Source of the DNA: Verrucomicrobiota bacterium
GTDB taxonomy: Bacteria > Verrucomicrobiota > Verrucomicrobiia > Limisphaerales > Pedosphaeraceae
Direction: 5' to 3'
DNA length: 64,000 nt
Assembly (NCBI GenBank): GCA_021325145.1
Contig: JAJPHR010000009.1
Coordinates: 62,001-126,000 of the forward strand
The notes beneath the pieces are model-generated. The model was not told where the DNA came from. It ran no database searches and saw nothing but the letters and a program-made list of their open reading frames with translations. The translations under genes and the position numbers were made by a program. Position 1 is the stretch's first letter, and each line of letters starts with the position of its first letter. Shown piece by piece: positions 1 through 64,000 of this stretch.

Positions 1-154
1 ATTTCCCCTCGCCCCGCAAATAGGCAATTGCCTCCCGCCCGTCCTCAACCACTTGAACGGGATTGGTAATGCCGCTTTTGGTCAGGGCCCTCCGCAGCAG
101 CAAGACGTCATTGGGCAGGTCCTCAATGATTAAAATCGTCAAGTTCCCATTCAC
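1..154 (-). CDS. Response regulator receiver protein (5' part, truncated by window edge)
   Basis: Only the first 51 residues are in the window. They read as the start of a CheY-like receiver domain: a hydrophobic beta strand (LTILIIED) ending in the acidic pair that binds magnesium, followed by LPNDVLLLRRAL and VVEDGREAIAYL, which is the alpha1-beta2-alpha2 pattern of Rcp1-type stand-alone regulators. The phosphorylated aspartate lies outside. A TAA stop two codons upstream forces the start to be GTG at 154 or TTG at 143; neither has a well-spaced Shine-Dalgarno. It resembles the second receiver protein at 61517 in the same window. The function is phosphorelay signalling, output unknown. Confidence 0.75.
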   Translation of the reverse strand, partial: MNGNLTILIIEDLPNDVLLLRRALTKSGITNPVQVVEDGREAIAYLRGEGK

Positions 155-320
155 CTTTTAACATACCGCTTCTGTGCCCGGCAACAGCGGGCAAGATGAC
201 AGGGCGGCGTCCGCACTCTTCCGCCGTTGATTATGGGGTGGTCACTCCATGGATTTCGCTTGACAATCAAGTTCGAATCACGGGGTATTAACCGTAATGA
301 TTCCGCGGTTTTAGCTGCCG

Positions 321-539
321 TTGTGGCCTATGGCTGCTGTGGTTATATTTGTGCGGCAAAAAAAGACGTTCAAGTTCCTCAATGAGCGCGGGGAATGGAC
401 TGGCTCCTTTGAGGAGGCCCGCACGTTCGGGAGCACCTGGGAGGCGATTGACACCTGCATGAAACAAGAGGTGCGTCAAGCGGAGGTCGTGATGAGGATG
501 GGCGCACCGCGCTATGACGTTATGCTCGATGTCGCTTAA
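321..539 (+). CDS. Small hypothetical protein (72 aa)
   Basis: A short cytosolic-looking protein with no transmembrane segment or signal peptide. The sequence VIFVRQKKTFKFLNERGEWTG followed by an acidic/aromatic stretch and an amphipathic helix looks like a real folded small domain, not a random frame, and the antisense frame over the same bases is less protein-like. I do not recognise the family. Translation could also begin at the methionine four codons in (330). It stands alone between the divergent response regulator and the membrane protein at 686; no clear Shine-Dalgarno is seen. Confidence 0.5.
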   Translation: MWPMAAVVIFVRQKKTFKFLNERGEWTGSFEEARTFGSTWEAIDTCMKQEVRQAEVVMRMGAPRYDVMLDVA

Positions 540-685
540 ACCCAGTGCAACCCGGATACACTCGGATATGGCTTTTTCACCCTCCCGGGCCGCCCGAACC
601 GCGAAATCTGCTTGCATTTGCCGCGTTGATGGGATGAGGTAAAGGCGCTGCCTGAAAATCTTAACGCCTGGGCAGCAGACGACCT

Positions 686-1915
686 ATGCCTTCTCTCCTG
701 CCACCGGAAATTCGCGTGGAAGCGGTGCGCGATGACGTGAGCTACCAATTGCCGGTGCGTTCGCTGGGGAAACTGCGGTTGGTGGGAATGGTTCCCCTGG
801 CGTTTGGCCTATTCTTCATCTCGATGCCACTGCATACGCTGATCGGGACCTTGCAAGGAGTCATGTCCGGGAAGACGAGCGGCGTTTTTCAGTACGTCTT
901 TGCGGCGTTCATGACCACGTTCCTGGTGGCGGGATTGATGCCGGTGGGAATTGGTTTGGTGGTGTTATTTGGACGCTGCCGGGTGGAATGGCGCGAAAAG
1001 CGGCTGTCCACGGTGGAGCAAATCGGACCGTTCGGCTGGCGGCGGCGGTTGATGATCCCCAAGAGCTGCATTCGCAAGTTGACCGTGAGCGCGGGCACAA
1101 CCCGGGTCAACGGAAAAGTAGTCACGACCGGCACGATGGCGAACCTGGCCGCAATGGCGGCGGAGTTCGACTCGGGCAAACCCCGGCTGGTGGCAATTGG
1201 TTATCCGCGGGACTGGCTGCAAGCGGTGGCGGAAGATCTCTCGAGGCGCGCGGGAGTATCTTCACCATTGGCGGGCCGGCCAGTCGTGGAAGTTCTTGAT
1301 GAAGCAAATCCGTTGCAGGCAGCGCCAGAGGAGGTGGAGCGTCCGCCCGGCACCGCAGTGCGCGTCGAACCAACTTCAAACGGGCTTTCAATGGTGGTGC
1401 CGCCCGTGGGAGTGCGGAAGGGAGGCAAGGGCCTGCTCGGCTTTTCGATTATGTGGTGCTTGTTCATGGCGGCATTCACGTTCGCGTGGGGAGCGGGAGC
1501 GCACAGCAAATCCCGCGCGGTACCCTGGCCGTTGTGGCTGTTCATCGCGGCGTTTTGGGCGATCGGGTTGGGCATGCTCACGGGGGCCATTAACATGGGA
1601 AAGCGGCGCGCGTTGCTGCTGGTGGCCAATGGACGGCTGAAGGTGGCCTATTCCGGGATTTGGGGGACCAAACAATGGGAGTGGCCGCGGGAGAGCATCG
1701 CCGCCATTCGCGCCGATGGCAGCGGGATGGAGGTCAACCATCGGCCTGTGCCTGAATTGCAAGTGCATCCGGTGGGCGGGAGGAAGGTGGGTTTCTTCGC
1801 AGGCCGTCCCGAGAATGAATTGCGCTGGATGGCTTTTGAATTGCGGCGGGCGTTGGAAGTGCCGGCGGAGGCAGGTGCAGCAGTGGGGCGGGGAGCGGCG
1901 GCGCGCACGGAGTGA
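686..1915 (+). CDS. Hypothetical polytopic membrane protein (409 aa)
   Basis: Four hydrophobic segments are visible, in two pairs: about residues 30-55 and 68-95, then about 252-275 and 282-305. Each pair is followed by a soluble stretch with a WREKRL- or QWEWPRES-like strand pattern that resembles a bacterial PH-like domain (membrane pair plus short beta domain), so the protein may be an internal duplication of a TM-pair plus PH-like unit. The tail is Ala/Gly/Arg rich. No catalytic motif is seen and I do not recognise the family. The next gene on the same strand begins about 170 bases downstream, so an operon is possible but unproven. Confidence 0.7.
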   Translation: MPSLLPPEIRVEAVRDDVSYQLPVRSLGKLRLVGMVPLAFGLFFISMPLHTLIGTLQGVMSGKTSGVFQYVFAAFMTTFLVAGLMPVGIGLVVLFGRCRVEWREKRLSTVEQIGPFGWRRRLMIPKSCIRKLTVSAGTTRVNGKVVTTGTMANLAAMAAEFDSGKPRLVAIGYPRDWLQAVAEDLSRRAGVSSPLAGRPVVEVLDEANPLQAAPEEVERPPGTAVRVEPTSNGLSMVVPPVGVRKGGKGLLGFSIMWCLFMAAFTFAWGAGAHSKSRAVPWPLWLFIAAFWAIGLGMLTGAINMGKRRALLLVANGRLKVAYSGIWGTKQWEWPRESIAAIRADGSGMEVNHRPVPELQVHPVGGRKVGFFAGRPENELRWMAFELRRALEVPAEAGAAVGRGAAARTE

Positions 1916-2087
1916 CGCGCGTTAAGACACGCATTGAGACGGCGAGAGGCCAATTTTCAGGAGTTTAGTTATACACAGTGTGCAGAGTGTACACCGGGTT
2001 TTGGCGAGTTCGAACCGGGTTTGAACGGGTTCTTTTATGCCCAGCGTCTCTTCCCATGCGGTGTGTCCTCGTGTAGCCTCCTGCGCC

Positions 2088-3014
2088 ATGTTCGCGGCAT
2101 TGCTGACCACCATCTTTTTTTCGATCTCCGTGATTTGCGGACATCGTTCGGCAAAACTCATCGGCGGGTCGGAGGCCAACTTTTGGCGGCTGGCGTTTGC
2201 GACGTGTTTTCTGGCGGTTTGGGCGTATGGATGGGGGCAGGGGCTGTCGGGCGAAACCTTTCCAATCTTCCTGTGGAGCGGGATCATCGGCATCGGTTTC
2301 GGCGATGTGGCGCTGTTCCAGGCGTTGCCGCGGCTGGGTCCGCGGTTGACGCTGTTGTTGACGCGCTGCCTGGCGCCGCCGTTCGCCGCGGCCATCGAAT
2401 GGCTTTGGCTGGGGACTACGTTGCGGCCGGCGCAGATTTTTTATGGCGCGGTGGTGCTGGTGGGCATCGGTGTTTCGCTGGCGCCCGGCCGGCACTTGAA
2501 TCTTACGCGCAAGGCGGTCGTGTCGGGAGTTTTGTTTTCGGTCCTCGCGTCGTTTGGCGATTCGTTTGGGGCGGTGCTGAGCCGGAAGGCGTATGCCATC
2601 CTGCAAAGCCGCGGCGAGAATATCGACGGGGGCACGGCGGCGTTTCAGCGGATCATCGGCGGGTTGTTCGTGGGCGGGATTTTTTTGCTGGTGGTGAAAT
2701 GGCAGTTCATCAAGGGCCACGCGGCGCGCTCCGACGAACATCCCGCCATGCCGTCCTGGGAAAAGTGGCGGAAGGTCCTGCCGTGGGTGCTGGCCAACAG
2801 CCTCGCCGGGCAGACGATCGGCGTGAGTTGTTATCAATGGGCGTTTCAAACCACGCCGGCTGGGATCGTGCTGCCCATCGTCGCGACCACGCCGCTGGTG
2901 GCGATGCCGATCACGCGGATCATGGAGCGCGAAAAAGTGACGTGGCACGCCATCGTCGGCGGAATCATTGCCGTGGCGGGGGTGATCGGATTGAAGTTGT
3001 CCACTGGACAGTGA
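2088..3014 (+). CDS. EamA/DMT-family transporter
   Basis: About ten hydrophobic segments arranged as two five-helix repeats, beginning [20 protein letters not shown], match the drug/metabolite transporter (EamA) fold, an inner-membrane exporter family of very varied substrates. The C-terminal repeat ends with [19 protein letters not shown], the usual last DMT helix. The longest frame starts at 2037, but that adds 17 residues that are not membrane-like; the ATG at 2088 begins directly at the first helix and is preferred. Neither start has a good ribosome site. A longer frame overlapping on the same strand (from 1934) is real only in its last 126 codons, which are the next gene. Confidence 0.85.
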
Positions 3015-3145
3015 GGGTGTTTTGCCCGTCGTTGGCGGGATTTCGCGCCTTCCCGACGGTCGATGGCGCGGGTTTGGGTGAGCAGGTCCGGACCGATGGT
3101 CATTCGCGCTTGCTGCCGTTTGTTTCGCCCATTAGGTTGGCCCGC

Positions 3146-3526
3146 ATGCCGGATGATTTGCAAACAGCCGCGGAAGCGCTCGGTTTGAATGTGTACCGAC
3201 GCCACATTTTTTTGTGCGCGGACCAGACGGAACCGCAGTGCGCGCCGAAGGAAAAGGGGCTGGAAGCCTGGGAGTACCTGAAGAAGCGGCTCAAGGAATT
3301 GAAACTCGCGGGGCCTCAGCCGCTGGTGTATCGGACGAAGGCCAACTGTTTGCGTGTGTGCCTGCGGGGACCAATCGCCGTCGTTTATCCCGAAGGGGTG
3401 TGGTATCATTCCTGCACGCCCGAGGTGCTGGAGCGAATTATCCAGGAACATTTGATTCAGGGGCGGGTGGTGGAAGAATTCGCGTTTGCGAGGAATGCGC
3501 TTGGGATGGAACGGCCCGGGCGCTAA
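3146..3526 (+). CDS. Thioredoxin-like [2Fe-2S] ferredoxin
   Basis: 126 residues. The order HIFLCAD - QCAPKEKG - NCLRVC - [16 protein letters not shown] matches stand-alone thioredoxin-fold (2Fe-2S) ferredoxins, with candidate cluster ligands the cysteines of FLCAD, QCAPK and NCLRVC. These proteins carry electrons in the cytosol; the partner is not indicated by the neighbourhood. The start at 3146 is chosen because the upstream part of the same open frame is the shadow of the DMT transporter. It ends about 120 bases from the convergent pterin dehydratase gene. Confidence 0.85.
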
Positions 3527-3648
3527 CCATGAAGCTCCAACCCCTAGGCACGATGGAAATTCCAGGATTCAAGCACCCAGGACGCACGGCAGCCAAGTGT
3601 TTGTCGCTGGGAGCTTCTCTGGCGCTTGAAGCTTGGCGGCTGTTGTTT

Positions 3649-3975
3649 TTAGAGCTTGTCCACCTTGGCGGCGAAGACGAAGTCGCCCTCGGACAAGCCG
3701 TCGATTTTGTGGGTCCAAAGGGTAAGCTTCACTTTTCCCCAGGCGAGGTAAATATCGGGATGGTGGTTAACCTTCTCGGCGAGTTCCCCGACGCGGTTGG
3801 TGAAATCGAGAGCCTCGCGGAAGTTCTTGAATTTGTAATCGCGTTCGAGATGGTGCTCGTCCACGACCTGCCAGCCCGGATTCAGTTGCACCGCCAGCCG
3901 GCGCAATTCCTCGCCTTTGAGCGGCGTCACGCCGCCTTTGCACGGGACACATTCCTTTTCAGCCAATGCGCTCAT
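3649..3975 (-). CDS. phhB: 4a-hydroxytetrahydrobiopterin dehydratase (PCD/DCoH family)
   Basis: 108 residues, the normal size for pterin-4a-carbinolamine dehydratase. It dehydrates 4a-hydroxytetrahydropterin, regenerating the pterin cofactor of aromatic amino-acid hydroxylases. The signature EKVNHHPDIYLAW (residues 68-80) with His71, His72, His89 and Asp98 carries the expected active-site histidines. The frame is open to 4023, but the ATG at 3975 is preceded by AGGAG at a good distance, which decides the start. A CVPC pair near the N-terminus is common in bacterial members. No aromatic hydroxylase gene lies in this window, so its partner enzyme is elsewhere or the protein acts as a general pterin recycler. 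Confidence 0.9.
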   Translation of the reverse strand: MSALAEKECVPCKGGVTPLKGEELRRLAVQLNPGWQVVDEHHLERDYKFKNFREALDFTNRVGELAEKVNHHPDIYLAWGKVKLTLWTHKIDGLSEGDFVFAAKVDKL

Positions 3976-4093
3976 AGTTGTTTTCTCCTGAGGGAACATC
4001 GCTTCGCAGCGCGGCGGCGTCAATGGCGATGTGGGCGGCGTGGTTCATTCGGGCTTGGCTGCGCATGGTGCGATGTCAAGCCGGCGTTGCAGG

Positions 4094-5416
4094 CTATTTG
4101 CCTGGCACGATGTACAAATCCGTGCTCTCCAAATGCCGCACGATCATCTCCGCGGTGCGGGCGACCGCCCCCTGGTTTTCTTTTACGATCTTTTGCGCAG
4201 CTTGTCCCAATTCTTCGCGCCGCGCGGGATTCGCGAGCAATTCGCCCAGCGTCTGTTCCAATTCCGCCGCATCGCCCACTTGGATCACGCCGTTTTGCGA
4301 GCGAAGAATGCGGACCACGTCGGCGAAGTTTTGCATGTTCGGTCCAAAGACAGTCGGCTTGCCCAGCGCGGCTGGCTCGATCGGATTCTGGCCCCCAACG
4401 GCGGTCAGACTCTTGCCCACGAACGCAACCGTGGCGTGCTTGTAAAAACTCGTCAACTCCCCGGTCGTATCCACCAGCAGGCAATCCAGGTTGCCCGCCG
4501 CCACGCGCGTGTCCGCCGCGGCCTCAGAACGATAAAACAACCGCAAGCCTTTTTTGGCCAATCGCCGGCCGAGGTCACGGGCGCGTTCGAAGTGGCGCGG
4601 CACCAGGATTAGAAATAACTTCGGAAAACGCGCCCGTAACCGCAGAAATTGGTCCGCCAGAATTTCCTCCTCGCCGTCATGGGTGCTGCCGGCCACGAGC
4701 AGCAAGGCGTCGCTGCCCACGCCGAGCTGGGCAAGCAAGCCAGGAACGTCGAGTCGTGTCTGCAAGTCCACACAGTCGAATTTAAGGTTTCCCAGCATGT
4801 GAACCGCTTCCGGACGGCATCCAACCTCCAGGAGTTTGGCGGCGTATTCCTGCGATTGCGCTTCGACGGCGGTGAAAGACGCGAACAATTCGCGGAAGAG
4901 AAAACCGAACTTTTTGTAGCGCGGAAAGGACCGGTCTGAAAGCCGCGCGTTCACGAGGAACAAGGGTTTTCCCAGCGAACGCGCCCGCCAGATGAAATTC
5001 GGCCAGATCTCCGCCTCCACCAATATCACGGCGCTGGGATGGATTGTGGACAATGCCCGATTGACATACTTGCGCCGGTCGATGGGATAATAAATCTTCC
5101 CGACGTGGCTTGGCAGCCGCTTCTGGAGTTCGCCCATGCCGGTGGTCGTGGTGGTCGAGACCACGATTTTGACGTTTGGCACCCGCGGTTCCAGGGCGCG
5201 AATCAAGGCCATGCAGACGTTCATCTCCCCGACGCTGACCGCATGAAGCCAGATGACCTGCCGGTTGGTGAGCGACTGCTTGATTCCACTGTCATACTGG
5301 CCAAAACGTTGCCTGAAGCCTTTCCGCCAGTTGCCGCGGCGGTACATCCGCAGAAAATAGTACGGGGAAGACAGGACGAAGAAGATTAAAAATGAAATAT
5401 TGTACAACAAACGCAT
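4094..5416 (-). CDS. waaA: 3-deoxy-D-manno-octulosonic acid transferase (KDO transferase)
   Basis: 440 residues, full length for WaaA/KdtA. An N-terminal membrane anchor (about 5-22) precedes a GT-B glycosyltransferase. The HAVSVGEMN motif places the catalytic glutamate at Glu64; TTTTTGM, ILVEAEIWPNFI and LVAGSTHDGEEE follow, and the C-terminal domain has VGKSLTAVGGQNPIEPAALG, the CMP-KDO binding region. It transfers KDO from CMP-KDO to lipid A precursor on the cytoplasmic face of the inner membrane. Its presence shows that the organism makes an LPS-type outer membrane. It stands alone here; the other lipid A genes are not in the window. Confidence 0.95.
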   Translation of the reverse strand: MRLLYNISFLIFFVLSSPYYFLRMYRRGNWRKGFRQRFGQYDSGIKQSLTNRQVIWLHAVSVGEMNVCMALIRALEPRVPNVKIVVSTTTTTGMGELQKRLPSHVGKIYYPIDRRKYVNRALSTIHPSAVILVEAEIWPNFIWRARSLGKPLFLVNARLSDRSFPRYKKFGFLFRELFASFTAVEAQSQEYAAKLLEVGCRPEAVHMLGNLKFDCVDLQTRLDVPGLLAQLGVGSDALLLVAGSTHDGEEEILADQFLRLRARFPKLFLILVPRHFERARDLGRRLAKKGLRLFYRSEAAADTRVAAGNLDCLLVDTTGELTSFYKHATVAFVGKSLTAVGGQNPIEPAALGKPTVFGPNMQNFADVVRILRSQNGVIQVGDAAELEQTLGELLANPARREELGQAAQKIVKENQGAVARTAEMIVRHLESTDLYIVPGK

Positions 5417-5533
5417 GCCGGCATGCCCTAACTACAATGCCCGTCCAATTCTCACATTTAGGAGCAAGAGAACAAGAGTATTTTTATTCCCGCCTCATTG
5501 CCGCAGAGAATAATTCAAGAATCCATACTCGCA

Positions 5534-5596
5534 GCCGCCAACGTGAGCAGGCTCTAATTTTTTTAAGAGAGGTTGGAGCCTCCTCACGTCGGCGGC
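5534..5596. repeat. Long imperfect hairpin between waaA and the antiporter gene
   Basis: Two 21-base arms (5534-5554 and 5576-5596) are reverse complements at 19 of 21 positions, around a T-rich 21-base loop. The element lies just past the end of the minus-strand antiporter gene and upstream of waaA. It may stop transcription or be a mobile palindromic repeat; its perfection and size exceed an ordinary terminator. Confidence 0.7.
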
Positions 5597-5620
5597 CACG
5601 ATTCTTTAAATCAACCCGGC

Positions 5621-7054
5621 TTATTGACGGAAGAACAGCCACCAGACTATGAATAACATTGGGAGCATGAAGGGCAGCGTGTACCTGAAGATGTATCCCA
5701 CGAAGTCAGGAGTGTGCACCTTCTGCTGGCCGGCGATGGATTTGACCATGAAATTGGGGCCGTTCCCGATGTAGGTGTTGGCTCCGAAAAAAACAGACGC
5801 CACGCTAATCGCCAGCAGATAACGGCTGAATTTGGAGTTCCCAAGCAGAAACGCGACCTCGATTTGATCTGTTCCAATCGATCCCCGGGCCAATTCCATC
5901 GCATGGTACTTCTGAAGGGCCGCGAACGTTTGCCTGACTTCGTCGGCATGCGCTCCGACAACATCGGCCAAACCGGCGCCGTGGGTCTGGACCAGATCGT
6001 TTACCTGGCTCACCACCGTGGGATCAACAAACCTTCCAAAAATCACTTTGAGAAAACAAAGATACGTGGGCGCGTTATCGAGCGCGCTCGATAATCCGCC
6101 GCAACCCCAATAAAAGAAGCCCGGCGTGGCCTCCTGCAATCTGTACGCATTGCCTTGCAACCAATCCAGCGCTGGCATCATGGTGGCGAAGATTCCGACG
6201 AACAGAATCGCGACCTCCTGAATGGGATGGAAGTTGAAATGGTTCGATTCGTGCACTGATTTCCTGGTCGTGAAATAGGAACCCAGGGCCGCTGCCAGCA
6301 TCAGGCTTTCGCGCAGGAGCGCCGGCTCATTGATGAACACGGCCAGGAGAATGACGGGAAGGAAAAAAATATTTCCGAGGCCGGCGAATCGCCACTGTTC
6401 ATGATGCCCGGTTTGTTCGGTGCGGACGGGTTTGGGCGCGCGCAAATAATTCCGATAATCCAGCACGAAGAACGTCAGCAGCAATATTCCCATGCCCACG
6501 CCCCACATGGGCAGGCAGTGCTCGGCCACCCACCAAAAAGGCACTCCCGCCAGGTATCCAAGGAACAATGGCGGGTCGCCAATCGGCGTGAGACAACCGC
6601 CGACATTGGAAACAATGAAAATAAAGAAAACCACGTGATAGGCGGTGATGCGATAGCGGTTCATCCGCAGCCAGGGCCGGATCAGCAGCATTGAAGCTCC
6701 CGTGGTGCCGAGCACATTCGCCACCACCGCGCCAATGAGCAGGAAGACCACGTTCACGAAGGGCGTGGCTTCGCCCTTCACGTTGATATGAATGCCGCCC
6801 GCGACCACAAACAATGATCCGACCAGCGTGATAAAGCTGACGTATTCATGGGCTGTGCGTAAAACCCGCGCCGGCCCGTAGTTTAATCCCAGGAGGTAAT
6901 AGGCGATCACCACCGCGCCCAACGCAAAGGAGACTTTCAGATAGTGCCGCTCCCACCAGGCGTGGAAGAGCAGCGGCGCCAGCGCAATCAATGCGAGCAA
7001 AACGCCGAACGGCAGCATCATCCAGGGGTTGACCAGGGTCGTATCCGCGCCCAT
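5621..7054 (-). CDS. Sodium:proton antiporter, ArsB/NhaD/CitMHS superfamily
   Basis: 477 residues with about twelve hydrophobic segments. Motifs typical of the ion-transporter superfamily are visible: GGIHINVKGEATPFVNVVFL, VVANVLGTTGASMLLIRP and SNVGGCLTPIGDPPLFLGYL in the first half, and ALDNAPTYLCFLKV and FFGANTYIGNGPNFMVK in the second half, so the inverted-repeat halves both keep their polar break motifs (GDPPLF and GNGPNF). This supports an inner-membrane Na+/H+ antiporter rather than a citrate or arsenite carrier. A soluble insert of about 60 residues (near 370-430) with QTHGAGLADVVG precedes the last helices. Its upstream region holds a heptad-built inverted repeat. Confidence 0.85.
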   Translation of the reverse strand: MGADTTLVNPWMMLPFGVLLALIALAPLLFHAWWERHYLKVSFALGAVVIAYYLLGLNYGPARVLRTAHEYVSFITLVGSLFVVAGGIHINVKGEATPFVNVVFLLIGAVVANVLGTTGASMLLIRPWLRMNRYRITAYHVVFFIFIVSNVGGCLTPIGDPPLFLGYLAGVPFWWVAEHCLPMWGVGMGILLLTFFVLDYRNYLRAPKPVRTEQTGHHEQWRFAGLGNIFFLPVILLAVFINEPALLRESLMLAAALGSYFTTRKSVHESNHFNFHPIQEVAILFVGIFATMMPALDWLQGNAYRLQEATPGFFYWGCGGLSSALDNAPTYLCFLKVIFGRFVDPTVVSQVNDLVQTHGAGLADVVGAHADEVRQTFAALQKYHAMELARGSIGTDQIEVAFLLGNSKFSRYLLAISVASVFFGANTYIGNGPNFMVKSIAGQQKVHTPDFVGYIFRYTLPFMLPMLFIVWWLFFRQ

Positions 7055-7171
7055 CGCAAGAAGCTATGGCCCGGCGCGAAACCGGGTCAACCGAATTCAG
7101 CGGAGCGTAGAGCTCCAGCTCTGCGTGCCGATCTCATATCCACAACGAGACCGAAAACACGCAGGCAGCTC

Positions 7172-7254
7172 AAGATAGAGGACAGACGATAGCATTGGAA
7201 CGCATGGCTCCCCAAAGCGGGGAGGCGCTTCTGCTATCTTCTATCCTCTATCTT
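7172..7254. repeat. 83-base inverted repeat built from heptads
   Basis: Arms 7172-7194 and 7232-7254 (23 bases, 21 matching as reverse complements) are each made of three 7-base units of the type AAGATAG/AGGATAG. The loop contains a further CTCCCC...GGGGAG stem. It lies between the 110-aa gene and the antiporter gene on the minus strand and could terminate or stabilise transcripts. Confidence 0.75.
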
Positions 7255-7277
7255 CCCGTTCAATTTCAAAGGAGAGC

Positions 7278-7610
7278 TCATGCTGCCAGCGTCAGCGCGC
7301 GGCTGCGCCGACGAATCTGTTGCTGCCGGCTGAATTGACGCCGCGCGACCGCGGCCTTTTCCTCCAACAGCGTGGGGAGGAACAGCAACGGGAAGCTCGT
7401 CGCCCAGGCGAGAGCCACCGCGTCGTTCGCCGCCTGGCGGAACAAGGTGTTCTGCTCGGCATTCGAAGCCTGCGCCAGGAGTTGCGACAGCAACCGGTCC
7501 TTGAGCCTTTCAAGCTCATTCGTCTCTCTTGCGCGGAACGGCACCGCCTGCACCTCGAATCGGGTTTCAGGCGCGAACCTTGTCCGCAGCTTTTTGTTTG
7601 TTTCGTTCAT
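7278..7610 (-). CDS. Hypothetical protein (110 aa)
   Basis: The frame begins MNETNKKLRTRFAPETRF and holds one long helix region rich in Leu, Ala, Gln and Asn (about 30-75) with a short hydrophobic stretch LAWATSFPLLFLPTLL (about 67-83), then a basic tail RRQFSRQQQIRRRSRA. It may be a peripheral or monotopic membrane protein. The antisense frames look worse. The start is preceded by an A/G-rich stretch and by a small CCGCCA/TGGCGG hairpin, and just upstream lies a strong minus-strand terminator (7661-7691), so expression may be subject to attenuation. The family is not recognised. Confidence 0.55.
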   Translation of the reverse strand: MNETNKKLRTRFAPETRFEVQAVPFRARETNELERLKDRLLSQLLAQASNAEQNTLFRQAANDAVALAWATSFPLLFLPTLLEEKAAVARRQFSRQQQIRRRSRALTLAA

Positions 7611-7660
7611 TTATTTTCTTTCTTTCATGTTTCCGCCAACCTGGCGGGTATCAGTTAAAC

Positions 7661-7691
7661 AAAAAACCCGCGATTGACTGGCAATCGCGGG
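7661..7691 (-). terminator. Intrinsic terminator (minus strand)
   Basis: A perfect 10-bp stem CCCGCGATTG/CAATCGCGGG (7667-7676 with 7682-7691) with a 5-base loop, followed on the minus strand by six T. It lies about 245 bases past the stop of the cupredoxin-like gene and 50 bases before the 110-aa gene. Confidence 0.85.
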
Positions 7692-7800
7692 AGTTTCGAA
7701 ATCTCTATTCAGTGTCGGCTAGAAAGTTCCTCCCACGATGCCAGTGGACCACGAGACGCGGTGCCAAATGCAGGACATTTGGCGCGGGTCGCTCGTGGCA
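7661..7800 (-). ncRNA. Candidate structured small RNA or attenuating leader
   Basis: On the minus strand an outer stem CCACGAG/CTCGTGG (7749-7755 with 7792-7798) encloses a perfect 8-bp inner stem GCCAAATG/CATTTGGC with a 5-base loop (7763-7783). About 60 bases further on comes a 10-bp terminator hairpin with six T. The stretch has no open frame of note. It could be a free-standing sRNA, the processed 3' end of the upstream cupredoxin-like gene, or a leader of the 110-aa gene that starts 50 bases beyond. It matches no RNA class I can name. The 5' end is unknown. Confidence 0.35.
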
Positions 7801-7936
7801 CGCAGATTTCCAGTTGTAAACACGATTTTCATTTCCAACCTAACCGCCGCTATTAGACATCATACCGACCTTGATGTCAAACCCTATTTCTGCGGTTCAG
7901 CAAGGCCAATCCACGCAACCCGTGCCATCCGACGGT

Positions 7937-9013
7937 TCAGCGCGCTTGTGCAGTTACCACGCCGCCGGTACTTGTCCTGCGTGCCGTAATCATAAAATCC
8001 GCCGCCGTCGTCCCGCCCGGGAGCACCGTGATGGGTTGGGTTTCACCCGTGTGGCTGCCGTGGGCCTTTGGATGATACGCTGCCAGCACATAATCGCCCG
8101 GCGGCACATTCGTGATGGCGTAATTTCCGTCCCGATCCGTAACCGCAAAAAACGGATGCTCCGTGACACAAACATAGGCAATCATCCAAGGGTGCAGGTC
8201 GCATCGCAAGCGCACTGGAATTTCATTTGTCACAAAGATATTCTCTGTCATCGAGCGAGGATCGACCATCCAATTAAACGCCAGGTTGTCCCGCTCTTGC
8301 GGCAACGCGTGGACGTTGTGCCGCAGCGGATCGGAATTCCTGATCTTGAGCTTTTGGCCGGCCATCAGACCCAGCACCGACGGCTCGAACTCGCAACCCA
8401 CTTGGTCCAGCACCACCCGTTGGGAGTCCACGGAAAACTTCTTCCCCGCGAGGCCGCTCCTGATATAGACAAACACATTCGCCAGGCCGCCATTGGTCGA
8501 AACCAAGTAGTGGTGCGTGGTCTTGGGCCCCGCGTGCGCCTTTCCGCAGAGGACATCCAGGGACAGAACTGTCTCCGGCGGTGGCGTGCCCTTCAATGTC
8601 ACGCGACCGCTGATGGCCCCCGTTTGATTAGTCTGGGCCAGTCCTGTCAGCGGCGCCAATCCTCCCGACGCCTGCCATTGGGGCGACTGCCCCGCGGGAA
8701 CGGCCGGTGGTTCATTCAACATTGGAACCGGCGGTGGAGCCGGCTCTGCCGCCGCAACTTCCGGATGCGACGCGGCTCGATTGGTTGACCGGTTCAATTG
8801 CGGCATTCGCAACAGTGGTGGAACTGTCGCTGCATGCTTCGTGGGCGTTTCGCTCCTGGGCGATTCTTGAACCGGCGCCGGAACCTTCTCCCTCGGCTGA
8901 AACATTTGCCGTGACACCAGGATTATGAGGCAACCCGCAATCAGCAGCATCGAGAACGCAATCACCCACAGCGCGCGAGTTGCCGGCGAACCGGATTGGG
9001 GAGAATCGTTCAT
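7937..9013 (-). CDS. Membrane-anchored cupredoxin-like / carboxypeptidase-regulatory-like protein
   Basis: 358 residues from the ATG at 9013 (an upstream start at 9028 adds five). One N-terminal membrane helix (about 14-36) is followed by a long Pro-rich linker and then a beta-rich extracytoplasmic part. The region has GAISGRVTLKG, IRNSDPLRHNVHAL, RLRCDLHPWMIAYVCVTEHP and FAVTDRDGNYAITNVPPG. The histidines of RHNVH with Cys, His and Met of CDLHPWM form the spacing of a type-1 copper site, and the last segment is a carboxypeptidase regulatory-like fold. It probably works at the periplasmic face in copper or redox chemistry. The partner is unknown. Confidence 0.75.
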   Translation of the reverse strand: MNDSPQSGSPATRALWVIAFSMLLIAGCLIILVSRQMFQPREKVPAPVQESPRSETPTKHAATVPPLLRMPQLNRSTNRAASHPEVAAAEPAPPPVPMLNEPPAVPAGQSPQWQASGGLAPLTGLAQTNQTGAISGRVTLKGTPPPETVLSLDVLCGKAHAGPKTTHHYLVSTNGGLANVFVYIRSGLAGKKFSVDSQRVVLDQVGCEFEPSVLGLMAGQKLKIRNSDPLRHNVHALPQERDNLAFNWMVDPRSMTENIFVTNEIPVRLRCDLHPWMIAYVCVTEHPFFAVTDRDGNYAITNVPPGDYVLAAYHPKAHGSHTGETQPITVLPGGTTAADFMITARRTSTGGVVTAQAR

Positions 9014-9059
9014 CCCTTTATCCAACACCCTGCCGCACTAAAAGTTGCAGCCGGGGAAA

Positions 9060-9135
9060 AGCCCGAAATCAGAGTTCCAAGGCCCGATTCGGACTTGGGA
9101 TTTCGGATTTCCTTCTGGTTTCTGGCTTCGGATTT
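9060..9135. repeat. Degenerate heptad repeat tract
   Basis: Between the start of the cupredoxin-like gene and the end of the uronate-isomerase-like gene, the plus strand reads as successive 7-base words (GGACTTG, GGATTTC, GGATTTC, CTTCTGG, TTTCTGG, CTTCGGA). It belongs to the same repeat class seen in the glycosyltransferase genes. It is non-coding. Confidence 0.6.
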
Positions 9136-10401
9136 TTATCCATTCCGCTCACAAAACCTCTCAAACGCCCCGCCAAACAGGTCTTTCACGTCCCTCTCCA
9201 CTTCCGCCCGCGTGGTTTGCCAGCCGCTTTGGCCCAATTCCGTGTACTTTTGCACGAGAATCTGCGCGATGATCTGCCGGCTGTGTTGCCACTTGTAAAC
9301 GATCTGGTCCAGCACCCGCGCGTCAGAATGTTGCGGCGTGAAACTCGTCCCCAAAAGTTCGATCCGCATTTTGGTGATCTCCTCGATCAGGGTGGGGATG
9401 TTCATGAACCACCAGCAGCCAAAGATGTGCAGGTTCCGAAACTTGCGCGCCAATACGCAAAGCTCGTGCTGGTTTTCACGGGCCAGCACGGTGATCAAAA
9501 ACTTGTTGTCCGGAAACTGCGCGCACAAATTCTGCACGGCGCTCAAGTCCGTCAGACCGCTGCCATCGCCCGCCAGCTTTAGTTGCGGATTCACCGCGCG
9601 TTTTACTCCCGGCATCATGGCAAACGGCAGGCCGAACTCGCGGCAATGGGGCAGCACCGCCTTCTCGATCAGGTTCGCGGCGGCTGTCGTCGCCGGAAAC
9701 TTGAAATCCGGCGGCAGCGAAACCATCACATAGCGCGCCTGGATGCGCTTCGTCCAGTCCGCCAGAAACTTCCGAACCGCGGTGATGGTTTTCTCCGAGC
9801 TTGCATCCGGCCCCACCGCGTAACCCCATTCGGCCAGGCGCGGCGCCGTCTCCGCCCAGGACAGCAACAGCGGATCGATTCGCAAAGCGGCAACGAACCG
9901 CCCGTCCTGCGGCGGGGTTTTCTCCCAAACCGGCCGCTCCAAGTCATCGAACGGCGAATTGGTCATGCAGATGGTTCGCACCCCGGCCAATTCCATGCAG
10001 CGCGAAATATGATCGTCCACTTTTTGGCTGGCGAACCATTTGCGCAAGGCCGGCAAATCGCGCTTCTTGACATCGAGCCCGAATGCGTGGAGCGTCGTCA
10101 ACACGCCCCGGCAGGCTTCCGAAATGGGCGAATGCTCCAGAAACAGCGTCTCCCAAATGACATCCGCCTGCTCCGTCCGCGACAGCGCCCAGAACTTTTC
10201 ATACGGCAGATCAACCTGTCGGAAAGTCTCCGCCGCAAGATAATGATAAGTCAGCAGATCATCGACACCCCAGAGCAGCAATTCGCCAAAGGCCGGCGCA
10301 TAGAGGTGAGTGTGAATATCGAAGACCGGTGTGGACGCCACGATTTGCTCCACCTGCGCCGCAAACGGCACCCGGCTCGCCTCGGACAAAATCGATTTCA
10401 T
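9136..10401 (-). CDS. Glucuronate-isomerase-like amidohydrolase-fold protein
   Basis: 421 residues. The N-terminal FDIHTHLYAPAFGELLLWGVDDLLTYHYL gives the metal-binding HTH of the amidohydrolase superfamily and the 'LLTYHYL' region typical of uronate isomerase (UxaC)-like proteins. LAGVRTICMTNSPFDD and VGFAV-type strands follow the TIM barrel, and the C-terminal part has FGCWWFMNIPTLIEEITKMRIELLG, the UxaC-type WWF motif. UxaC itself converts glucuronate to fructuronate; this protein is shorter than UxaC (about 470), so the substrate may differ. It is followed on the same strand by no sugar gene; the gene upstream encodes a TPR membrane protein 89 bases away. Confidence 0.75.
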   Translation of the reverse strand: MKSILSEASRVPFAAQVEQIVASTPVFDIHTHLYAPAFGELLLWGVDDLLTYHYLAAETFRQVDLPYEKFWALSRTEQADVIWETLFLEHSPISEACRGVLTTLHAFGLDVKKRDLPALRKWFASQKVDDHISRCMELAGVRTICMTNSPFDDLERPVWEKTPPQDGRFVAALRIDPLLLSWAETAPRLAEWGYAVGPDASSEKTITAVRKFLADWTKRIQARYVMVSLPPDFKFPATTAAANLIEKAVLPHCREFGLPFAMMPGVKRAVNPQLKLAGDGSGLTDLSAVQNLCAQFPDNKFLITVLARENQHELCVLARKFRNLHIFGCWWFMNIPTLIEEITKMRIELLGTSFTPQHSDARVLDQIVYKWQHSRQIIAQILVQKYTELGQSGWQTTRAEVERDVKDLFGGAFERFCERNG

Positions 10402-10490
10402 CGCGGCAACACCTTAAGGAAGTTCTCCGCCTCCTGCCATCATAATCTCGGTCAGGTTTGGGATTTTCACGTTGAGGTTTTCCGGAGCTT

Positions 10491-11258
10491 TTACAATTTG
10501 CGCGCCAAACTCCGCGCCCGCCGCACCCACACCCGGTCCCGTCTGCGCTGAAAGGCCGGCGCATGGACATCTTCCTCCAGCACATCCTTCAACTCGGCGC
10601 GCGCCAGGTCCAACTGGTTTTTGGCCGCGTACAATTCCGCCAGTTGCACTTTCGCCCTCGGATAGGAATGACTCTCCGTCACCTGTTGCCAGATCGCCAG
10701 CGCCGCGTTTTGTTCTCCCACCGCCGTCAGTGTTTCCGCCAGCGCCATCATCGAGTAGCCATAATCGTGCTTGGGATTTTCGGCGCAAACACCTTCCAAC
10801 AGCGGCCGCGCCTCCGCCGGCCGTTTCGCCCGCAACAGGCATTGTCCCAGGTGCGCCCGCGTGTCAATGTCCTGCGGGTCCCGTTCGAGCGACGCCCGGT
10901 ACGAAGCTTCCGCCTTGTCGAGCTTCCCCTGTTGAAAATAAATGTCTCCCAACTGGAAGTGATGATGCGCCTTGTCCAGGTGATAAATCTGCGCCTGTAA
11001 TTCCTTGATCCGTTTGCGTTTGTGCGCTCCCGGCAATTCAAATCCCCGGGTCGAGGGCGTCGAACCGCGATACACCAAAATATAGTAGGCGACAGCGGAG
11101 AATGCCGAAAAGAACAGGATGAAAGCCGCCCAGATCCACTCGCCATTCCGGACGGCATGAATGCACATCCAAATCTGAAAGATCGTCGCCAGCCCGAACA
11201 AAGGCAGGCCGGCCCATCCGCCCAGTTGCAATAAGTTTGAATACAGGGAGGCGACCAT
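10491..11258 (-). CDS. TPR-containing membrane protein
   Basis: 255 residues from the ATG at 11258, preceded by an AAAGGG-like site; an upstream start at 11312 adds a poor sequence. Two membrane helices (about 10-30 and 38-60) are followed by a charged linker and at least four tetratricopeptide-like repeats (HFQLGDIYFQQGKLDKAEAS, THLGQCLL-type, YSMMALAETLTAVGEQNAAL, KVQLAELYAAKNQLDLARAE). It is probably a scaffold anchored in the inner membrane. It precedes the uronate-isomerase-like gene on the same strand and may be cotranscribed. Confidence 0.8.
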   Translation of the reverse strand: MVASLYSNLLQLGGWAGLPLFGLATIFQIWMCIHAVRNGEWIWAAFILFFSAFSAVAYYILVYRGSTPSTRGFELPGAHKRKRIKELQAQIYHLDKAHHHFQLGDIYFQQGKLDKAEASYRASLERDPQDIDTRAHLGQCLLRAKRPAEARPLLEGVCAENPKHDYGYSMMALAETLTAVGEQNAALAIWQQVTESHSYPRAKVQLAELYAAKNQLDLARAELKDVLEEDVHAPAFQRRRDRVWVRRARSLARKL

Positions 11259-11525
11259 TACGAGGACCCTTTTTAACAAAGTTTCCGGGCAAGTGCAAAC
11301 CAGCATTTGCAAAGCGTCGTGACTCCGAAATACGTGTCCGTTGGAACGACCAACCGCGATTTCCCAGCCCGCTCCAAGCGACTAACCAAGCACGCACAAT
11401 GCGCGATCGTTGCTTGTGACGCCGTTTCGCGTATCGATACAGCCATGCCTGAGACTTCCACCCACCGCTGAAGAATCCCTCACGCCTTGCTTGTCAACCG
11501 CATGCAAGCAGGGTAATCTCCGTGG

Positions 11526-12515
11526 ATGTTAAAGCAGTCTGCATTATTCATGGCGCTCGTTTGCTGCGGAGCGCAAGCGGTGTCGGCGGAGGTCGTTCAA
11601 CTCAAGGACAAAGCCTCGGTCACCGGCAAAATCCTCGCGGACAAGCGCGACCAGGTGGTGGTCGATATCGGTTACACGGTGCTGATCATTCCGCGCAGCC
11701 AGATTATAAAGATTTCCAAGTCGGGCGAAGCCGAACCAGCCACGATGGTGGCTTCGCTGACGCCAGTTGTCCCGGCCCCGGCTGTCCGGCCCACGACGGT
11801 TACGACCGGCAATTACCAAACCGCCAGCACGCCGCCGCCGCTTCGCGACGTTCGCGAACTGGTCAACCAGCTTGGCGAATCCGTCGTCCAGGTTCGCACC
11901 CCGGGCGGTTTGGGCTCCGGCTTCATCATCAGCGAGGACGGTTTTCTCATCACCAATTTCCACGTGATCGAAGGCGAGACGCAGATCGCCGTCGAGGTCT
12001 ATCACCAAAAGGACGGCCAACTGGAACGCAAGAGCTACAAGGACGTTAAAATCATCGCCATCAACAAATTTCAGGACATGGCGCTGTTGAAGATCGACGA
12101 CAAGGATGCGCCGAAATTTTCCCGCGTGCTCCTGGGCGATGCGGACGCGGTGGCGGTGGGTGAATCGGTCTTCGCCATTGGCAGCCCGCTGGGTTTGGAG
12201 CGCACCGTGACCGAGGGCATTTTGAGTACCAAGACGCGCGAAATGCAGGGCGAGCTCTACATGCAAACCACAGCCCAAATCAACCCCGGCAATAGCGGCG
12301 GCCCGCTGTTCAACTTGCGCGGCGAAGTGGTGGGCATCACCAACATGAAAATCACTTTCGGCGAAGGCCTCGGTTTCGCCATTCCGATCAGCGCGGTGAA
12401 GTATTTCCTGGATCATCGGGATGCCTTCGCGTATTCCAACGACAATCCCAGCAATCCTTATCGTTACTTGGAACCGCCAAGCCGCTCGAAACAGGCATCG
12501 AGCGACCCAAGGTGA
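11526..12515 (+). CDS. HtrA/DegP-type S1C serine protease without PDZ
   Basis: 329 residues. A signal peptide (1-21, ending AVSA) and a short beta domain with a Thr/Pro linker (about 25-105) precede a trypsin-like domain. The catalytic triad is visible: His146 in NFHVIEG, Asp184 in KFQDMALLKI and Ser257 in INPGNSGGPL. No PDZ domain follows; the C-terminus is a 30-residue Ser/Pro-rich tail. It is therefore an exported protease or chaperone-protease of the periplasm, a minimal form of the DegP/HtrA family. TTGTCA at 11491 and TAATCT at 11514 could be a promoter, but that would leave almost no leader. Confidence 0.9.
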   Translation: MLKQSALFMALVCCGAQAVSAEVVQLKDKASVTGKILADKRDQVVVDIGYTVLIIPRSQIIKISKSGEAEPATMVASLTPVVPAPAVRPTTVTTGNYQTASTPPPLRDVRELVNQLGESVVQVRTPGGLGSGFIISEDGFLITNFHVIEGETQIAVEVYHQKDGQLERKSYKDVKIIAINKFQDMALLKIDDKDAPKFSRVLLGDADAVAVGESVFAIGSPLGLERTVTEGILSTKTREMQGELYMQTTAQINPGNSGGPLFNLRGEVVGITNMKITFGEGLGFAIPISAVKYFLDHRDAFAYSNDNPSNPYRYLEPPSRSKQASSDPR

Positions 12516-12524
12516 TTCTGGTGT

Positions 12525-12634
12525 GAACGGAGTCCGCCTTTGGGCGGCAAAGCATGCGCAAGCACAACCAATTGGAGAATATCTCGCACTCCCGGCGTAG
12601 CGAAAGCCCCGCCGACTAAAGCCTGGACTCCATA
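12525..12634. repeat. Dispersed palindromic repeat, copy A
   Basis: The left part (12525-12553) carries GGAGTCC-GCCTTTGGGCGGC and the right part (12592-12631) carries CCGACTAAAGCCTGGACTCC. It matches copies at 37939, 50187 and inside the dehydrogenase near 40240, with the same order and orientation of the halves. Confidence 0.65.
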
Positions 12635-12657
12635 CCTAACCTGGAACTCATAACCTA

Positions 12658-14619
12658 ATGCAAAAAAACCACCGGAACTCCTTAATTACGATTCTGCTGT
12701 TGTTCGTTACGGCTTTTGCCGCCACGTTCCAAGCCCCTGCCGCAGTACCGCCCGCTGAAAAGTTGCTGCCCGACGACACTCTGGCGCTGTTCTCGATTCC
12801 GGATTTTGCCAGGGCACGGGACCTCTACAACAATTCGCCCCAGGGCCAGCTTTGGCGGGATCCCTCCCTCAAAGCGTTCAAGGACAAATTCGTGGACCGG
12901 CTCAAGGAGCAATTTGTCGGCCCGCTGGAACACGACCTGGGCGTCCATTTGGACGATTATGCCGGGCTGCTGCAGGGCCAGCTCACACTTGCGGTCATCC
13001 AGAACGGCTGGGCGGGCAAGCAAACGGCCGATGTGACCCCGGCGTTGTTGCTGCTGGTCGATACGAAGGACAAAAGTGGGCAGCTTAAAACCAACCTCAC
13101 TGACTTGCGGAAAAAGTGGATCGATGCCGGCCGGAAGGTGCGCACAGAGAAAATTCGCGACGTCGAATTCTCCATTGTTACCGTGACCACCAATGACCTG
13201 CCCAAGACTTTGAAGAAGGACAAGCCCGCGAATGGTTCACCGGACCTTCCCGAGCCGATGGAAAATCCGGACTCCAAGAAATCCGCTTCGAAAAAGGAAG
13301 TGTATATTGGCCAGGTCGATTCATTGCTGGTGGTCGGCGACTCGGCGAAGCCGATTGAAAAGCTCCTGGCGCGCCTGGGCGGGGCCGATGTGAAAACGGT
13401 GGGCGATGTGCCGGCGTTCGAAGCGAATCGGGCGGCGGTGTTCCGGGATGCGCCGGTAATCGGATGGGTGAATACCAAGGTGCTCATTGATATTCTGAGC
13501 CACGCGGATGACGGTTCCAGCGATGCGGAGTCCGGCCCGCTTGGGGTCGGGACCGGTAAGTTGCTCGCCGCGATTGGTTTGACGGGCCTCAAAAGCGTGG
13601 CGTTGAGCTATCGGGTTTCCGATGAGGGCGCACAAGGGACGCTGTTTCTCAACGTGCCCGAAGCCAGCCGCACGGGGATTTTTAAAATCCTGGCCGGGGA
13701 AGCCAAGGAATACAACCCGCCGCCGTTTGTGCCCATCGATGCAGTGAAATTCCAGCGCTGGCGCATCGACGGACAGAAGACCTGGGCGACGATCCAAAAA
13801 ATGGTGAGCGATATCAACCCGCAATGGATCAACGGGCTGAACCTGTTGTTAAGCACCGCCGAAGGCGCGGCCAAGGAGAAGAACCCGGACTTCGACATCA
13901 AAAAGAACCTGTTTGGCAACCTCGGAGATGACGTCATCATCTATTCGAAAGCGCCCAAGGGTGATCACTCGACGGACTTGAGTTCCGGAGCGTCGCTGAC
14001 ATTGATCAGTTCGCCCAACGCCGAACAACTCGTCGCGGCGTTGCGAAGTGTGCTTGTCTTCCTCGGAACGAGTGCTCCGCCCACGGAGCGGGAGTTTCTC
14101 GGGCACAAGATTTACAGCATGCCATTGCCCTCGATGCCGGGTCCGAAAGGCGCTTCGGAACCGGCCAGCATCAATTACGCTTTCAGCGGCGGATACCTGG
14201 CGATCGCCAGCGACAACAGCATTCTGGAAGAGTATTTGCGCAGCAGCCAGGCCGAAGGCAAATCCTTGAAGGACACGCCGGGTTTGAGCGAGGCCACTCA
14301 AAAGGTGGCCGGCACGGGTACGAGCGTTTTCACCTACTCGAACGACAGCGAAACGATGCGAGTGAGTTTGGAGGGGGTGAAGAAGAATTTCGATTCACTG
14401 CTCTCGGACGGCAATCTCGGCCCGGTGCTCGCCGCAATCGGCATCACCAGCGACACAAAATTGAAGGAGTGGCTCGACGTTTCCTTGCTGCCGAGCTACG
14501 ACAAGATTTCGAAATACTTTTCGTTCAGTGTCTTCGCGGAAACCGCGACTCCCGAGGGGCTGGCTTTCAAAGGATTCACGCCCACGCCACCTGCGTTGAA
14601 ACAACAGGCGGCGAAATAA
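12658..14619 (+). CDS. Secreted DUF3352-like protein (653 aa)
   Basis: A signal peptide (about 8-29, ending APAA) is followed by LLPDDTLALFSIPDFARARD, the opening of DUF3352-type proteins: exported proteins with two repeated alpha/beta domains, seen in Planctomycetes and Verrucomicrobia. Further family-like segments are VYIGQVDSLLVVGDSAKPIEK (about 215-235) and INYAFSGGYLAIASDNSILE (about 500-520), where 'it is on/off' beta strands are repeated. A Lys/Pro/Ser linker lies near 190-215. The role is unknown. The protein is probably periplasmic. The copy-A repeat lies directly upstream, so its promoter may lie inside that repeat. Confidence 0.8.
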   Translation: MQKNHRNSLITILLLFVTAFAATFQAPAAVPPAEKLLPDDTLALFSIPDFARARDLYNNSPQGQLWRDPSLKAFKDKFVDRLKEQFVGPLEHDLGVHLDDYAGLLQGQLTLAVIQNGWAGKQTADVTPALLLLVDTKDKSGQLKTNLTDLRKKWIDAGRKVRTEKIRDVEFSIVTVTTNDLPKTLKKDKPANGSPDLPEPMENPDSKKSASKKEVYIGQVDSLLVVGDSAKPIEKLLARLGGADVKTVGDVPAFEANRAAVFRDAPVIGWVNTKVLIDILSHADDGSSDAESGPLGVGTGKLLAAIGLTGLKSVALSYRVSDEGAQGTLFLNVPEASRTGIFKILAGEAKEYNPPPFVPIDAVKFQRWRIDGQKTWATIQKMVSDINPQWINGLNLLLSTAEGAAKEKNPDFDIKKNLFGNLGDDVIIYSKAPKGDHSTDLSSGASLTLISSPNAEQLVAALRSVLVFLGTSAPPTEREFLGHKIYSMPLPSMPGPKGASEPASINYAFSGGYLAIASDNSILEEYLRSSQAEGKSLKDTPGLSEATQKVAGTGTSVFTYSNDSETMRVSLEGVKKNFDSLLSDGNLGPVLAAIGITSDTKLKEWLDVSLLPSYDKISKYFSFSVFAETATPEGLAFKGFTPTPPALKQQAAK

Positions 14620-14757
14620 TCAATAATCAGGGGCACTGTCCACGCGCCAGCGTCCTTATTGAATCGGGAGAGAGAGCGGGCGTTTGTTGGCGGTTTGAAA
14701 GCGGCGCTGCACGCCGCACTCCAAGCCCTGGCGGAAATTCGGGCGTTAGCGGAGCAA

Positions 14758-16863
14758 TCACGGAGAAACCACGCGGTAGAACCGCTGGCTGAAATGCATC
14801 GCGTCGGGATCGCAGCCAACAGCGTTGGTGCCGTCCGCGTGAAAGGACCCGAGCGTGGTCCAATCGGCCAGGTTGGTGGAGACTTGCAGACGATAGTTGC
14901 TGCCGATGGCCAAACCGAGGTTCAAGAGCGCCTGGCCACTCCAAAATGCAGGCGTGCCCAGACGCGCGCTTGCCGGCGGGCTCGTAATCGTGATGACAGA
15001 TTGGGTGCTGACGCTGCCATTGGGATTGGAGACGCTGACGGAATAATTCCCACTCTGGCCCGGAGCCACGTTTTTCAGCACGAGACTGGGGCTGATCGCA
15101 GCCGGGATTGGCATGTTATCATAATACCATTGGTACAAAAGCGGCGCGTTTCCCGTGGCCGCAACCCCGAGAAAAACATCACTGCCAGTCGTCACGGTTT
15201 GATTGCCGGTCGCCGTTCGGATTTTCGGCGCAGAATTGGGATTGGCGGTCACGACGTAATTGTCGAACACCATGGCATCGAGCCCGGGGTGTGTCAGATT
15301 CTGAAATACGGCGATGGGGTCGATCTCGCCGAGCGTCAAAGCGGCTCCGGTGGTGGTAATCGGCAATCCGCTCGCGAGTGGCGTTCCGTTCAGCGTTGCA
15401 CTCCAGCGGTTGTTGCTGAAATCCATGGTAAGGAGGAGCGTGTAAACGGTGGTATTGTCATAAGAGACGCCCGTTGGGACTGGAGGAGCGGCATTGTCCA
15501 GGTCATAATTGACGATCCATGAGGAGTTGTCGAAGGTAATGGCAAAGAGCTGGTGTCCGGCGGCATTTTTCACCGCCCACCCGAAGAGATCGTGATACAG
15601 CCCGAGAAAATCGTTCAGTTGAAAAACGGAGGAGAATTGGATAATGGGGTGACTGTTGGCATCGAGCGTATAATTCAGAGGCCGGGACAGGGTCACCAGA
15701 TTGCCGGCGAGCGCAGTGGAAGGGAATCCGATATAGGCCTGCTGCCCGAGATTAGCCAGGGCATTGCTGGCAACTCCGCAGGCGGTTGATACCGAACTCA
15801 ACCAACCATTCTGCCCCGCCAGCGTGGTCCCGCTGGTGAAACCTTCGACGGGTTCGAAGGCGCTTGAAAAAATCACTGAAGCCACTGGCGCAAGCCGCAA
15901 AGTCACCTCGCCGGTTTCGCCACCGGCGCCATCCACCGCGATATAGTAAACCGCGCCGTGAATCGCGTTGAAGGTCAGGCTTTTCGCGAAATTGTCTGCG
16001 GTTCGGTTGTTCGCCACCGGCGAAAGACTGGGAAGGCTGTTACCGGTATAAACGGCAAGCAGGGGAGTGAAAGTGCTTCCGTCCGCATCCAGCGACCACG
16101 CGCCATCGCCCGGGGCGGTCCAACGATACCAGATCGAACTCCCGCCCGGGTTGCCGGCGTGGTTTGGTTCGTTTGATTCCTTGCTCGCGCCAGCCGTGTT
16201 GGCAAAGGCAATCGCTGTTGGCCCGGTCAGCGTTTGGGCGTTGGCGAAATTGTCGTTGGCTGGCGGGACCAGGGGTAAAACCGTGAATTGAATGGAAGCG
16301 GCGCCCGTTTGCGCATAGATGCTCAGCAGCCCGCTGCCTGCCCCCGGCGGGACGGTCGCGAGGAGGAGCGTATCCGAGGCGACCACAAAATTGGCGTTCA
16401 CCCCGCCGAACTGCACCTCGGTTGTGGTGGTGAAGTTGACCCCGTAAATGGATATCTGCGTTCCGGCAGCGGCGCTTCCCGGGCTTGCCACATTGACGCG
16501 CGGGGCCAGTGGTTGCGGTGTCGAGCTTATGGGTACGGAAAAGCTCACTTCGCTCGACGGTGGGCCTTCAATGCCTGCGCTGTTATAAGCCGCGACAACG
16601 AAATAATATTTTTGCCCCGGCGTCAGTCCGGAGATGGAAATGGAGACGTTCGTCCGGGCGTCGGCGATGCTGGTGTAAACGCCGCTGGCGCTGCCATAAT
16701 GAAGCCGGTAGCCGGCCACAGCGGGGTCCGGGTCGTGATTCCAGGATATCCGAACGCTTTGATCACCCCAGGCCGCCACGCCGCCGCAAAGGATCAGAAC
16801 GGACACCAGCGCGCGCCAGCTTAAGGCCCACCTTCGATTCTGCGAAGTCCAGTTGCAACTCAT
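14758..16863 (-). CDS. Secreted Fn3/IPT/Ig-like multidomain surface protein
   Basis: 701 residues from the ATG at 16863; the open frame runs to 17013 but only this start gives a signal peptide (about 12-31, WRALVSVLILCGGVAAWG). Domains in order: fibronectin type III (about 35-120, VAGYRLHYGS and GLTPGQKYYFVVAAYN), IPT/TIG (about 125-215), a 'DNFANAQTLTG... EPNHAGNPGG... SIWYRWTAP' domain of pre-peptidase type (about 220-330), a concanavalin-like segment, an Ig-like domain with YQWYYDNMPIP, and a C-terminal RLQVSTNLADWT...FYRVV module that looks like a phylum-typical tail. It probably acts outside the cell in adhesion or polymer binding. The same EPNHAGNPGG domain recurs in the lysyl oxidase at 50990. 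Confidence 0.85.
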   Translation of the reverse strand: MSCNWTSQNRRWALSWRALVSVLILCGGVAAWGDQSVRISWNHDPDPAVAGYRLHYGSASGVYTSIADARTNVSISISGLTPGQKYYFVVAAYNSAGIEGPPSSEVSFSVPISSTPQPLAPRVNVASPGSAAAGTQISIYGVNFTTTTEVQFGGVNANFVVASDTLLLATVPPGAGSGLLSIYAQTGAASIQFTVLPLVPPANDNFANAQTLTGPTAIAFANTAGASKESNEPNHAGNPGGSSIWYRWTAPGDGAWSLDADGSTFTPLLAVYTGNSLPSLSPVANNRTADNFAKSLTFNAIHGAVYYIAVDGAGGETGEVTLRLAPVASVIFSSAFEPVEGFTSGTTLAGQNGWLSSVSTACGVASNALANLGQQAYIGFPSTALAGNLVTLSRPLNYTLDANSHPIIQFSSVFQLNDFLGLYHDLFGWAVKNAAGHQLFAITFDNSSWIVNYDLDNAAPPVPTGVSYDNTTVYTLLLTMDFSNNRWSATLNGTPLASGLPITTTGAALTLGEIDPIAVFQNLTHPGLDAMVFDNYVVTANPNSAPKIRTATGNQTVTTGSDVFLGVAATGNAPLLYQWYYDNMPIPAAISPSLVLKNVAPGQSGNYSVSVSNPNGSVSTQSVITITSPPASARLGTPAFWSGQALLNLGLAIGSNYRLQVSTNLADWTTLGSFHADGTNAVGCDPDAMHFSQRFYRVVSP

Positions 16864-17220
16864 GTTTTTATTAAGCCTGGGGAGGGCGTGATGCCTTCCC
16901 GCACCATGTGCGTGGTCAGTCAACTCAGTTAGAAACAGGATCAACAACAGGCGACAGCGAGACGCGTCAATGACGGCTGCCGCCGGGAAGTGGAAGGAGA
17001 ACGTAAATCCCACGTCCTATTTGTTGCCGGACACAAGCGAAGAGCGTGCCAAACAATTCTTAACTGTGTCAATTAACTCAATGCCTTGCAGGCAAAGGTT
17101 TTTATCTTACGTGCAAGTACGGAAGAATTGTATCGCGGCAGAATTGCTTGCGATCTGCAATGAAGCGGGATTGCAAATTGCAGGGAATGATTAAACACGC
17201 TGCTGCGTGTTCAGGTCGCG
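16864..17220. other. Gene-free stretch
   Basis: 357 bases between two minus-strand genes. No convincing frame. Apart from a weak terminator hairpin at 17191-17211 and repeated GCAAATTGCA-like words near 17145-17185 I see nothing in it. It should contain the promoter of the Fn3 protein gene. Confidence 0.5.
17191..17211 (-). terminator. Weak terminator-like hairpin after the FG-GAP gene
   Basis: A 7-bp stem AACACGC/GCGTGTT with a 4-base loop lies just past the stop codon of the FG-GAP gene. It is followed by only three T on the minus strand, so termination efficiency is doubtful. Confidence 0.35.
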
Positions 17221-19563
17221 TTACTCCTGGGGATAAACCAGAATGCGGTCGTGTACCAGGATCACCAAGTCGTTCTTGCCGTCACCGGTCACGTCCGTCA
17301 CCAACGCTTCGCGCGGCTCAGGCAGATCACTGCGGCGGCTGCGGAACGTTCGTTCCTCGAAGACCTGCCACCGGTTGGCGGGCACCAGCTTCCGATTGGC
17401 GTCGAAGATGACCAGATCAAGGTAGTTCTTCGCGGTTTCCAAAAAGACCAGGTCCTTGCGGCCATCATTGTCGAGGTCGCCGGAAACCAGGTCGTTGAGG
17501 TGCCCGTCCTTAATCGGGGTTTCATAACCATCCAACTCGGTAAATTCCCAAACCTTGCCTTGAAGCGGCATCCAGCCGATGGCGTCCTTGCCCATAAACG
17601 CGACGGTATTGAGCTTGGGATCGCCAAGGTTGATGGCTTGGAGGCTGTTGAATGCGGTGTAGGGCAGGGAAACATTCCGGACCACCTGCCACACTCCCGC
17701 GGCATCGCGCTCACAAAGCGTCAACACTTTGCGCTCGGCATCGAGCAGGAAAATCGAGTTGACCGCATTCGTGCCATTGGGCAGCGCCGCCGCGCCCACC
17801 AATCGCGAATTGCTTCCCGCGCCGTTGATTTGCTCCTTGACGCTGAAGACCCAGCCGCCGCGGTTCGTGGAGTTTTGCGCGGCGGATTCCTGTTTGAGCA
17901 CCACCGCCCGCAGGAAGTTTTTCTGGGCCAGCAATAATTCCGGCTTTCCATCTCCGTCCACGTCCGCCGAACTCAGCCAGGGCTCTTCCACGCTGCCGCC
18001 CGGGGGCGCGATGTCCTCCTCGTCAAAGTCCTTGTCGGCGATTTGAAGCAGCACCTTGATTTTCTCATAAGGAATCAAAACCACCAAGTCAGGCAGACCG
18101 TCCTGATTGACATCCTGGAACGAAATGCTCGTGGGATTTGATTTGAAACTTTCATTGAGCTTTTGCGTGCGGCCTTTGCCGTCGGCGGTGCGCGTCACCA
18201 GCGAGCGCTTGCCATCCTGGTCCACGATTACAGCCAGGGTGGGCTTGCCTTTCGCCTGAAGCTTGCCCACCGCCATTGCCAGCGGTTTGCCTTCGAGGGG
18301 AATCAGCGTCGGAAACGGCAGCCGGCCTTTCTCGTCCAAATGCGTGATGCCGATCTGCCGTTCGTCGCCGCTCAGCAGGAAAATGTCCGGCTTGCCATTG
18401 CCATCCCAATCGGCCACCGCGAGGTCGCTTACTCCGGTGAGCGTCGGAAATGTTTTCGGCGCATCCAGCGACCCATCGGACTTTTGCAGAAAAACTGTAA
18501 TTTGACCGCTCTCAGGCTCGGCCACGAGCAAATCCGGCAGGTTGTCGCCGTTCACATCGGCCCAAAGCAGGCCGCGGCGTGATTTGTCGCTCTTGTTCAA
18601 CGGCAACACCTGGAATTGTCCTTGCTTGAATGTGCCCGACAGATCTTCCGCCGGCTTGCGGGTAAACTCGGACACCTGCGCCCGGCCGGAGTTCTGCGCG
18701 ATGGTGATGATCTGGGTCTTTTCGTTGGCTTCGAGGTTGTCGGCCCAATAAGAGCGGACGGGCGGCAGCGTGAAATACATTTCCGGTCCAAGCTGACCCA
18801 CGTCGTTTTGCAGCCGGAAACGAAACGGCGTCGGGCTTTCCCAATTCACCAGCAACAGGTCGCCGCGTCCGTCGCCATCGATGTCGAGGACCTGGATCGC
18901 CTTGACCGCGCCGGAATATGGAATCTTCTCCGGCTCGCCCAGCGTGTGGTCGGCCTTTTGGCTCAGGACATAAATCTGAGTCTCTCCCAGCAACACCAGG
19001 TCCGTGCGATGATCTCCGTTCAAGTCACCCGCCACCAGCGCATTGGGCGAGATTTGCCCATCGTCGATGGCCCAGCGTTTTGGCGCGCTCCAGCCGTTGG
19101 TGCCCTGGTTGTATTGCACCACCAATTCCTTGGGCTCGCCATAATAGGCGAGGTCCGGGCGGCCATCGCCGTTGAGGTCGGCGACCACCAACGAGGAAAT
19201 GCGTTTCTCGGAGGCGATGGATTCGATGCGGAACCGTGAATCCGGCGGCAGCTCATTGGGTTCCTGTTTGGCGCCGGGACGGTAATTTGCGCCTAAATTC
19301 GTGCAATTGGTGCAGCCGGTCTGGTTGTAAAGCAGGTTGATCTTCGACCGGGAATTGTTGACGACAATCAAATCGTTCAAGCCGTCGCCGTTCAGATCGG
19401 CCGAGCGCAACAATCCGATCTGGCTGTCGATGGGAAAAATTTCGGGGCCTTTGAAGCCGAAGCGATTAGTTGCGCTGTCGGCGCGCGAAAAAAAAGTGAG
19501 GAACGCGCCCACAATCACGAGGGCCGCCACGCGTGTCCGCCTGGTAAAATTCAGCATTAACAT
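17221..19563 (-). CDS. Secreted FG-GAP/VCBS-repeat protein (780 aa)
   Basis: A signal peptide (about 9-31) precedes at least ten FG-GAP/VCBS-type calcium-binding repeats, each with a D-x-[ND]-G-D-x-x-x-D-[LI] core: DLNGDGLNDLIVV, DLNGDGRPDLAYY, DLNGDHRTDLVLL, DIDGDGRGDLLLV, DVNGDNLPDLLVA, DWDGNGKPDIFLL, DVNQDGLPDLVVL, DVDGDGKPELLLA, DLDNDGRKDLVFL and DVTGDGKNDLVIL. These repeats fold as a beta-propeller outside the cell; two may be needed for a complete ring set. No enzymatic domain is seen. It follows the YjbQ gene by 42 bases on the same strand, which suggests cotranscription with YjbQ and the coiled-coil TPR protein. Confidence 0.9.
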   Translation of the reverse strand: MLMLNFTRRTRVAALVIVGAFLTFFSRADSATNRFGFKGPEIFPIDSQIGLLRSADLNGDGLNDLIVVNNSRSKINLLYNQTGCTNCTNLGANYRPGAKQEPNELPPDSRFRIESIASEKRISSLVVADLNGDGRPDLAYYGEPKELVVQYNQGTNGWSAPKRWAIDDGQISPNALVAGDLNGDHRTDLVLLGETQIYVLSQKADHTLGEPEKIPYSGAVKAIQVLDIDGDGRGDLLLVNWESPTPFRFRLQNDVGQLGPEMYFTLPPVRSYWADNLEANEKTQIITIAQNSGRAQVSEFTRKPAEDLSGTFKQGQFQVLPLNKSDKSRRGLLWADVNGDNLPDLLVAEPESGQITVFLQKSDGSLDAPKTFPTLTGVSDLAVADWDGNGKPDIFLLSGDERQIGITHLDEKGRLPFPTLIPLEGKPLAMAVGKLQAKGKPTLAVIVDQDGKRSLVTRTADGKGRTQKLNESFKSNPTSISFQDVNQDGLPDLVVLIPYEKIKVLLQIADKDFDEEDIAPPGGSVEEPWLSSADVDGDGKPELLLAQKNFLRAVVLKQESAAQNSTNRGGWVFSVKEQINGAGSNSRLVGAAALPNGTNAVNSIFLLDAERKVLTLCERDAAGVWQVVRNVSLPYTAFNSLQAINLGDPKLNTVAFMGKDAIGWMPLQGKVWEFTELDGYETPIKDGHLNDLVSGDLDNDGRKDLVFLETAKNYLDLVIFDANRKLVPANRWQVFEERTFRSRRSDLPEPREALVTDVTGDGKNDLVILVHDRILVYPQE

Positions 19564-19604
19564 TCAGGGAACAATCAAGCCATTCCACGCGCTGCTTGGC
19601 CAGC

Positions 19605-20027
19605 TTATTCCCCAATAAAATGGGCGATCACGCGGCGGGAGTGGGGATCCCGGCGGTGTTCCCACAGGTAGATTCCCTGCCAGGTGCCAAGCGCAAGGCG
19701 CGATTCCACGATTGGGATGCTGAGGTTAACGGTCGTGAGGGCCGTTCGTACGTGCGCCGGCATGTCGTCGTTTCCTTCCGCGGTGTGCTCGAACAAAGGA
19801 TCGCCGTCCGGCACCAACCGCGAAAAGAAGCGTTCGAAATCGCGCCGGACCTCGGGATCGGCGTTTTCCTGGATCAGCAACGAGGCCGAAGTATGGCGAA
19901 GATGAAGCGTGAGCAACCCCTGGATGATGCCGGCCGGTTGTAACCACGCGACCACCATGCCGGTAAGCTCGTAGAAGCCGCGGCCACGCGTGCTGATGAC
20001 AAATTCATGGGTGTCCTGGCGGAACAT
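19605..20027 (-). CDS. YjbQ/UPF0047 family protein (thiamine phosphate synthase-like)
   Basis: 140 residues, the family's normal length. LHLRHTSASLLIQENADPEV and PLFEHTAEGNDDMPAHVRTAL are the two metal-binding signature segments, and the C-terminal GTWQGIYLWEHR is also conserved. Some members complement thiamine phosphate synthase mutants in vitro, but the biological role is unsettled. The start at 20027 has GGGAGAAG about eight bases upstream. It lies between a TPR gene and the FG-GAP gene on the same strand, with about 40-base gaps. Confidence 0.93.
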   Translation of the reverse strand: MFRQDTHEFVISTRGRGFYELTGMVVAWLQPAGIIQGLLTLHLRHTSASLLIQENADPEVRRDFERFFSRLVPDGDPLFEHTAEGNDDMPAHVRTALTTVNLSIPIVESRLALGTWQGIYLWEHRRDPHSRRVIAHFIGE

Positions 20028-20065
20028 CGCTTTACTTCTCCCGGCATTATCCTCGCCCTGCCGGC

Positions 20066-22012
20066 TTACGGCGTCGTGATCGTGGCGGTGGAGGGGCCGC
20101 GCGGCGGAGCGTCGAGCAATTTTTCCAGTTGGAGGTTTTTGGGATGACCCGCGGCGAGGGCCTTCTGATAATGCCAGCGGGCCAGCTCCACCAGGGGCGG
20201 CTTTTGGGTAATATAAACCACGGCCAGGTTATTATGTGCGCTGCCGTAGCCGGGATCGATTTGGATCGCTTTGCGGAGAGCGGTTTCGGCCGGGCCGCGC
20301 AAGCCTTTTTCCGAAAGCGTCAGGCCCAGGAAATTTTGGATCTCGGCATCCTGGGGATTCAGTTGCGCCGCCTGGCTCAAGGCGTTGAGCGCATCGTCGT
20401 ATTTCCTTTGGCGGAACTTCAACTGGCCCAATACCTCCAGGCAGTAGGGATCGTCCGGATTCAACGCGAGCGCCTGGCGAACGTGTTTCTCGGCATCATC
20501 CCAGTGATTTAACTCCACCTGGATTGCCGCCAGCTTTCCGAGAACGACGATGTCCTTTTCATCCAGTTTCAACAGGTCTAGACAGACCCCCTCGGCTTTG
20601 TCCAATTGACCGGATACCATCAACCGGTCTGCCTCGGCGACGAGGCGGGCGTTGGCTGGAGGCAGGTCTTTGATGGACCGGCGCGAAACATGGGCGGAAG
20701 CGACCAGCGCGTTGGCCGGGGCTTTGAAGAGCGCCATTTCCTCCTCCGTGTAAGGCACCTGCCGCGCTTCAAGCACTTCGATGCGCGCATGCAATGACGC
20801 CAACTGCTGAGTCATGTCTGCGATGCGGTCGGCGGTTTCCTTGCCGCGCTTGCGTCCCTGAAGTTCCCGGGTCGCCACGTCCAGACTTTTTTGCAATTCA
20901 TCGCGTTGCACCTCCAATTGCTTGATTTTGGCATCGGTCGCCGCTGCCGCTGCGGCGGCTTCGGCCACCGCAGAGGCGGGGGCGGGAGCCGGCGTGGCCG
21001 CGATGGCGGCCGGTGGCGTGACCGAAAGGCGCTTTACCCGGTTCTCCAGCGCGATTTTTTCCAGGTGCATGATTTCCTTGTCCGACTGCAAAGCGGCGAT
21101 TTGGGACTGGGCCTCCAGCAGCTTGCGATTGAGGTCCGTGACTTTGCCGGATGCCGGGGCCCGGCTCTTAAGGTCGGCCACTTCTTTTTTGAGGATGTCA
21201 TTCTCCGCCCGCAACGCAGCCGATGCGTCATCCGGTGCGGTCAATGTTTTCATCCGCGCCAGCAGGGACTCTTTTTCCATCGTGAGCGCGGAATTGGCCT
21301 GGGTGAGTTGCGCAACTTTTTTGTTGGCTTCGGCAAGGGCCTGGCGAGTCTGTTCGAAGGCGGCCGGGTCGGCTTTGAGCGCGTTGGTCCGGGCTTCGGC
21401 CAGGCCCACTTTGAGCAATTCGTTCTCCTTCTGCAATTCCTTGATTTTCTCCTCTGCTTTGGCGAGTTCGCGGGGATCGACTGCGGCTGGTTGCGCGTTC
21501 AAAGCCTCCTTGAGCTTTGCCTGCAAGAGCGTCTTCTCCGCCTCGCTGCGGCGGACCTGATCCTGCAAATCCTTGATTTGACTCTCCGCCACGTCCGAAA
21601 CCGTGGCGCTGGGAGTCGGAATTGGAGCGGGAATTTCAGGCTTGGCTGCCGGTGGGGGCAAAACACCCGGGGCCACTGGTATGACCGGCGGCGAAACCGG
21701 GGTGGCGGGCGGGGCCGGAGTGGAATTGGCCAGGCTGAGGGAGATTTGACTGATTTTCGAGGACAGGTAATTGAGCCGGTAACGAACGACCTTGATGTTC
21801 CAATCCGGATAACCGGCCTGGAATTTTTTGAGAGCCGTGAACGCGTCGGAATAGCGCGCCCTGGCCTGGCCGAGTTGTCCTTTTTCGTTCAACGAATCGG
21901 CCTGCTGGATGATGTTGTAGATGCTCACATAATCATCATCCGGGCCGTCGGCCCACGCCCCCGGCGTCAGCGCCAAGAAAAATGGCAGCGCCAGTGCAAG
22001 AAAACGTTTCAT
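20066..22012 (-). CDS. Exported coiled-coil TPR protein (648 aa)
   Basis: A signal peptide (1-21, ending AWA) is followed by a helical domain (about 28-75), a Pro/Ala linker (about 80-125), long coiled coils rich in Lys, Glu, Leu and Ala (about 135-330 and 345-420), and four or five TPRs at the C-terminus (about 460-630: AEGVCLDLLKLDEKDIVVLG, AEKHVRQALALNPDDPYCLE and similar). The protein is probably periplasmic and scaffolding. Its gene is divergent from the lipoprotein at 22111; the shared promoter region carries an inverted repeat. Confidence 0.85.
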   Translation of the reverse strand: MKRFLALALPFFLALTPGAWADGPDDDYVSIYNIIQQADSLNEKGQLGQARARYSDAFTALKKFQAGYPDWNIKVVRYRLNYLSSKISQISLSLANSTPAPPATPVSPPVIPVAPGVLPPPAAKPEIPAPIPTPSATVSDVAESQIKDLQDQVRRSEAEKTLLQAKLKEALNAQPAAVDPRELAKAEEKIKELQKENELLKVGLAEARTNALKADPAAFEQTRQALAEANKKVAQLTQANSALTMEKESLLARMKTLTAPDDASAALRAENDILKKEVADLKSRAPASGKVTDLNRKLLEAQSQIAALQSDKEIMHLEKIALENRVKRLSVTPPAAIAATPAPAPASAVAEAAAAAAATDAKIKQLEVQRDELQKSLDVATRELQGRKRGKETADRIADMTQQLASLHARIEVLEARQVPYTEEEMALFKAPANALVASAHVSRRSIKDLPPANARLVAEADRLMVSGQLDKAEGVCLDLLKLDEKDIVVLGKLAAIQVELNHWDDAEKHVRQALALNPDDPYCLEVLGQLKFRQRKYDDALNALSQAAQLNPQDAEIQNFLGLTLSEKGLRGPAETALRKAIQIDPGYGSAHNNLAVVYITQKPPLVELARWHYQKALAAGHPKNLQLEKLLDAPPRGPSTATITTP

Positions 22013-22040
22013 GCCAGCAGTCTAGCGAAGGCGACTGGGA

Positions 22041-22078
22041 CTTGGCAACGATAAGAGCACAAGTATAAAATTGCCAAG
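22041..22078. promoter_or_regulatory. Candidate operator: inverted repeat around a promoter
   Basis: CTTGGCAA (22041-22048) and TTGCCAAG (22071-22078) are perfect reverse complements, 22 bases apart. The left arm overlaps the -35 hexamer and the right arm lies at the expected transcription start of the gene at 22111. This geometry fits a regulator-binding site controlling the divergent pair, but no regulator is known. Confidence 0.4.
22042..22069 (+). promoter_or_regulatory. Sigma-70-like promoter of the lipoprotein gene
   Basis: TTGGCA (22042-22047), a 16-base spacer, and TATAAA (22064-22069). The predicted start is about 22076, giving a leader of about 35 bases to the ATG at 22111. Confidence 0.5.
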
Positions 22079-22110
22079 CAGCGCCCTCTCTGGCAGAGAA
22101 AGGTGTTTCT

Positions 22111-23829
22111 ATGCGTATTAATCTGGCATTGTTGATGGCTTTGATTGTGAGTTTGGGTACTGGCTGCGGCCGGGAAGATGCTGCGCCGCAGGCCTCCGCC
22201 AAACCCTCCGCGCCCGCATCGACGCCAATCGTTCCCAAACCGGAAGCCGATGTTCTGGCGCAAGTTCACTTCGTCGGGACAACCCAGTTGCTGGCAGACA
22301 AGAAGGCGACTGCCAAGCTGAATGAGGTTGCCGCGATGCCGGAAACCACGGCATTGCGGGATGAGACCCTCACCAAACTCGCCACCGCGCCATATCGCTT
22401 TCTGCGGGAAAAGGAGAAGCTTGATGGTCAAGCACTGGACGAGGCGGCTTTGATCCGTCCCCTGTTGGAAGACTTGATCCCAAATGAGTCTTATGTGGAG
22501 CTGCGCGGGCCGACCAACCCGGTGCCAGACCTTTTGCTGGCCGTTCACCTGGGCAAAGAGCGCGCCGCCCTTTGGCAGACAAATCTGTCCACTATATTGC
22601 AGAACTGGACGGGGATTACCGTAAGCAACCTTGAAGCGGAAGGTTATTCGGGATGGGAATTAAAAAAGCATCACCCGCCGAACGTGATCCGATTCATCAG
22701 GGCAGGGGACTGGGCGGTGTTTGCCTGGGGGCAGGACGACATTCCCGCTTTGCGGGGCTGGCTGCAAAAGATCAAGGCGGATGGACGTCCCGCAGCCGTG
22801 CTGCAGGAGCATTGGCTGGAAGCGTGGGCTGATTGGCCGCGATTGCTTCGGCAGGAGACAGCGGCCTCCGCTCCGTTCAAGTTACCGACCATGCAGCTTG
22901 GCTTGAGCATGAAAGACGATAATGTGCGCACGAAAGCCATCCTGCAGTTTCCGGAGCCATTGAACTTGACGCTGCCGGAGTGGAAGTTTCCCACCAACCT
23001 GATCCACAACCCGATCGTCAATTTCACCGCGGTACGCGGTGTCGCGCCCTGGTTAAGCCGGATCGAATTTTTCAAGCAGTTGCAACTGGACCCCATGCCC
23101 GATCAGTTTTGCTCCTGGGCGATGTCCAGCACCCCGTTCGAAACCTATTTCGCGACACCAGTGGCTCAGGGCACCAATTTCGTACAGCAATTGGGAACGC
23201 GTTTGATTGAGGTGGAGAACCCGAAATTGATCGACAAAAACTGGGGGCATCTGGCCTGGGACGAGAGGCATACCACTGTCAACTGGACGGGTATTTTCCC
23301 TGCCGTTGCGCCTTATTTGACGCCGGCTTCCGAAACCAACGGAGACTTTGCACTCGCGGGACTTTTCCCCAGACTGCCCCGTTCGGGAAAAGTGCCTCCG
23401 GAACTCTTCGCCCAGATCCTTGGCCACACGAATCAAGTGTATTACGATTGGGAAATCACTGGCGAGCGCGTCGGCCAATGGTGGAACTTGATGATGCTCC
23501 ATCATTTGCTCCGGGGAGAATATTTTACCGGCGCGAACGCCCCAGCCCAAAAGTGGCTGGCCGCCATCGGCAGCCGGGTGGGGAATGCCGCCACTGAGGC
23601 GACCGTGACCGGAACCCACGAATTGACCATCATTCGAAAGTCGCCCCTGGGCCTGATGTCGTTTGAACTGGGATACGGGTTGGCTTGGGAAATGGCCGCT
23701 GGCTTTCCATTGCAGAACGAATTTCCCCGCGCTCCCAAAACGCGGACACGTTTGAACGGGTCTCAACCGACGCCCGTAATCGCGCAGCCGGGCGCGGCGC
23801 AGCCGGTTGTGCCAGCGACGCCCAAATAG
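22111..23829 (+). CDS. Hypothetical lipoprotein (572 aa)
   Basis: The N-terminus MRINLALLMALIVSLGTGCG ends in a lipobox with Cys19, so the protein is probably lipid-anchored. A Pro/Ala/Ser linker (about 22-48) is followed by a mixed alpha/beta body with no motif I recognise. Repeated segments with VYYDWEITGERVGQWWNL and FELGYGLAWEMAAGF and the length resemble the DUF3352-like protein at 12658 only loosely. A GAAAGG ribosome site lies about nine bases upstream of ATG 22111. The gene ends 18 bases before the GT-C gene at 23848, so the two are probably cotranscribed. Confidence 0.7.
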   Translation: MRINLALLMALIVSLGTGCGREDAAPQASAKPSAPASTPIVPKPEADVLAQVHFVGTTQLLADKKATAKLNEVAAMPETTALRDETLTKLATAPYRFLREKEKLDGQALDEAALIRPLLEDLIPNESYVELRGPTNPVPDLLLAVHLGKERAALWQTNLSTILQNWTGITVSNLEAEGYSGWELKKHHPPNVIRFIRAGDWAVFAWGQDDIPALRGWLQKIKADGRPAAVLQEHWLEAWADWPRLLRQETAASAPFKLPTMQLGLSMKDDNVRTKAILQFPEPLNLTLPEWKFPTNLIHNPIVNFTAVRGVAPWLSRIEFFKQLQLDPMPDQFCSWAMSSTPFETYFATPVAQGTNFVQQLGTRLIEVENPKLIDKNWGHLAWDERHTTVNWTGIFPAVAPYLTPASETNGDFALAGLFPRLPRSGKVPPELFAQILGHTNQVYYDWEITGERVGQWWNLMMLHHLLRGEYFTGANAPAQKWLAAIGSRVGNAATEATVTGTHELTIIRKSPLGLMSFELGYGLAWEMAAGFPLQNEFPRAPKTRTRLNGSQPTPVIAQPGAAQPVVPATPK

Positions 23830-23847
23830 GCGGCTGCCCGGCTCGCC

Positions 23848-26127
23848 ATGACCGCCAGAACAGAGATGAACGGTGCCAAACGGATCGTTTGCCTGGTCCT
23901 GGCCGCGATTACCCTGGCTCTCTTTTGGCGCGCCCGCTCGTTCGAGTTTCTCTGCTACGACGACCCGACCTATATCACGCTCAACTATCACGTCCAGTCC
24001 GGGTTAAACTGGTCCGGCGTGGTCTGGGCCTTCAGCAGCGTTTATGCCAGCAACTGGCATCCGCTCACCTGGTTGTCGCACATGCTGGATTTTCAGGTTT
24101 GGGGAAACCATCCTGGCGGCCATCACCTGACCAATGTCCTGTTCCACACCGCTAATGTGATTCTCCTGTTCCTCGTGTTGTGCCGGATGACGGGCGCGAT
24201 CTGGCGCAGCGCCTTGGTGGCCGCGTTCTTCGCCTGGCATCCTTTGCACGTTGAGTCGGTAGCCTGGATCTCTGAGCGCAAGGATGTGCTCAGCACGTTC
24301 TTCTGGTTGTTGGCGGTAGCGGCGTATGCGCGCTATGCAGAAGAGTCCAAAGTCCAAAGTCCAAAGTCCAAAGTCTATTACGTTTTGTCGCTGGTTTCTT
24401 TTGCTTTGGGCCTCTTGTCCAAGCCAATGGTGATTACATTGCCATGCGTGCTCCTTCTGCTCGATTTCTGGCCGTTGGAACGAATTCCAAATTTGAAGCT
24501 TAAACTGTCAGATTTCCCGATGTGGCGCGGTCTGGTTTTCGAAAAGCTGCCGTTTTTTGCATTGGCGTCCGTTTCTGCGGGCATCACCCTGTACGCTCAA
24601 GCCAATACCATCAGTTCAGTGGAGCAGTCCCCAATAGATTTGCGGCTGGCCAACGCGGTGGTTTCCTATGCGGAATACATTGTCAAACTGTTTTGGCCGA
24701 GCCGGTTGGCGGTGTTCTATCCCCATCCGGACGAACTGCCGATTGAGCGGGCAGGACTGGCTTTGCTCTTCCTGGCGGCGGTTTCGTTTTGGAGTTTGTT
24801 GCAGGCGCGACGCCTTCCCTGCCTGGTCACGGGATGGTTTTGGTTTTTGGGAACGTTGGTCCCCGTCATCGGAATCATCCAGGTCGGCCAGCAAGCCATG
24901 GCAGATCGTTACAGCTATGTCCCGTCGGTGGGATTGTTCATCGCCTTGATTTGGGCGCTTGCGGAATGGTCCGACCACCATTTCCGCCGGCGTCAGATTT
25001 TGACCCTGTTGGCCGGTGCTGCGGTGCTATCCTGTATTATTCTGACTCACATTCAACTTGGGTTCTGGAAGAATGACACGATTCTTTTCAGCCACGCACG
25101 TGACGTGACCAGCCGAAATTTTGTTGCCTATGCGGTGCTGGCCTCCAAGAAGGAAGCGAGCGATCCGGAGGGGGCGATTACTGACTATAACCTCGCCCTG
25201 GCCATCAAGCCCAATTCCACGGAAGCGCTGTTTGGAAAAGGCCGTGTGTTGCTGAAAGTAGGGCAGCCTGAGGAGGCGATGGCCAGTTACCGTGCAGCCC
25301 TGGAAATAGATCCGAATTATCCCGAGGCCCACAATGGGCTGGGAGTCATCCTGGCTCAGCGAGGCGAACTTGCCGAGGCGGAAACTGAATATCGGGCGGC
25401 GCTCAAAACCAACCCGGACCATCTTGAAGCGCGGTTGAACCTCGCCCTGGCGCTATTTAAAGGTCGACAGGTGAACGAAGCCATTGCCCAGTTCAATCTT
25501 CTTCTCGCTGCTCAGCCTGATTCCATCGATGCCCTGGTCGGCTTGGGAAGCGCGCTGGTCGTTTCGGGCAAACCTGATTCGGCCATTGTCCTTTACACGC
25601 GCGCTTTGCGCCTCAAGCCGGACAACCCGGAAGCGCATCGCAAGTTGGGAACCGCGCTGGTGCTGGAAGGGAAATCCGAAGCGGCCATGGAGCAATTCCG
25701 CGAATCCCTGCGCGTTGAACCGGACGATCCAGGCGCGCATTATGAATTGGGGTCGATTCTCAGCCAGCGTGGCGAGACTGCGGAAGCGATTCAGCACTAT
25801 GAGGCCGCCTTGCGCGCACTGCCGGATTTCGTCGAAGTGCTGAACAATCTGGCCTGGATTCGGGCGGTCTGCGCTGACTCGAAGTATCGGGACGGAGCGC
25901 AGGCTGTGCGTTTGGCCAGCCGTGCTTGCGAACTTACCCATGATAGCCAGCCATTGTTCCTTGGCACTCTTGCGGCCGCTTTGGCTGAGGCCGGTCGCTT
26001 TCCCGAGGCGGTCAATGCCGCGCGGAAAGCGCGTGATCTTGCCTCGGCCGCGGGTTTGAAAGACATCGCGGCCAGGAATGACGAACTGCTGGCTCGGTAT
26101 GAGTCGAATCGCCCTTACCATGAATAA
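23848..26127 (+). CDS. TMTC-like GT-C glycosyltransferase with C-terminal TPRs (paralog 1)
   Basis: 759 residues. The N-terminal half has about eleven membrane helices and the GT-C features seen in TMTC-type O-mannosyltransferases: FLCYDDPTYI with the acidic pair in the first loop, SNWHPLTWLSHMLDF and WHPLHVESVAWISERKD. The C-terminal half carries about eight TPRs (from about residue 430) and ends in a shared module GTLAAALAEAGRFPEA...RPYHE. It probably uses a lipid-linked sugar on the outer face of the membrane to modify proteins or glycans; the acceptor is unknown. Four copies of a GTCCAAA heptad lie in a cytoplasmic loop (24345-24375). It follows the lipoprotein gene by 18 bases. Confidence 0.8.
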   Translation: MTARTEMNGAKRIVCLVLAAITLALFWRARSFEFLCYDDPTYITLNYHVQSGLNWSGVVWAFSSVYASNWHPLTWLSHMLDFQVWGNHPGGHHLTNVLFHTANVILLFLVLCRMTGAIWRSALVAAFFAWHPLHVESVAWISERKDVLSTFFWLLAVAAYARYAEESKVQSPKSKVYYVLSLVSFALGLLSKPMVITLPCVLLLLDFWPLERIPNLKLKLSDFPMWRGLVFEKLPFFALASVSAGITLYAQANTISSVEQSPIDLRLANAVVSYAEYIVKLFWPSRLAVFYPHPDELPIERAGLALLFLAAVSFWSLLQARRLPCLVTGWFWFLGTLVPVIGIIQVGQQAMADRYSYVPSVGLFIALIWALAEWSDHHFRRRQILTLLAGAAVLSCIILTHIQLGFWKNDTILFSHARDVTSRNFVAYAVLASKKEASDPEGAITDYNLALAIKPNSTEALFGKGRVLLKVGQPEEAMASYRAALEIDPNYPEAHNGLGVILAQRGELAEAETEYRAALKTNPDHLEARLNLALALFKGRQVNEAIAQFNLLLAAQPDSIDALVGLGSALVVSGKPDSAIVLYTRALRLKPDNPEAHRKLGTALVLEGKSEAAMEQFRESLRVEPDDPGAHYELGSILSQRGETAEAIQHYEAALRALPDFVEVLNNLAWIRAVCADSKYRDGAQAVRLASRACELTHDSQPLFLGTLAAALAEAGRFPEAVNAARKARDLASAAGLKDIAARNDELLARYESNRPYHE
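24345..24375. repeat. Heptad repeat GTCCAAA x4 inside the GT-C gene
   Basis: Four perfect tandem copies of GTCCAAA plus three bases, encoding SKVQSPKSKV. Loss or gain of one unit changes the frame by seven bases, so this is a potential slippage (phase-switch) site. The position is equivalent to the heptads in the paralogs at 28745 and 32943. Confidence 0.9.
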
Positions 26128-26158
26128 GAAACGGAAAAAGGTAAGGTAATTGAGCGGA

Positions 26159-26188
26159 TTGACAGGCCGACCGAAGCTATGGTACCTT
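26159..26188 (+). promoter_or_regulatory. Possible promoter of the HNH gene
   Basis: TTGACA (26159-26164), an 18-base spacer and TACCTT (26183-26188). It places the start near 26195, about 15 bases before the ATG at 26210. Confidence 0.35.
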
Positions 26189-26209
26189 CCGCGACAAGTG
26201 CCGTAGGGT

Positions 26210-26830
26210 ATGAGTTCGTTCTTAAACCAACATGTGCTGGTGCTCAACCGGTTATGGCAGGCGGTGAATATCTGCACTGCCCGTCGCGCTCTGACTCTGC
26301 TCTTTGAAGGCCATGCCCAGGTCGTGCTCGGCGGGGATGATGGCGCTTTTCAAACCTACAGCTTCACGCAATGGCAGGATTTCTCCCAGCAACAACCGCA
26401 CCCGGAGAGCATCCATACCATTTCCTTCAAGATCCGTGTACCGCGCGTGATCCTTCTGGTCATGTTCGATCGCATGCCGAAAAAGGAAGTGAAGTTCACC
26501 CGGCACAACATCTTCGAACGAGACAACAACACCTGCCAATATTGCGGAAAGGTATTTGATCGAAACGATTTAAACCTGGATCACGTCATCCCGCGCGATC
26601 GCGGCGGACCGACGACGTGGGAGAACATCGTCTGCTCCTGCATTCCGTGCAATACCCGCAAGGCCAATCATACGCCCCAGGAAGCCGGCATGCACCTGAT
26701 CCGCAAACCGAAGCGGCCCAAGTGGCGTCCGTTCGTCCAGATCAACCTCGGCCTCCACCATCACGAAAGCTGGAAACATTTCATTGATCTCGCTTATTGG
26801 AACGTGGAACTGGGCGAGGACGCGCGGTAA
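26210..26830 (+). CDS. HNH endonuclease
   Basis: 206 residues, a common length for stand-alone bacterial HNH nucleases. An N-terminal domain (LNQHVLVLNRLWQAVNICTA) is followed by CQYCGK (zinc pair), DLNLDHVIPRDRGGPTTWEN (with the catalytic His and the Asn region) and CSCIPCNTRKANHTPQEAG, the second zinc pair. The four cysteines and the His-Asn-His pattern are intact. Such genes are widespread chromosomal HNH genes of unknown purpose, often involved in DNA processing or defence. No restriction or phage gene lies nearby. A GTAGGG site precedes the ATG. Confidence 0.9.
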   Translation: MSSFLNQHVLVLNRLWQAVNICTARRALTLLFEGHAQVVLGGDDGAFQTYSFTQWQDFSQQQPHPESIHTISFKIRVPRVILLVMFDRMPKKEVKFTRHNIFERDNNTCQYCGKVFDRNDLNLDHVIPRDRGGPTTWENIVCSCIPCNTRKANHTPQEAGMHLIRKPKRPKWRPFVQINLGLHHHESWKHFIDLAYWNVELGEDAR

Positions 26831-26949
26831 GTCGACGCCCGAGCAGCAGCAGCGCAGCGCCGAGACTTGTCAGTGCTTACTCTGCAGTAGCCTACGATGC
26901 CTAGGGCCGGGCGATCCAAGGCCGACACCGCTGGAGAACAAGGAACCGT

Positions 26950-26973
26950 TCCGGACGCTAACGAGCGTCCGGA
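26950..26973 (-). terminator. Strong hairpin overlapping the sulfotransferase stop codon
   Basis: A perfect 10-bp stem TCCGGACGCT/AGCGTCCGGA with a 4-base loop; the stop codon of the minus-strand sulfotransferase is inside it. No long T-tract follows. It may act as a terminator or a stabiliser of the 3' end of the operon transcript, shared with the convergent HNH gene. Confidence 0.6.
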
Positions 26974-27785
26974 TAAAACGTGGCGTAGAAGGCGGTGTTA
27001 TTCGTTTTGATCGCCTCGCTCAGATCCTTGCCAAGCACTTCATTCCAGTCCGGCCGGACTGGTTCGACCTTCTGGCGAATCCGGTGATCACCATAGAAGA
27101 GGAAGTGTGAATCGTCCTCAACGGTGACCTGTTCGACCTGATTGAAATCGTGTTCGAACTCGGGTTCGCCAAGGTAAGCGTAAATTCTGCGCATCGTGCC
27201 GGCGGGATTCGTCGTGAGGTCTTCGAACCGAATGATATGAAAGTTCTTGATGGTCCCGGTTTGCAACGCCTCGATCAGCCGGAAGGCCAGCAGGCCGACG
27301 GGTTGGGTATTCAACCAATGGGCGATCCGGTTGTGAATGGTAACCATGTGGAGCGAGGCTGGCTGGTCCGTTGGGTCCATGCGGTAGCGATTTTTCCGGA
27401 ATAGCTTCTCCATGGAACTCACCACGCCCCGGAGATCACGGATGCACACCAGGAACTTGGGATCAGGATGGAACATCTTCACCCAATCGTAGTAATGAAA
27501 CCAGTCCCGGTTCTTGTCCACGACAATGGGTTTGTCCGTCGTCTTGCGATAGAACCCCGCGAGCGCCTGCGCGCAATAACCCTGAAAGGCCCGCCGTACC
27601 ATGGTCTGGTCCAATCCCTTGAACATCGGGCTGTCCGAAACGATCGCGCGGCCGGCGAGCAGGAGATCAAACACGCCGCTGGTCTGGCTCGAATAGAAAC
27701 GCGGGTTCTGGGCCAGTATGTTTTGCAAAAGCGTTGACCCCGAGCGCGGGAAGGAACTGTTGAAAATGATGCGTTGTTGCGTCAT
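26958..27785 (-). CDS. Sulfotransferase (tandem copy 1)
   Basis: 275 residues of the PAPS-dependent sulfotransferase family. The 5'-phosphosulfate-binding loop is FPRSGSTLL (residues 12-20) and the 3'-phosphate region is CIRDLRGVVSSMEKLFRKN (about 117-135). It transfers sulfate from PAPS to a hydroxyl or amine of a glycan, lipid or protein. It is closely similar to the next gene upstream (27815-28642), by eye about 75-80% identical, so the two are a recent tandem duplication. Both follow the TMTC-like glycosyltransferase at 28745 on the same strand with gaps of 29 and about 100 bases, which indicates an operon. Confidence 0.9.
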   Translation of the reverse strand: MTQQRIIFNSSFPRSGSTLLQNILAQNPRFYSSQTSGVFDLLLAGRAIVSDSPMFKGLDQTMVRRAFQGYCAQALAGFYRKTTDKPIVVDKNRDWFHYYDWVKMFHPDPKFLVCIRDLRGVVSSMEKLFRKNRYRMDPTDQPASLHMVTIHNRIAHWLNTQPVGLLAFRLIEALQTGTIKNFHIIRFEDLTTNPAGTMRRIYAYLGEPEFEHDFNQVEQVTVEDDSHFLFYGDHRIRQKVEPVRPDWNEVLGKDLSEAIKTNNTAFYATFYPDAR

Positions 27786-27814
27786 AATGGTGGAAATCTG
27801 CCGCTGGATCCAGC

Positions 27815-28642
27815 TTAGCTGACACCTGGATAGAAGGCGTTATAAAAGACAGCGTTATTCGTCCGGATCGCCTCGCTCAGGTCCTTCCCAAGCACTTCAT
27901 TCCAATCCGGTCGGACGGGCTCGACCTTCTGGCGTATTCGGTGATCGCCGTAAAAGAGGAACTGCGAATCGTCCTCGGAGGTCACCTGCCGCACATTTTG
28001 GAAATCGTGTTCGAACTCCGGTTCCCCGAGATAGGCGTAAATCTTGCGCATGGTCACGGCGGGATTCGACGTGAGATCTTCGAAACGGACGATCTGGAAA
28101 TCCTTGATCGTCCCCGTTTGGAGGGCCTCGAGCAGCCGCGATGCAGCCAGGCCAACGGGGACATTATTCAACCAATGACGGATACGATTGCTGATGGTTA
28201 CCATGTTTATGGTCGCGGATATGTCCGCCGGATCCTGGCGATCGCGATTCTTGCGGAATAGCTTCTCCATGGAACTCACCACGCCCCGGAGATCGCGGAT
28301 GCAAACCAGGAACTTGGAATCGGGATGGAATGTCTTTACCCAGTCATAGTAATGAAACCAGGCGCGGTGCTTGTCCACAACAATTGGCTTATCGGTAATG
28401 TTTTGGTAAAAGCCTGCCAGTCCACCCGCGCAAAACTCCAGGAATGCCACGCGCACTTTTTCCTGGTCCAACCCTTTGAACGAAGCGCCTTCAGATACCA
28501 TTGTGCGCGCGGCGAGCAACAGCTCAAACACCCCGCTGGTCTGGCTCGGATAGAAGCGCGGGTTCTGCGCCAGAATGTTTTGCAAAAGCGTTGACCCCGA
28601 ACGCGGGAAGGAACTGTTGAAAATGATGCGTTGCTGACTCAT
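27815..28642 (-). CDS. Sulfotransferase (tandem copy 2)
   Basis: 275 residues from the ATG at 28642; an upstream GTG adds three residues. It carries the same FPRSGSTLL loop and CIRDLRGVVSSMEKLFRKN region as its neighbour. The N-terminal 35 residues are nearly identical to copy 1 and the C-terminal 60 are nearly identical, while the middle (about 40-75 and 135-165) diverges, as expected if the acceptor site has changed. It begins about 100 bases after the stop of the glycosyltransferase gene. Confidence 0.9.
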   Translation of the reverse strand: MSQQRIIFNSSFPRSGSTLLQNILAQNPRFYPSQTSGVFELLLAARTMVSEGASFKGLDQEKVRVAFLEFCAGGLAGFYQNITDKPIVVDKHRAWFHYYDWVKTFHPDSKFLVCIRDLRGVVSSMEKLFRKNRDRQDPADISATINMVTISNRIRHWLNNVPVGLAASRLLEALQTGTIKDFQIVRFEDLTSNPAVTMRKIYAYLGEPEFEHDFQNVRQVTSEDDSQFLFYGDHRIRQKVEPVRPDWNEVLGKDLSEAIRTNNAVFYNAFYPGVS

Positions 28643-28744
28643 GACTGTCACACTTTACAGGCAGGCATGTGACGCGCAAGCGCAAATGCTCAAGGGAACG
28701 CCTGTGGTGGGGGCCAAGCCGCTCAAAAGGGGTGCCCAAGCCTT

Positions 28745-30487
28745 TTACCGCGTCAGGATGGAAGGGGTCAACCGGGCAGCCTCTTCGTAAGCCCTGGCGG
28801 CATCGTCGCCTTTTCCCTGACGTTCAAGTGCTGTGCCGAGATGTTGCCAAGCCTGCTGATTGCTTGGGGTCTGGCGCACCCAAGTGCGGAACTCCGCCAC
28901 AGCTTCATCGAGACGATCCATCGCCAATAGAACTTCGCCCAGGCTTTCGTGGGCCTGCCAAAAGTCCGGCTTGGCACGGAGCGCAGCGCGAAATTGTGCC
29001 TCCGCCTCCGTGAATTTCCGTTGCTGGTTTGCCAGAATGATTCCCCAGTTATAGTGGGCCGCGTACTGGGAGTTGCGTGCGGCCTCAATCCGGCTTGGCC
29101 GAAGAGCCAGTGCCTTGGCATAATGGGCGGCGGCTTCTTCCTTGTTGCCTTGCAGGTCGAGCGCCTGGCCGAGATTGTACTCGGCGAAAATGTTGTCCGG
29201 CGTCACCGCCAATGCGTGGCTGAAGAGCGTGCCGCTGTCCCGCCAGTATTGCAATTGGACCCGCGTGCAAAGGATCAAAGCGATCAGCCAGACGCCAGCC
29301 AGCATTCCAGCAGGCTTCGAAAGGCGAGGACATGTTTCCGTGAAGCTGCCCAAACTCCAGGACAAAAGCACGAAGACGCCAACGGACGGCAGATAGGCAT
29401 AGCGATCAGCCATGGCTTGGGGGCCGACCTGCGCAACCCCAATGACCGGCACAAGCGCCCCCAGGAACCACAACCAGCCCACCGCCAGAAATGGTTGTTG
29501 TCTCGCCCGTGCGACCATGCCGATGGAGAGAACCAGCAGCAGCAATCCCGCGCCCACTACTGCCCAAAGGTTCCAGTGATCCGGATATGGGTAAAAGACC
29601 GACAGGTGCGTTGGCCAAACGATTTTCCCGAGGTAACGGGCGTAGCTGACGAGGGCATTGCCCAGGCGCAGGGAAAGAGGAAGCGCATTAAAACTCACCA
29701 CGGAATCGGCGGATCTCTGGGCCCACACGGTTGCGACGCAATCGAGAGCCGCGAAAGCGAAAAAGGGGATTTTTTCCAGAAGGAGAGGACGCCAAGCCCT
29801 GAAACTTGAAACTTGAAACTTGAAACTTGATATCCGTTGGAGGGGCCAAAAGTCGAGCAGGAGCAACAGGCATGGGAGTGTTACCACCATCGGCTTGGAC
29901 ATTAAACCGAAGGCGAAGAAGAGCAGGGACAAGCTATAATAAATCTTTGATTTTTGATTTTGCTCCTCTTCGACTTTGGACTTTGGGCTTTGGACTTTGG
30001 GCGCTTTCACGTAGCGCGCATACGCCGCGATCGCGAGCAGTGCGAAAAGTGTGCTGAGCACGTCCTTCCGCTCGGAAACCCACGCGACTGATTCGACATG
30101 CACCGGATGCCAGGCGAAGAGCGCGGCAACGAAAGCGCTGCGCCAGAGTGCGCCGGTGAGTTGCAGTAACACCAGAAAGAGAAACACGGAATTGGCGGCA
30201 TGCAGCAAAACGTTGGTTAAATGGTGCCCCCTTGGGTTTGATCCGAACAGGTCACAATCAAGCATGTGCGATACCCAAGTGAGTGGGTGCCAGTTGCTGG
30301 CATAATTGCTTTTCAATGCCCAGATGACCCCAGCCCCGGTGACGCCATTATGGATTGACGTGTTGTCCACGACGTAAGTTTGATCATCGCAGTTGAGGAA
30401 GGCAAAATGGGTTGCTGGCGAAAACACGGCCAGGGTGATCGCAGCCAGCACGAGGCAGATGATCTGGGCTCGTTGTGCATTTTGCAT
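28745..30487 (-). CDS. TMTC-like GT-C glycosyltransferase with short TPR tail (paralog 2)
   Basis: 580 residues. It has the same membrane half as paralog 1: FLNCDDQTYVV with the acidic pair, SNWHPLTWVSHMLDC, GHHLTNVLLHAANSV and WHPVHVESVAWVSERKDVLS. Its C-terminal part has only about four TPRs and lacks the GTLAAAYAEAGRF-type module of the other four paralogs. Two heptad blocks are at 29974-30001 and 29801-29828. It leads the operon that ends in the two sulfotransferases, so its product or acceptor may be the substrate that they sulfate (inference). It is divergent from the fused spermidine-synthase-like gene. Confidence 0.82.
   Translation of the reverse strand: MQNAQRAQIICLVLAAITLAVFSPATHFAFLNCDDQTYVVDNTSIHNGVTGAGVIWALKSNYASNWHPLTWVSHMLDCDLFGSNPRGHHLTNVLLHAANSVFLFLVLLQLTGALWRSAFVAALFAWHPVHVESVAWVSERKDVLSTLFALLAIAAYARYVKAPKVQSPKSKVEEEQNQKSKIYYSLSLLFFAFGLMSKPMVVTLPCLLLLLDFWPLQRISSFKFQVSSFRAWRPLLLEKIPFFAFAALDCVATVWAQRSADSVVSFNALPLSLRLGNALVSYARYLGKIVWPTHLSVFYPYPDHWNLWAVVGAGLLLLVLSIGMVARARQQPFLAVGWLWFLGALVPVIGVAQVGPQAMADRYAYLPSVGVFVLLSWSLGSFTETCPRLSKPAGMLAGVWLIALILCTRVQLQYWRDSGTLFSHALAVTPDNIFAEYNLGQALDLQGNKEEAAAHYAKALALRPSRIEAARNSQYAAHYNWGIILANQQRKFTEAEAQFRAALRAKPDFWQAHESLGEVLLAMDRLDEAVAEFRTWVRQTPSNQQAWQHLGTALERQGKGDDAARAYEEAARLTPSILTR
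29801..29828. repeat. Heptad repeat GAAACTT x4
   Basis: Four perfect copies in the coding strand's complement, encoding SSFKFQVSSF after LDFWPLQRI. The position corresponds to the second loop with heptads in paralog 3. Confidence 0.9.
29974..30001. repeat. Heptad repeat CTTTGG[AG] x4
   Basis: Four 7-base units alternating CTTTGGA and CTTTGGG, encoding APKVQSPKSKV. A shorter TTTTGAT tract follows at 29945-29962. The protein position corresponds to the first heptad loop of paralog 1. Confidence 0.85.
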
Positions 30488-30583
30488 CGCCTAATCCTAA
30501 TGGCGCGATGGAATCTCGCCAGAATAAAAGGTGACCAGACTTTGCGCTGGCGCGGGATAGCCAACTTATGCAGAATTCATGCT

Positions 30584-32872
30584 ATGTTTTTGTATGCCTT
30601 GACGATTTTCACCGGGGCTTTCCTGGTTTTTCAGGTCCAGCCCCTGATCGCCAAGTACATTTTGCCGTGGTTTGGGGGGGGGCCGGGCGTCTGGACCACC
30701 TGCATGTTGTTCTTTCAGTTGGCGTTATTGGGGGGTTACGGTTACGCGCATTTGAGTTCGCGCTGGTTGAAGCCGCGCGTGCAGGCCATTGTCCACATAG
30801 TCCTTCTGGGGGGAGCGGTGGCGCTGCTTCCCATCACGCCCGGGAACGCCTGGAAGCCGCTCAATGTCGATGACCCCGTCTGGCAAATCCTGTTGTTGCT
30901 GGCCGCCAACATCGGCTTGCCCTATCTCGTCCTCTCTTCGACTGCGCCTTTGATGCAACGGTGGTTGACACGCACCCACCCCGGTGTTTCGCCATACCGG
31001 CTGTACGCGCTATCGAACGCTGGCTCGCTGCTGGCGCTGCTTTCCTATCCGTTTTATTTTGAATCGCACTTCAGCCGCAGGATGCAAGCCTTCATTTGGG
31101 GCTGTGGACTGGTCCTCTACGCCGCTTGCGGGATGGTTTGCGCGGTAAAAATGTGGAGGACAGCAGGCCGTTCGGTCACGGAAACATCGTCCACACGCGG
31201 AACCCCGGCCCCAGTCCGGCCCAGCCTTGGGCAGAGAACGCTCTGGGTTCTGCTGCCAGCCTGTGCATCGGTGCTGTTGCTTGCAACTACCAATAAACTT
31301 TGCCGGGACATGCTGGTAATGCCATTCCTGTGGGTGTTGCCGCTGGCAATCTATCTGTTAACTTTCATCATTTGCTTCGACAGTCCGCGCTGGTATGCGC
31401 GGCTGCCTTTCGCACTGGGACTGGCGGTTGCCTTGGGCGGCATCTGCTGGGCCATCTTCCGCGGGGACCATTGGCCGGGTTGGAAGCTGGTGGTGGCCTA
31501 TGGCGGGGCACTCTTTGTTTGCTGCATGGCGTGCCATGGCGAGGTTTATCGCCTTCGGCCCGGCCCACTCTACTTAACGGAGTTTTATCTGCTGATTGCG
31601 GCGGGTGGGGCCTTGGGCGGCGTGTTCGTGGCGGTGGTTGCGCCGATGATTTTTTCCGGGTATTACGAACTGCACACGGGCTTGCTGCTTTGCGGGACTT
31701 TGTTTTTGGTGGTATGCGCCCGCGACCACAACTCAGGCAGCCTCAAGGAGTGGCGTTGGACGGCGTGCCTCCTCCCGCTCGTGTTGATAGGGGGGGGTGA
31801 TTGGCTGTTTCGTGAGATAGGGGCTTCGGAGGTGGATATCCGTGATTACGCCAGCGGCATGCGTGTGGCGATGTGGATTTTCGCGCTACTGTTGGCGGGG
31901 GCTGGCTGGGTTTATCGAGACCGGCTTAAGCGGGCGCGGGCATGGCAGATGCTGACCTGCATTTGGTTGGGGTTCGGCATATTCGCGCTGGCAACGTCGC
32001 TGTGGATGACGCGCGAACGGCCTTTGCCGACCCAGGCAATTCTTGACACGTCGCGGAACTTTTACGGGCGATTGCGAGTCTTCGAGTCATTTCCCAACGA
32101 ACCGGAACGGCATGTTTTTGGTCTCTTGCATGAGCGTATCAGCCACGGGTGGCAGTTTGCCGACCCGGTCCGCGCCGCTTGGCCCATCCTCTATTTCAGC
32201 GAGCAAAGCGGTGTCGGGCTCGCCATGCAGGCGTTACCTGCTGGCAGCCGGCACATCGGTATAATCGGCTTGGGGGCCGGCACGCTCGCGGCCTATGCTC
32301 AGCCAGGCGACCTTCTGCGCATTTATGAAATCAACCCCGAGGTCCTGCGGTTGGCGAGATCGCGATTCAGTTATTTGAACGGCTGCCGAGGCAAGATAGA
32401 AGTGGTGTTGGGTGACGCGCGTTTGTCGCTGGAAAAGGAATCGTCCCAGCATTTTGATCTGCTGGTAATTGATGCGTTCAGTGGGGACAATATCCCGGTG
32501 CATCTGTTGACCACGGAGGCTTTCGAGGTTTACCAGCGGCAGTTGCAGACCAACGGTATTATCGCAGCGCACATCTCCAATCTTTATCTGGACTTGGAGC
32601 CAGTACTGGCCAATTTGGCCAATCACTTCGGCTACCGAATGGCGGTTATCGATTGCAATGGTGCTCCGGGGCAGTGGTGGATCAAGCCCTCACGATGGAT
32701 TCTGCTGACGCACAACGATGCGTTCATTGACTCCCCGCCGATTCGTGAAGCGGCTGGACCAGTAAGGACCCGGGCGGACCTGCCGCTCTGGACGGATGAC
32801 TTTGCCAGCTTGTTTCAAATCCTGCAGCCCCGCCAGACGCTGGCTCGCCCGGTCGCAACGGCATCCAACTGA
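30584..32872 (+). CDS. Fused membrane / spermidine-synthase-like protein
   Basis: 762 residues from the ATG at 30584, which begins directly at the first helix; a much longer upstream frame runs into the divergent glycosyltransferase gene and is rejected. About eleven membrane helices (MFS-like) are followed by a Rossmann domain (about 560-740) with IIGLGAGTLAAYA, YEINPEV, GDARLSL and VIDAFSGDNIP, the aminopropyltransferase / SAM-methyltransferase pattern. The reaction of this fused family is not settled; it may use decarboxylated SAM or SAM on a membrane substrate. The gene contains unusually long G tracts (G9 at 30674-30682, G8 at 31790-31797), as seen in switchable genes. Confidence 0.85.
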   Translation: MFLYALTIFTGAFLVFQVQPLIAKYILPWFGGGPGVWTTCMLFFQLALLGGYGYAHLSSRWLKPRVQAIVHIVLLGGAVALLPITPGNAWKPLNVDDPVWQILLLLAANIGLPYLVLSSTAPLMQRWLTRTHPGVSPYRLYALSNAGSLLALLSYPFYFESHFSRRMQAFIWGCGLVLYAACGMVCAVKMWRTAGRSVTETSSTRGTPAPVRPSLGQRTLWVLLPACASVLLLATTNKLCRDMLVMPFLWVLPLAIYLLTFIICFDSPRWYARLPFALGLAVALGGICWAIFRGDHWPGWKLVVAYGGALFVCCMACHGEVYRLRPGPLYLTEFYLLIAAGGALGGVFVAVVAPMIFSGYYELHTGLLLCGTLFLVVCARDHNSGSLKEWRWTACLLPLVLIGGGDWLFREIGASEVDIRDYASGMRVAMWIFALLLAGAGWVYRDRLKRARAWQMLTCIWLGFGIFALATSLWMTRERPLPTQAILDTSRNFYGRLRVFESFPNEPERHVFGLLHERISHGWQFADPVRAAWPILYFSEQSGVGLAMQALPAGSRHIGIIGLGAGTLAAYAQPGDLLRIYEINPEVLRLARSRFSYLNGCRGKIEVVLGDARLSLEKESSQHFDLLVIDAFSGDNIPVHLLTTEAFEVYQRQLQTNGIIAAHISNLYLDLEPVLANLANHFGYRMAVIDCNGAPGQWWIKPSRWILLTHNDAFIDSPPIREAAGPVRTRADLPLWTDDFASLFQILQPRQTLARPVATASN

Positions 32873-32942
32873 TTTGAAACTGGTGCCTGGTTTCAATGTC
32901 CGAGCAGGAATGATGCTCGCATATCCGACCAGAACGGTTTCA

Positions 32943-35150
32943 TCAATCCCGGTCACGGCATGGCTCGCGATTTTGGAACTGATGCAGGAGCTTTTGGTTG
33001 CGGGCGAGCAACTCGGCCTGGCCGGAAGCCGCGGCCAGGTCGCAGGCTCTTCGGGCGGTTTCAACCGCTTTTTCAAATTGGTCGTTTTCCGCGTAGGCGG
33101 CAGCCAAGGTTCCGAGAAACACGGTTTCCTGATAATGAGTTTGCTCACAGGCGGCTTCCGCCAACTGCACTGCCTCAGTTCCATTGCGAAACTCAGGCTG
33201 CGGATAAGTCGCCATGATCCACGCAAGATTGTTACGCGCTACCGGCAGACCGGGATTGAGCCGAACTGCTTCGCGGTAGTGAATCACCGCTCCGCCAATT
33301 TCATTCTTCTTCTGCAAGGCGGAGGCCAGCGCAAGGTGCGCGGGAGCTGATTCTGGATCGAGGCCCACCACCTGCTTCAGCGTTGCAACCGCCTGGTCCG
33401 CCGCGCCGCGCCGGAGGTACTCAAGACCCAGATGATAGCGTGCCATCGTGTTGGTTGGATCAAGGCGAAGCGCGCCCAGGTAACAGCGCACCGCCTCATC
33501 TGACCGTTCCAGGCAGGCCAGCGTCCGGCCCAGTCCGGTCAGCGAAATGGCATCAGCCGGATCCAGTTGAACCGCCTCGGTGAAATTTGTCAGCGCACCC
33601 GCACAATCGCCAAGTTCGAAAAGCGCTGCCCCCATATCGGCAGGCGCCTTGTCATAATGCGGCCGGATCCGCAACGCCTTGGCGAACCAGTTGGTGGCTT
33701 CGTTGAAATTGCCCAGGCTGGCGTGGGCCACGCCGAGGTTCAGATTGACTTGGAAATAATTCGGTTGGAAATTCAAGGCTTGCTGATAATGAGCAATGGC
33801 TTCCTGTACCCGGCCTGAGTTCTGGAGGTCGCAGCCGATGCAATAGTGAGCGAACCAGTTCTCGGGATTTACCTTGAAACATTGGGTCCATACGGAGTTG
33901 CTGTTGCGCCAGGTCTGGACCTGAATCCAAGTCGCACAACCAAAGGCAGCCAGGACCAAGGTCGTTGCCGCAACGACAAGCAGATTTGGAAACCTCCATC
34001 TGGATGTTAAGTCCCCGGCCAGCCAGGTCACTGCGACAAAGATGCCGAGCGATGGAACATAAAGATAGCGGTCAGCCACGGATTGGTAACCCATGGCGAC
34101 AATACCGATCACAGGAACCAGGATGCCCAGAAACATCAACCAGCCTGTCAGCAAATAGCCGGCGGAGCGTCGGCAGACTACGGCCAGCACGGTAATCAGC
34201 CCCAACAGCAACACCGCGCCAGCAACTTTCCAACCGGCCCAACCAGGGGGCAAGGGATAGAAAGCCGCCAGGTCCACCGGCCAGAATAATTTGCCCAAGT
34301 ACCGCAGATAGGAAACAGGAACGTTGGTCAAACGCAGGCCCCACGAGATGCTTTCGCTCGACACAATATTACTTCCGGAATTCATGTTGCGAAACGTGGT
34401 AACGGAGGAGAAAAGAGCGAGAGCCAGGAAAGGCGCTTTTTCAAGCAGTAATTTGAAGTGCGAAATCCGAAATTCAAAATCCGAAATCCGACCCAAAGGC
34501 CAAAAATCCAGCAGCAACAGCACAAATGGAAGCGTGACCACCATCGGCTTGGACATCAAGCCCAAGCCAAAGAAGGCGAGGGATAAAGAATAGTAAACTT
34601 TGAATTTTGAACGGGGACCAACTTCCGGCTGATTGGCCCTCGGGCTTTGGGCTCCTTTCGCGTAGCCGACATACGCTCCAACCGCCAGCAACCAAAAGAA
34701 TGTGCTGAGCACGTCCTTGCGTTCCGCCACCCAAGCCACGGATTCGACGTGAGTTGGATGCCAGGCAAAAAGCGCTGCCACGATGAAACTGCGCGCGAGA
34801 CAGCCGGTCATCCGGCGGAACAATCCAAAAACCAGGAGCGTATTGGCGATGTGGAAACCCAGGTTTTCGAGGTGGTGCCAGCCTGGCTTCAAGCCGAACA
34901 CCTCGCAGTCAAGCATGTGCGACCACCAAGTGAGCGGATGCCAGCAATCGAAATAGTCCGTGGTCAACCCCCAAAGCAGGCTTCGCGCAGTCAGTCCGCC
35001 GCGGACCATCGGATTATCATAGATATAGTGCGAATCATCCAGAGATATAAACGCGAAGCCTCCCACTTGGGCGTAGATGAGCAGCGTGCCCAGGGCGAGG
35101 AGAAGGCCGCCAGCCAAGGCTGGGTGGGACTGGATAAATCGTCTGGCCAC
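32943..35150 (-). CDS. TMTC-like GT-C glycosyltransferase with C-terminal TPRs (paralog 3)
   Basis: 735 residues with the same membrane half as paralogs 1 and 2 (FISLDDSHYIYDNPMV, CWHPLTWWSHMLDCE, WHPTHVESVAWVAERKDVLS) and about seven TPRs, ending in NGTEAVQLAEAAC and LGTLAAAYAENDQFEKA. A heptad block of CGAAATC type is at 34461-34488, at the loop after LDFWPLGRI. The gene ends 70 bases from the convergent spermidine-synthase-like gene and starts about 110 bases after the RelE-like gene. It is the form with the complete shared C-terminal module. Confidence 0.85.
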   Translation of the reverse strand: MARRFIQSHPALAGGLLLALGTLLIYAQVGGFAFISLDDSHYIYDNPMVRGGLTARSLLWGLTTDYFDCWHPLTWWSHMLDCEVFGLKPGWHHLENLGFHIANTLLVFGLFRRMTGCLARSFIVAALFAWHPTHVESVAWVAERKDVLSTFFWLLAVGAYVGYAKGAQSPRANQPEVGPRSKFKVYYSLSLAFFGLGLMSKPMVVTLPFVLLLLDFWPLGRISDFEFRISHFKLLLEKAPFLALALFSSVTTFRNMNSGSNIVSSESISWGLRLTNVPVSYLRYLGKLFWPVDLAAFYPLPPGWAGWKVAGAVLLLGLITVLAVVCRRSAGYLLTGWLMFLGILVPVIGIVAMGYQSVADRYLYVPSLGIFVAVTWLAGDLTSRWRFPNLLVVAATTLVLAAFGCATWIQVQTWRNSNSVWTQCFKVNPENWFAHYCIGCDLQNSGRVQEAIAHYQQALNFQPNYFQVNLNLGVAHASLGNFNEATNWFAKALRIRPHYDKAPADMGAALFELGDCAGALTNFTEAVQLDPADAISLTGLGRTLACLERSDEAVRCYLGALRLDPTNTMARYHLGLEYLRRGAADQAVATLKQVVGLDPESAPAHLALASALQKKNEIGGAVIHYREAVRLNPGLPVARNNLAWIMATYPQPEFRNGTEAVQLAEAACEQTHYQETVFLGTLAAAYAENDQFEKAVETARRACDLAAASGQAELLARNQKLLHQFQNREPCRDRD
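34461..34488. repeat. Heptad repeat CGAAATC-type x4
   Basis: Four 7-base units (CGAAATC, CGAAATT, CAAAATC, CGAAATC), encoding SDFEFRISHFK on the minus strand. The protein position equals the GAAACTT block of paralog 2, but the words differ, so they arose independently. Confidence 0.85.
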
Positions 35151-35262
35151 AGATTGGCTGATTAGCTGGCGTTTCCGCGCGGATTCAGCGCCGGCAACCC
35201 GGGAGAGTTCCGGGATTTCAAATTTGCAACCCGGATCTTTAAATTCACACCAGCCTGATCTT

Positions 35263-35634
35263 TCACGGCTTGGCGGAGGATCGAACCGCGGTTTCGATCA
35301 ATTCCCAGAATTTAGGATTTTGCTGCAATGCCTCGTCTTCTTCCAGCTTGAGCCCAGTGCGGAAATAAAAATCCTTCAGCGTGTGCCGACTGAGAATGCG
35401 ATGAACGACCACGCCAAGGTCGTGGCGCTCGAAATAAACCCGGTAATCCCCGACGCGGAAACGGTGCAAGCTGCGGCCCGCGCGCTCCAGTTTGCCGAAT
35501 TGATCCAGTTCCGTGTGCATGACCTGTTGGGGCAGGCCGCGGAACTCGCCCAGGATTTGGAGTTGGAGTTCCTTGGGCATGCGGGCCAGCTCGGCGGCGC
35601 TGGTGGGATTGAAAATGATCTGGAATGCGTGCAT
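35263..35634 (-). CDS. RelE/ParE-like toxin-family protein without partner
   Basis: 123 residues. FQIIFNPTSAAELARMPKE, FGKLERAGRSLHRFRVGDYR and VYFERHDLGVVVHRILSRH fit the RelE/ParE fold of ribosome-dependent or gyrase-directed toxins (COG2026-like), with the conserved R-x-[GD]-Y-R-V core. A long C-terminal tail of about 25 residues (LEEDEALQQNPKFWELIETAV) is unusual. I see no antitoxin on either side. The ATG lies only four bases after the 3' end of the tRNA-Glu gene, so transcription of the two is almost certainly linked. It may be an orphan housekeeping member rather than an active toxin. Confidence 0.75.
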   Translation of the reverse strand: MHAFQIIFNPTSAAELARMPKELQLQILGEFRGLPQQVMHTELDQFGKLERAGRSLHRFRVGDYRVYFERHDLGVVVHRILSRHTLKDFYFRTGLKLEEDEALQQNPKFWELIETAVRSSAKP

Positions 35635-35638
35635 GAAT

Positions 35639-35713
35639 TGGTAGCGCGTACGGGAATCGCACCCGTCTTTCAGCCTTGAGAGGGCCGCGTCCTAACTGAT
35701 AGACGAACGCGCC
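35639..35713 (-). tRNA. tRNA-Glu (CTC)
   Basis: 75 bases including an encoded CCA. The acceptor arm pairs seven positions (one G-U at the first pair), the D arm pairs GTC/GAC, the anticodon arm CGGCC/GGCTG carries loop CTCTCAA with anticodon CUC (Glu), and the T arm ACGGG/CCCGT encloses TGCGATT. The four-base variable loop is normal. It is the only tRNA I found. It sits between a zinc-ribbon gene and the RelE-like gene, on the same strand. Confidence 0.93.
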
Positions 35714-35773
35714 ATTTCGTTAGTCTCCGCAAATCGTAGCCGGGATTTCTCATATGTCAATCTCTGGCGAACC

Positions 35774-36400
35774 TTAGGATTGGGCTTGAAATTGGATTTT
35801 TTGGCCCGATGGCGCGCTTGCCGAATTGAGCTGGGCCGCAGCCAGATGGCAAAAGCCCAGACTCTTTTGCGCGCTCGGAAACAACCGGCTTTGTCCTTCG
35901 ACAAACAGGATGCCTTTCTCCAGGTCAACCCGTGCTCCCGCGTTTGGAAAAGGCTCGAAGATGTTATTCAGGAACTGCCGCGAATCGTCCGCCCAACGCA
36001 CGATATGCACTTCCCAGTCCGCCATCGGTTTCACAACGTGATTCAGCCCCGCCGCGGAGGGTCCCAGCAGGATTTCCATGGGATCGACATGGGGCAACAA
36101 CGAACCGACCGCAAATAAAACCAGTTTATCCGGCGGCCAGATCGAACGGCCCAGGGTTCGTACTTGATTGCTCTGCAACAGGGGAAGGCGGGGCAGGAAA
36201 AGCTCCTTTTGGAGCATCTGGACAACAGCCCGGAGTTGTCGGTTTGCCTGCTGCTCCGGGGTCAATTGAGGCCGCCATTGTTCTTCAGTCATTGGCCTTT
36301 CGGAACACTCGAAGCAAAAATGCTGCTCCACCTGCCGATCCGGAAAAGAATAACCCAGATTGATCGTCGCTTCTCGCTGACCGCACATCTCGCAAAGCAT
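35774..36400 (-). CDS. Zinc-ribbon protein (208 aa)
   Basis: 208 residues from the ATG at 36400; the frame is open further upstream, but that part is not protein-like and would overlap the divergent promoter. The N-terminus MLCEMCGQREATINLGYSF and HFCFECSER form two CxxC pairs, as in the N-terminal zinc ribbon of McsA/UvrB-accessory-like proteins. A helical and then alpha/beta domain follows (about 45-200) with no motif that I recognise. It is possibly a protein-quality or nucleic-acid accessory factor. The gene is divergent from the GspC-like gene. Confidence 0.7.
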   Translation of the reverse strand: MLCEMCGQREATINLGYSFPDRQVEQHFCFECSERPMTEEQWRPQLTPEQQANRQLRAVVQMLQKELFLPRLPLLQSNQVRTLGRSIWPPDKLVLFAVGSLLPHVDPMEILLGPSAAGLNHVVKPMADWEVHIVRWADDSRQFLNNIFEPFPNAGARVDLEKGILFVEGQSRLFPSAQKSLGFCHLAAAQLNSASAPSGQKIQFQAQS

Positions 36401-36540
36401 AAGGCGAGGATACTGCGGAGGGCGCAAAGCCGCCAGTCCCGTTTTCGCGGCGGGTTTCGGAAAATCCGACCGGAGAAGGATTTGCGGCAACTCGCATTTA
36501 TCGGTGGTGTTTATTTGCAAATGCCGTATATTACTTGGCC

Positions 36541-37425
36541 ATGAAACATAGTGCCAAAGCAGCCGCCCGCCTGTTCGGCAGTGTAGTGTCAGCCGCGGGA
36601 ATTGTGATGACCGCGCACGGAGCAGTGGACAACAATCCGTACCGCGCAATTATAGAACGGAATGTCTTTGATTTGAAGCCGCCCCCACCGCCGGTCGCGC
36701 CTCCGACGGTCACCAATACCCCCCCTCCGAACGTGAAGCTGACCGGCATCACCAGCATATTGGGCACGAAGCGGGCATTGTTTATGGTCGGGGCAGCGGC
36801 GCAGCCGGGCAAACCGCCCGGAAAAGAGGAATCTTATATCCTTGAAGAAGGCCAGCGCCAGGGTGTGATTGAGGTCCTCGAGATCAACCAGAAAGCGGCC
36901 ACCGTTAAAATCAAGAACGATGGAAATGAGTCGGTTATTGCCTTGGATACCTCCGCCAAGCTTCCGAGCGGTCCGGGGGGACCTCCCGCACTTCCCGGCT
37001 TGCCCGGCGCACCCCACATGCCAACTCTCGCCGCCCCGTCGAATGCCGCTTACAATCGCCAGCCAACCGGCGGCGCAGGGGTGCCGGTTCCCAATTTTTC
37101 CCAATACAGCCAATCTGGCGCAAATAACGGCAACGGTTTGTCCACTCTGCCCACCCGGGCATTGCGAACCGGGAATGGAGTGGACCCATTGCAACTGCTG
37201 GGACAACAGCCCCAACAGGCACAACAGGCCCAGTCAGACCCGCTGCAACAAACGGCCAACCTGAGCCCGGAGGAAAAGTATGTCATGATGGAGGTCGAGC
37301 GCCAACGCACAAAGAGTCTGACCGAAGCCGGTCTCCTTCCTGAAATGCCGCCCACGCCTTTGTCCCCGATGTTGCAGCAGAATAACGAGGGGAACAACAA
37401 CAACGGGACCACGGGCCGCCGGTAA
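36541..37425 (+). CDS. GspC/PulC-like type II secretion protein (orphan)
   Basis: 294 residues from the ATG at 36541. An N-terminal hydrophobic segment (about 8-27) is followed by NPYRAIIERNVFDLKPPPPP, the 'homology region' start of GspC-like proteins, then LTGITSILGTKRALFMVG and ESYILEEGQRQGVIEVLEI, a short beta domain like the GspC HR. The rest is Pro/Gly/Gln/Asn-rich and ends in NNNNGTTGRR. It would link inner and outer membrane parts of a type II secretion or competence system. No other gsp gene lies nearby, so it may act with a secretin encoded elsewhere. A TATATT box precedes it. Confidence 0.6.
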   Translation: MKHSAKAAARLFGSVVSAAGIVMTAHGAVDNNPYRAIIERNVFDLKPPPPPVAPPTVTNTPPPNVKLTGITSILGTKRALFMVGAAAQPGKPPGKEESYILEEGQRQGVIEVLEINQKAATVKIKNDGNESVIALDTSAKLPSGPGGPPALPGLPGAPHMPTLAAPSNAAYNRQPTGGAGVPVPNFSQYSQSGANNGNGLSTLPTRALRTGNGVDPLQLLGQQPQQAQQAQSDPLQQTANLSPEEKYVMMEVERQRTKSLTEAGLLPEMPPTPLSPMLQQNNEGNNNNGTTGRR

Positions 37426-37555
37426 TTTGCTTGCCGGCAGTTACCTGAATATTTTCCACGCACGGCAAAGCTGCCACCAAAGGAGCGGCTTGATGCTGCT
37501 TCAACAATGCGGTGTAATGCTAATTCCAGCTTGAAACTGCACTTTTGCTCCGCAA

Positions 37556-37620
37556 ATTCAGAGACGGCCACAGATAATGAACCAGGCCGGCTTTCTCATT
37601 ATCCGCGGCCGTCTCCGAAT
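37556..37620. repeat. 65-base near-palindrome
   Basis: Outer arms ATTC/GAAT, then GAGACGGCC/GGCCGTCTC (9 bp perfect), a 3x3 internal loop, then GATAATGA/TCATTATC (8 bp perfect) around a 15-base loop. It lies 130 bases past the GspC-like stop. It lacks a T-tract, so it is more a structured or mobile element than a terminator. Confidence 0.75.
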
Positions 37621-37938
37621 CTGTGAGGAATGCTGCAATTGCGAACAAAAATGGTATAATGCCTCAGTGAAGTGCGGCACAAACGGCAGGCAGCGCCAAC
37701 GGCGCAGCCTCATGCCAGCCTGGGGCGGCGGTTCGGATTTCCTGTCGCAAACATCATCAGGGCCGTAAGCCAAGTCCAAGGTCTTCCAATGCCATTAATC
37801 ATCGCAAGCCAAACCACGCCCGATTGATGGATCGCTCGCTGGCGCTTCCCGGTTTGTTTTGTACTGATTGCCTGGGCCGATGGCCGAGGCTGGCATGAAT
37901 AGGGCCTTTGGCCCGTCACCAGATCCGGGAGCGACAAG

Positions 37939-38055
37939 GTATGAAGTCCCACCTTCTGGCGGGACCCGCGCGAACACGATGACTTGGAAAATTTCCAACC
38001 TGCTTCGCAATGCGTCAGCCCTACCGGCTAAAGCCGGACTCCGCACCTTGGAATG
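37939..38055. repeat. Dispersed palindromic repeat, copy B
   Basis: The left part resembles ATGGAGTCCCGCCTTC-AGGCGG; the right part carries CTACCGGCTAAAGCCGGACT followed by TTGGAATG, preceded by AATTTCCAA. It is clearly collinear with copy C at 50187-50307. Confidence 0.7.
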
Positions 38056-38090
38056 TCTCAGCCGCGATTCCAAGCCTGCTTAATGGGCAA

Positions 38091-38118
38091 ATAAAAAAGC
38101 CGCCCTTTCGAGCGGCTT
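38091..38118 (-). terminator. Intrinsic terminator of the PEP-CTERM gene
   Basis: Stem AAGCCGC/GCGGCTT (38097-38103 with 38112-38118) with an 8-base loop, followed on the minus strand by TTTTTTAT. It lies just beyond the stop of the PEP-CTERM gene. Confidence 0.9.
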
Positions 38119-38143
38119 GTGAAGAAGTTACGAACCCAATGGG

Positions 38144-38821
38144 TTACTTGCGGCGGCGGAACAAGAGCAAGCCAGCCGCGCCCAAACCAGCCAACGCGAT
38201 CGTTGAGGGTTCGGGAGCTGGGGTAACCAAGCTGAAGCTGGTCCAGCCAGCATACGTGGTAGGCTCGGCCGGATTAGCACCTCCGCCCAACAACGTTCCG
38301 GTGACGACAGTGCCGCTTCCGATTTGGGAATTCGGATCACCGCTGGCGAACGCAGCCAGAGCTTGCGCCCAAGTCGTGACAGTTCCACCCTCAGTGGAGA
38401 ACGCGCCAAAGCACCAATTGATCGTGCTGTTTCCTGGAACACCCGGGACTACGAATGCACCAAGTGAAACCATCGTCCCAGCCGGCCTTGCCGTTGCCGT
38501 TGCAGCGGTCTGGAAAGGCACAGTAGTTCCCACTGACATCTGAGAAGGGACTGTGCTGCTGGTCGAATACAGGAATACCATGTCATACCCAGCCTGCAAC
38601 GGAACGCCACCGTACACTGTCGTGCCCAAAGGAGTTCCGCCGTTTTGATAGCTCGTGGTTCCCGGATTGCCAACCTGCTGAACGCCAGGACTGGCTGGAT
38701 TGGGAGAGAAGATCGGCGCGACAAAGGTGCCTTTCGAGAAGTTACCAATGTCGATGGTTCCCTGGGCAAACGCGCCCAAGGTCGCGGCACTTAGAACCGC
38801 TGTGAGGATTATTTTCTTCAT
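38144..38821 (-). CDS. PEP-CTERM sorting-domain protein
   Basis: 225 residues. A signal peptide (1-19, ending AFAQ) leads to a beta-rich, Ser/Thr/Gly-rich body. The C-terminus has PAPEPSTIALAGLGAAGLLL and FRRRK: a PEP motif (here PEPST), one helix and a basic tail, the exosortase-recognised sorting signal. It should be processed by exosortase and exported or anchored; no exosortase gene is in the window. The body is like short PEP-CTERM proteins of Verrucomicrobia that are associated with extracellular polysaccharide. It has its own terminator. Confidence 0.9.
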   Translation of the reverse strand: MKKIILTAVLSAATLGAFAQGTIDIGNFSKGTFVAPIFSPNPASPGVQQVGNPGTTSYQNGGTPLGTTVYGGVPLQAGYDMVFLYSTSSTVPSQMSVGTTVPFQTAATATARPAGTMVSLGAFVVPGVPGNSTINWCFGAFSTEGGTVTTWAQALAAFASGDPNSQIGSGTVVTGTLLGGGANPAEPTTYAGWTSFSLVTPAPEPSTIALAGLGAAGLLLFRRRK

Positions 38822-38881
38822 GGTTTGGATTTGGTGTAGGTTGTTAAGTAGTCGTTTGGTTAATTGCTTTCTGGCATTCGG

Positions 38882-39631
38882 TTATTGGACGGTGAAGTTT
38901 TGCGGCCAGCTGAAGGCGACGCCCTGGTTGTTCTGATAGAAGAATCCTTGACCCACGCCAATCAGCGGACCGTTGGTGGCGTTCACAAGGTTGTTGTAGG
39001 CGGGATTTCCGACTGTCCACGTGTAAGGAGCATAGGCGTTTTTGTTAAAACCTATAAAGCTACCACCGATCAAGAAGAGAACACTGTCGCCCGCTCCGTT
39101 GGTCGGGCTGGCATTAGACAGACCACCAGCCAAGCCTAAGAATGCCAAGTTGGTAGCCACCGGCCATTGAGAGCCTTGCAAGCTGTAGCCCGTCGGAATG
39201 TTATTGGTCGAACCCTGCACCACCGTGCCAACGAAGGTATTCGTGAACACAGTTCCGGGATTGTTAAAATAGAAGCCGGTACCAGGGACCAGTTGAAGGT
39301 TTGGGTTTCCCCAGCCACCATTGCTTACACCAGCGCCGGGAGCATACGGATTGCTCACATCACCGTTAACAAACCCTGTCCCACTCCACTGCAGAACAGT
39401 ACAGCCGAGTGCTGGGCTGTATGCACCCGCGTTGGTGCTGCTCCCTAGAAAGAGTGCGTTGACCGAGTTGTCCGTCGCGTTCAGCGGATTGACCAGCATG
39501 TTATAGCCGTGAGGAATCACGACATTCACATAGCCGACCACGTTGACCGAATAGACGTTTTGCGCTGTCGCACTGGACAACGCCCCTACCGCAAAGGCTG
39601 CGGCGCCTAATACTGCTGTATTTGTTCTCAT
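38882..39631 (-). CDS. Verrucomicrobial secreted protein (VYSVNVVGYVNV family)
   Basis: 249 residues. A signal peptide (about 1-23, ending ATA) is followed by QNVYSVNVVGYVNVVIPHGY, which I recognise as a recurring start of secreted proteins in this phylum. The body is all-beta and rich in Asn, Gly and Tyr, as in an extracellular or outer-membrane-associated protein; no enzymatic motif is seen. Its C-terminus is FSWPQNFTV. It lies 60 bases upstream of the PEP-CTERM gene on the same strand with no terminator between, so they may be cotranscribed. Confidence 0.75.
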   Translation of the reverse strand: MRTNTAVLGAAAFAVGALSSATAQNVYSVNVVGYVNVVIPHGYNMLVNPLNATDNSVNALFLGSSTNAGAYSPALGCTVLQWSGTGFVNGDVSNPYAPGAGVSNGGWGNPNLQLVPGTGFYFNNPGTVFTNTFVGTVVQGSTNNIPTGYSLQGSQWPVATNLAFLGLAGGLSNASPTNGAGDSVLFLIGGSFIGFNKNAYAPYTWTVGNPAYNNLVNATNGPLIGVGQGFFYQNNQGVAFSWPQNFTVQ

Positions 39632-39858
39632 GTTTTTTTACGTTTGTTGTTACCGTGTGTGCCGCCACTATCTCAGACCCGCAATGGGGTGTCAACATAT
39701 TTTTCGCTTTTTTTTGAACATTTTCTAAGCCTGAATTTCATGCCCAAAACTAAGTCAAATTGACCCATCCCAATCCTTGATTTGTTCGCCTTGAATACCG
39801 GGTTTCTACGGGCTGATTACCGGCGGAATTATCACAACTGCAAGGTTTTGCCAATACT

Positions 39859-40992
39859 TCAGGGGCGAACCATCACCTTCAGAGCCCCGGGTTGTGGATG
39901 CGCCGCCAATTCGATGGCTTCCGCCGTCTTTTCCAAGGCAAATTCATGAGTGATGAGAGGGCGAATATCCAACCGCCTTGAGAGCACAAGTCGTGCCACT
40001 TCCTTCTGTAAAGTAAAGTCTGCTGAATAACTTCCAAAAATATCCTTCTCATCCACGCACACGTTGGACAAATCCAGTTTCGTCAGCGTCCCGCGCCGCG
40101 TGTGGGCAAAAAGCAACAGTTGGCCGCCTCCGCGTAACAACGACTGTGCTTCGGTCATCGCCTCATCCGAGGGCACGGCCAGCACGGCGGCATCCAACCC
40201 GCGTCCCCGAGTCAAACGGTCCACAATCTCGTTGAGAACGCCGCTGGACCGTGGAGGGTGGAGCGTGGAGCGTGGCGTCGTGTTGGTGGGCGCCTTGCCG
40301 CCTGAAGGCGGGACTCCGTGCCTCAGTTGATCAGGTTCTTTGGGATTGAAAACCCGCGTTGCTCCCCATTGGCGGGCAATTTCGAGCCTTGAGGAAAGAA
40401 AATCGGTGGCAATGACCTTCAGGCCTTGGAGCGCGAGCAGGCGCGTGAACACCAGCCCGATGGGCCCCTGGCCTGCCACCAAAACGGCGTCTCCCCGCAG
40501 CAGGTTAAGTCGTTTCACCGCTTTGAGGACGGTGTTGACGGGTTCCTGCATGGCACCTTCGACGAAGGTGTTGCGCGCGGGAATCTTCACCACGCCAGGC
40601 AGGACGAAGCGCATTACGCGGACGTATTCCGCATAACCGCCGCCGGCGGGTTCAAAGCCGGCGGTGATGCCGGTGCGTTTGTATTGCGCGCATTGGGCGA
40701 ATGACCGGTGCCGGCACGCATGACAATCGAGACAAGGCACGTGATGATGCAGCGCGACGCGATCGCCGACCCGAAAGCCCCTGACCCGCGCGCCAAGGCG
40801 TACGATGGTTCCGGCGGTTTCATGCCCAAACACTCGAGGCGGGGAGACGGTGCCATACTGAATTTTCTTGATGTCGGTGGGGCAGACGCCGCAGGCGGCG
40901 ACTTTGACCAGCAATTCGTCGCTCCGGATGCGGGGCACCGGCAGGGTCTCGAGCCGCAAATCATTGATGCCGCGATAAACGACAGCGCGCAT
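39859..40992 (-). CDS. Zinc-type alcohol dehydrogenase with in-frame repeat insertion
   Basis: 377 residues from the ATG at 40992; the longer open frame to 41430 overlaps the next gene and is not protein-like before this methionine. GHETAGTIVRLGARVRGFRVGDRVALHHHVPC and the four-cysteine structural zinc lobe (CLDCHACRHRSFAQC) are typical of medium-chain zinc dehydrogenases of the threonine/sorbitol type; GQGPIGLVF is the nucleotide-binding glycine motif. Between FNPKEPD and VLNEIVDRLT an insert of about 29 residues (codons at about 40240-40326) reads LRHGVPPSGGKAPTNTTPRS..., a translated genomic repeat. The substrate is unknown. Confidence 0.85.
   Translation of the reverse strand: MRAVVYRGINDLRLETLPVPRIRSDELLVKVAACGVCPTDIKKIQYGTVSPPRVFGHETAGTIVRLGARVRGFRVGDRVALHHHVPCLDCHACRHRSFAQCAQYKRTGITAGFEPAGGGYAEYVRVMRFVLPGVVKIPARNTFVEGAMQEPVNTVLKAVKRLNLLRGDAVLVAGQGPIGLVFTRLLALQGLKVIATDFLSSRLEIARQWGATRVFNPKEPDQLRHGVPPSGGKAPTNTTPRSTLHPPRSSGVLNEIVDRLTRGRGLDAAVLAVPSDEAMTEAQSLLRGGGQLLLFAHTRRGTLTKLDLSNVCVDEKDIFGSYSADFTLQKEVARLVLSRRLDIRPLITHEFALEKTAEAIELAAHPQPGALKVMVRP
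40240..40326. repeat. Repeat insertion inside the dehydrogenase (copy D plus heptads)
   Basis: Contains CCGCCTGAAGGCGGGACTCC, the left half of the dispersed repeat (reverse of copies A-C), joined to GAGGGTG, GAGCGTG, GAGCGTG heptads. The insertion leaves the frame intact, so the enzyme is probably still made. Confidence 0.85.
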
Positions 40993-41193
40993 CGTGCGGG
41001 GAATTTCGGCGGTCACGATGTTGAAGATAAGAGGAACGGGAGGTAAGGGCCAAGAAAATAGGCGAGGCGGGAAGGTAAACATCGCGCTGCGACGTCCCTG
41101 CCAACATGCCAACGGTGAGGAGCTGCGCTTGGTGTTGGAGGAGGCGGGTTTTGAGATTGCATCCCAGAAAAGCGTTAAACACAATCGAATGCC

Positions 41194-43878
41194 ATGACCG
41201 CAAAGAACCAAAGCCGCCTGGCAATCGCCGTGTTGGCAGTGGGATTGGCAGGCGGGCTGGGGTGGTTCTGGTGGTTGTGCTGCCGGAGTACAAAGATTGA
41301 TTTTCTGACGAAATCCGGATCCGCAGAGTGGATCCTCTATCCCAAACCGCCCGACGGTCTGGCCGAGACACACGGGCAGTTGAGCACGGAATTCCGGCGT
41401 CGTTTTGTTTTGGATCGGGTTCCCGCACAAGCCATTTTGGCAGTGCGGAGTTTGAAGCGGTGCGCGATTACTATCAATGGGAAGGCAGGCACCGGCTCCA
41501 GACTGGTGGCGAACTGGAGGCAGCCGCTTGAACTCGAGGTCTCAAGCATGCTGCAGGCGGGCACGAACGAACTTTCAGCCGTCGTATTTAATAGCAATGG
41601 TCCGCCCGCTTTGTGGCTTAGTTTCAAAGCGGGCGGCCAACGGCTGGATTCGGATCGGGACTGGGATTGTTCTGAGGCGGGAGCTGTCTGGCGCAAGGCT
41701 CGGCTGGCTTCAGAGCCGATGGCCCTGCAGAAAGGGAATCGACTTTTCGGAGGGGAGAACACGCTGGATTCGGCAATCAGGCGGTGGCGGGCATTGCTGG
41801 TGTTCGTGGTCCTTTCCGGCGGTGTCATCGGCACCGGTGCCTGGTGGCTTAAACGGCGCGGAGGAATTTCCTCCCAGCCGGCTGCCCCCGTGCTTTCACC
41901 GCGATTGGCAGCCTGGGCGCTCGCGGGCGTCGCCATCCTTTGGACCGCGCTTTTTCTGCATAACCTTGGCTTGTTGCCTAATACCGTTGGCTTCGACAGC
42001 CTGGATCATCTGGCTTACATCGATTTCATCCGCACCAACTGGGCGCTGCCGTTGCCGAGTGATGGGATGGAGATGTATCACGCCCCGCTCTATTACCTCC
42101 TTTGCAATGTGGTCCTGGCACCTTTTTTCGCGGGTGCTTTCAGCGATACGGTCATTTATGCGATGCGGATATTGGGACTTTTGATCGGGATCTCAAATTG
42201 CGTGTTCATCTTCCTGAGCTGCCGCTTGCTGTTCCCCTGGAGGGCGGGCGCGCAACTTTTCGGGCTGGTGCTGGCGGCTTGCCTGCCGGCGCACCTTTAC
42301 CTCTGCCACTATATTACCAATGAGCCGCTGGTTGCGGCTCTGGTGTCGGGCGCGATCTACTTTTGTTTGCGCATCGTCACGGGAAAGGTCGTTTCGTGGC
42401 GGCTGTCCGCGGCGGCGGGATTGTGCCTGGGCGGCGCACTGCTGACTAAAGTTACGGCGCTGCTGGCGGTGCCTTTTGTCGTGGGAGCACTGGCGCATTG
42501 GCTGTTAATTACCCGGCCCCGAGATTTTCGCGCCTGGACCGCCACGCTCGGAGTTCTGGCGGTGAGCAGCCTTGCTGTAGCCGGCTGGCATTACGCTCGA
42601 ATGTGGATTTATTGCGGCACGCCGATTATCAATATCCCGGGAACAGGGCCGGGGAGCCAACTTTGGGCCGACGACGGTTTTCGGACCAGCGCATACTATG
42701 CCCGCTTTGGTGAATGTTTGGTTCGTCCGGCTTACAGCGTGTTCAGCAGCTTTGGCGATGGTATTTACTCGACACTCTGGGGTGACGCGCTTTATGGGGG
42801 GCAGGCGTCAGTGGCTTTTCGTCCGCCTTGGAATTATGATTTGATGGCTATCGGCGCCCTGCTTGCGTTGACCCCCACGCTGATCATTCTGTTGGGGGCG
42901 GGCACGGCGTTCTGGAGGTTTGCGCGGCGGCCAGAGCCGGCTTGGTCATTGCTGATCGGTTTGGGCTGCGCGACGTTCGCCGCTGTGCTCTATGTGAGTC
43001 TCAAACTGCCTTTCTACTTCAACGTGAAGGCCTTTTATTGCTTGATCGCGCTGCTCCCGGTCTGCGCGTTTGGCGCGGTGGGTTGGGAAACCCTGGGCCG
43101 CAGGGTGGGGAAGTTTCAGATTATGCTGGCGGTTGCTTTGGGTGTATGGGCGATCAATGCTTATGCCTGTTTCTGGATCCCGAGTGGAGCGGCGGCGACG
43201 TCGGTCACACGCGGTTTGTTCCTCCTGCGGGAGCACCGGTTTGACGACGCTGTGCCGTTCTTCGAGGGCGTCCTGCGGCACGACCCGCGTAATGTTACGG
43301 CGAGAAAGATGTTCGCCATGGGATTGTCCGCTCAAAGCCAGCCCGAGGAAGCCCGCGCGCGCATTGAACCAGTGCTGAACGATGCCCCAGATGACGCCGA
43401 AGCTCGTCTGATGGTGGCATCAATCCTGGCCAGGCAAGGCCAGATGGAAGCCGCAGTCCACCAGGCGACGAAGGCATTGGAATTGGCCCCTGACCAGGCG
43501 GATGGCTATCCAAGTCTGTGTGAGTGGCTGTCGCGATTGGGCCGGGATCAGGAGGCGGCCACGATCGCACGGGAAGGATTGCGACTCAAGCCCACCAGTC
43601 CGGAACTGCATTATTTGCTCGGCTTGACCCTTGCGAAGCTCGGCGAGCAAGCGGAAGGTGCGGAGCAATTACGGTTGGCTTGTGACTTTAAGCCGGACGA
43701 AACATGGGCGGGCACTCTGGCGGCCGTCTATGCCAGGGCCGGACAGTTCGATCAGGCAATTGACGCCATTACCAAGGCAATCAAGCTGGCAGAAACTTCA
43801 GGTAATCAAGACTTGGCGGCGACCAACCGCAAGCTGCTTGAACTTTACCAGGCCCGGCGTGCCTTTCACCAGGAATGA
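41194..43878 (+). CDS. GT-C-like membrane glycosyltransferase with C-terminal TPRs (paralog 4)
   Basis: 894 residues. A first membrane helix (about 8-28) is followed by a 150-residue extracytoplasmic beta domain (DRVPAQAILAVRSLKRCAIT, TNELSAVVFNSNG, like a carbohydrate-binding jelly roll), then about eleven helices with GFDSLDHLAYIDFI in the first loop (acidic residues as in PMT/ArnT-like GT-C enzymes), then five or six TPRs and the shared ending GTLAAVYARAGQF...RAFHQE. It probably transfers a sugar to a protein or lipid at the outer face of the membrane. ATGA overlap with the next gene. Confidence 0.75.
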   Translation: MTAKNQSRLAIAVLAVGLAGGLGWFWWLCCRSTKIDFLTKSGSAEWILYPKPPDGLAETHGQLSTEFRRRFVLDRVPAQAILAVRSLKRCAITINGKAGTGSRLVANWRQPLELEVSSMLQAGTNELSAVVFNSNGPPALWLSFKAGGQRLDSDRDWDCSEAGAVWRKARLASEPMALQKGNRLFGGENTLDSAIRRWRALLVFVVLSGGVIGTGAWWLKRRGGISSQPAAPVLSPRLAAWALAGVAILWTALFLHNLGLLPNTVGFDSLDHLAYIDFIRTNWALPLPSDGMEMYHAPLYYLLCNVVLAPFFAGAFSDTVIYAMRILGLLIGISNCVFIFLSCRLLFPWRAGAQLFGLVLAACLPAHLYLCHYITNEPLVAALVSGAIYFCLRIVTGKVVSWRLSAAAGLCLGGALLTKVTALLAVPFVVGALAHWLLITRPRDFRAWTATLGVLAVSSLAVAGWHYARMWIYCGTPIINIPGTGPGSQLWADDGFRTSAYYARFGECLVRPAYSVFSSFGDGIYSTLWGDALYGGQASVAFRPPWNYDLMAIGALLALTPTLIILLGAGTAFWRFARRPEPAWSLLIGLGCATFAAVLYVSLKLPFYFNVKAFYCLIALLPVCAFGAVGWETLGRRVGKFQIMLAVALGVWAINAYACFWIPSGAAATSVTRGLFLLREHRFDDAVPFFEGVLRHDPRNVTARKMFAMGLSAQSQPEEARARIEPVLNDAPDDAEARLMVASILARQGQMEAAVHQATKALELAPDQADGYPSLCEWLSRLGRDQEAATIAREGLRLKPTSPELHYLLGLTLAKLGEQAEGAEQLRLACDFKPDETWAGTLAAVYARAGQFDQAIDAITKAIKLAETSGNQDLAATNRKLLELYQARRAFHQE

Positions 43879-44468
43879 ATCGCCGCATAGTCATCTGGCT
43901 CGCTATTGGTCTGGTTTTGGTGGCAGCGTTGCTGATCCTGATCATGACGCGCGTTTCGAACGGGCCGGCACTCGTTTTTGTCAAGTATGTGCAACCGGGT
44001 CAGTCCGGCCCAGCCTTCGCGGTTCTTACTCTCACCAATGTGACCAGTGATTATTACATTCCGAAGGTCTCCGCCGCGTGGGGCAATATTTTCCCGGCGT
44101 ATTTTTACCGTGAGAAGCCAAAACACTCCTGGATTCCAACTGCGGTTCACAAAGCACCGGCGCCCACCGCGGAATTGGCGGCAAGCTGGTCCGTTACGCC
44201 GGAATTTTTTATATCTGGCGGCGGGATTTCCACGGTCCTTATCCCGATCACGCCCGGAACCACGCCGCGAAAGGTCGGCTTCGACTATTTCATCCGGCGC
44301 CGCTATTCAGGCAAGAACGCGCTCATAAAAAAAGTGGTCAGCGTGACCAATCATCTTCGCCAGTGGCTGAAGTTAGGTGTTGATTGGCGTCAGCAGACGG
44401 TGTGGTGCCCAACCTACCTCTCCGTGCCCACGAATGGGGTTGTGGCTACGAACTCCGCGAATTTGTGA
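43875..44468 (+). CDS. Single-pass membrane protein (197 aa)
   Basis: The start ATG overlaps the stop of the glycosyltransferase gene (ATGA), so it is translationally coupled. One N-terminal helix (about 6-24) is followed by a beta-rich extracytoplasmic domain with LVFVKYVQPGQSGPAFAVLTL and WGNIFPAYFYREKPKHSW. No family recognised. Tight coupling suggests it acts with the upstream glycosyltransferase. It ends 110 bases before the next paralog. Confidence 0.7.
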   Translation: MNRRIVIWLAIGLVLVAALLILIMTRVSNGPALVFVKYVQPGQSGPAFAVLTLTNVTSDYYIPKVSAAWGNIFPAYFYREKPKHSWIPTAVHKAPAPTAELAASWSVTPEFFISGGGISTVLIPITPGTTPRKVGFDYFIRRRYSGKNALIKKVVSVTNHLRQWLKLGVDWRQQTVWCPTYLSVPTNGVVATNSANL

Positions 44469-44577
44469 CTCACAATAATCCATGGTATGCCAGCCCAAGC
44501 CCTCATGTCCTGACTGGGTTGCCTGGAGTTCCCTCCTGCCAACCGGTCTTTCCAGGAAGACCTTTGACTGCGCTTTC

Positions 44578-46785
44578 ATGACCACGAGCCTCCGACAGCG
44601 TCTGACGTCCGTTCCCTCCGTGGTCTGGGTGCTGGCGCTCACCCTTTCCTGCCTCGTGCCTTTTTTAGGCAAGGCTTACCATATTGACGATACTCTTTTC
44701 CTCTGGGTGGGAGAGCAAATTCAGCGGCATCCCGCCGATCCTTTCGGATTCACCGTGAACTGGTTCGGTTTCGCCTATCCAATGGTCAAGTCTTTCGAAA
44801 ATCCGCCGCTTACCTGCTATTACATTGCGCTGGTCGCACGGGTGGTGGGTTGGAGCGAACCAGCCATGCATGCGGCTTTTTTGCTGCCAGCCCTCGCCAG
44901 TGCCTGGGGAATTCATTCCTTGGCGCGAAGATATTGCCGGCGACCATTGCTGGCGGCGGTGATGGCGGTGTTGTCGCCGGTTTTCCTCATCTCCAGCACG
45001 ACCGTGATGTGCGATGTCATGTTGCTGGCCTTTTGGGTTTGGTCGATCGTGCTGTTCGAGGAGGGACAGGAGGAAAACCGTCCGCTGCTATTTCTGGCGA
45101 GCGGAATCGTGGGTGGGCTTGCGGTTTTAACCAAGTTTCCCGGCCTTGCACTGGTTCCGCTGCTGGGTGCCTGCGGTTTGCACCGGCGACGCCGGTTGAG
45201 TTTGGGTTGGTGGCTCCTGGCTCCGGCGGTCCCGCTGTTGGTGGCGGCCGGTTACGAGTGGTACACCCGCAAAATGTATGGGCAGGGCTTGCTTCTGGCC
45301 GCGGCGACGTACGCTTCAAGCCAGCGTCAAGCCGATGAGGGACTTCTAATCGAGCGAGTGGTGGTGGGCCTCGGTTTCATGGGCGGCTGCTTTTTGCCGA
45401 CCCTGTTCTTTGCGCCGGCCTTGTGGCGGCCTCGAACCATCCTGGTTGGTCTCATCTGCCTCGTGCCGTTCCTGGCGTTTCTCCCCGAGATCGGGCCGCT
45501 TGGACGATTGTTCTGGCGGCCGGATGAACGATTCGACTGGGTGAGTTTCCTGCAAAGCGCGCTTTTCACCGTGGCCAGCCTCCACATCCTGATACTCGCG
45601 GGAAGTGACTTTTGGACCCGGCGCGATACCGGCGCGCTCTGCCTGCTGCTTTGGACCGCCGGGATTTTTATTTTCGCCAGCGCGGTGAACTGGACCATGA
45701 ACGGCCGCAGTTTGCTGCCGATGGCCCCAGCCGCGGCCATTCTTCTGGCAAGACGTCTCGATCAGCGGTATCCCGGCACGGCAGTCGTGCCGAAATGGCG
45801 GTTCTTCTGGCCGGTGATTTCAGCCGGCGTGCTCAGCCTGTTGCTGGTCAAGGCGGATTACGACCTGGCCAGCGTAAACCGGGTTGCGGCGAATGAATTA
45901 TGCGCTCGCTACCGGAGCCCGGGGAAGGTGCTTTGGTTTCGCGGGCATTGGGGCTTCCAGTACTACATGGAAAAGTTGGGAGCCAAACCATTGGACACCC
46001 TGCAACCCGTGCTATCGCCCGGGGACCGGGTGATTTTACCGGACCCACGGACTGCCAGCAACGTATTCGACGTGCCGGCGGATGTCGTCCGCCTGATTGA
46101 GGTGTTGGGGTTTAGGCCCAACCGATATTACGCCACCGTAAGCTACTCGGTTGAAGCTTGCTTCTACAGTTGGCGCAAGGGCTTGCTTCCGTTCGCGGTG
46201 GGAGAGGTCAATCCGGTATGCTTCTATGTCTTCGAGGCTACCCAGGCGCTGGATGGAACCAGCCATTACGCAGATGGCCACTCTGCGGTTGGGGCATGGG
46301 ACCAGCAGCGCGCTTTCGAGCAGGAAAGCAGCCGGTGCCAAAAGTTACTCGGTCTCAACCCGAACGATGTGCAAACTCGTTTCCAACTCGGGATGACGTG
46401 GCTGGCTCGCGCGCGTCCCAGGGAGGCGGCGAACCAGTTCTCCGAAATCCTGCGTCTGGAACCTGATTACGCACCCGCGCGCCTCCAGTTGGCCATGCTT
46501 GCATCCAAACAGGGAAAAACCAGCGAAGCAGTGGCGCACTACCGCATGGCATTGCGCATGGAACCGGATTCGGTTGAAGCGCTCAACAACCTGGCCTGGA
46601 TTCTCGCGACCAACCCGGATGGCCAGGTTCGAAATGGAACCGGCGGTTCGCCTGGCCGAGCGCGCCAACGAACTGAGCGGCGGCACCAACACTTTGGTGA
46701 CCGGCACGCTGGCGGCGGCGTACGCCGAGTCCGGGCATTTTGCCGAAGCGGTTTCGTCCGCCAATCAGGCCATCCAAACGGCTGA
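44578..46785 (+). CDS. PMT_2-like GT-C glycosyltransferase with TPRs (paralog 5, C-terminus frameshifted)
   Basis: 735 residues from the ATG at 44578 (an upstream start at 44482 adds 32 unlikely residues). About eleven helices with YHIDDTLFLWVGEQI (acidic pair of the first loop) and FENPPLTCYYIAL, the PMT_2/ArnT-like region, then TPRs from about residue 600. Up to NNLAWILATNPDGQVRNGT the protein matches its paralogs. After that the frame reads Arg-rich nonsense, while the expected VRLAERANELSGGTNTLVTG continues in another frame (46644-46870). A two-base loss near 46642 explains this. Either the gene is decaying, or there is an error in the assembly. Confidence 0.75.
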   Translation: MTTSLRQRLTSVPSVVWVLALTLSCLVPFLGKAYHIDDTLFLWVGEQIQRHPADPFGFTVNWFGFAYPMVKSFENPPLTCYYIALVARVVGWSEPAMHAAFLLPALASAWGIHSLARRYCRRPLLAAVMAVLSPVFLISSTTVMCDVMLLAFWVWSIVLFEEGQEENRPLLFLASGIVGGLAVLTKFPGLALVPLLGACGLHRRRRLSLGWWLLAPAVPLLVAAGYEWYTRKMYGQGLLLAAATYASSQRQADEGLLIERVVVGLGFMGGCFLPTLFFAPALWRPRTILVGLICLVPFLAFLPEIGPLGRLFWRPDERFDWVSFLQSALFTVASLHILILAGSDFWTRRDTGALCLLLWTAGIFIFASAVNWTMNGRSLLPMAPAAAILLARRLDQRYPGTAVVPKWRFFWPVISAGVLSLLLVKADYDLASVNRVAANELCARYRSPGKVLWFRGHWGFQYYMEKLGAKPLDTLQPVLSPGDRVILPDPRTASNVFDVPADVVRLIEVLGFRPNRYYATVSYSVEACFYSWRKGLLPFAVGEVNPVCFYVFEATQALDGTSHYADGHSAVGAWDQQRAFEQESSRCQKLLGLNPNDVQTRFQLGMTWLARARPREAANQFSEILRLEPDYAPARLQLAMLASKQGKTSEAVAHYRMALRMEPDSVEALNNLAWILATNPDGQVRNGTGGSPGRARQRTERRHQHFGDRHAGGGVRRVRAFCRSGFVRQSGHPNG

Positions 46786-46870
46786 ACGCGGCGGCAATCA
46801 ACGCCTTGCGGCGACTAACCGCCGGTTGCTCGAACTCTACCGGGCCAACCGACCCTATCACGAGGAATAA
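46644..46870 (+). other. Detached C-terminal end of paralog 5
   Basis: In the second frame this encodes AVRLAERANELSGGT, GTLAAAYAESGHFAEAVSSA and ANRPYHEE, the conserved ending of the GT-C/TPR paralogs. Together with the upstream part it makes the complete paralog. In the annotated frame it is unread. Confidence 0.85.
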
Positions 46871-46882
46871 ACCGGCCTTTGC

Positions 46883-47608
46883 TCAGCCGCCGTTGCCCGA
46901 AGCAAACTCGACGAACCACGGTTCCGGGCGGGCTTGGAACGATCTCGCCTCCCCGTGCCACGCGAATCGCACTTCACTCGCATGGAGCGCATGGTGTGGC
47001 AGGATCAATTTTCTCCTCTGTGCTTCCGTCAGCCGATCTTCGACCAGCGCCAAATACAAATCCTCATCGCCGCCATACAATTTATCGCCGACGATTGGGT
47101 GTCCCAAGTGAGCGAGGTGAATTCGGATCTGGTGCTTTCGTCCCGTGCGCGGCTTTACGCGCAGCAAGGTGAACGGCCCTTCGGCGCGGGCGAACCGTCG
47201 TCCCACCTGAAACTCGGTTTGTGCGGCGCTGCCGTCCGGCCGAACACAATCCTTGATCGCCACCCGGCTGGCTGTGTCCGGTCCCAAGGCCGCGTCAATG
47301 AGCCCGTTCGGTTCACGGACGTGTCCGTGAACGATGGCCAGATATTCCTTCTCGACCGTCCGGCTTTCCCAAGCCTTTCGGAGGACTCGAGCGGCCGGGT
47401 CGGTTTTCGCCACCACCACCACCCCGCTGGTTTCCCGATCGAGCCGGTTTATCAAGTGGGGATGGCTTTCCGTCCCAAGGTGCAGGCGCACGCGGCTGAT
47501 CAAGCTGGACCATGCATCGCCTTTGGTAGGGTGGCAAACGAGCCCGGCTGGTTTGTTGAGCACCAGCAATTCGTCGTTCTCGTCGATAATTTCAAACAGA
47601 CGTTCCAT
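46883..47608 (-). CDS. RluA-family pseudouridine synthase
   Basis: 241 residues. HPHLINRLDRETSGVVVVAK gives the catalytic aspartate (Asp57) of the RluA family, RVKPRTGRKHQIRIHLAHLGHPIVGD is the second signature, and LPHHALHA completes the fold. It isomerises uridine to pseudouridine in rRNA or tRNA; the target is not predictable by eye. No S4 domain is present, so it is closest to the RluA/RluC-short or TruC group. It is alone, convergent with paralog 5. Confidence 0.93.
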   Translation of the reverse strand: MERLFEIIDENDELLVLNKPAGLVCHPTKGDAWSSLISRVRLHLGTESHPHLINRLDRETSGVVVVAKTDPAARVLRKAWESRTVEKEYLAIVHGHVREPNGLIDAALGPDTASRVAIKDCVRPDGSAAQTEFQVGRRFARAEGPFTLLRVKPRTGRKHQIRIHLAHLGHPIVGDKLYGGDEDLYLALVEDRLTEAQRRKLILPHHALHASEVRFAWHGEARSFQARPEPWFVEFASGNGG

Positions 47609-47768
47609 TCAACGGACAGTGTGGTCACTTCTGGCATTCATATGGCCTTTAAGCTGCCCCTCACCCGGCCACTCATCCTTGGGGTTCGACGCGACGAGTG
47701 CCGCCTTGAGCTCAGGGATGACGAGCCGTTGGCGAAATGGCCAAAGACACTCCTTTTTGAGAAGGGCA

Positions 47769-49133
47769 TCAATGAGGAACCTCCTTTAAGGCAGGACACA
47801 ATCTGCCGGGAAACTCCAATTCCTGGCGAATATGTGCGCGCATTGCCTCTCGGTATTCACCCACCGACTCGAAAAAAGCGCACATCATCAGCATCAACCA
47901 ATACATCCCACGCTCGGTGAGCCGCCAGCCGTGTTCGTCCCGCCGTGCCGCGCCCAGCCATTCGAGCGTGCGCAGTTCGCCCCACAGCTTGCGAAAGAAG
48001 CGCGGCCCATATCGCCGCAAAGCCCATTCCCTGTCCAGCCCCAGCCCAAACATTTTCACCAGCAGAGTGTAACGCATTTGATCCCCTACGGAGAGCTGAT
48101 TTTCCACCACGATTCCCGTCAAGCCCTCCGCAACGCGCTTTTCGTAGGTGTCGAGGCAGAACGTTGTGGCGTAGAGCGTGCCGTCCAAATAACTAAATGC
48201 GCCGCTGCCGACGCCGACATAGAAATCGGCATCGACGAGATACTCGTCACTCGATCGACCGCGCCGGGTAAAACACCAGGCCGAGGATGGCGTAAATTCC
48301 GGCACGAGCCGGGCGAGAATGGTTTGGTAAAATTGACGGAGCCGGCGGCGATCAGGCAGGCCGGTCGAATCAGCCATCCGTTGAGCGACTCCCGGAGAAA
48401 TCATCAGCGGATAAAATGAAACCTGGTTCGCGCCCACTCCGCGGAGAATTTCGAGGTCGCGCTCCAGCGATGCCAGATCCTGGTGCGGCAAATTGAAAAT
48501 GAGGTCCACGTTCAGTGTCGGGAAAAATCCGGCGGCCTGGCGGAGGCGGTCCTGCGCTTCCGCGCCGCTGCCGTATTTTTCATAGCGCTGCATGTCCTTG
48601 AGCAACCGATCGTCGAAGCTCTGCACGCCGACGGATAACCGGGTGACGCCCGCCGCTCGCAATGGCTCGAGAATTTCCGGATGCAGGTCTTTCGGATTGG
48701 TCTCGACGGAAATGTCGCTCAAATCAAAAAGTTTGCGGGCCAATTCGATCGTCTCAACCAGTTCCTCCGGTTCCGTGGTGGGTGTGCCGCCGCCGAAATA
48801 TGCCGTGGAAAATCGGAACCCAGCGTCGTGGTAAAGCCGGATCTCCTCGCGCAACGAATGAAAATAACGTTGCGCCTGCCGGTGACAATGCTGCACCCGG
48901 TGGAAGGAACAGAACGGGCAAAGCGTCTCGCAAAAGGGAATGTGCACATAAAGACAGCCACATCCCCGGGCGGGCACCGGCGGAACGGTTCCGGGCGCGT
49001 CTTGCATTCGCAGAAACCCGCGCGTTCGAAACCGGAAAGTCCGGAGCAGAAACTCATCAACCAGGCCATACGCCCGGCGCATCGGGTGGAGGAACGAGAG
49101 TGGTGGCTCTTTTTTTGGCAACGTAAGCGTCAT
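47769..49133 (-). CDS. HemW/HemN-like radical SAM protein
   Basis: 454 residues from ATG 49133 (an upstream start at 49181 adds 16). YVHIPFCETLCPFCSF gives the CxxxCxxC cluster (Cys68, Cys72, Cys75), followed by YFGGGTPTTEPEELVE, VETNPKDLHPEIL, RLSVGVQSFDDRLLK and NVDLIFNLPHQD, the pattern of HemW/coproporphyrinogen oxidase-like proteins; the C-terminal half has the winged-helix-like region. It may be the heme chaperone HemW or a related oxidase; the extra 55 residues before the cluster are unusual. The family's cysteine after CPFC is Ser here, as in HemW. Confidence 0.85.
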   Translation of the reverse strand: MTLTLPKKEPPLSFLHPMRRAYGLVDEFLLRTFRFRTRGFLRMQDAPGTVPPVPARGCGCLYVHIPFCETLCPFCSFHRVQHCHRQAQRYFHSLREEIRLYHDAGFRFSTAYFGGGTPTTEPEELVETIELARKLFDLSDISVETNPKDLHPEILEPLRAAGVTRLSVGVQSFDDRLLKDMQRYEKYGSGAEAQDRLRQAAGFFPTLNVDLIFNLPHQDLASLERDLEILRGVGANQVSFYPLMISPGVAQRMADSTGLPDRRRLRQFYQTILARLVPEFTPSSAWCFTRRGRSSDEYLVDADFYVGVGSGAFSYLDGTLYATTFCLDTYEKRVAEGLTGIVVENQLSVGDQMRYTLLVKMFGLGLDREWALRRYGPRFFRKLWGELRTLEWLGAARRDEHGWRLTERGMYWLMLMMCAFFESVGEYREAMRAHIRQELEFPGRLCPALKEVPH

Positions 49134-49501
49134 AGCAACCCAGGTGTTTCCGTTCGCCGTCTTCCCCTGGTCGTGAAACAAGCCGGAGGCCTGTCACATT
49201 CTAGCGGCTCGTCTGCATCGCACCACACGCGATTTGTCAAAAGTTGCACGTTAGTTGCATAGCCTCCCAATATATAGGCTATTTTTCACAAAATCGGACA
49301 CCAAAAGTTCACTTGGATATGTAAAAAAGGAGAAGCCAAATGGACGCCATGTGATTCGGACTCTTTGTTCTGCACTCGCCTTTATTCGGTGTAAACCCCA
49401 CGGCGCTCTCTCCTCTTTTGGAGGGGGGAGAAAATGGCGGCGGCGCGCCCATCCGCATTCGCACCTGCAGCGGACTTGTCATTGCCTCCGCTTGTCGTAT
49501 C
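49134..49501. other. Gene-free stretch
   Basis: 368 bases. The plus strand holds a hairpin ATAGCCT/AGGCTAT followed by five T (49259-49286), terminator-like but with no plus-strand gene upstream, and a GTTGCA repeat pair just before it. The region also contains the promoters of the two divergent genes. Confidence 0.45.
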
Positions 49502-50161
49502 ATGCTGTGGGTGAAGGAAAAAATATTATTGCCGGTCATCCTGATGATCGTGCTGGCGGTGTCGCGGATTCCCGGCTTGCTGCCGCAAAATTTCAGCGCC
49601 GTCTATGCGCTGATCTTCTGCGCGGGCGTTTTTTTTCCGCGACGGCTGGTCTGGTGGCTACCTCTCGTGACCATGCTGGTCAGTGACCTGTTGCTAAACT
49701 GGTATTACCACGCCCATTATCAAACGCCGATCTTCAGCCCGGAACTTTTCGGGAATTATCTCGCCTACGCGGCCTTTCTTTGGCTTGGGCGATGGTTCGG
49801 TTCCAAGGCCTCCTTCGTCTCGCTCGTGGGCGGAGGTTTGATTTGCGCCGTCCTGTTTTACCTGGTCAGCAACACCATTGCCTGGTTGTTTAATCCCTTC
49901 CACAATCCGGAATACACGAAGACTCTGGCTGGTTGGTGGATTGCGCTCACCCGGGGAACGGCGGGCTACGCGCAGACCTGGGAGTTTTTCCGCAACACAC
50001 TCACGAGCAGCGGCCTGTTTACCGCGCTGTTTGCGGGCGCCATGAAATTGATGGACGCCCTGGATCCCGCCGAGGAAGAGGAACCAGTGGAGGAACAACC
50101 CGAAGAACCTGCGTCAGAGCACCCCGAAGATGCCTCGCAACCGAGCCATCCGGCGGCCTGA
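49502..50161 (+). CDS. DUF6580-like membrane protein
   Basis: 219 residues from the ATG at 49502. About five helices (AVSRIPGLLPQNFSAVYALIF, RRLVWWLPLVTMLVSDLLLN, FGNYLAYAAFLWLGRWFG and two more) match the small integral-membrane DUF6580 family, sometimes compared with substrate-specific components of ECF transporters. A C-terminal acidic tail (EEEEPVEEQPEEPASEHPED) is cytoplasmic or periplasmic. No helper ATPase is nearby. The upstream frame before the ATG is repeat-like and not included. Confidence 0.7.
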   Translation: MLWVKEKILLPVILMIVLAVSRIPGLLPQNFSAVYALIFCAGVFFPRRLVWWLPLVTMLVSDLLLNWYYHAHYQTPIFSPELFGNYLAYAAFLWLGRWFGSKASFVSLVGGGLICAVLFYLVSNTIAWLFNPFHNPEYTKTLAGWWIALTRGTAGYAQTWEFFRNTLTSSGLFTALFAGAMKLMDALDPAEEEEPVEEQPEEPASEHPEDASQPSHPAA

Positions 50162-50186
50162 GGGTGATTGGGAGCGCCTCAATCTT

Positions 50187-50307
50187 GTATGGAGTTCCGC
50201 TTTCAGGCGGTAAGGGTCTGGCCTGCAGGATGACATGAAATATTTCCAATGCCCTCGATCATGCGGCAGTCATGCCGGCTGAAGCCGGGACTCCATGCGT
50301 TGGAATG
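50187..50307. repeat. Dispersed palindromic repeat, copy C
   Basis: TGTATGGAGTTCCGCTTTCAGGCGG-type left half and ATGCCGGCTGAAGCCGGGAC right half, followed by TTGGAATG. It is collinear with copies A and B. Confidence 0.7.
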
Positions 50308-50337
50308 CCATCGCGAAACTCCAGACCACCAACCCGC

Positions 50338-50799
50338 ATGAAAATCGGCGTCATCTCGGACACGCACAACCACTTCGATCCCCGGATTCCCGTGCTCTTC
50401 TCCGGCGTGGATCACATTCTGCACGCCGGTGACATCGGCCTGCCCTGGGTGATTCTGGAATTGGAATCCATTGCGCCCGTTACCGCCGTCCTGGGAAACA
50501 ATGATGCCGGGCTGCAATTCAAAGAAACCGAAACTATCGAATTGGGCGGGCGCAAATTTCTTGTCCATCACATTGTCGATGCGCATCGTCCCGCCGAACC
50601 CATCCGGCGGCGCATTGCGCGGGAAAAACCGGACGTGGTTGTCTTCGGTCATTCGCACAAGCCGTTTAATGAAGTGATCGGCCGGACGCTCTACTTCAAT
50701 CCCGGCTATGCCGGTAAACCCCGGTTTAACCTGGCGCGCAGTGTCGCGGTTTTGCACTGCGGGCGCAATGGCCTCCGGGCGGAGTACCATCCGCTGTGA
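50338..50799 (+). CDS. YfcE/MJ0936-type metallophosphoesterase
   Basis: 153 residues. MKIGVISDTHNHFD gives Asp and His of the first metal site (GDxHG class variant SDTHN), LHAGDIGLPWV the second (GD), LGNNDAG the GNHE-like motif, VVFGHSHKPF the GH motif. All metal ligands for a two-metal phosphodiesterase are present. It hydrolyses small phosphodiesters; members of YfcE type have weak natural substrates. The start at 50338 lies directly after the dispersed repeat, whose translated end (MPAEAGTPCVGM) would otherwise extend the frame upstream. Confidence 0.9.
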   Translation: MKIGVISDTHNHFDPRIPVLFSGVDHILHAGDIGLPWVILELESIAPVTAVLGNNDAGLQFKETETIELGGRKFLVHHIVDAHRPAEPIRRRIAREKPDVVVFGHSHKPFNEVIGRTLYFNPGYAGKPRFNLARSVAVLHCGRNGLRAEYHPL

Positions 50800-50989
50800 A
50801 CACACCAGGTGCCAACTCCATGGGCACTTAACCCGACGCTTCACCACCCTTTGGACATGGCCTTTTGTGAAAACTCATCGTGGCGAGGAGGCGTAGCTGC
50901 TGGCGGACGCGCACCGAGCAACGTATGCGACTCCTGCCATAATAGTGCCATCAACCAGGACCATCGCGGGGCACATCGTTCGATCGTCC

Positions 50990-53518
50990 TTACGGAACCC
51001 GCATCGTACGATAAAATTCAAACGGCGCAGTTTCGCCATTCGTATACGTATGCAACCCGCCCGACATCGTGACGGTCGTGTTGGTGATCCAGTGAATCAA
51101 ATCCATGGATTCCAAAATATGATACCGCTGCCAGTCCACTCCCGTGAAACTGACCTGGCAGGCTCCGTTCGAGAGTCTGGCAATACCCAGCTTGTTCTCC
51201 ATGTTCCAGTTAAGCACGATGTTCCCCGTGACTCCGCCAAAACCGTCCACCGCAATCTGATAATTCGTGCCGGCGACCGCATTGAACCAAAGCCGGCTCG
51301 TCACCAACCCAGCCCCGCCGGCATCATCATCGTTGGACGCGATGGCGGTGAGATTGCTCACCGTGTTACCGGTATAGACCGCGAGCGTGGTATCAAAATC
51401 GCTGCCTGCCGTGTTGAAATCCACCGGCCCGTTGCTTGGAGCCATCCAGGTAAACCAAACCGAGTGCCCGCCCACGTCTCCGGCGTGCGCGGGTTCCATG
51501 GATTCCTTGCTGGCGCCAATATTGTAGCTGTTGGTCGTGCCCGAACCACCCGCCAGCACCCAGGCATTGCTAAAATCGTCGCTGGCCGGCGGATTGAGAT
51601 TTAACACCAACGCACCCACCGACGGCCCGGCGCTGCTGTCCAGGAAACCATCACCCACGATGTGATAAGTGGTGCCCGCCACCGCATTAAAGGAAAGCGC
51701 GCTCTGGACAAAAATTCCCGGAATGATGTCGTCGTTGCTCGCCACCAAAGTCAGATTGCTGACCGTATTGCCAGTATAGACCGCCAGGATGGTATCGAAG
51801 TCGCTGCGCTTGGTTGTCACGACGACAGTCTGGTTCGAAACCGGCGTCCAGGTGAACCAAACAGAATGTCCGCCCGCCACTCCCAGATGATTCGGCTCTC
51901 CCGGTTCGGTGGTTGCGCAATTGTTGAATTCCACTGAACTCCACGGGCTGGTGGTAATCACGGTGCCGCTGGCGAAATCGTTGTTGACGGGAGGCGACGG
52001 GCAATCGCTCGTGGCGGGCGGAATTCGGACCGGAACATAAGTGGTGTTGTTGCCGTAATTGGACTCGGGCAGCAAGCCGTCCGGATTGACGATCATCTGC
52101 AAGGAATAATCACCCGGCGGCACGTCTGTAATGTCCATGTATTGGCACGCGACGCCAATGAAACCGTTAGGCGGAGGAATGTAGCCGGAATAGACATCGG
52201 CCCAGCCGGCCTGGATGCCTTGAAAGGTGCAATTGTACTTGCCCGGCGGCGCGTTTGGCGCCCAAGGCTGATAATCCTCCAAGCAAAAGCCAACCTTGTG
52301 ACCGAAGGCGCTGGGAACCACGTTCCCGCTGAGATCCAGCAGGTGGTACTCGGCAAACTTCTCAAAGTGATAATGCTGGTGACATTTCGCCCATACAAAA
52401 AGCGAATTCGTGGCCGGGTTTCCCACCACCAGATCGCCGGAACCGACGTTCCGCGTTTCGGTGTTGAAGCTCAGCAGCCGGCGCGTGCCCACCACCTCGC
52501 AACCTTCGACCACCTCGCAATCACCGGGTGAAAACGTGCGCGAGATGATGACCGGATTGGCCGACGGTCCCCAAATAATCAGATCAGCCAGCGGTGTCCC
52601 GGTCTGGTTCCAATTTAAGACTACGTCGCCTGTCGCGCCGCCGAAGCCGTCCACCGCGAGGTGATACGTCGTCCCGGTGGTCGGCGTGAAAGTCACCCGG
52701 CTCCAGCGATCCGTGGCCCCGGCAATGTCGTCCTGCCCGGCCACCAGCGTGAGATTGGAAATAACCCCACCCGTATAAACCGCCAGCAACGTATCGAAGG
52801 TGCTGCCCACGGTGTCGAAAGTCACCGGCGTATTTGTGGGCGCGGTCCAGCAATACCACAGCGAATGGCCGCCGGGATTGCCGGCGTGATTCGGCTCACC
52901 CGGTTCCTTGCTCGCAAAACTGTTGTTATCAGACTCCGAGCCGGAAGCGCCGCTCAAGGAAACGCACGTCGCAAAAAAATCGCTCAGGCAGTAATCCTCA
53001 GACAGCAATTGCTCGCTGTGATGGGCGAGATCAACATCATTGGTCCCGGACTGCACGTAATCAGGTTTCGTTTGCCCCTGTCGATACACTTCGATTTTAT
53101 AATCGCGACAGGCGCATCCCGCGGCCATCGGCAGATTTACTGAAGGATCAGCGCCGACACTCCGGCAACCCGTGATCGAATGCGCCGCGTTCGTGAATAC
53201 CGCAGTCCAGGTGCTCGAGGCGCAAGGCTTGGAATAAACGATCTCGAACACGGTGAGCGTGCCGTCGCAATTGGTCACGTCCGAAGCCCAATTCAGCCGG
53301 GCCATATTGCCGGGCAGGGTCCCCGCCTTGCAGCCGTCCCCATTGCAATCCTGCTGATACGTCCACCACGCGTCTGAAATGTAAGCAGTTTGGGCCAGAC
53401 CGTTGGAAACCAGGAAGAAAAGCGCGGTCAAACAAACAGAAAAAATCAGCAACGCAGAATTCCGGCAACGCGCGCCATTGCTTCGTGGCCAGTCAGGGAC
53501 GAAATGTCTTTTGTTCAT
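50990..53518 (-). CDS. Secreted lysyl oxidase with pre-peptidase-type repeats
   Basis: 842 residues from the ATG at 53518. A signal peptide (about 22-43) and a beta domain precede a 'EPNHAGNPGG...LWYCWTAP' repeat (about 200-310). Then comes a lysyl oxidase domain (about 330-475): WAKCHQHYHFEKF with the three copper histidines (380, 382, 384), GHKVGFCLED with Lys408, and QAGWADVYSG with Tyr443, the pair that makes the LTQ quinone cofactor, ending YMDITDVPPGDYSLQMIVNP. Two more repeats and a closing FEFYRTMRV-type tail follow. The enzyme oxidises amines outside the cell and may cross-link matrix proteins. Confidence 0.9.
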   Translation of the reverse strand: MNKRHFVPDWPRSNGARCRNSALLIFSVCLTALFFLVSNGLAQTAYISDAWWTYQQDCNGDGCKAGTLPGNMARLNWASDVTNCDGTLTVFEIVYSKPCASSTWTAVFTNAAHSITGCRSVGADPSVNLPMAAGCACRDYKIEVYRQGQTKPDYVQSGTNDVDLAHHSEQLLSEDYCLSDFFATCVSLSGASGSESDNNSFASKEPGEPNHAGNPGGHSLWYCWTAPTNTPVTFDTVGSTFDTLLAVYTGGVISNLTLVAGQDDIAGATDRWSRVTFTPTTGTTYHLAVDGFGGATGDVVLNWNQTGTPLADLIIWGPSANPVIISRTFSPGDCEVVEGCEVVGTRRLLSFNTETRNVGSGDLVVGNPATNSLFVWAKCHQHYHFEKFAEYHLLDLSGNVVPSAFGHKVGFCLEDYQPWAPNAPPGKYNCTFQGIQAGWADVYSGYIPPPNGFIGVACQYMDITDVPPGDYSLQMIVNPDGLLPESNYGNNTTYVPVRIPPATSDCPSPPVNNDFASGTVITTSPWSSVEFNNCATTEPGEPNHLGVAGGHSVWFTWTPVSNQTVVVTTKRSDFDTILAVYTGNTVSNLTLVASNDDIIPGIFVQSALSFNAVAGTTYHIVGDGFLDSSAGPSVGALVLNLNPPASDDFSNAWVLAGGSGTTNSYNIGASKESMEPAHAGDVGGHSVWFTWMAPSNGPVDFNTAGSDFDTTLAVYTGNTVSNLTAIASNDDDAGGAGLVTSRLWFNAVAGTNYQIAVDGFGGVTGNIVLNWNMENKLGIARLSNGACQVSFTGVDWQRYHILESMDLIHWITNTTVTMSGGLHTYTNGETAPFEFYRTMRVP

Positions 53519-53765
53519 ATTCCGACAGCACCCGCTGGGCTCCGCGGGATTCCGGGAATCCTGCGTAGGCCAGTCAAACAACTCAAAGAAACGCCCGGCG
53601 GGTTCTGCTACCCATGGCGTCGTGGATAATTTAAATAACTGGCAACACTAGACCACAGGCGCGCCAAACGGTCTAGTCGGCACGATTACTGAGGCATTGT
53701 TCCGTATATTTCCGGAGCAAGGATGGTTTTACAGGACTGCTGTTCTCTCCTAATGATTGTGTGTC

Positions 53766-54644
53766 GTGAGAAAATGCCTGCTCGCCCTCCTCTTGCTGCC
53801 TGGCTGGTCCGGCCTGGCCCAGGATCCACAGCCGGTGCCCCCGGGAACGGAAGCGATCTGCGGTTTTACGAGTAATTACCGCTATTGGGACGCGGACAAA
53901 GTCAGGCAGGGATTGTCGGTGGACATGTTTGTGGGGGGCGCGCAACCCGGCCAGCCGGTCAACCTGCGCTTCTACGTCAACCGCAAGCCCGGCGATGTTC
54001 CCGTGGATGGCCTTCAAGTCGAGCATGAACGGCTGATTCACGTCATCGGCGTCCGGGACGACCTCAGTGGCTTCTTTCACATACATCCGCTTCGGAACGG
54101 TCCGGGATCGTGGCTTGTCACCCACACCTTCACCAACGGCGGCAACTACAAGATTTGGTCCGATGTGAAATATCAGGAAGTCTCCTACGGCTTCGCGCAA
54201 CCGTTGCTGACGGTTTCCGGCAAGATCAATCCTTCGAACGAAACCCGCGATATTAAGGAACGCGTGATCACGAGCGGTTACGAAATCAAGCTGACCCATT
54301 CCAATCCTCTGCTCGTGGGAAAAACGAACCGCCTCGAATTCGTCATCCACGATGCTTCTGGAAGCCAGGTCCTGACGGAGAACTTTCTCGGCGCTCCCAT
54401 GCACCTCGTGCTCATCAAGGACGATCTTTCGGTTTACCTGCACGCGCACCCGGAGCATCGCGAAGTTGTCGATTCGCCCGACCCCATCCGCTTCTTTGAG
54501 CTGTTCCCACGACCCGGCACATACAAACTATTCGCCCAATTCCGCCCCAAGAAATGCAACCTGCCTTTGGACGACGCCCTCCTGGCAGAGTTTTACGTCA
54601 AGGTGGAAACGCCAGCGGCTCCCGCCCAATCCGCCGGGAAGTAG
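53766..54644 (+). CDS. Secreted protein with two HxHP motifs (292 aa)
   Basis: 292 residues from the GTG at 53766 (a TTG at 53757 adds three); a signal peptide (1-19, ending LAQ) follows. Two similar domains are visible: HERLIHVIGVRDDLSGFFHIHP (about 84-105) and MHLVLIKDDLSVYLHAHPEH (about 210-230), each then a PG- or GG-type turn and a 'YK[IL]' strand. The HIHP and HAHPEH motifs resemble families found near copper or heavy-metal genes. It is divergent from the lysyl oxidase (a copper enzyme), so it may help in copper handling; that is inference. Confidence 0.65.
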   Translation: MRKCLLALLLLPGWSGLAQDPQPVPPGTEAICGFTSNYRYWDADKVRQGLSVDMFVGGAQPGQPVNLRFYVNRKPGDVPVDGLQVEHERLIHVIGVRDDLSGFFHIHPLRNGPGSWLVTHTFTNGGNYKIWSDVKYQEVSYGFAQPLLTVSGKINPSNETRDIKERVITSGYEIKLTHSNPLLVGKTNRLEFVIHDASGSQVLTENFLGAPMHLVLIKDDLSVYLHAHPEHREVVDSPDPIRFFELFPRPGTYKLFAQFRPKKCNLPLDDALLAEFYVKVETPAAPAQSAGK

Positions 54645-54777
54645 ACGGAATTGCCATGGTGGTTCCCTGTTCCGTTGGACCTGCTCACAGACCATGAATG
54701 GTTCTATTATACACGCGTCATTAATGAATGCGCCGGGGCTCGCGGTGGCGCGCCCTCCTGTGCGCCCCCCGCCGGCA

Positions 54778-55197
54778 TACGGTGGTAGGGCGGGCAGTCC
54801 TCTGCACGCCGTCCCCGTCGCCGCTTGTCTCGCCATAGTTGGGTGAAGGCGGAAGCGAAGTGTCAGGCGACGGAACGAATGATCTGAACCATGCGTCTCG
54901 GCCCAGTGCATTCCCCGCCGGAATGAGAGGTGAGCATGTCGAAACGCGCTCTCGCAACCCCACCAAAGCAAAGAACGCCGCTTTTCCGTCATAACACACT
55001 GCCCATCAAGTCCTTGCCTCCATTTTCCAGGCTTCCGCCCTCCCAGCCCCAAGAAAAACGAGGCTTAATTTGGTTTAATTTACTTTAATTCACCTTAATT
55101 TTCCGGGCGTCTTGGAGCCAATCTCGGTGGGGGGCGCTGGCCGGGCCGGGCCGTAGCTTCCGAGCGAAGGACGGTCACTCTGTGCCCGCCCTACCGG
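54778..55197. repeat. Inverted pair of GTAGGGCGGGCA repeats
   Basis: Near 54778-54815 the plus strand reads GGTGGTAGGGCGGGCAGTCC; near 55169-55197 it reads GTCACTCTGTGCCCGCCCTA, the reverse complement type. They delimit a 420-base interval that holds the TTAATT array. Confidence 0.55.
55064..55103. repeat. 10-base periodic repeat, TTAATT x4
   Basis: TTAATT occurs at 55065, 55075, 55085 and 55095, exactly ten bases apart, on one face of the helix. Such spacing can bend DNA or form a protein-binding array. Confidence 0.85.
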
Positions 55198-55267
55198 GAT
55201 AGGTTCTTAAACTTGGATGAGCCGGAACCATCGGCCTGGATTGCGGCTTCCGCCAATTTTTCCGGGA

Positions 55268-55317
55268 TAAGTGGAAATATGCGGAAATACACGGAAATAA
55301 GTGGAAATAAGCGAAAA
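55268..55317. repeat. 10-base periodic repeat, TAAGTGGAAA x5
   Basis: Five units: TAAGTGGAAA, TATGCGGAAA, TACACGGAAA, TAAGTGGAAA and TAAGCGAAAA. The period is the same as that of the TTAATT array 165 bases away. Confidence 0.85.
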
Positions 55318-55641
55318 CTCGGCGCTCATTTTCGGCTTTGGCATACGATTTGGTCGTCCCGACTTTGGACTTTAGACCTTGGGTTTGGACTCCATGGTCC
55401 GGCCCTGCAGCCCTCACATTCAATTGTCAAAGAACCATCCCCGCTCCCGATGGGAATCGGGCAAAATTCACCAACGCGCCTGCCTGCGCCCGGGACATTT
55501 GTCATTGGGCATTCCGGCGTCCGCGCCGGTCCTCCCTTCTGGATCGACACCAGGAATAGAGCATACCCTTTCCCTGAACTCAAGTGAATATTTCTTTCCA
55601 CGGGACCACCAATGCTGGCGGCCTGCGCGCTGCCTTGCCGC

Positions 55642-56898
55642 TCAAGCCTGTACAATTGGATGCGCCTGCGCCTGCGCGTCTCTTTCACGCGCCGTTCGGA
55701 TGGCGAGGACGATCCAGAGCAGCGCGCTGATCAGCAACGCCACTGGAAGAATCAGCACCGCCTTGCGCAGGTTCCAAACGTCAGAGAAGTGCCCGACAAT
55801 CTGGGAGGACCACATATCGCCGAACAGATGGATCATGAAAATGGATAGCGCCATGGCGCTGGAGCGCAGGTTCAGCGGCACTGTCTCGATGATAAGCGTG
55901 TTGACCGGGCCGGTGCAGAGAAACAGGAGAAACATGGAAAGCGCCAGGCAAGCCATCGAAATGACTGTTTGATGGCTCAGGAACGCCGCCACCACGGTGG
56001 GCACAGCCACCAGCACCGACAAGCCGAGGGTCCAGGCATAGCCGGCTTTATTGCGCTTTTGCCATGCCGTGGCGGCAAAACCGCCGATTAACGTGCCCAG
56101 CAGTCCTGACACGACCAGTACCAATCCAAAAAACGTCCCCGCGTTGTCGACGGCGACGTGGTGGATCCTCACGAGGAAGCTCGGTCCCCAGGTGCCAAAA
56201 GCTCCGATCGCGAAGGTATAAGCCGTATAGCCGAGAACCACGAGTAGATATTTTTCCAGCCGGAACAGGTTTAGAAAATCCCGCAGTTTTGGCTTGGCAT
56301 TGCACTCCTCGGCACGGCCTTCCGCCTGTCCGCGAGTCGGTTCCTGAAACGGCAGCAACACCAGCGCCAGCAATAAACCAGGCGCGCCCGCCCAAATGAA
56401 CGCATCGCGCCAGGTGTAATGCGCGGCAATCTGGCCGCCGATGATATTGCCCAGCGCCGCCCCCACCGGGATAGCCACGTAAAAGATCGTCAGCGCGTTG
56501 TTCCGCCGCTCGGGTCCAAAATTATCGGAGATCAGGCTCGGACTGATCGTGGCATAACTGGCCTCGCCGACGCCCACCAAAACGCGGTAAGCCAGCAACT
56601 CCTCAAAGGTTCTCGCAAAGCCGGTCAGGACCGTCCCGAGGCTCCAAATGAAAATACCGGCGGCAATCAACCACTTGCGCGGAAAACGATCCCCCAGGTA
56701 GCCAAAAAACGGCGACGTCACAAAATAACCGATCATGAACATCGTGACGATCTTGCCCGCCGGCTCGTCTCCAATGCGCAGTTCGGCCTGAAGCTTCGGC
56801 AACACAGCCGAAAGCACGAAGCGATCGAGATAATTGAAGAGGTTCAGCCCGGTGAGGATCGCGAGGGTCCAGGCCGGATTGAGGCGTTTGGGGTTCAT
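55642..56898 (-). CDS. MFS transporter, spinster-like
   Basis: 418 residues with twelve predicted helices. YLDRFVLSAVLPKLQAELRI, GYFVTSPFFGYLGDRFPRKW (the MFS loop motif), RVLVGVGEASYATISPSLIS and FYVAIPVGAALGNIIGG are the marks of the spinster/ACS-type major facilitator group. It is a proton-coupled or facilitated exchanger in the inner membrane; the substrate is unclear (organic anions or lipids in relatives). A cytoplasmic loop of about 30 residues (EPTRGQAEGRAEECNAKPK) is in the usual place. Its start at 56898 is alone, with no clear ribosome site. Confidence 0.88.
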   Translation of the reverse strand: MNPKRLNPAWTLAILTGLNLFNYLDRFVLSAVLPKLQAELRIGDEPAGKIVTMFMIGYFVTSPFFGYLGDRFPRKWLIAAGIFIWSLGTVLTGFARTFEELLAYRVLVGVGEASYATISPSLISDNFGPERRNNALTIFYVAIPVGAALGNIIGGQIAAHYTWRDAFIWAGAPGLLLALVLLPFQEPTRGQAEGRAEECNAKPKLRDFLNLFRLEKYLLVVLGYTAYTFAIGAFGTWGPSFLVRIHHVAVDNAGTFFGLVLVVSGLLGTLIGGFAATAWQKRNKAGYAWTLGLSVLVAVPTVVAAFLSHQTVISMACLALSMFLLFLCTGPVNTLIIETVPLNLRSSAMALSIFMIHLFGDMWSSQIVGHFSDVWNLRKAVLILPVALLISALLWIVLAIRTARERDAQAQAHPIVQA

Positions 56899-57111
56899 CT
56901 TACCGTGAATGGAATTCCGTGTTCATCTTCAGCCCATTCTACGAAACATCGTAAATCGTTTCGGCAACGGCGTCCCGCGCGTGCCTGATGCGCAAATATA
57001 TTTGTGATGCTGTGCATGGAATTCGTGCCGCCAATATTACCCGGCAGATCCAACCGCCAAAATTGATAAATTGCTTAACATCATCATTTGAATCAATGTC
57101 GTTTCCCAAAA

Positions 57112-57855
57112 CTAGACGTGGAGAGGCGCGGAAGGCGACGGCGCAGTTGCCGCCGTGATCCTTTTCCGCCGTCGAACAAAACCAACCACTCCCAGTGCCA
57201 GCACCGCCAGCGCGGCGATTTGATACCCGCTGAAAGGACCAAGGATGTGCGGCTCCTGCCGGACGAACTCGTGCAAGAACCGGAAGATCCCGTACGAGAT
57301 CAAATACAGATGAAAATGCTGGCCCGCCAATTTTTTTTGACGCCGCAGGATGAAAAACGCGACGACCGCCACCGCATTAAAAAGGATTTCCATCGGCACC
57401 GCCGGCCAGCGCGACACGCCATCGGCGTCCTTCAGGGTGTACCAAGCCGGTTGGCAGGTGATTCCCTGGCAACAGCCGTGCAACAGGCATCCGACGCGTC
57501 CCACCATGATGCCGATGGGCGCGATGTACGCGAACCAGTCACCGGTTGCACCCGGATAACCCACCCATTTTTTCGCCAACTCGACCGCCAGGTAACCGCC
57601 CAACAGCGCGCCGAGAATTGACTTGCCCGTCGCGAGTTGCAACCACATGTCCGGCGCGCCAAAATGCAGCCAGCCCTCGGCGACTATATAAATCACCTTT
57701 GCTCCAAAAAACGCGCCACCCAACGCCGCCACATACACCATCAACAGACGATCGTCCCGCCGCGCCAGCCGCGACCAGAACAGAATGCTGATCGCGATGC
57801 CGCCGAGCATCAGCCAGCCGTAGGCAGTGGATTTGGGCAAAAGGTCGGTAGTCAT
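57112..57855 (-). CDS. Lgt-like protein without the HGG histidine
   Basis: 247 residues from ATG 57855. About seven helices; GIMVGRVGCLLHGCCQGITC carries the arginine and Gly-Cys-Cys of the Lgt signature, and SYGIFRFLHEFVRQEPHI matches the C-terminal YGxxRFxxE region. The canonical HGG loop is SILGALLGG here (residues 79-87), so the histidine needed by prolipoprotein diacylglyceryl transferase is missing. It may use the same phosphatidylglycerol-type donor chemistry on another acceptor, or have lost catalysis. It overlaps the upstream small membrane gene (TGATG) and follows the Tes-like radical SAM gene. Confidence 0.8.
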   Translation of the reverse strand: MTTDLLPKSTAYGWLMLGGIAISILFWSRLARRDDRLLMVYVAALGGAFFGAKVIYIVAEGWLHFGAPDMWLQLATGKSILGALLGGYLAVELAKKWVGYPGATGDWFAYIAPIGIMVGRVGCLLHGCCQGITCQPAWYTLKDADGVSRWPAVPMEILFNAVAVVAFFILRRQKKLAGQHFHLYLISYGIFRFLHEFVRQEPHILGPFSGYQIAALAVLALGVVGFVRRRKRITAATAPSPSAPLHV

Positions 57856-58163
57856 CAAAGGCCGCCCATGCTCATGATCCACGCGCTGCAACCCATGAAG
57901 AAAGCCATGCCCGCATTTAGAAGCAGGAAAATAATCCCCACAACGATGGAAGTTTTCGTTTTCCGTTTAAAGAGGATAAAAGAAGAGGTCACGCAACACC
58001 CCAGGCTTACTAACGCAACCGCGCTAAACGACAACACCGAAGGCGGGAGGCGCAAAGTGGCAAATGTGAGGAACAGAGCGGAGGGCACGAAGGCCAATAG
58101 AAGTGCAAACGCGGGTGATTTTCCCGGTGGTCTGCCGGCGGGTGGGGGTGACTCGGCATTCAT
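57855..58163 (-). CDS. Small three-helix membrane protein (102 aa)
   Basis: Three hydrophobic segments (about 16-38, 42-66 and 73-96) in a protein of 102 residues, with no motif I recognise. Its stop overlaps the start of the Lgt-like gene (TGATG), and it begins within ten bases of the end of the radical SAM gene, so all three are translated from one message. The start at 58163 is chosen instead of 58166 by the second methionine; both are possible. Confidence 0.7.
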   Translation of the reverse strand: MNAESPPPAGRPPGKSPAFALLLAFVPSALFLTFATLRLPPSVLSFSAVALVSLGCCVTSSFILFKRKTKTSIVVGIIFLLLNAGMAFFMGCSAWIMSMGGL

Positions 58164-58169
58164 CAAGTA

Positions 58170-59624
58170 TCAAGGCGCCCTTCGCACATCCGGAAATCCG
58201 GAATAATACCGGCAAAAGGAATCCAGCTTCCCATCCGGCCGGATTACATGCGTGCAACAACGATCGATCCGGTCCTCATCCCACGTCCAGGCATCCATGA
58301 ACGGTTTGATGAAGAGGCGAAACGTGTGGGATTCATCCAACTCGAATTGTTTGAGCAAATCGCCCAACGGCTCGGATTCGCAACCGCACTTCATCAAATC
58401 CTCAAGACGATAACGCACCTTGTCGTGCAGAAATCCCTGCACCTGGGTGAAATCGATGAAGTCGCTCACTGACCGAATGTGCCCGTCAATCTTCAATAGG
58501 TAACCAATCGTGGCGCAATTCGGATCACCACACGGCAACGGCGTGAAATCTTCAAACCTCAATTTCCCTTGTGACTGTTCCACCGCGGCGAGGATGACAT
58601 CCGCGGTGTTGAGCGCAGTCACTGGGCTGGAGGCGCGCGTTACGTCGGGGATACGTCCGCTATTAAACACCGGCTGAAAGCTGATTCCGCGAATGTGCGG
58701 ATACTTCAGCCCGAACTCGATGGCTTCCCACAAATGCGGCAGATTCTCCGGTGTGACCGTCATCGCGAGCGTGATGGGCAGGTTCATTTCCCGGCAGCGT
58801 TCGATGGCGCGTTCGCGCACCGACCGCAAGTCCGCCCCACGCAGGAAATGTTGCCCGTCCAATTGAGTGCCGTCGAATTGGAGATAAAGCTGGAAGCGCC
58901 GCCGTCGGGCAACTTCCGTCAATTGAGCCGCGAATGTTTCGTCCTGGGCAATGCGCAGTCCATTCGTATTCAGCAGCAGGTAATCAATGGCCGGATGCGC
59001 CTGCACCCATTCGACCAATTCGAAAAACTGCGGATGCAAGGTCGGTTCACCGCCGGAGAGTTGCAGGATTTCGATTCCGCCCTTGCGGTCGATCACGCCT
59101 TGAATCCGTTGCTTCAAGTTTTCCAGCGGCACCGCATCCACTTTATGACCGGCGCCGACCGGAGAATCCGCGTAGCAAGTCGGGCAAGCCAGGTTGCACG
59201 AGTTGACGATTTCAATCAGCGCGAGGCAGGTGGAAAGCTTCTCGAATGGGCCATCCCCTTTGCCACTGGCGTTGCGTCCGAGCGTGCCCGCCACGGAATT
59301 ATCCGCCACCGAAATGGCCGCGCCCTGGGGCAACTGAAGGTCAAGCACCGAACGCGTCGTGCCCGACGGGGAGCAACAATCCCCACCGCTGCAACAGCCG
59401 TTCTCGGAACTGCCCTTCGCCACCCAATAAAACCGCGCATCCGAAGCGATGCACACCGAAACCTCGCCGTGCGTCGGGCAGGCCCGCTTGAGGAAAACCT
59501 TGGACGGCTTCCCCGCGACGCGCCAAACCTCCGCCGGACAAGCCGCATGACACATCGGGCAGCGGCTCGTGGTGCGCTTGAGCAATTCCTCCTTTTGGAT
59601 GATAGGTAGAGTTGAAAAAGTCAT
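58170..59624 (-). CDS. Tes-like radical SAM protein (tetraether-synthase / class D methylase-like)
   Basis: 484 residues. An N-terminal zinc ribbon (Cys22, 25, 29, 49: RCPMCHAACPAEV, RACPTHGEV), a Cys-rich insert (GCCSGGDCCS), then the radical SAM cluster CNLACPTCY (Cys143, 147, 150), ILQLSGGEPTLHPQF and YLLLNTNGLRIAQDE. Late cysteines are in PCGDPNCATIGYLL, CGCESEP and RCCTHVIRPDGKLDSFCRYY. This layout is that of the COG1964 group, earlier called class D radical SAM methylases and now including archaeal tetraether synthase (MJ0619-type), which couples lipid tails. Function in bacteria is not settled. It heads an operon with a small membrane protein and an Lgt-like protein. Confidence 0.8.
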   Translation of the reverse strand: MTFSTLPIIQKEELLKRTTSRCPMCHAACPAEVWRVAGKPSKVFLKRACPTHGEVSVCIASDARFYWVAKGSSENGCCSGGDCCSPSGTTRSVLDLQLPQGAAISVADNSVAGTLGRNASGKGDGPFEKLSTCLALIEIVNSCNLACPTCYADSPVGAGHKVDAVPLENLKQRIQGVIDRKGGIEILQLSGGEPTLHPQFFELVEWVQAHPAIDYLLLNTNGLRIAQDETFAAQLTEVARRRRFQLYLQFDGTQLDGQHFLRGADLRSVRERAIERCREMNLPITLAMTVTPENLPHLWEAIEFGLKYPHIRGISFQPVFNSGRIPDVTRASSPVTALNTADVILAAVEQSQGKLRFEDFTPLPCGDPNCATIGYLLKIDGHIRSVSDFIDFTQVQGFLHDKVRYRLEDLMKCGCESEPLGDLLKQFELDESHTFRLFIKPFMDAWTWDEDRIDRCCTHVIRPDGKLDSFCRYYSGFPDVRRAP

Positions 59625-59630
59625 TAGGAT

Positions 59631-60056
59631 TTAATCAATTGTGAAATTCGGCGCGCAGCCTGCGCCAATAATCACAAAGTTCACCGCCGCGAGGACAAAA
59701 AGCAGGAAGAAAACCATTAGAAGGTTTAGCGAGCCAGATGGACCAAAACGCCGGGCAAGCCAAATACTGCAATAGAGGGAGCTTGCCAATCCAATCGGCA
59801 AAGCAATAAGGCCGATCGCCATGCCGAGGCCCCGTGTCTTGTCGCTCGTCCGGCCCACCAGGAAACTAAGCAGCGCCAGGAACGCGGGGGTGACCAACAA
59901 AATCCAGAACAGTGTCGGCGAACGGCGCCGCGATTCCTCGGGACCGCCTTTGGGAGTGTCTCCTTCAAAACCGCACTTGGGACAACAACGCAGCCCGCCT
60001 TGCAGGAGGGTCAAGCGGCTCTGGCATCTCGGGCAGATTTGGGGAACATCGTCCAT
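59631..60056 (-). CDS. Zinc-ribbon membrane protein (141 aa)
   Basis: 141 residues from the ATG at 60056; the frame to 60125 adds a non-helical piece. ICPRCQSRLTLLQGGLRCCPKCGFEG is a CxxC...CxxC zinc ribbon, followed by three membrane helices (about 50-70, 80-105 and 112-135). It precedes the radical SAM gene by six bases on the same strand and is probably cotranscribed with it. The function is not known. Confidence 0.75.
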   Translation of the reverse strand: MDDVPQICPRCQSRLTLLQGGLRCCPKCGFEGDTPKGGPEESRRRSPTLFWILLVTPAFLALLSFLVGRTSDKTRGLGMAIGLIALPIGLASSLYCSIWLARRFGPSGSLNLLMVFFLLFVLAAVNFVIIGAGCAPNFTID

Positions 60057-60130
60057 AATGGGAGTAAACCACCTTAACCCCGAGGCCTCTCGGAAGTTCG
60101 CCAGGTCTTTGTTCCGGAGGGACACCCGAA

Positions 60131-60284
60131 AATAGCCCAGCGATTGATCGCTGGGTGATGCGCAGAAGGCTCAAAAGCCCCGGAGGGGCGAAAGAGAACG
60201 CCCGGTTTCACCACGATATTCTTTCGTCCCTGATGGGACTCATGTCGCTCGCGGCTCACCCACCGATAAATCGGTGGGCTATTC
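60131..60284. repeat. MITE-like element with 30-base terminal inverted repeats
   Basis: AATAGCCCAGCGAT...ATCGCTGGG (60131-60160) and, inverted, CCCACCGAT...ATCGGTGGGCTATT (60255-60285), each with a perfect 9-bp palindrome, flank about 95 bases. The centre also pairs (GGGCGAAAGA with TCTTTCGTCC). There is no transposase. It lies between the zinc-ribbon gene and a small membrane-protein gene. Confidence 0.75.
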
Positions 60285-60333
60285 GCTTTCGCCCTGCCGG
60301 GCTGGCTGTGGAAATTTCCGAAAGGCATAGGCG

Positions 60334-60735
60334 CTATTTTGGCTGCGGCACGCCCGCGGTCGAGCGTGGGTAACATGCCAAATATGCAACTGTAACCAAT
60401 CCTGCCACGATGATTCCAACCCCCGCTTGCTGGAACGTCACCAACCCGCGCGCGAGGAAAACCGACCCCAAAAGGCACTCCAGCAACCCGCGCGCGATGC
60501 CCATTTGCGCCCACACGAGGTGGCGCAGTGGGTTCGTGGCCGCCACTGTATAACCGAATCCAAGCGTCACCAGCACGCAACCCCACAGCCCCAAAATATA
60601 ATGCACCCCCACGGGCAGGTCCTTGAACCGGAACGCCGCTTCAACGTGGGCGGGAAAAAAGATCAGCAGCAATCCCAACAACAGGAGCACCGCCGCATCC
60701 AGTAACATGAGGTTCCGCAAGAGCGAGAGTTTCAT
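60334..60735 (-). CDS. Small hypothetical membrane protein (133 aa)
   Basis: 133 residues from ATG 60735, since the upstream frame to 60846 is basic and not membrane-like. Four helices (about 10-30, 42-65, 75-98 and 103-123) with a basic C-terminus. No motif. The family is not recognised; it lies next to the palindromic element and downstream of two zinc-ribbon proteins. Confidence 0.6.
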   Translation of the reverse strand: MKLSLLRNLMLLDAAVLLLLGLLLIFFPAHVEAAFRFKDLPVGVHYILGLWGCVLVTLGFGYTVAATNPLRHLVWAQMGIARGLLECLLGSVFLARGLVTFQQAGVGIIVAGLVTVAYLACYPRSTAGVPQPK

Positions 60736-60764
60736 AATTTGCGCATTTCCACGTTTCCATTCAT

Positions 60765-61043
60765 TCAATGATGCCCGGATATCATGACGACACAACCCGC
60801 GAAGAGCACCGCCAACCCCACTAACACGATGACCACCATGAAGCAAACCACCTTCACGATCGCGAGAAAAATATCGCCCACGGCTTGCCCAAAATCAGAC
60901 TCCGGCTTCTCGCTGGCCGGGGCGCCACCCGGCACCCGATACTGGAAACGCATGCCGCATTCCGGGCAGGTGGGAATTCGCCCCTCGATCATCAAGGTCA
61001 CCTCTTTCTGGCAGCGCGGACAAACTACCATTGAGTCGTTCAT
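60765..61043 (-). CDS. Zinc-ribbon single-helix protein (92 aa)
   Basis: VCPRCQKEVTLMIEGRIPTCPECGM is a CxxC-CxxC zinc ribbon (residues 8-30), then a linker of 20 residues and one or two C-terminal helices (about 55-88). It is clearly similar to the neighbour at 61050 (86 aa), so the two are a tandem duplication. The protein is probably a membrane-anchored zinc-ribbon regulator or assembly factor. Confidence 0.7.
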   Translation of the reverse strand: MNDSMVVCPRCQKEVTLMIEGRIPTCPECGMRFQYRVPGGAPASEKPESDFGQAVGDIFLAIVKVVCFMVVIVLVGLAVLFAGCVVMISGHH

Positions 61044-61049
61044 AATAAT

Positions 61050-61310
61050 TTAGTGCGTGGCAAGAAGCGCCGCGCAGCCGGCGTAAACAATCGCCGCGCC
61101 CACCAGCATGATGACTGCGATCACCAGGGTCATCTTGACCAGCGGCTTGAGGAGAACATTCCAATCAGAATTGGCGTTCGGCTTCTCGGCTCCCTGGCTG
61201 GTCTCGCGTTTAAACTCAAACTCACAATTTGGACATTTCGCGAGCGGGGATCCGGCTGGAAAAACGACTTCGCGCCGGCATTGCGGACAAATGGCTCTGG
61301 CTTCATTCAT
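61050..61310 (-). CDS. Zinc-ribbon single-helix protein (86 aa), paralog
   Basis: ICPQCRREVVFPAGSPLAKC with PNCEFEF gives the same CxxC-CxxC ribbon as the neighbour, then a linker and a helix near 57-82. The gap to the next gene is six bases, so the pair is cotranscribed. Three zinc-ribbon membrane proteins occur between 59.6 and 61.3 kb. Confidence 0.7.
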   Translation of the reverse strand: MNEARAICPQCRREVVFPAGSPLAKCPNCEFEFKRETSQGAEKPNANSDWNVLLKPLVKMTLVIAVIMLVGAAIVYAGCAALLATH

Positions 61311-61405
61311 AATTCCCCGGCAACCGCCCGATTAAGTCACGAACCCGGCGGATTGTCACTGGGAATTCTTTGCGGCAATCTTCTCCGCGGACGGACAAAC
61401 TTCAC

Positions 61406-61434
61406 TTGACAAAATAATCCGAACCGAGTTTAAT
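61406..61434 (+). promoter_or_regulatory. Sigma-70-like promoter of the response regulator gene
   Basis: TTGACA (61406-61411), a 17-base spacer and TTTAAT (61429-61434). The predicted start is about 61441, giving a leader of about 75 bases to the ATG at 61517. It is the best consensus promoter that I found in the window. Confidence 0.6.
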
Positions 61435-61516
61435 CGGGCTGCTTGATTCGGTAGGGGTGCCGAATCGTTGCCCGATTCCGATCCAACGCGACAGCGGGCA
61501 CGCAACTCAGAACAGC

Positions 61517-61954
61517 ATGCAAATCAGCCCTATTCTTCTCGTTGAAGACCGTCCTGACGACGTGTTCCTCCTTCACTCTCTGCTCGAACGGTGGGGAGCC
61601 ACCAGTTCCCTCCACGTAGTGCAGGATGGCGAGCGGGCCATCGAATATCTCAGCGGCACGGGCGTTTATGCCGACCGCGAGCTGCATCCTTTTCCCAAGC
61701 TCGTGCTGCTGGATCTGCACTTGCCCAGAGTTTCCGGACAGGAAGTGCTCGCTTGGATTCGCGGCCGGTATCATCCTACACAACTGCCTGTGGTCACCCT
61801 CAGCGGATCCAACTATTACTTGAAAATCGTCGAGCTTTTCAACCTCGGCGCGGACCATTATGTCGTGAAGAGCGCCTCGCCCGATCGGCTGCACACCGCA
61901 CTGGCTGGCTTCAATTCGTCCGCACACCAGACCGCCAATGGGCCGTCTGTGTGA
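61517..61954 (+). CDS. Response regulator receiver protein (Rcp1-like)
   Basis: 145 residues from the ATG at 61517. ILLVEDRPDDVFLLHSLLERW gives the acidic pair (Asp/Glu near 9-12), VLLDLHLPRVSGQEVLAWI the phosphorylated Asp (about 64), VTLSGSNYY the Thr/Ser and YVVKSAS the Lys of a CheY-like receiver. It has no output domain. It is like the truncated receiver at 1-154 and probably acts in a phosphorelay with a histidine kinase elsewhere. Confidence 0.85.
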   Translation: MQISPILLVEDRPDDVFLLHSLLERWGATSSLHVVQDGERAIEYLSGTGVYADRELHPFPKLVLLDLHLPRVSGQEVLAWIRGRYHPTQLPVVTLSGSNYYLKIVELFNLGADHYVVKSASPDRLHTALAGFNSSAHQTANGPSV

Positions 61955-62133
61955 GCACAGTATCGTTGAGGTGATCTTCACACGGCCCTGTCCACAACCC
62001 CGCCGTAGCTGGCAAGCGAAGGCGGGTTGAGGCTTGGTGGTTGGTGTCTTCACAAACATGTGCCATGAAACGCACAGTTGTCGCGGAAATGGGGTCGCAT
62101 TAGCATTTGGGTGATTCACTCAGACGCGAATTT

Positions 62134-63444
62134 ATGAAGAGCCGCCGCCAGACAGTCCTTCACGAAATCGGTTTCAGAGTTGTGCTTTGTGCATCAGCAT
62201 TAGCACTGGCCCTGGCAGCTTCCAGCGCATCGGCAGGGCAAGGCCTTTACTCGATCACCGACCTGGGCACTCTTGGTGGTTCACAAAGCGCCGCCTACGG
62301 CATCAACAACGCCGGGCAGGCGGTGGGATCGGCCGACGTCACCACCACGAGCCCCATTTCCAAACACGCATTCCTATATACCAACGGAGTAATGACTGAT
62401 CTTGGCGTGCTGGGCACGTATACCTCCGTGCAGGGGACGGTCAGCGTGAGCGAAGCGGACGGAATCAACAGCACAGGCCAGATTGTCGGGTTCTCTTATA
62501 ACAGCAGCGGCGCCATTCATGCTTTTCTTTACGATCAAGGACAAATGAATGACCTGGGTGTGTTGGCCATTGCCCAGCAGTCCAAGGCTGACTTTATCAA
62601 CGACAGCGGCCAGATCGTCGGTTGGTCAGTGCCCGCAGGGCCGCAACATGCCTTTCTGTATGACGGCGCAAACATGAATGATTTGGGCACGTTGGGCGGC
62701 ACGGCGAGTTTTGCCTACGGCATCAATAACTCCGGCCAGATCGTGGGGGATTCCTGGACCAACACCAGCGCGTTGTCGGATATCGCTTTCATTTACAGCA
62801 ACGGAGTGATGACCGCGCTCGGCAGCCTGGGCAACTTGCCCGCGATCCAGGCGCTGGCCATCAACGACAGCGGCCAGATCGCCGGATATGCGGGCGGGGT
62901 TGATACCGGCGGCCCAACTGTCAAACACGGTTTTCTCTACAGTGGCGGAACGATGACCGATCTTGGAAATCTCGGTGGGTATTATACAAACGTCGTGCCG
63001 AGCGCCATCAATAACAGCGGCCAGATCGTAGGCGGGATTAGCGGCTACCAAACCGCGGCACATGCCTTCCTTTACAGCGGCGGAACCATGAGCGACTTGA
63101 ACAATCTTGTTGATCCCGGATCGGGTTGGACCCTCACTCGCGCCACGGGCATCAACAACAATGGGCAAATCGTCGGCATCGGTACCAACCCATCCTTCCG
63201 CTCGCATGGTTTCCTCCTGACGCCGCGGCCCGCTTTACGAAACCTGCGGCTGAGCGGCGGGCAGGCGCAGTTCGACTTGTCGGGCATGACTGGTGTGACC
63301 TATCGCGTCGAATATGCATTGTCGCTGCCGACGACGAACTGGCTCGTGCTCACCAATTTGTCCATGTCGGCCTCACCGGTGCAGATCATGGACACGACGA
63401 ACACCAGGACTGGGGAGCGCTTCTATCGAGCGGTTCAGCCTTAA
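62134..63444 (+). CDS. Secreted HAF-repeat protein
   Basis: 436 residues from ATG 62134. A signal sequence (about 14-35, ending SASA) precedes about seven repeats of the HAF type: DLGTLGGSQSAAYGINNAGQ, HAFLYTNGVMTDLG, HAFLYDQGQMNDLG, HAFLYDGANMNDLG, HGFLYSGGTMTDLG, HAFLYSGGTMSDLN and INNSGQIVG-like units, which fold as a beta-propeller. The C-terminus FYRAVQP is like other verrucomicrobial secreted tails. The function is unknown; it is extracellular or cell-surface. Confidence 0.85.
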   Translation: MKSRRQTVLHEIGFRVVLCASALALALAASSASAGQGLYSITDLGTLGGSQSAAYGINNAGQAVGSADVTTTSPISKHAFLYTNGVMTDLGVLGTYTSVQGTVSVSEADGINSTGQIVGFSYNSSGAIHAFLYDQGQMNDLGVLAIAQQSKADFINDSGQIVGWSVPAGPQHAFLYDGANMNDLGTLGGTASFAYGINNSGQIVGDSWTNTSALSDIAFIYSNGVMTALGSLGNLPAIQALAINDSGQIAGYAGGVDTGGPTVKHGFLYSGGTMTDLGNLGGYYTNVVPSAINNSGQIVGGISGYQTAAHAFLYSGGTMSDLNNLVDPGSGWTLTRATGINNNGQIVGIGTNPSFRSHGFLLTPRPALRNLRLSGGQAQFDLSGMTGVTYRVEYALSLPTTNWLVLTNLSMSASPVQIMDTTNTRTGERFYRAVQP

Positions 63445-63461
63445 TGGGTCGACCGATTTCG

Positions 63462-64000
63462 TTACTTGAACAAATTCGGAAGGAACGTGGTCAAGGGCGG
63501 GAAATAAGTGATGAGGAGCACGCCGATGAGCAGCACGAGAAGCATCGGCAGGACAGCGCGGGTGACTTCGATCATGGGTTTGTTGAAGCGGTAGGAAGAG
63601 AGGAGAAGATTAAGACCGACGGGCGGCGCGAGAAAACCAAGTTCCATGTTGGCGAGAAAAATAATGCCGAGATGGACGGGATCGAGTCCAAAGGCCACGC
63701 CGATGGGCACCAGCAGCGGCACGACTACCACAATGGCGGCGTAAATTTCCACGAGGCCGCCAATGAGGATCAGCACAACATTCATCCCGAGCAGGAACAG
63801 CCACTTCGATTTGATCGTGGTGGTGGACCATTGCACCAGTTGGCCGGGAATTTGGGCATCGACGAGGTAATGGGTGAATCCGAGCGCCACGCCCAGGATC
63901 AACAAAACGCCTCCGACGAGCAGGCCGCACTCGGTAATCACGCGCGGCAGATCCTTGAACGGGCGCAGGTCGCGATGAATTACGGTCGCGACCAGCAGGG
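63462..64000 (-). CDS. TRAP transporter large permease (DctM), C-terminal part
   Basis: The gene runs off the window. The visible 179 residues hold helices of the DctM family, with LVEIYAAIVVVVPLLVPIG, LDPVHLGIIFLANMELGFLA and PPVGLNLLLSSYRF, the conserved 'GxxxPPVGxxL' ending. It is the large membrane subunit of a tripartite ATP-independent periplasmic transporter for organic acids. The small subunit and binding protein are outside the window. The frame continues upstream of the first internal methionine to base 64000. Confidence 0.9.
   Translation of the reverse strand, partial: LLVATVIHRDLRPFKDLPRVITECGLLVGGVLLILGVALGFTHYLVDAQIPGQLVQWSTTTIKSKWLFLLGMNVVLILIGGLVEIYAAIVVVVPLLVPIGVAFGLDPVHLGIIFLANMELGFLAPPVGLNLLLSSYRFNKPMIEVTRAVLPMLLVLLIGVLLITYFPPLTTFLPNLFK

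Follow-up and report, generated by a model that had tools for sequence, protein, structure and literature searches.

The window, a 64,000-nucleotide stretch of Verrucomicrobiota DNA that its nearest relatives place in the Pedosphaera-like branch of the phylum, contains a run of minus-strand genes that, read from position 61310 down to 57112, encodes in this order proteins of 86, 92, 133 and 141 amino acids, a radical SAM (rSAM) protein, a 102-residue membrane protein and a protein of the Lgt family, here termed Lgt-like (Table 1). An earlier sequence-only reading had described the last three of these genes as a tandem, which they are, all on the minus strand. With the junctions read directly from the sequence, the stop codon of the 102-residue protein and the ATG of the Lgt-like gene (57855) do overlap, as claimed, the shared stretch being one base (TGATG), whereas the gap between the rSAM stop codon and the ATG at 58163, previously given as ten bases, is 6 nt, and the 141-residue protein gene is likewise separated from the rSAM gene by 6 nt. 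The three genes are thus correctly joined, but the extent of the operon was underestimated, as genes for small proteins that carry a cysteine close to the C-terminus (Cys-tailed proteins) continue it upstream; the 102-residue protein is one of four such proteins in the operon. A look-alike of the 133-residue protein is found upstream of the rSAM gene in several relatives (e.g. loci L057, L061, L076 and L124).

Table 1. Genes and sequence features of the rSAM/Lgt-like locus (positions refer to the window)
Feature	Coordinates	Strand	Description
86-aa protein gene	61050-61310	(-)	Zinc-ribbon N-terminus, 1 TM; C-terminal end ...IVYAGCAALLATH
92-aa protein gene	60765-61043	(-)	Zinc-ribbon N-terminus, 1 TM; C-terminal end ...VLFAGCVVMISGHH
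133-aa membrane protein gene	60334-60735	(-)	Without C-terminal Cys; uncertain member of the system
~141-aa protein gene	59631-60056	(-)	Zinc-ribbon N-terminus, 3 TM; C-terminal end ...VIIGAGCAPNFTID
rSAM gene	58170-59624	(-)	484 aa, Tes/TrsS superfamily radical SAM protein
rSAM Cys sites			Rubredoxin-type Cys2-Cys/His C22, C25, C49, H52; CX3CX2C C143, C147, C150
rSAM C-terminal Cys set			C365, C370, C413, C415, C456, C457, C471
102-aa protein gene	57855-58163	(-)	3 TM, between rSAM and Lgt-like genes; C-terminal end ...FFMGCSAWIMSMGGL
Lgt-like gene	57112-57855	(-)	247 aa, Lgt-family membrane protein, GK[ST]I-x-G signature

The rSAM protein has the scaffold of Tes, the archaeal tetraether synthase, without being a member of that family. 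The only close solved structure found by sequence is that of Methanocaldococcus jannaschii GDGT-MAS (MJ0619), with E-values of 4e-36 for the sequence (PDB 7TOL) and 8e-48 for the profile, and an AlphaFold2 model of the rSAM protein (mean pLDDT 80.6) superimposes on 7TOM over residues 11 to 484 with a Z score of 36.4, an rmsd of 3.0 and 398 aligned residues; the second-best family, MoaA, reaches a Z score of 19. The rubredoxin-type C..C...C..H site and the CX3CX2C motif, both conserved in nearly all relatives, and the C-terminal region with the CC...H and FC motifs are shared with Tes, in line with the Tes-like cysteine layout noticed before. One Tes cluster motif departs from that layout: the [Fe4S4]N motif CX3CX2C..H (C73, C77, C80 and His) is absent from the clade of the window, from a second copy of the system in the same genome (C5) and from the Mycobacterium forms, and is present in the rSAM forms of Persicobacter and of loci L145, L146 and L147. 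Identity to Tes is 27% across the structural alignment, and the score against the Tes model NF045702, 164.7 bits, is far under the curated cut-off of 450. Furthermore, Met439 and Tyr459 of Tes, which are invariant in the archaeal enzymes and yet not essential in vitro (PMC9433317), are replaced by Lys440 and Val460. Because these two residues and the [Fe4S4]N motif are missing, coupling of lipid chains by the rSAM protein is not to be assumed.

The profile search against Tes that the earlier reading proposed as a check does retrieve a match, but the score is higher for TrsS (NF045646), the best NCBIfam family, although the 225.1 bits obtained there do not reach half the cut-off of 490. All 63 aligned rSAM relatives match both the TrsS and the Tes models (best Tes E = 1.4e-53). 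Unlike TrsS, the rSAM protein is without a methyltransferase partner, and no selenocysteine was seen; a TGA inside one match (G335) is an ordinary stop codon. With scores under both cut-offs and motifs missing, identification of the protein as either Tes or TrsS is ruled out, and its filing as Tes is not supported. A defence system was also considered and rejected, the pointers to it being only a general resemblance of the rSAM core to viperin and a weak match of one small protein.

The partner protein was rightly placed in the Lgt family: it scores 90 bits against PF01790 (cut-off 24.9), and its structure model (pLDDT 93.6) matches that of Escherichia coli Lgt (5AZB) with a Z score of 12.6. 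Its scores lie under the curated equivalog cut-offs, at 39 bits for TIGR00544 (118.9) and 72 bits for NF000778 (334), and the Lgt-like paralogs form a clade separate from housekeeping Lgt, of which this genome has a normal copy elsewhere. An alignment of the phylum's paralogs with housekeeping Lgts of the order (14 sequences) shows the paralogs to retain residues equivalent to Y26, R143, G154, Y235, R239, E243 and R246, the phosphatidylglycerol-binding arginines included. Two details of the earlier reading are borne out here, since Arg120 corresponds to E. coli R143 and the sequence SILGALLGG does stand in the H103 region, where an HGG had been expected. Four of the six residues essential in the E. 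coli enzyme (Y26, H103, R143, N146, G154 and R239) are retained, the exceptions being H103, replaced by L, V, T, M or I, and N146, replaced by C; R73 is Lys in the Verrucomicrobiota paralogs. The GCC signature and the loss of the histidine, by contrast, cannot serve as marks of a new function, as both are common to the housekeeping Lgt of the order, which carries GRxGCxx(N/T)GCC (in this genome as well) and has at the H103 position Tyr in 12 of 14 sequences, His in one and Asn in one. Variation at H103 and N146 has already been published (PMC13251419), and the housekeeping tyrosine agrees with it. For the same reason, N146C being shared with housekeeping Lgt and H103 mostly replaced there by Tyr, the two changes are weak evidence against activity. 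The feature that sets the paralog apart is the replacement of GG[LF]-V/I-[FY]-[YHN]-GG by G[KR][ST]I[LVTMA]G, so that GK[ST]I-x-G stands where Lgt has its (H/Y)GG region.

A scan of named genomes returned 426 relatives of the rSAM protein, and linkage was counted in the best 80 of these loci, all of them from Verrucomicrobiota save one labelled as a delta proteobacterium (probably misnamed). In 71 of these 80, the rSAM gene is followed downstream on its own strand by an Lgt-like gene, in 58 within 500 nt, and in two of the remaining nine the contig ends there; the conserved neighbourhood named as a check by the earlier reading is therefore present for these two genes. A search for another conserved neighbour found no further protein family in more than six of the loci, and no peptidase or exporter is conserved beside the genes. 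Co-occurrence points the same way: among 58 relatives the rSAM gene is present in 16, the Lgt-like gene in 16 and both in 15 (p 8e-12), and the two exceptions are explicable, one as a fragment at a contig edge and the other by a genome that is 57% complete. Close relatives of both enzymes turn up in the same six of 289 genomes from across the phylum, on different contigs in one of the six. The system occurs in genomes that bear the names of cultivable species and strains (Chthoniobacter flavus Ellin428, Luteolibacter marinus, Verrucomicrobium strains) and also on Mycobacterium plasmids.

The pairing extends well beyond close relatives. In the C5 copy a ferritin-like protein separates a Tes-like rSAM gene (33% identity) from an Lgt-like one, and a fatty-acid hydroxylase adjoins the pair; a Cys-tailed protein was not found near it. 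In L146 and L147, which belong to another class, the distant pair is again together, with a PEMT/ICMT-type methyltransferase between the two genes, and further distant pairs are found in L145/L203, in Persicobacter (Bacteroidota), in Nonomuraea and on two Mycobacterium plasmids. On the rSAM tree the label "Lgt-linked" changes at least three times, L145 counting there as "other", since its Lgt-like neighbour came to light only later; the association is therefore either old, with losses, or has been gained more than once.

The hydroxylase and the methyltransferase support the lipid theme of the sequence-only reading, which had assigned the three genes to a pathway for an unusual lipid. Formulated as a membrane-lipid pathway, that proposal would assign the coupling or modification of lipid tails to the rSAM protein and the head of the glycerolipid to the Lgt-like protein, leaving the small proteins as scaffolds or assembly factors with a structural cysteine. 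It draws on the Tes fold along the whole rSAM protein, on the phospholipid-binding arginines kept in the Lgt-like protein and on the lipid-related neighbours of C5 and of L146/L147, and it has to contend with the Tes-specific residues missing from the rSAM protein and with hypervariable small proteins that keep only a C-terminal Gly-Cys, for which it has no account. We consider it rather unlikely, even though several of its elements (the Tes-like enzyme, the Lgt partner, the neighbourhood and the lipid theme) are supported; the assignment of the rSAM protein to Tes and the diagnostic value given to GCC and the histidine are not.

The 102-residue protein was the only small membrane protein named in the sequence-only reading, and a conserved third part of the system was overlooked. 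It belongs to a class of small, hypervariable membrane proteins in which a near-invariant Gly-Cys closes the last helix, 3 to 15 residues before the C-terminus. Searches covered proteins of 55-320 amino acids that adjoin the rSAM gene and have a C-terminal helix and a cysteine 4-17 residues from the end. Of 74 testable loci, 67 have such a Cys-tailed protein, often more than one and up to four, which rules out that the 102-residue protein is incidental; the seven negative loci include at least two (L076 and L094) with a small protein that these criteria overlooked. The consensus is F-x-G-C, the residue before the cysteine being Gly in 57%, Ala in 10% and Ser in 7%, with Phe at -3 in 53%. In alignments with a mean identity of 18-21%, only the start Met, one Pro in the first helix and the Gly-Cys are conserved at 90% or more. 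As the proteins were collected by their cysteine, its conservation is in part a matter of selection; independent support for the motif comes from the preceding Gly, from density and from co-occurrence. In the 194 kb surrounding the genes there are 64 multi-helix Cys-tailed proteins. Random sequence drawn from this genome and one relative yielded 2 in 400 kb, and the far flanks of the loci themselves yielded none.

A profile of the small proteins (E<1e-5) matches 14 of the 16 genomes that have the enzymes and none of the 42 that do not (p 1e-11). In the two enzyme-bearing genomes that the profile missed, G015 and G026, zinc-ribbon forms ending in FASCAFHF and FGGCLLVLRNMKF were recognized by eye, and the motif is retained in G010 and G047, where the copies are unlinked; extended to the whole phylum, the profile search is insensitive, with 15 candidates scored per genome. 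Distant trios have tails of the same kind: ...GICGSLLS in Persicobacter, ...GVCTGLNP on the Mycobacterium plasmids, ...GSCFAL in L146/L147 and, with the Lgt-like gene directly upstream, ...GVCFNILKDL in L145/L203. Tes-like genes in rival contexts, linked to methyltransferases, DUF547 or KAS/ACP, are without a Cys-tailed neighbour. We hold with high confidence that three components make up one system: an rSAM protein from the Tes/TrsS superfamily, a transferase that is a divergent member of the Lgt family, and substrate-like small membrane proteins.

What the third part does can be read in more than one way. If the small proteins were precursors of short lipopeptides, the Lgt-like protein would lipidate the cysteine, LspA would cut before it to free a peptide of 4-16 residues made up of the cysteine and its tail, and the rSAM protein would alter the lipid or the peptide. 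Hybrids of RiPPs and lipoproteins are a published precedent (PMC12636315), and the short, variable tails after the cysteine and the several paralogs per locus would fit such a scheme; most of the small proteins differ from a removable signal peptide in having three helices, and the lack of a conserved peptidase or exporter beside the genes also weighs against peptide maturation, which we judge unlikely. The zinc ribbons on many small proteins, together with TrsS being the best-scoring rSAM family, could instead indicate that the rSAM protein works on a protein or metal-related substrate, with the Lgt-like protein, its catalysis altered, serving as a membrane anchor and with metal binding or disulfide formation as the task of the Cys tail. 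We know of no proven lipid substrate for TrsS. Such a role is nevertheless very improbable in our view, given that the constant partner has a phospholipid-binding fold with the conserved Lgt arginines and that each tail has a single cysteine in a lipobox-like context.

The class-wide C-terminal Gly-Cys argues for attachment of lipid to protein rather than, or besides, synthesis of a free membrane-spanning lipid. In the mechanism that we prefer, the N-terminal part of each small protein, in many cases a zinc ribbon or a Pro-rich segment, would stay in the cytoplasm while the last helix would cross the membrane outward, placing the [GA]-Cys at the outer surface, followed by a tail of 3-15 residues. 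Such an N-in/C-out topology is suggested by charge and hydropathy, as the mean net charge ahead of the last helix is +1.7 and the one-helix members have the zinc ribbon at their N-terminus. A lipoprotein signal peptide has the same geometry, with a basic stretch, then a hydrophobic one and then the lipobox Cys, but here the arrangement would stand at the C-terminus. E. coli Lgt acts at this same outer surface, with phosphatidylglycerol. The Lgt-like protein may bind a glycerophospholipid through its retained arginines and move a (di)acylglyceryl group onto the cysteine thiol; for lipidation of the C-terminal cysteine as such we see an even chance. The rSAM protein is presumably cytoplasmic and the outer cysteine out of its direct reach, so that the lipid chains are its likelier substrate, as they are for Tes; within Tes-like lipid pockets it could couple chain ends, methylate or insert sulfur, either before or after the transfer, and this step is the least certain of all. 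Counterpoints to the scheme are that the motif is not a classical lipobox, having F and not L at -3 and, in actinobacterial forms, V, I or Y before the cysteine, that H103 and N146 are changed in the Lgt-like protein, and that C5 is an enzyme pair with no Cys-tailed protein nearby. The mechanism as a whole, lipidation of the cysteine by the Lgt-like protein and modification of the lipid chains by the rSAM protein, is in our estimate plausible but somewhat short of even. Its boldest form, a dedicated "C-terminal lipobox" system in which the Lgt paralog is served by a Tes-like rSAM protein that couples or remodels the chains, possibly into a protein-bound membrane-spanning lipid, is possible but doubtful.

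Bacterial relatives of archaeal tetraether synthase are widespread, and a function has so far been proposed for them by analogy only: they have been put forward, without proof, as makers of membrane-spanning lipids (PMC8941075, PMC11868695). One branch of them now gains a constant enzyme partner and defined likely substrates. No prior account of the rSAM-Lgt pair, of the trio or of a C-terminal lipobox was found in the open-access literature, and lipidation of the C-terminal cysteine would represent a position and geometry of protein lipidation not described in the open-access papers found. If that cysteine is lipidated, a radical enzyme would act in a protein lipidation pathway, and the Lgt-family proteins routinely annotated as lipoprotein transferases would include a separate activity.

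Two known systems invite comparison. MYXO-CTERM proteins have an invariant cysteine near the C-terminus that precedes the helix and for which lipidation by an Lgt-like enzyme has been proposed (PMC11980579). Such lipidation is likewise what we propose here, but the order of elements is reversed, the MYXO-CTERM sequence of cysteine, helix and Arg-rich cytoplasmic tail being replaced by basic stretch, helix, cysteine and short tail; in addition, the proteins described here are small and polytopic, and a myxosortase-like gene was not seen as a conserved neighbour. DAG-RiPPs, which are RiPP-lipoprotein hybrids that follow the normal N-terminal lipoprotein route (PMC12636315), resemble the present system in that a lipoprotein pathway operates on small precursors encoded beside a metalloenzyme. 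In them the lipoprotein signal peptide is N-terminal and the enzymes are MNIOs; the system of the window has instead a C-terminal cysteine, a dedicated Lgt paralog and a Tes-like rSAM protein.

Within the operon, the intergenic stretch carrying the palindrome-like pieces CCCACCGATTTATCGGTGGG and CAGCGATCAATCGCTG resembles a mobile repeat. The nearby membrane protein has no Pfam match but has look-alikes, ending in ...AYLALYPR, upstream of the radical SAM (rSAM) gene in several relatives, and the HemN-like protein encoded elsewhere in the window scores above its family cut-off.

Features in the window and at related loci
Feature	Location	Strand	Basis
Distant rSAM-Lgt locus with PEMT/ICMT-family methyltransferase	L146:6097-9103	minus	
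Distant rSAM-Lgt locus with PEMT/ICMT-family methyltransferase	L147:5773-8779	minus	
Second rSAM/Lgt-like cluster	L006 (G000:C5) 9696-14543	minus	gene content
133-aa membrane protein	window 60334-60735		
Intergenic palindrome-like pieces	window 60130-60330	minus	
HemN-like coproporphyrinogen III oxidase family	window 47769-49181	minus	NF006385, 415 bits
TrsS-like rSAM near arsS, DUF547 gene	L198:726-6039, Burkholderia glumae plasmid		
Additional Tes-like rSAM cluster	L051:3093-16013		Pfam run
Additional Tes-like rSAM cluster	L050:978-10461		Pfam run on L051 only

The second cluster of the same genome encodes two related small membrane proteins, an Lgt-like protein, a ferritin-like protein of 239 aa, a Tes-like rSAM and a fatty-acid hydroxylase; no Cys-tailed protein was seen in it. 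Two genomes of the same family (L050, L051) each carry another Tes-like rSAM, among ketosynthase, short-chain dehydrogenase, acyl-carrier-like protein, B12-type rSAM and GH3 genes (Pfam, L051); this setting has the look of an atypical fatty-acid or ladderane-like cluster. On the Burkholderia plasmid, the TrsS-like rSAM is close to a DUF547 gene and to arsS, which belongs to arsenosugar biosynthesis; similar rSAMs are partnered by a methyltransferase on haloarchaeal plasmids, two of these pairs also being close to DUF547 and peroxiredoxin-type genes.

At the distant loci L146 and L147, the methyltransferase gene sits between those for the rSAM and Lgt enzymes. In eukaryotes, ICMT enzymes have lipidated C-terminal cysteines as their substrates, which makes it suggestive that this methyltransferase occurs together with a C-terminal-Cys protein.
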